This document shows positions 1 to 12,761 of a DNA stretch of 12,761 nucleotides, piece by piece. The stretch's first letter is position 1; each line of letters begins with the position of its first letter. The notes beneath the pieces were generated by a model. That model saw nothing but the letters and a program-made list of their open reading frames with translations. It searched no databases and had not been told where the DNA came from. Location: contig JAFPCJ010000139.1 of assembly GCA_017423885.1 (NCBI GenBank), positions 1 through 12,761 of the forward strand, in the 5' to 3' direction. This DNA comes from Clostridia bacterium (GTDB lineage: Bacteria; Bacillota_A; Clostridia; Oscillospirales; Acutalibacteraceae). The position numbers were made by a program, and so were the translations under genes.

Positions 1-222
1 AAAAACGGCGGTTATGTTATCGCCGCAAAGGATGGCTCACTTTCGCTCACCCCCGAGGGACTTGAGCTTGCCGAAAAAATTTACGAACGGCACACTATCA
101 TTTCCCGCCTTCTTACCCTTATCGGAGTGGATGAGCAGACCGCCACAGATGATGCATGCAAGATCGAGCATGTAATAAGCGATAAGACCTTTGAGGCTTT
201 AAAAAAATATCTTGAAGCTTGA
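1..222 (+). CDS. Metal-dependent transcriptional repressor, DtxR/MntR family (3' end only)
   Basis: Frame 1 is open from the first base and ends at TGA 220-222, giving the last 73 residues of a protein whose start lies upstream of the window. The visible part holds the end of the winged-helix DNA-binding domain (LTPEGLELAEKIYERH) and the dimerization/metal-binding helices, with family-typical ERH, D-A-C-KIEHVIS spacing. In DtxR, MntR and IdeR proteins these Cys, Glu and His residues help bind Mn2+ or Fe2+, and the metal-bound dimer represses metal-uptake genes. I cannot tell Mn from Fe specificity because the N-terminal ligands are missing. The protein ends soon after the dimerization domain, so it is the short MntR/TroR-like form without the SH3-like domain of DtxR. 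A strong terminator follows within 10 bases, so this is the last gene of its transcript. Confidence 0.82.
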   Translation, partial: KNGGYVIAAKDGSLSLTPEGLELAEKIYERHTIISRLLTLIGVDEQTATDDACKIEHVISDKTFEALKKYLEA

Positions 223-229
223 TGCTTTC

Positions 230-256
230 CCGAGCCTTTTACGGCTCGGTTTTTTT
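230..256 (+). terminator. Intrinsic terminator after the DtxR-family gene
   Basis: CCGAGCC (230-236) and GGCTCGG (243-249) form a perfect 7-bp stem with a 6-base loop, followed directly by seven T (250-256). It lies just after the stop codon at 222 and isolates that gene from the next unit. A weaker A-loop hairpin at about 266-280 follows and may be incidental. Confidence 0.88.
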
Positions 257-296
257 ATTGGCCATCCGCTAAAAAAGCGGGTTTATAAGTCTACGG

Positions 297-325
297 TTGC
301 AAAAACTTGACATATATGGTATAAT
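297..325 (+). promoter_or_regulatory. Extended -10 sigma-A-type promoter of the pseudokinase gene
   Basis: TATAAT at 320-325 is preceded by TGG at 317-319, the extended -10 TGN motif, and by TTGCAA at 297-302 with 17-bp spacing. Transcription should start near 332, giving a leader of about 50 bases with a small A-loop hairpin (ATGCG/CGCAT, 350-364). The obvious TTGACA at 307-312 is only 7 bp from this -10, so I did not use it as the -35. Confidence 0.66.
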
Positions 326-382
326 ATATTAAATTCCAATATTATGCCTATGCGAAAAACGCATCAGAGAATGGAGTAAATT

Positions 383-2092
383 ATGCTGAATACAGAAAAG
401 TTGTGTCCTGCCTGTATGTCTGACAACGGCGGAGAAAAGATCTGCCCCATGTGCGGTCATGATTCTGCCGCGCAAAACCCAGAGAATGCACTTCCTGTCG
501 GCTTCAGACTTGACGGACGCTATGTTATCGGAAAAGCTCTTTCATCCAACGGCGAGGGTATAACATATATCGCTTGGGACGGAAGCACTGATACTGCAGT
601 ACATATAAGGGAATATTTCCCATTGAGTGCCGCGATCCGCAATCCCGACTATACCGTATCCATGATGCCTGACCGAAAATATGCATTTAATGAAGGTCTT
701 ATGGAATTTATCGAGCGAGGAAAAAGTCTGCTGCACAGCGAACTGCCCTCGGTGATACCGACAAATACGGTTTTTGAAGAAAGTGGCACCGCTTACACCT
801 CTTTTGCAATAATTCAAAGCATATCGCTCGAAGATTTTCTTGAGCGAAACGGCGGCAGACTCCGTTGGGAGCAAGCACGTCCGCTTTTCCTGCCCCTTAT
901 TGATACTGTTGCCGCGCTTCATAAAGAGGGTATTGTTATAGGCGGCATATCTCCTGAAACAGTAATGGTAGGCAGAGACGGAAAGCTTCGTTTCTCATAT
1001 CTCGGAATTCGCCGTCTGCGTGACAGTTCATCCGATCTTGATGCAGAGCTTTTTGACGGCTACAGCGCTCCCGAGCAATATGGCATCCCCGAAATGCAGA
1101 TGGGAGAAGCATCCGATGTTTATGCCTTAAGCGCTGTACTTTTCAGAGTCCTTATAGGAAACACACCACCTGTCTCCCCCTCGCGTCTTGAGAAGGACAC
1201 TCTTACTATTCCTGCTCATTTTGCCGAGGAATTACCGCGTCAGGTATTGGTATCACTTGCAAACGGTATGCAGGCACATCCCGCAAAGCGTACCGCAACC
1301 ATAGAAGCCTTTAAAAACGAGCTGGTTTACGGCGAGACTGCAGAGAGCATCCGAGCAGGCAATCAGAAGCGTGCTGCCGAGCAGAACGCAGTAGCCTCGA
1401 AAGCCAAGAGCACCAAAAAGAAGGGTGCTTCAGGCGCGAGATACGCTGTTGTTTCAGCAGTTATTACCGCCGCCATATTCCTTGTGATCGGTGCTGTAGT
1501 GCTTTGGATATTCCGTGACACCATTTTCCCCTCTAAAGACACTGAATATAACACAAGCTCTGACTTTATCACCGAATCGGGCGGACCGCAGATAGGTGAT
1601 TATGACAGCGCTGTGGTCGATTCGGTCAAGACTTATGAGGTTCCCAATCTGCTCGGAACCTATTTCTCTCAAATAGAAGATATTGAGGATTATGAGAAAT
1701 TCAAGTTCAACATCCAAGGTAAGTCCTATTCTGATAAGTATTCCAAGGGACAGATATGCGCGCAATCCATTGCCGCTGGCACAGGGGTTGAAAAGGAGAC
1801 CACCATTAATGTCACCATTAGTCTCGGAGCCAAGGAATTCAAGATAGCAAACGTTATCGGTCTCACCGAGGAAAAAGCCAAGATAGAACTGCTCAAACAA
1901 GGTTTCCTTTATGAAAATATCAAGGTAGAAGAGGCTTATGACGAGGACGGACTTCCCGGTGTTGTTTTGGAGCAATCCCCCGAGTTTAACACTAAAACTA
2001 CCGCTGAGGCCGAAATACGTATCTATATAAACTCTTATACGGGCGAGGACGAAGAGGATACCTCTCGAAACGATGACTATATTTTCAATTAA
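383..2092 (+). CDS. Membrane PASTA pseudokinase with N-terminal zinc ribbon
   Basis: A 569-residue protein related to bacterial Hanks-type Ser/Thr kinases (PknB/PrkC-like). Residues 8-24 carry two CxxC pairs (C8, C11, C21, C24), a zinc ribbon. A kinase-like domain spans about 45-315, with a basic linker at 326-350, one membrane helix at about 354-377, and two extracellular PASTA-like repeats at about 417-482 and 485-552. The fold landmarks APE (229-231) and the helix-F DVY (245-247) are present. The catalytic set is not: the beta3 Lys is R76 (HIRE), HRD is I186-G187-G188, the Mg-binding Asn is T193 and DFG is Y206-L207-G208. I therefore predict a catalytically inactive sensor or scaffold that still binds cell-wall ligands outside and partners inside. 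The start is supported by GGAG at 373-376, six bases before ATG. The gene is monocistronic or ends at the hairpin at 2148-2196. Which muropeptides or partners it binds cannot be read from sequence. Confidence 0.85.
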   Translation: MLNTEKLCPACMSDNGGEKICPMCGHDSAAQNPENALPVGFRLDGRYVIGKALSSNGEGITYIAWDGSTDTAVHIREYFPLSAAIRNPDYTVSMMPDRKYAFNEGLMEFIERGKSLLHSELPSVIPTNTVFEESGTAYTSFAIIQSISLEDFLERNGGRLRWEQARPLFLPLIDTVAALHKEGIVIGGISPETVMVGRDGKLRFSYLGIRRLRDSSSDLDAELFDGYSAPEQYGIPEMQMGEASDVYALSAVLFRVLIGNTPPVSPSRLEKDTLTIPAHFAEELPRQVLVSLANGMQAHPAKRTATIEAFKNELVYGETAESIRAGNQKRAAEQNAVASKAKSTKKKGASGARYAVVSAVITAAIFLVIGAVVLWIFRDTIFPSKDTEYNTSSDFITESGGPQIGDYDSAVVDSVKTYEVPNLLGTYFSQIEDIEDYEKFKFNIQGKSYSDKYSKGQICAQSIAAGTGVEKETTINVTISLGAKEFKIANVIGLTEEKAKIELLKQGFLYENIKVEEAYDEDGLPGVVLEQSPEFNTKTTAEAEIRIYINSYTGEDEEDTSRNDDYIFN

Positions 2093-2097
2093 AGTGC

Positions 2098-2126
2098 TTG
2101 ACATTTTGTATAACACATAATATAAT
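2098..2126 (+). promoter_or_regulatory. Consensus sigma-A promoter of the glpP operon
   Basis: TTGACA (2098-2103), exactly 17 bp, TATAAT (2121-2126): both hexamers match the consensus perfectly. It begins five bases after the pseudokinase stop codon and should start transcripts near 2133. The first structured element, a hairpin, follows about 15 bases later, so constitutive initiation followed by control of elongation is plausible. Confidence 0.85.
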
Positions 2127-2147
2127 AATTATTGCAGAGTATTTGGA

Positions 2148-2196
2148 GATGCAAGGACCGCAGGAGAAGTGTGTCCTTGCATCCTTTATTTTTTGG
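2148..2196 (+). terminator. Terminator-like leader hairpin before glpP, candidate GlpP target
   Basis: GATGCAAGGAC (2148-2158) pairs perfectly over 11 bp with GTCCTTGCATC (2173-2183). The 14-base loop (2159-2172) contains GGAGAAGTG, and the T-rich TTTATTTTTT follows (2185-2194). It lies inside the transcript from the promoter at 2098, upstream of glpP. It may also end the pseudokinase transcript. The T tract begins two bases after the stem and is broken by one A, so termination could be partial. Control by GlpP is inferred, not shown. Confidence 0.62.
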
Positions 2197-2209
2197 TTCT
2201 GTTTCAATC

Positions 2210-2266
2210 GTTGGGGTAGAATTTAGTAAATTACTGTCATTGTCCCTACGGCAATGGCACCCCGAC
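2210..2266 (+). promoter_or_regulatory. Structured glpP leader: possible three-way junction
   Basis: Three nested pairings fit together. An 8-bp closing stem joins GTTGGGGT (2210-2217) to ACCCCGAC (2259-2266) with one G-U pair. Inside it are a hairpin AATTT/AAATT (2220-2224 with 2228-2232) and a hairpin GTCATTG/CAATGGC (2236-2242 with 2252-2258). The shape resembles a structured 5' UTR element, but I do not recognise a known riboswitch class. It could instead be a copy of an intergenic palindromic repeat. Confidence 0.4.
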
Positions 2267-2302
2267 ATTTGTTATACAACCTATTTTTTAAGGAGATAGT
2301 AT

Positions 2303-2863
2303 ATGACCCGTTCAGAGCTTATAGACTGTCTTGAGCGCAGTCCCGTTATAGCCTCTTTCCATGAAAGGGAATTTGAACAGGTGCTTTCGGCACCGCCCGA
2401 GCTGCTGTTCGACCTGAAAGCAAGTCTTACAACCGTAAAAAAGCGTATTGATTCAGCTCACAAAGCAGGAAAGCATATATTCACGCACATTGACCTTGCG
2501 GACGGTATCGGTAAGGACCGAACAGCCATAGAATATCTTGCCGCTTGTGGGGTTGACGGTATCATCAGCACACGCGGTCAGCTTATCCGCTACGCCAAGG
2601 ACGCAGGGTTGCTTACCGTTCAGCGTTTCTTTGCGCTTGATACGCAGGGTCTTGACAGTATTCATGAGTTACTTGAGGTTTCAGCACCTGATCTTATCGA
2701 GATAATGCCGGGCGTTATCGGAAAGGTCATTGAGCGCTTTGCAGGCGGAGCGATTCCGGTTATCGCAGGCGGACTTATAGAGACCAAGGCTGAAGTTACA
2801 GAAGCGCTGTCAAACGGTGCTTCGGCAGTTTCTACCGGAATGAAGGAGCTTTGGTATATTTAA
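2303..2863 (+). CDS. glpP: Glycerol-3-phosphate-responsive antiterminator GlpP
   Basis: The 186-residue product matches the GlpP family, which is about 190 residues long and has a TIM-barrel-like fold. In B. subtilis, GlpP bound to glycerol-3-phosphate acts on leader RNA of glp genes, preventing early termination and stabilising the mRNA. Family landmarks are visible in order: HIDL (62-65) with DGIGKD (67-72), STR (89-91), QRFF (107-110), EIMPGVIGKVI (133-143), AGG (155-157) and the phosphate-binding-like stretch around NGASAVST (171-178). A strong AAGGAGA site lies at 2290-2296, seven bases before ATG. The gene stands between two hairpins with U-rich tails, one in its own leader and one before the next gene, which fits an antiterminator acting in cis on its operon. 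No glpK, glpF or classical glpD is in the window, so the targets are probably the redox genes downstream. Confidence 0.9.
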   Translation: MTRSELIDCLERSPVIASFHEREFEQVLSAPPELLFDLKASLTTVKKRIDSAHKAGKHIFTHIDLADGIGKDRTAIEYLAACGVDGIISTRGQLIRYAKDAGLLTVQRFFALDTQGLDSIHELLEVSAPDLIEIMPGVIGKVIERFAGGAIPVIAGGLIETKAEVTEALSNGASAVSTGMKELWYI

Positions 2864-2879
2864 AGAGAATTTTTACTAT
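2851..2879 (+). promoter_or_regulatory. Possible weak promoter overlapping the end of glpP
   Basis: TTGGTA (2851-2856), 17 bp, TACTAT (2874-2879): each hexamer matches the sigma-A consensus at four of six positions. A start near 2886 would place the terminator at 2916-2970 in the leader of a separate transcript, the arrangement known for B. subtilis glpD. The DNA here is very AT-rich, so a chance match is likely enough to keep confidence low. Confidence 0.25.
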
Positions 2880-2915
2880 ATTTTATAAAACTTAATATTC
2901 CGAAGAGACATGGAG

Positions 2916-2970
2916 AAGCGGAAGACGAGGGCAGTAAGAAATACTGTTCCGTTTTCCGTTTTATTTTTTT
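2916..2970 (+). terminator. Long intrinsic terminator between glpP and the downstream genes, likely GlpP-controlled
   Basis: The left arm 2916-2936 pairs with the right arm 2942-2961 through an almost continuous stem of about 20 bp with one bulged base (A2928), a few G-U pairs and a 5-base loop (2937-2941). TTTATTTTTTT follows through 2970. The RBS of the next gene starts only four bases later. A terminator this strong inside an operon directly after an antiterminator gene is best explained as the regulated site: terminate without glycerol-3-phosphate, read through with it. The stem base overlaps GGAGAAGCG (2912-2920), nearly identical to the loop sequence of the hairpin before glpP. Confidence 0.8.
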
Positions 2971-2986
2971 AACAGGAGGGTCATAA

Positions 2987-3622
2987 ATGGATATTTATCA
3001 GGTTATTTTTCGTTCATTGCTTGCGGTGGTAATCGGAAGCCTTATCGGAACGGAGCGCGCACGGCACGGTCGCGCCGCAGGCATGAGAACGCACATTCTC
3101 GTCTGTCTCGGCTCTGCGATGACTTCGATGACAGGCGTTTACATGCAACAGTTAGTAGGCGGAGATCCTTTCCGCATAGCGGCGCAGGTCATCTCAGGCG
3201 TCGGTTTTTTGGGTGCCGGAATGATAATACTTAAAAACGGCAATGTTATAACAGGACTCACTACTGCCGCAGGCGTATGGGCTACCGCCACCATCGGAAT
3301 CGCCATCGGCTTTGGCTTCTATACGGGCGCTGTAACCGTTGCCCTGCTCTTTATGATAACCATAATCCTTTTTGCCAAGCTTGAACGTGGCAAAAGGGCA
3401 ACCGAGGTCATATATATTGAGCTTGATGATATGAAGCGTGTCAACCCAATAAAAGAGGAGCTTAAACACATAATATCGGTAGAATTCTCTTTCAGAGTAA
3501 TGCCCCCTAAAAGCGGAAATCCCGCACATATCGGATTAAACCTTATTATTGACAAGCGCTTCGAGCTTGATATTGATAAGCTTTGCCAATTGGATAATGT
3601 AATTTTTGCAGTTGAGGAGTAA
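2987..3622 (+). CDS. MgtC/SapB-family inner-membrane protein
   Basis: A 211-residue membrane protein with the MgtC/SapB signature: an N-terminal helix, then GTERARHGRAAGMRTH (21-36), a hydrophobic helix at about 37-53, RIAAQVISGVGFLGAG (63-78), GLTTAAGVWATATIG (90-104) and a last helix at about 110-131. The cytoplasmic C-terminal domain (about 138-211) has the ACT-like pattern seen in many family members. MgtC supports growth in low Mg2+ and inhibits the F-type ATP synthase in Salmonella, but most Gram-positive homologues have no assigned substrate. It has a good AGGAGG site (2974-2979, seven bases before ATG) directly after the terminator. The next gene starts six bases after its stop, so it is the first gene of the GlpP-gated segment. 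A role in glycerol-phosphate metabolism is unproven. Confidence 0.85.
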   Translation: MDIYQVIFRSLLAVVIGSLIGTERARHGRAAGMRTHILVCLGSAMTSMTGVYMQQLVGGDPFRIAAQVISGVGFLGAGMIILKNGNVITGLTTAAGVWATATIGIAIGFGFYTGAVTVALLFMITIILFAKLERGKRATEVIYIELDDMKRVNPIKEELKHIISVEFSFRVMPPKSGNPAHIGLNLIIDKRFELDIDKLCQLDNVIFAVEE

Positions 3623-3628
3623 GAACAA

Positions 3629-4933
3629 ATGAATTATGATGTTGCAATAATCGGAGCAGGAGTTATCGGCGGTATGATCGCCCGAGAACTCTCAAAGTAC
3701 AGCCTTTCGGTTGCCATTCTTGAAAAGGAAAACGACGTTGCCTGCAAGGCTTCCAAAGCCAACAGCGGCATAGTTCACGGCGGCTATGACCCCGAGCCTG
3801 ACACGCTTAAAGCGCGTCTTAATGCCGCAGGAGTTGAAAAGCTCTTTGCCGCCGCAGACGAGCTTCATGTTCCCTATCGCCGTAACGGATCATTCGTATG
3901 CGCCTTCGGTCCTGACGAAGAAGATGCTCTGCAGGAGCTTTACGAGCGCGGTCTTCAAAACGGAATAGAGGGTCTTGAGATCATTTCGGGCGATAAAGCG
4001 CGCGAGCTTGAACCCAACCTTTCAAAAACCATTTCAAAGGTGCTTTCTGTGCCTAATGCCGGTATAATCTGCCCTTATGAGCTTACTGTGGCTTCCATCG
4101 GCAATGCTATTGATAACGGCGTTTCGCTCATCCGCAATTTTGCAGTAAGCGAAATTAAAAGGAATGAAAACGGAATTACCGTCACCGCCGAAAACGGACA
4201 GACTGTATGCGCTGAATACTGTCTTAACTGTGCAGGCTGCAGCAGCGATAAAATAGCACGTCTTGCAGGAGACGACTTCTTTGAGATAATACCGCGAGCA
4301 GGTCAATATATACTGCTTGATAAGACTGAAGGCTCACGCGTTGACCGCACGATATTTCAGGTTCCCACCAAAGAGGGCAAAGGAATTTTGGTCTCCCCCA
4401 CCGTTGACGGCAATCTGCTTACAGGACCCACCGCCGAGAGAGTTGAATCGTCCGAGCATACCGAAACCACTCCCGAGGGGCTTAACACAGTAATACGTCT
4501 TGCCGCCAAAAGCGTACCTGATATAGCCTTCAGGCAGGTCATAACCTCGTTTACAGGTGTCCGCTCATCCGAAAAGAAGGGTGACTTTATCATTGAGCCT
4601 TCAAAGGCTCTTCGTGGACTTATTCACGTTGCCGCTATTGATTCACCCGGACTCACTTCCTGCGTTTCAATAGCAGAATATGTATCAGAAATGCTTAAAA
4701 ACAGCGGTCTTGTGCTTTCTCCCAAAAGCTCATGGGACGGCAAACGCGAGGATCCGCATGCCTTCCGCAAAATGAATGATGAACAAAAGGATGCCTATAT
4801 AAAGGAGCATCCCGATTACGGCAGAATAATCTGCCGCTGTGAGGGAGTGAGCGAGGGCGAAATACGTGATGCCATCCGCCGCGAGCCTAAAGCGCTTGAC
4901 GTTGACATCGTTAAGAGAAGGACACGCTCGTGA
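3629..4933 (+). CDS. NAD(P)/FAD-dependent oxidoreductase (GlpA/LhgO-like), cut short by an in-frame TGA
   Basis: The 434-residue product belongs to the DAO-type FAD oxidoreductases annotated as glycerol-3-phosphate dehydrogenase subunit A or L-2-hydroxyglutarate oxidase-like. It shows the Rossmann GAGVIGG (9-15), an E33-containing end of beta2, the SKANSGIVHGGYD substrate-site motif (42-54) and a late FAD-site region (IHVAAIDSPGLTS, 332-344). A C-terminal BFD-like [2Fe-2S] domain begins with CRCEGVSE (402-409). Reading stops at TGA 4931-4933, yet the same frame continues after it into the second half of that Fe-S domain. With the continuation the gene would run to 5062, about 477 residues, normal for the family. 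As written, the product keeps the flavin domain but only two of four cluster cysteines. The start is ATG six bases after the MgtC-family stop; the nearest SD-like sequence is GAGGAGTAAG, overlapping that stop codon, so translation is probably coupled. The substrate is likely glycerol-3-phosphate by context, not proven. Confidence 0.85.
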   Translation: MNYDVAIIGAGVIGGMIARELSKYSLSVAILEKENDVACKASKANSGIVHGGYDPEPDTLKARLNAAGVEKLFAAADELHVPYRRNGSFVCAFGPDEEDALQELYERGLQNGIEGLEIISGDKARELEPNLSKTISKVLSVPNAGIICPYELTVASIGNAIDNGVSLIRNFAVSEIKRNENGITVTAENGQTVCAEYCLNCAGCSSDKIARLAGDDFFEIIPRAGQYILLDKTEGSRVDRTIFQVPTKEGKGILVSPTVDGNLLTGPTAERVESSEHTETTPEGLNTVIRLAAKSVPDIAFRQVITSFTGVRSSEKKGDFIIEPSKALRGLIHVAAIDSPGLTSCVSIAEYVSEMLKNSGLVLSPKSSWDGKREDPHAFRKMNDEQKDAYIKEHPDYGRIICRCEGVSEGEIRDAIRREPKALDVDIVKRRTRS

Positions 4934-5062
4934 ATGGGCAGATGTCAGGGCGGCTTCTGTATGCCTTATGTCATGCGGATGATAGCCGAGGAAACGGGAA
5001 TTGAAATGGAAAACGTCACTAAAAAGGGTGGAAGATCCGCTCTGCTTACAGGAAAGATATAA
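4934..5062 (+). pseudogene. In-frame remainder of the FAD oxidoreductase: second half of the BFD-like [2Fe-2S] domain
   Basis: Directly after the TGA, in the same frame, 42 codons run to TAA 5060-5062. The translation starts MGRCQGGFC and continues with PYVMRMIAEETGI, the family-typical end. Its CQGGFC supplies the missing C-x4-C pair, 34 residues after the upstream CxC. The family normally reads R-T-R-A/S-G-M-G-R-C, so TGA occupies a Gly codon (one substitution from GGA). It is either a recent nonsense mutation, a base-call error, or a reinitiated small peptide: AGAAGGA (4916-4922) lies 11 bases before ATG 4934. The next gene starts 12 bases after this stop. Confidence 0.75.
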
Positions 5063-5074
5063 CGGGGTGTAAAA

Positions 5075-6322
5075 ATGATAGAGCATGATATAGTTGTTAT
5101 CGGCGGCGGTCCTGCAGGTATGGCTGCGGCTGTAAGTGCGTATGAAAACGGCGTTAAGGATGTGGTCATTCTTGACCGTGAGGAGTCTTTAGGCGGTATT
5201 TTGCGCCAATGTATTCATAACGGCTTCGGTCTGCATAAGCTGGGCCGCGAGCTTACGGGTCCTGAATATGCAGATATTTATCAAAAAAAGGTTGAAGAAA
5301 AGGGCATTAAGGTGTATCATGAAACTATGGTCACCTCTGTCACTCCCGAGCGTATAGTCACCGCTCAAAACCGAGAGGGTATACTCAAGATCAAGGCAGG
5401 CGCCGTTATACTTGCAATGGGTTGCCGCGAGCGAAGCCGCGGAGCGCTCAACATCAGCGGTACGCGTCCTGCAGGAGTATACAGTGCAGGTACAGCGCAA
5501 AAGCTCATGAATTGCGAGGGCTTTGCGGTAGGTAAGCGTGCAGTTATACTCGGCTCGGGTGATATAGGTCTTATCATGGCAAGAAGAATGTCGCTTGAGG
5601 GTGCAAAGGTCGAAGCAGTATGCGAGATCATGCCCTATTCGGGCGGTCTTACCCGAAATATCGTACAATGCCTTGAGGACTACGGTATACCGCTTTATCT
5701 TTCCACTACGGTCGCTGAAATACACGGGCGCGAGCGCGTTGAAGGCGTTACCGTAGCCGAGGTGGACGAGCACCGCAACATTATAGAGTCTACAAAGCGC
5801 TTTATTCCCTGCGATACGCTTTTGCTTTCGGTCGGTCTTATTCCCGAAAACGAGTTGACGCGCGAAGCAGGAATATCCATGGATCCCGTAACCGGAGGAG
5901 CGTTGGTAGACGAAAACCGCGAGACCGAGACTGCGGGCATTTTTGCTTGCGGAAATGTTTTGCAGGTTCACGACCTTGTTGACTATGTTTCGGACGAAGC
6001 CGAGATAGCAGGTCAGGGAGCGGCAAACTTTGTGTTTTCGGGCAAAAAAGCAGTAAAGTCTGTCAAAACTGCGGCAGGAAACGGTGTTCGCTACGTGCTT
6101 CCGCAACGCGTATCCGAGTGTGAAAACGATATATCGCTGTTTTTACGAGTAGACAAACCCTACGGCAAAGTGCGTTTCACAGTAAGCTCGGGCGGAGAAA
6201 TACTTGCAAACGTAATTCGTTTGAAAGCGGCTCCCGGAGAAATGGAAAAGCTTACCGTAAAGGCTGAAAAAATGGCACAGGCAAGCGATACTATTACTGT
6301 TTCATTGGAGGAATTGTCATGA
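5075..6322 (+). CDS. FAD/NAD(P)-binding oxidoreductase, pyridine nucleotide-disulfide-like (GlpB-position partner)
   Basis: A 415-residue flavoprotein. The N-terminal FAD site is IGGGPAGMAAAV (9-20). A central GCRERSRGALNISGTRPAG stretch (116-134) is typical of the HcnB/opine-dehydrogenase-like branch. A second Rossmann motif, LGSGDIGLIMARR (159-171), should bind NAD(P)H, and the late FAD motif is GIFACGNV (288-295). A small C-terminal domain (about 335-415) has no cysteines besides C349. No redox-active CxxC pair is present next to the FAD site, so it is not a classical disulfide reductase. In Clostridia this gene typically sits between a GlpA-like oxidoreductase and a DUF1667 gene, and the three presumably form one complex passing electrons to or from NAD(P). 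The start is ATG 5075, 12 bases after the preceding frame; the upstream GGGG is a modest SD. The end overlaps the next gene by ATGA. Confidence 0.85.
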   Translation: MIEHDIVVIGGGPAGMAAAVSAYENGVKDVVILDREESLGGILRQCIHNGFGLHKLGRELTGPEYADIYQKKVEEKGIKVYHETMVTSVTPERIVTAQNREGILKIKAGAVILAMGCRERSRGALNISGTRPAGVYSAGTAQKLMNCEGFAVGKRAVILGSGDIGLIMARRMSLEGAKVEAVCEIMPYSGGLTRNIVQCLEDYGIPLYLSTTVAEIHGRERVEGVTVAEVDEHRNIIESTKRFIPCDTLLLSVGLIPENELTREAGISMDPVTGGALVDENRETETAGIFACGNVLQVHDLVDYVSDEAEIAGQGAANFVFSGKKAVKSVKTAAGNGVRYVLPQRVSECENDISLFLRVDKPYGKVRFTVSSGGEILANVIRLKAAPGEMEKLTVKAEKMAQASDTITVSLEELS

Positions 6323-6666
6323 AAAAGACCTTAACCTGCATAATCTGTCCGCGCGGCTGTACTCTTGAGGCTACGCAGACCGAAAACGGGCTTTCGATTA
6401 CAGGCAACGCCTGTCCGAAGGGCGAAAAATATGCTATAGATGAGTTGACCTGCCCCATGCGTACCGTTACATCAACTGTGAGGATCGCCAACAGAAAATA
6501 CAGCATGGTAAGTGTTAAGACTGCCGAGCCTGTAAAAAAAGAGCACATTTTTGATGTTATGAAGCTCATTCGCAGTACAAACGTCAACGCTCCCGTGCAT
6601 ATAGGCGATACCATTCTTTCCGATGTTTACGGCACAGATATTATTGCTACAAAGACGGTGGAATAA
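6319..6666 (+). CDS. DUF1667 protein, probable small iron-sulfur subunit
   Basis: A 115-residue soluble protein of the DUF1667 family. The cysteines are C7, C10, C14, C32 and C45. The pattern C-x2-C-x3-C followed by G-N-A-C-P-K-G (29-35) closely resembles the N-terminal [4Fe-4S] site of molybdopterin oxidoreductases, so I infer a small Fe-S electron-transfer subunit, although the family has no assigned function. The start codon overlaps the stop of the flavoprotein (ATGA at 6319-6322), and GGAGGA lies upstream within that gene, a sign of translational coupling and fixed stoichiometry. It would supply the Fe-S component that the three-subunit GlpABC enzyme gets from GlpC, but no GlpC-like membrane anchor is present here. 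Confidence 0.86.
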   Translation: MKKTLTCIICPRGCTLEATQTENGLSITGNACPKGEKYAIDELTCPMRTVTSTVRIANRKYSMVSVKTAEPVKKEHIFDVMKLIRSTNVNAPVHIGDTILSDVYGTDIIATKTVE

Positions 6667-7473
6667 ATGAAAAATACTGATATCATTAAGCAGATCAAGC
6701 TTTTCCTTTTTGATATGGACGGAACCTTATATCTCGGGGACCGACTGTATGATTTTACTGCCGAGCTGCTTGACACTATCAAAAAAAGCGGCGGAAGATA
6801 CCTTTTTATGACCAACAATTCTTCAAAAAGCGTTAAGGATTATATTAAAAAGCTTGACCGCCTCGGAATCAAGTCCGATGAAGAAGACTTTATAACCTCA
6901 TCGCAGGCAACCGCGTACTATCTCAAAAAGCATCACAGCCGCGCTCGGCTTTATGTCTGCGGAACGCTCTCGCTTAAGGAGGAGCTTATGCGCGAGGGCT
7001 TTTGTGTTACCGAAAACATTGACGAGACCGACTGTATAGTTATGGGCAATGACAACGAGCTTACCTTTAAGAAGCTCGAGGATGTTTGCCGTCTGCTTTT
7101 TGCGCGCGAGGATATCCCTTATATTGCAACAAATCCCGATTACGTTTGCCCTACAGAATTCGGCAGTGTTCCCGATTGCGGAAGCGTTTGCGATATGATA
7201 TATAATTGCACTCGCCGCCGCCCCATATTCATCGGAAAGCCCGAGCCGCTCATGCCCATACTTGCTATGGAAAAATACGGCGTTTCCCCTGCCAACACCG
7301 CAGTGATCGGTGACAGGATCTATACTGACATCAAAAGCGGCATAAATGCAGGCGCGGTAAGCATACTCGTAATGAGCGGTGAGACCGACGAGAAGATACT
7401 CGCAAGCTCCGAGGATAAGCCGGATATCGTGCTCGGTGACGCAGGCGAGATGATAGAAGCAATTTTAAAATAA
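6667..7473 (+). CDS. HAD-IIA family phosphatase (NagD/AraL/PGP-like)
   Basis: A 268-residue HAD hydrolase of subclass IIA, with all four motifs intact: nucleophile and acid in DMDGT (16-20), TNN (49-51), Lys in GKPEP (190-194), and GDRIYTDI (215-222). The type C2 cap lies between motifs II and III, as in NagD, AraL, p-nitrophenyl phosphatase and the mammalian phosphoglycolate/glycerol-3-phosphate phosphatase. It starts immediately after the DUF1667 stop (TAAATG), so it is co-translated with the redox genes. Given its place in a GlpP-controlled operon, removing phosphate from glycerol-3-phosphate or a related triose phosphate is an attractive guess. Family members are promiscuous, so the substrate stays open. 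It is the last gene of the operon, with a strong terminator 38 bases later. Confidence 0.86.
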   Translation: MKNTDIIKQIKLFLFDMDGTLYLGDRLYDFTAELLDTIKKSGGRYLFMTNNSSKSVKDYIKKLDRLGIKSDEEDFITSSQATAYYLKKHHSRARLYVCGTLSLKEELMREGFCVTENIDETDCIVMGNDNELTFKKLEDVCRLLFAREDIPYIATNPDYVCPTEFGSVPDCGSVCDMIYNCTRRRPIFIGKPEPLMPILAMEKYGVSPANTAVIGDRIYTDIKSGINAGAVSILVMSGETDEKILASSEDKPDIVLGDAGEMIEAILK

Positions 7474-7510
7474 AAACTGAAACTTTATAATTCCTTTTTT
7501 TCCATTTTTT

Positions 7511-7535
7511 ACGGTCGAAGTTCGACCGTTTTTTT
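7511..7535 (+). terminator. Intrinsic terminator of the glp-type operon
   Basis: ACGGTCGA (7511-7518) and TCGACCGT (7522-7529) form a perfect 8-bp stem with a 3-base loop, followed by T through 7535. T-runs also precede it, so the hairpin could work partly in the other direction. The stem contains two inverted near-matches to the Spo0A box. Confidence 0.88.
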
Positions 7536-7554
7536 ATTTATCAGGAGTTATAAT
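7513..7554 (+). promoter_or_regulatory. Candidate Spo0A-dependent spoIIGA promoter
   Basis: TATAAT at 7549-7554 is the only good -10 ahead of spoIIGA. No -35 stands at 17 bp (CCGTTT), but TTCGAC (7521-7526) lies 22 bp upstream. That is the unusual spacing known for the B. subtilis spoIIG promoter, where Spo0A binds at the -35 region. GGTCGAA (7513-7519) and its inverted copy TTCGACC (7521-7527) each match the 0A box TGNCGAA at six of seven positions. The sites coincide with the terminator stem, so the match could be chance. Confidence 0.42.
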
Positions 7555-7584
7555 AAATATGCTTATGAAAAGGGGGATGACAGC

Positions 7585-8409
7585 ATGGCGGTTTATGCCG
7601 ATATACTCATTATTCTTGAGCTTGCGGTAAACTATTTCCTGCTTGCCCTCACCGCCGCACTTTTAAGGCTTGAAAGCTCCATACCGCGCCAATTAGCGGC
7701 GGCACTTGTCGGCGCTTTATCCTCGCTTACCATATTTTTGCCCGAATTTTCCGAGCCTTTACTTGTGGCAATTCAGCTTTTAGTAGCCCTCATCATGGCA
7801 TGCGTTGCTTTCTCTGCAAGGCGGCTGAAGCGTGTCTTACGCAATACAGCAGTACTTTTTGCCGTTTCCTGCGGATATGCGGGAGGCATGATGGCATTAT
7901 GGACACTGCTTCACCCGAGCGGAATGGTAGTACATAATTCGGTAGTGTATTTCAATATTTCTCCGCTTTTTTTAGTTCTTTTTTCGACAGGTGCATATTT
8001 TGCGATCATGCTTTTCCGCTATATTTTCGGGCGCAATGCTTCACTCGCCGAAAGGTGTACAGTAAAGCTTTTCGCCCAACAGAGCAGTATAGAGCTTGAA
8101 GCTATAGCCGATACGGGAAACTCCCTTGAGGATGTATTCGGGTTATCCGAGATAATCATTGCCGACCGCGCCGCCGCGTATGCATTGCTCGGCGACCTTG
8201 ACAACAATGAAGAGCTTAAAAAGCGCTATCGGGCACTCCCCTGCTCAACCGTATCGGGAGACGGTATGCTTGACGGATACCGCTGTGACAAAGCCTACAT
8301 AGAATACAACGGCAAAACGCTTGAGCTTCGCCGCCCTATACTTGCCGTTTCCAAGCAAAGCCTCGGTCAGGACTACTCTGCTATAGTGAACCCCAAGATA
8401 TTAAGCTGA
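7585..8409 (+). CDS. spoIIGA: Sigma-E processing peptidase SpoIIGA
   Basis: A 274-residue membrane aspartic protease that cleaves pro-SigE in the mother cell after asymmetric septation. Five hydrophobic segments fill the N-terminal half (about 3-28, 36-53, 58-77, 86-109 and 122-148). The cytoplasmic protease domain follows, with catalytic D176 in the DTGN motif (176-179) and family-typical [18 protein letters not shown] (218-235) and YSAIVNP (264-270). B. subtilis SpoIIGA is about 310 residues, so this copy is compact, mostly in the C-terminal half. The start at 7585 follows AAAGGGGG (7569-7576) by eight bases. sigE follows 22 bases after the stop, the usual operon order. The enzyme is expected to need the forespore signal protein SpoIIR for activity; spoIIR is not in this window. 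Confidence 0.9.
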
Positions 8410-8431
8410 AAACAGCGGAACGGAGAAAAAT

Positions 8432-9124
8432 ATGAGTATCAAACAAATATATCTGTTTATTCTGAAAAAATTAAAGGCTTTAAGACCTGTACACTATATT
8501 AACGGTCCCGAAACACTTCCACCACCGCTTGAAAGCGAGGAGGAGCACCGCTTACTGCTCGAAAAAAGCGATACCGCGCGCGAAAAGCTGATAGTACATA
8601 ATCTGCGGCTTGTAGTATACATAGCCCGAAAGTTCGACTCTGCCGCGGGCGGTGTTGAGGACCTGATATCCATTGGTACCATTGGGCTTATAAAGGCAGT
8701 CAACACCTTTTGTCCCGACCGCAACATCAAGCTTGCCACCTATGCTTCGCGCTGTATCGAAAACGAGATACTTATGTTTTTGCGTAAATGTGCGTCACTT
8801 AAAAATGAGGTATCTATAGACGAACCTCTCAACATTGATTGGGATGGCAATGAGCTTCTGCTCTCGGATGTTTTGGGAAGTGACGGTGACGAGATCGGCC
8901 GCTCTATTGAGCAGGAGGACGAAAGATATCTACTGCTTCGCTTGGTTGACAGTCTCTCTGCAAGAGAAAAGCAGATAATGGAAATGCGCTTTGGCATGAA
9001 CGGCTATCAGGAATACACACAAAAAGAAGTTGCCGACACGCTCGGTATATCTCAATCATATATTTCAAGACTCGAAAAGCGCATAATCAGCAAATTGAAA
9101 AAACAGATTGAAAAGGTGGTATAA
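8432..9124 (+). CDS. sigE: RNA polymerase sporulation sigma factor SigE (pro-form)
   Basis: A 230-residue sigma-70-family factor, clearly Sig[11 protein letters not shown] (29-38), VVYIARKF (61-68), [18 protein letters not shown] (76-93), [15 protein letters not shown] (100-114) and [19 protein letters not shown] (131-149) are near-invariant in the family. The region 4.2 helix-turn-helix is [22 protein letters not shown] (196-217). The N-terminal amphipathic pro-sequence is present. By alignment with the B. subtilis EIYYIGG site, SpoIIGA should cut between H21 and Y22 in VHYING, giving a shorter pro-region (21 residues) than the 27 of B. subtilis. A GGAG site (8422-8425) precedes ATG. sigG, often next to sigE in Bacilli and many Clostridia, does not follow here. 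SigE drives the early mother-cell regulon. Confidence 0.95.
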
Positions 9125-9136
9125 ATAAGTTATAAT
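9108..9136 (+). promoter_or_regulatory. Predicted promoter of the DUF1294 gene, inside the end of sigE
   Basis: TTGAAA (9108-9113), 17 bp, TATAAT (9131-9136). The -35 lies in the last codons of sigE. A start near 9143 would give a leader of only about 15 bases, containing the ribosome binding site. It allows the small gene to be expressed outside sporulation, independent of the spoIIGA promoter. Confidence 0.55.
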
Positions 9137-9158
9137 CGGTATCGGGAGAGTGATACCG
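9137..9158 (+). promoter_or_regulatory. Perfect 7-bp inverted repeat around the DUF1294 ribosome binding site
   Basis: CGGTATC (9137-9143) and GATACCG (9152-9158) are exact reverse complements around an 8-base loop that holds the SD GGGAG (9144-9148). The last stem base is the G of the GTG start codon. As RNA it could modulate initiation; as DNA it is a palindrome just downstream of the -10 and could be an operator. No T tract follows closely enough for a terminator. Confidence 0.5.
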
Positions 9159-9424
9159 TGAAATATTTTTTTATGTATCTTGCCGTCATCAGCTTAATTT
9201 CTGTTATTGTCTGCATATTCGACAAGCACCGAGCAAGGGTTCACGGCAGGCGCATCCGCGAAAGAACGCTGTTTATTCTTTGCTTTTTGGGCGGAAGCGT
9301 AGCGATGTATATTACGATGCAGCTTATCCGTCACAAAACGCGCCATATGAGCTTTATGCTCGGAATACCGTTTATAATAGCTTTTCAAGCGCTTATTCTT
9401 TATGCTATCGAAACTTTTTCTTGA
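9158..9424 (+). CDS. DUF1294 family small membrane protein
   Basis: An 88-residue protein with the DUF1294 pattern: an N-terminal helix (about 4-20), the polar conserved DKHRARVHGRRIRERTL (22-38), a second helix containing LGGSVAM (44-50), RHKTRHMSF (58-66) and a final helix (about 67-85). Two to three membrane passes are expected. The function is unknown. The conserved DK..A...RRI.E and HKT motifs are the basis for the assignment. The start is GTG 9158 with GGGAG nine bases upstream inside a hairpin loop. It follows sigE by 33 bases but has its own predicted promoter. Its stop codon overlaps the -35 of the ribU promoter. Confidence 0.8.
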   Translation: MKYFFMYLAVISLISVIVCIFDKHRARVHGRRIRERTLFILCFLGGSVAMYITMQLIRHKTRHMSFMLGIPFIIAFQALILYAIETFS

Positions 9425-9449
9425 CTTTTTATATGCTTTAGAATACAAT
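9421..9449 (+). promoter_or_regulatory. Promoter of the FMN riboswitch-ribU transcript
   Basis: TTGACT (9421-9426), 17 bp, TACAAT (9444-9449). The -35 overlaps the DUF1294 stop codon TGA (9422-9424). A start near 9456 places the riboswitch aptamer at the extreme 5' end of the RNA, as is usual. Confidence 0.75.
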
Positions 9450-9458
9450 GTTATCAGA

Positions 9459-9563
9459 ACTTCAGGGCGGGGTGCAATTCCCCACCGGCGGTAAAGCCCG
9501 CGAGCCTTTTTGGTTGATTCGGTGAAATTCCGAAGCCGACGGTACAGTCCGGATGAAAGAAGT
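9459..9563 (+). ncRNA. FMN riboswitch (RFN element) aptamer
   Basis: The conserved RFN core is unmistakable: ACTTC (9459-9463) pairs with GAAGT (9559-9563) as P1. AGGGCGGGGTGCAATTCCCC (from 9464), ACCGGCGGTAAAGCCCGCGA, the hairpin TTCGGTGAAATTCCGAA and CGACGGTACAGTCCGGATGA follow in canonical order. It binds flavin mononucleotide and turns off the downstream gene when flavin is plentiful. Placement directly upstream of ribU is the classic arrangement. The expression platform is the terminator at 9589-9620. Confidence 0.97.
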
Positions 9564-9588
9564 CGGTACAATTATTATTGTATTTTCG

Positions 9589-9620
9589 CCCTTACTGTTC
9601 GCAGTAAGGGTATTTTTATT
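9589..9620 (+). terminator. Riboswitch-controlled terminator
   Basis: CCCTTACTG (9589-9597) and CAGTAAGGG (9602-9610) form a perfect 9-bp stem capped by TTCG, followed by TATTTTTATT. It lies between the aptamer and the ribU start, so FMN binding should favour transcription termination. The ribU ribosome binding site lies downstream and is not sequestered, so control is transcriptional rather than translational. TACAAT/ATTGTA (9567-9582) could be part of an alternative fold. Confidence 0.92.
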
Positions 9621-9638
9621 GAATGGTGGGTACATATT

Positions 9639-10217
9639 ATGAACAAGAAAAAAACGCTTTCACTTACTATAGTTGGTGTTATGACAGCCGTAGCAACCGT
9701 TATATACATGGTTTTCCCCGAGGTGCCGCTCGTTCCGGGAGTTGAATATCTGAAGCTTGATTTTTCCGATATTCCTGCAATACTTACAAGCATCCTTTTA
9801 GGTCCTTTAGGCGGAATTGCGGTAGAGGTCATCAAAAATATCATTCATCTTTTCCGCACCACTACTGCAGGCATCGGCGAGCTTATGAACATCGGAATAG
9901 GCTCGGCTATGATACTCTCACTCTCTTCCTTTTCCCGTCTTTTTGCAAAGCTATTAAAAAAAGACGCGGTTTCCCCCGCGCCCTATTTTTTGTCTGCTGT
10001 AATTTCTGTTGCCATAACCATTCTTGCAGGCTGGCTCTTTAACGGACTTCTTACCCCTGTTTACTTCAAGATAGCCGGAATTCCCATAACCTCTGCGGCA
10101 GTTTTTGCAGGTGTGTGGGGGTCTACACTGCTCAATACCGTAAAAGCAATATTCAATCTTCTTCCCTTTTTCCCTGTTTATTACGCCTGCCAAAAGGCTT
10201 TTGCAAGAATGAAGTAA
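9639..10217 (+). CDS. ribU: Riboflavin ECF transporter substrate-binding component RibU
   Basis: A 192-residue S component with about six membrane helices. It has the RibU core YLKLDFSDIPAILTSILLGP (37-56), GGIAVEVIKNIIHLF (58-72) and TGIGELMN-like AGIGELMNIGIG (77-88). Together with the shared EcfA1/A2 ATPases and EcfT, encoded elsewhere, it imports riboflavin. The frame is open further upstream, but that part lies in the riboswitch and terminator. ATG 9639, eight bases after GGTGGG (9625-9630), is the start consistent with homologues (MNKKKTLSLTIVGVMTAV). It is regulated by the FMN riboswitch. The stop is one base from the stop of the convergent HAD gene. Confidence 0.95.
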   Translation: MNKKKTLSLTIVGVMTAVATVIYMVFPEVPLVPGVEYLKLDFSDIPAILTSILLGPLGGIAVEVIKNIIHLFRTTTAGIGELMNIGIGSAMILSLSSFSRLFAKLLKKDAVSPAPYFLSAVISVAITILAGWLFNGLLTPVYFKIAGIPITSAAVFAGVWGSTLLNTVKAIFNLLPFFPVYYACQKAFARMK

Positions 10218-10218
10218 G

Positions 10219-10836
10219 TTACATAAAAATAAATTCGCGAAGCCTTTGAGCGTCGCCGTCAAACAAATATGTATTGATACCTATTTCCTTTGCGGCGGCA
10301 ATGTTGTCGGCATTGTCATCAATAAAGGTACACTCTTTAGGCTCCAACGAATATTTCTCGAGCAGATGCTCAAATATTCTGCGCTCGGGCTTTACCATGT
10401 GTATGGGTGCTGAAAAAACAAGTCCGTCAAACTCTGACAAAAGCTCGCCGAGCAACGGTATATCGCGGTATTTTTCAGCAAAAAGACAGCTTATGTTTGA
10501 AAGCAGATAAAGCCTCTTGCCCATTGCCTTAAGCTCCCTTACAAGCTCAAACATACCCTTTATTGGATTAAGGTTCATATACCAATTATCGTATACAGCA
10601 CACGCCTTTTTGTGCAGTCTTTCAGGCAGTCTTGAGCAGAAATCGGCTTTCATTTCGTCATCCTCTATACTGCCTTCATCAAGACGGTTCCAATATTTCC
10701 GGTCAAATACCACCGCTTCAACAAGTGATGCATCCTCGGGTTCCTTTACATAAACGCTTGTCATATAAGCCATATCAAAATCAATTATAACTCTGCCAAG
10801 GTCAAAAATAAATATATCTGTCATCTTTCTTTTCAT
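10219..10836 (-). CDS. HAD-IA family hydrolase (YihX-like)
   Basis: A 205-residue haloacid dehalogenase-superfamily hydrolase with a helical cap. Motif I is FDLGRV (11-16): nucleophile D12 is present, but the usual second Asp is G14, a variation also found in E. coli YihX (FDLGNV), a glucose-1-phosphatase. Motif II is LLSNIS (111-116), motif III is VKPERRIFE (148-156) with K149, and motif IV is FIDDNADNI (171-179). A sugar phosphatase activity is plausible; the substrate is unknown. It lies 27 bases downstream of uvrB and is probably co-transcribed. Neither start has a clear SD. Position 10836 is the longest; Met5 (10824), seven residues before D12, fits homologues better. Confidence 0.82.
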   Translation of the reverse strand: MKRKMTDIFIFDLGRVIIDFDMAYMTSVYVKEPEDASLVEAVVFDRKYWNRLDEGSIEDDEMKADFCSRLPERLHKKACAVYDNWYMNLNPIKGMFELVRELKAMGKRLYLLSNISCLFAEKYRDIPLLGELLSEFDGLVFSAPIHMVKPERRIFEHLLEKYSLEPKECTFIDDNADNIAAAKEIGINTYLFDGDAQRLREFIFM

Positions 10837-10870
10837 CCGTGCCGCAAAAAATGCGGCGCGGATTTATTTT
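10837..10870 (+). terminator. Hairpin between uvrB and the HAD gene, terminator-like on the plus strand
   Basis: CCGTGCCGCA (10837-10846) pairs with TGCGGCGCGG (10852-10861) over 10 bp (one G-U) with an all-A loop, followed by ATTTATTTT. On the plus strand this reads as an intrinsic terminator. On the minus strand the G-U becomes an A-C mismatch and no T tract follows, so uvrB-HAD readthrough is allowed. It would stop plus-strand transcripts, such as readthrough from ribU, before they run antisense into uvrB. Confidence 0.5.
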
Positions 10871-12761
10871 CCCCTTCTCAATTTTTCTATCTTATCACGC
10901 AAGTATGCGGCATGCTCGAATTCGAGTATCTTTGCCGCCTGCTTCATTTCCTGTGTAAGCCGCTTTATCTCGGCTTCGCGCTCTATTTTAGACATTCTCG
11001 ATACAGGCTTTTCCTTTTCTACTCTCTGCCCTATTTCAAGTATCTCATGAACTCCCTTAACGATAGTCTTGGGCGTTATGCCGTTTTCCTCGTTATAGCG
11101 CTGTTGAATAGAGCGGCGGCGCTCGGTCTCGGTAATGGCGCGCTCCATTGAAGCCGTAACCTCATCAGCATACATGATGACCTGACCGTTAGCATTACGC
11201 GCGGCGCGTCCGATGGTCTGAACGAGCGAAGTCTCGCTACGCAAAAAGCCCTCTTTATCGGCATCGAGTATAGCCACGAGTGAAACCTCGGGAATATCAA
11301 GACCCTCTCGCAAAAGATTTATTCCGACCAATACCGAAAATTCACCGAGGCGCAGATCGCGTATTATCTGCATACGCTCGATAGTATCAATGTCGTAATG
11401 CATATAGCGCACCTTAATAGAAAGGTTTTCAAGGTACTCCGTAAGATCCTCTGCCATCTTTTTGGTAAGGGTGGTAACAAGCACCCTCTCTCCCCGCTCG
11501 GTACGCAGATTTATCTCGGAAACAAGGTCATCTATCTGCCCCTCGCTCGGTCGCACCGTAACCACAGGATCAAGCAGACCCGTAGGTCTTATAACCTGCT
11601 CGGCGATACGCGCAGCCTTACCCCTTTCAAGCTCTCCGGGCGTAGCCGAAACAAATATAGCCTGATTTATATGACTGTAAAACTCCTCAAAATTCAGCGG
11701 ACGGTTATCAAACGCCGAAGGCAGACGAAAGCCGTATTCAACAAGGTTTTCTTTACGCGCGCGGTCACCGCCGAACATTCCGCGCACCTGCGGCAGAGTG
11801 ACGTGCGATTCATCAACAAAAAGTATAAAATCCTCGGGAAAATAATCAAGTAAGGTTGAGGGCACCGAGCCTGCGGGTCTGCCTGCAAGCACTCTTGAAT
11901 AGTTTTCTATTCCCTTGCACATACCTATTTCGCGAAGCATCTCTATATCGTATTCAGTACGCTGACGGATTCGCTGAGCCTCTATAAGCTTGCCGTTTTC
12001 GGTGAAATACTCCACTCTTTCTTCCATCTCGCGGCGCAGCTCTGCCAAAGCCTGCTCCATCTTATCCTGCGGAACGATATAGTGCGATGCGGGATATATC
12101 GCAATATGCGAAAGCAGAGTCTTTATCTCGCCTGTCAGCGGATTCATCTCGCTGATGCGGTCTATCTCATCGCCAAAAAATTCCACTCGGATGGCAGTCT
12201 CGCTGGAGTATGCGGGGAATATCTCAACCGTGTCTCCCCTTACCCTGAATTTATTACGCATGAAGTTTACATCATTGCGCTCGTACTGCAGATCAACAAG
12301 TTTTCTTATAAGCTCATCGCGGTTTTTCTCCATTCCTGTTCGTAGAGAGATAACCATGTTGCGGTAATCTATAGGGTTACCGAGCGAATATATGCAGGAA
12401 ACACTCGCCACGATTATTACATCGCGCCGCTCGGAAAGCGCACAAGTAGCCGAATGACGCAGCTTATCTATCTCATCATTTATTGCCGAATCCTTTTCTA
12501 TATAGGTGTCAGTACCGGGGATATACGCTTCAGGCTGATAGTAGTCGTAATATGAGACGAAGAACTCGACAGAATTCGACGGAAAAAACTCTCTAAACTC
12601 TGAACAGAGCTGTGCTGCTAAGGTCTTATTGTGTGCCAAAATCAAGGTTGGTTTATTAACATTGGCTATTATGTTAGCCATCGTAAAAGTCTTACCAGAG
12701 CCTGTTACACCTAATAAAACCTGCTCTTTTACTCCACTTTGAATGCCTTCTGTTAGCTTTT
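10864..12761 (-). CDS. uvrB: UvrABC excinuclease subunit B (5' end outside the window)
   Basis: About 631 residues of UvrB are visible; only roughly the first 25 of about 655 are missing. UvrB is the damage-verifying helicase-like subunit of nucleotide excision repair, loaded by UvrA and then recruiting UvrC. Reading must begin at the window edge, not at the internal ATG 12679-12681, because Walker A (GVTGSGKT) lies upstream of that Met. Present in order: the NKTLAAQL motif, the damage-probing beta-hairpin [12 protein letters not shown], the [11 protein letters not shown] and [11 protein letters not shown] stretches, Walker [39 protein letters not shown], and a C-terminal UVR domain (about 40 residues ending in [12 protein letters not shown]) that contacts UvrC. 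Nothing is truncated or unusual. A HAD gene follows 27 bases after the stop. Confidence 0.97.

Follow-up and report, generated by a model that had tools for sequence, protein, structure and literature searches.

A conserved family of PASTA-receptor pseudokinases in Clostridia, with a metallophosphoesterase as candidate partner

The pseudokinase gene of the window (the whole stretch of 12,761 nucleotides analysed here) encodes a predicted membrane receptor with extracellular PASTA repeats, and belongs to a family that is well maintained in Clostridia, among them many uncultured gut bacteria, and that shares the loss of kinase catalytic residues. Judging by the alignments, two losses define the family, those of the HRD Asp and of the αC Glu; loss of the β3 Lys or of the DFG Asp is not a family trait. 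The reading we favor, with confidence about evenly balanced, is that the protein is a wall-sensing receptor of a dedicated pseudokinase family that would signal by protein binding, with a metallophosphoesterase as leading candidate partner. Judged against the open literature that was searched, the PASTA receptor is a new pseudokinase variant: no paper on this family or on such a pseudokinase-phosphoesterase pair was found there, most subscription papers lying outside the scope of the search.

The frame, membrane helix, zinc ribbon and two PASTA repeats recognized in the first-pass annotation are all intact in the 569-residue product, which is read from a single open frame (383-2092, +) with GGAG 6 bases 5' of its ATG (Table 1). 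The substitutions claimed at the catalytic positions (R76, IGG at 186-188, T193 and YLG at 206-208) likewise lie exactly where they had been placed. Promoter-like sites within 200-2400 numbered 8 in a consensus scan, against 3.7 expected in shuffles; for terminator-like sites the scan found 2 against 2.2 expected. Next to the gene, the window has an mntR-like fragment and a gene block with glpP, mgtC-like and glycerol-3-phosphate oxidase-like members. A sigma-70 promoter that matches the consensus perfectly (12/12) and, behind it, a strong hairpin with a T-run (z -4.1) occupy 2098-2195 (+), 5' of the gene for a glycerol-3-phosphate-responsive antiterminator (PF04309), and look like the attenuator leader of a glycerol operon. 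Farther along are an FMN riboswitch (9454-9568, +; Rfam RF00050, 115.3 bits), behind which the S component of an ECF transporter (9627-10217, PF12822) is probably a riboflavin transporter, and a spoIIGA-sigE pair (7585-9124, +) whose products score 124 against a cut-off of 210 (SpoIIGA) and 338.8 against 339 (SigE), and are divergent yet recognizable sporulation genes.

Table 1. Positions of the pseudokinase gene, its encoded domains and substituted residues, and nearby expression signals in the window
Feature	Coordinates	Strand	Evidence
Terminator-like hairpin and T-run, 3' of upstream mntR-like fragment	230..259	+	Consensus scan, sequence
Sigma-70-like promoter 5' of gene: TTGCAA, 17 nt, TATAAT, with TG ahead of it	297..325	+	Consensus match only
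PASTA-receptor pseudokinase gene (P0001), 569 aa	383..2092	+	ORF, Pfam, homologues
N-terminal zinc ribbon, C8-x2-C11 / C21-x2-C24	404..454	+	Cys conservation
Pseudokinase domain, about aa 37-317	491..1333	+	Pfam, AF2 model, VIA-align to PpkA (aa 34-318)
E58 in glycine loop	554..556	+	Column comparison with family and active cousins
R76 at β3 Lys position	608..610	+	Alignment
R112 at αC Glu position	716..718	+	Alignment
I186-G187-G188 replacing HRD	938..946	+	Alignment
T193 replacing catalytic-loop Asn	959..961	+	Alignment
Y206-L207-G208 replacing DFG	998..1006	+	Alignment
Single transmembrane helix, ~aa 355-377, after Lys/Arg-rich stretch	1445..1513	+	Sequence; model helix 352-381; boundaries approximate
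PASTA repeat 1, aa 418-480	1634..1822	+	Pfam, match to PDB 3py9
PASTA repeat 2, ~aa 484-551	1832..2035	+	Second Pfam stretch; 3py9 profile match to aa 551; boundaries approximate

The family was delimited in two ways. A homologue search gave 920 matches (E <= 1e-3) from 7995 scored candidates, of which 120, the query included, were listed; two conserved peptide patterns, used to scan GTDB contigs, yielded 74 loci, each by its title from a MAG or an 'uncultured' record and many from gut, faecal or rumen samples. Eighteen deeper relatives and 13 active zinc-ribbon cousins served as further comparison sets. The HRD Asp was absent from all 120 listed proteins (Gly 114, Ala 6), all 74 loci (Gly 62, Ala 10, Asn 1, Ser 1) and all 18 deeper relatives, and the αC Glu was missing from every member of the same three sets; both residues were present in 13/13 active cousins. 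The catalytic-loop Asn was retained in 0/120 listed proteins and 5/74 loci, the DFG Asp in 5/120 and 16/74. At the β3 position Lys was kept in 94/120 listed proteins, with Arg in 22, and in 39/74 loci, with Arg in 32; Lys and DFG Asp were retained together in 5/120 and 12/74.

Other positions of the protein are conserved. The motif around GGISPETI is conserved family-wide, the APE Glu and the helix-F Asp occur in all members compared, as the first-pass annotation had noted for this copy, and all four zinc-ribbon Cys are present wherever the region is (gaps in at most 1/120 and 2/74). Position 58 of the glycine loop is E in 117/120 listed proteins and E or D in 67/74 loci, versus Phe in 12 and Trp in 1 of the 13 active cousins. 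Whole-gene omega was 0.03-0.10 in 10 pairs of relatives, which were hand-picked for closeness and in some cases saturated (dS >2). The gene is thus under strong constraint, apparently without kinase catalysis, and the proposal of a dedicated pseudokinase under purifying selection held up across the 120, 74 and 18 sequences. The kinase fold is retained by Pfam and the model, and at least one catalytic residue is lost conservedly in orthologues, as expected of a pseudokinase. The statement that every catalytic residue is replaced was correct for this copy, for 26/120 listed proteins and for 31/74 loci, all five tested residues being missing there; the rest keep at least one. The proposed comparison with orthologues was similarly divided, loss of the HRD Asp and αC Glu being universal and that of the β3 Lys and DFG Asp not.

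With the catalytic motif columns left out of the tree, 41 of the 42 rows for pseudokinases fell into one clade (SH-aLRT 99). The remaining row, the long-branch pseudokinase L118 from genome G030, lay outside in the free tree; the likelihood improved when all 42 were constrained to one clade (AU p 0.665), and the family apparently has a single origin. L118 (910-2823) accompanies a family member, L071, in the same genome. It is a zinc-ribbon pseudokinase of very divergent sequence, with FGAISPET, no DFG and two PASTA stretches, and possibly lost catalysis independently. Descent from PrkC was ruled out by tree and profile. The kinase domain groups with PpkA and with the order's own zinc-ribbon kinases, and is not a degenerate PrkC/PknB.

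The same-order zinc-ribbon Ser/Thr kinases (L119, L120, L136-L146) adjoin the pseudokinases in the tree and share with the query the ribbon and the VAIKEYxP and SPDN segments, but have longer ectodomains and, in 13/13, an intact Lys, αC Glu, HRD, Asn and DFG Asp. With its CxxC/CxxC ribbon and shared kinase-domain ancestry, the query belongs to this lineage. The zinc ribbon had been suggested as an output module; because the same four Cys occur in all 13 cousins with intact catalytic residues, it is not a special output module but an ancestral feature. Three intact kinases, L138 (157-4188), L139 (138-4232) and L119 (775-3483), are 900-1360 residues long, two of them with extra outer domains (Big_2, RCC1-like), and contain eight, four and four PASTA stretches, respectively; they are possible models for the ancestral receptor.

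PASTA domains bind muropeptides. One study (PMC6428115) reports lipid II binding by PknB. Given this known role of PASTA domains, the outer part would sense wall material, a view to which the carboxypeptidase-like neighbor described below also contributes. In the proposed mechanism, the extracellular PASTA part would bind fragments of peptidoglycan or lipid II, and ligand binding or clustering would change the intracellular pseudokinase, which would act as a protein-binding switch or scaffold without phosphate transfer. A kinase fold that lacks the base, the αC Glu and a constant Mg ligand, and has an acidic glycine loop, is most likely a binding surface. Its leading partner would be the metallophosphoesterase, itself without two canonical motif residues; an S11 carboxypeptidase-like protein, whose active site is altered in the window's subfamily, could play an enzymatic or a binding role at the wall. 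The whole module would then work largely by binding.

The metallophosphoesterase is the most specific candidate partner. A gene for this calcineurin-like protein lay directly upstream of the pseudokinase gene on the same strand in 46/74 loci (gap 15-357 bp, median 50 bp), 45 of which also had a divergent S11 gene, and the gene downstream of the pseudokinase differed between loci. In the other 28, some of them cut at contig ends, the mechanical gene call gave no adjacent metallophosphoesterase. Among the carrier genomes of 30 of the 74 loci, all 30 encoded one, away from the pseudokinase in 11. Across 147 sampled genomes of the order, a degenerate metallophosphoesterase was found in 15/19 carriers versus 7/128 non-carriers (Fisher p = 4.6e-12, kinship not corrected), leaving 4 carriers without it and 7 non-carriers with it; since related genomes are not independent, part of this association may be shared descent. 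The window's pseudokinase has neither the metallophosphoesterase nor the S11 gene beside it, so that the partner of this copy is extrapolated. No metallophosphoesterase adjoined the pseudokinase in the neighborhoods of the 18 deeper relatives, where yebC adjoined in 6; a phosphatase link in these subfamilies was rejected when the protein of about 248 residues that recurs upstream proved to be YebC.

Metallophosphoesterases carry the motif D..GD..GNH[E/D]..H..GHxH, as given in PMC8366450, and the neighbor does not match it in full. The Asn of GNH was lost in 48/48 readable rows (GTH 47, GPH 1) and the first His of GHxH in 49/49 (G[SA]xH); the L009 protein scores 34.5 against PF00149 (gathering score 21.5). 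It differs from MPPED2 (3rl3; G252H mutant 3rl4), Dbr1 and Mre11, with 11-16% identity, in lacking the GNH Asn as well, and a PDB sequence search with it gave nothing useful. A metallophosphoesterase clade without the GNH Asn and first GHxH His (L165-L190 and L224), often divergent from an S11 gene, occurs also in genomes without the pseudokinase.

S11 D,D-carboxypeptidases have the catalytic motifs SxxK, SxN and KTG. The S11 protein of L017 scores 154.9 against PF00768 (gathering score 27.6). In metallophosphoesterase-linked copies from the window's subfamily the SxN Asn was present in 0/48 (Gly 45, Ala 3), KTG was kept in 45/48 and the Ser and Lys of SxxK in 39/48. Three cluster c1 rows with no phosphoesterase called within 400 bp stand outside this count: L015 (340-1455, SGAD), L029 (SAND) and L063 (SSGD, the gene call probably being at fault). 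The controls, from the same kind of genomes, came from a search with 69 matches, 19 linked and 50 unlinked; the unlinked proteins kept the Asn in 39/50 (30/30 best-scoring, 9/20 lower-scoring). Loss of the Asn therefore seems enriched in, and not peculiar to, linked copies, and does not by itself show inactivity because 11 of the 50 unlinked proteins lack it too. The 9 linked copies that also lost the Ser or Lys of SxxK are better evidence; taken as a whole, the S11 neighbor supports the proposed module only weakly. In deeper lineages the metallophosphoesterase-S11 pair persists even where the pseudokinase is elsewhere, and 6/16 linked S11 copies there read SGND and are intact (L167-L171, L177). 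A second, unlinked class of S11 D,D-carboxypeptidase-like proteins (L271, L274-L278, L281) has SGAD or SGAE for SxN with SxxK and KTG intact. Cluster c24 (L048, L049, L053, L058, L064), tried as a divergent carboxypeptidase, turned out to be another membrane protein.

If all three proteins are former enzymes, a stronger version of the mechanism follows, in which PASTA pseudokinase, pseudo-metallophosphoesterase and, in some lineages, pseudo-D,D-carboxypeptidase would sense peptidoglycan and relay the signal by protein-protein binding only, in parallel to catalytic PrkC. We consider this doubtful, though it agrees with the sequence data; its third part, the pseudo-D,D-carboxypeptidase, is only partly supported.

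Two alternatives to the receptor with a phosphoesterase partner have some standing. The receptor may instead act on the PrkC/Stk1 of the same cell, as heterodimer partner, ligand decoy or phosphorylated docking platform, the metallophosphoesterase being a bystander; this we regard as possible, though on the unlikely side. Both proteins have PASTA repeats, and MviN-PknB-FhaA is a precedent in a 2025 review of bacterial pseudokinase families (PMC12599244). A PASTA kinase above the NF033483 cut-off was present in 19/19 carriers identified among the 147 sampled genomes, and 26 of the 30 carrier genomes encode a full-length kinase in which both HRD and DFG are present (G004 and G028 belong to both sets), so that the active PASTA kinase sought in the first-pass annotation does exist, at least in relatives. 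However, NF033483 proteins passed the cut-off in 130/147 genomes overall, and because the kinase is near universal in the sample their co-occurrence says nothing on partnership. Nor does the pseudokinase domain group with PrkC, and prkC was absent from the fetched neighborhoods of the pseudokinase loci (75 + 18), in which no PrkC-like frame other than the pseudokinases occurred.

The second alternative, which we hold to be comparably unlikely, is that the gene block reflects old synteny only, with metallophosphoesterase, S11 protein and pseudokinase working in separate pathways. The block is vertically inherited, deeper subfamilies have other neighbors, the window lacks both genes, and in G034, G067 and G044 the metallophosphoesterase-S11 pair occurs although no pseudokinase was detected. 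Against this, the block stays together while its downstream side varies, the genes tend to occur in the same genomes even when they lie apart, and catalytic residues are lost in both kinase and phosphoesterase. Moreover, S11 genes lay within the 1.5-kb flank of 16/21 degenerate but 0/9 canonical metallophosphoesterases inspected.

Still less probable is that nucleotide binding is retained, or that the domain has some activity other than that of a kinase. SelO (AMPylation) and SidJ (glutamylation) are kinase folds with altered motifs and non-kinase activity, according to the review (PMC12599244). A β3 Lys or Arg is kept in 116/120 listed proteins and 71/74 loci, the acidic glycine-loop residue is conserved, and a few members retain Lys and DFG Asp together. 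But the αC Glu and HRD Asp occur in no member examined, the Asn is lost in 120/120 listed proteins and 69/74 loci, and with a variable DFG Asp the family is left without a shared Mg site; the acidic loop residue should also disfavor phosphate. Residual or displaced kinase activity, with a neighboring acidic residue such as E192 or D199 (after R198) as base, is very improbable: in the alignment E192 occupies the Asp position of the active cousins' SPDN and D199 falls in a turn past the catalytic loop, and neither the αC Glu nor the Mg ligands are present. That several substituted catalytic positions mark a decaying gene, a possibility already discounted in the first-pass annotation, is contradicted by the family-wide conservation, the intact frame and domains and the low omega, and can be set aside.

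Few bacterial pseudokinases have been studied. The present family is strictly conserved, apparently arose once, and has both intact same-order cousins and a candidate partner; it therefore offers a testable case of wall-receptor signaling after loss of catalysis. With catalytic residues lost in the phosphoesterase and partly in the carboxypeptidase-like protein, this would, if true, be an unusual gene block shifting from enzymes to binding proteins.

Among known systems, PpkA (PDB 5hnv, 5x1r), a type VI secretion kinase from another kind of bacterium and system, differs from the query in that HRD is present in the alignment and PASTA does not match the chain of known structure. PrkC, PknB and Stk1 (NF033483) have the same kinase-transmembrane-PASTA order, and the PASTA repeats of the query match 3py9 and 3m9g; unlike them, the query lacks the catalytic residues, carries a zinc ribbon and derives from another kinase lineage. 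Against the NF033483 model it scores 117.2 bits, below the curated cut-off of 450, and of the traits of that type it has the two PASTA stretches but not the HRD Asp, DFG Asp or β3 Lys (G188, Y206 and R76 instead). In the 2025 review (PMC12599244), 'PASTA' appears once, in the reference list, and 'zinc' and 'Clostridia' never. The pseudokinases it covers include the DYD group, with a β3 Arg, no αC Glu and DYD replacing DFG; the query shares the first two traits (R76, R112) but reads YLG. They also include ActPs3/MviN, with a deletion in the activation loop, MviN being a cell-wall scaffold that provides docking for PknB and FhaA (PMC12599244). Both MviN and the query are pseudokinases, the query having a PASTA ectodomain and no flippase part.
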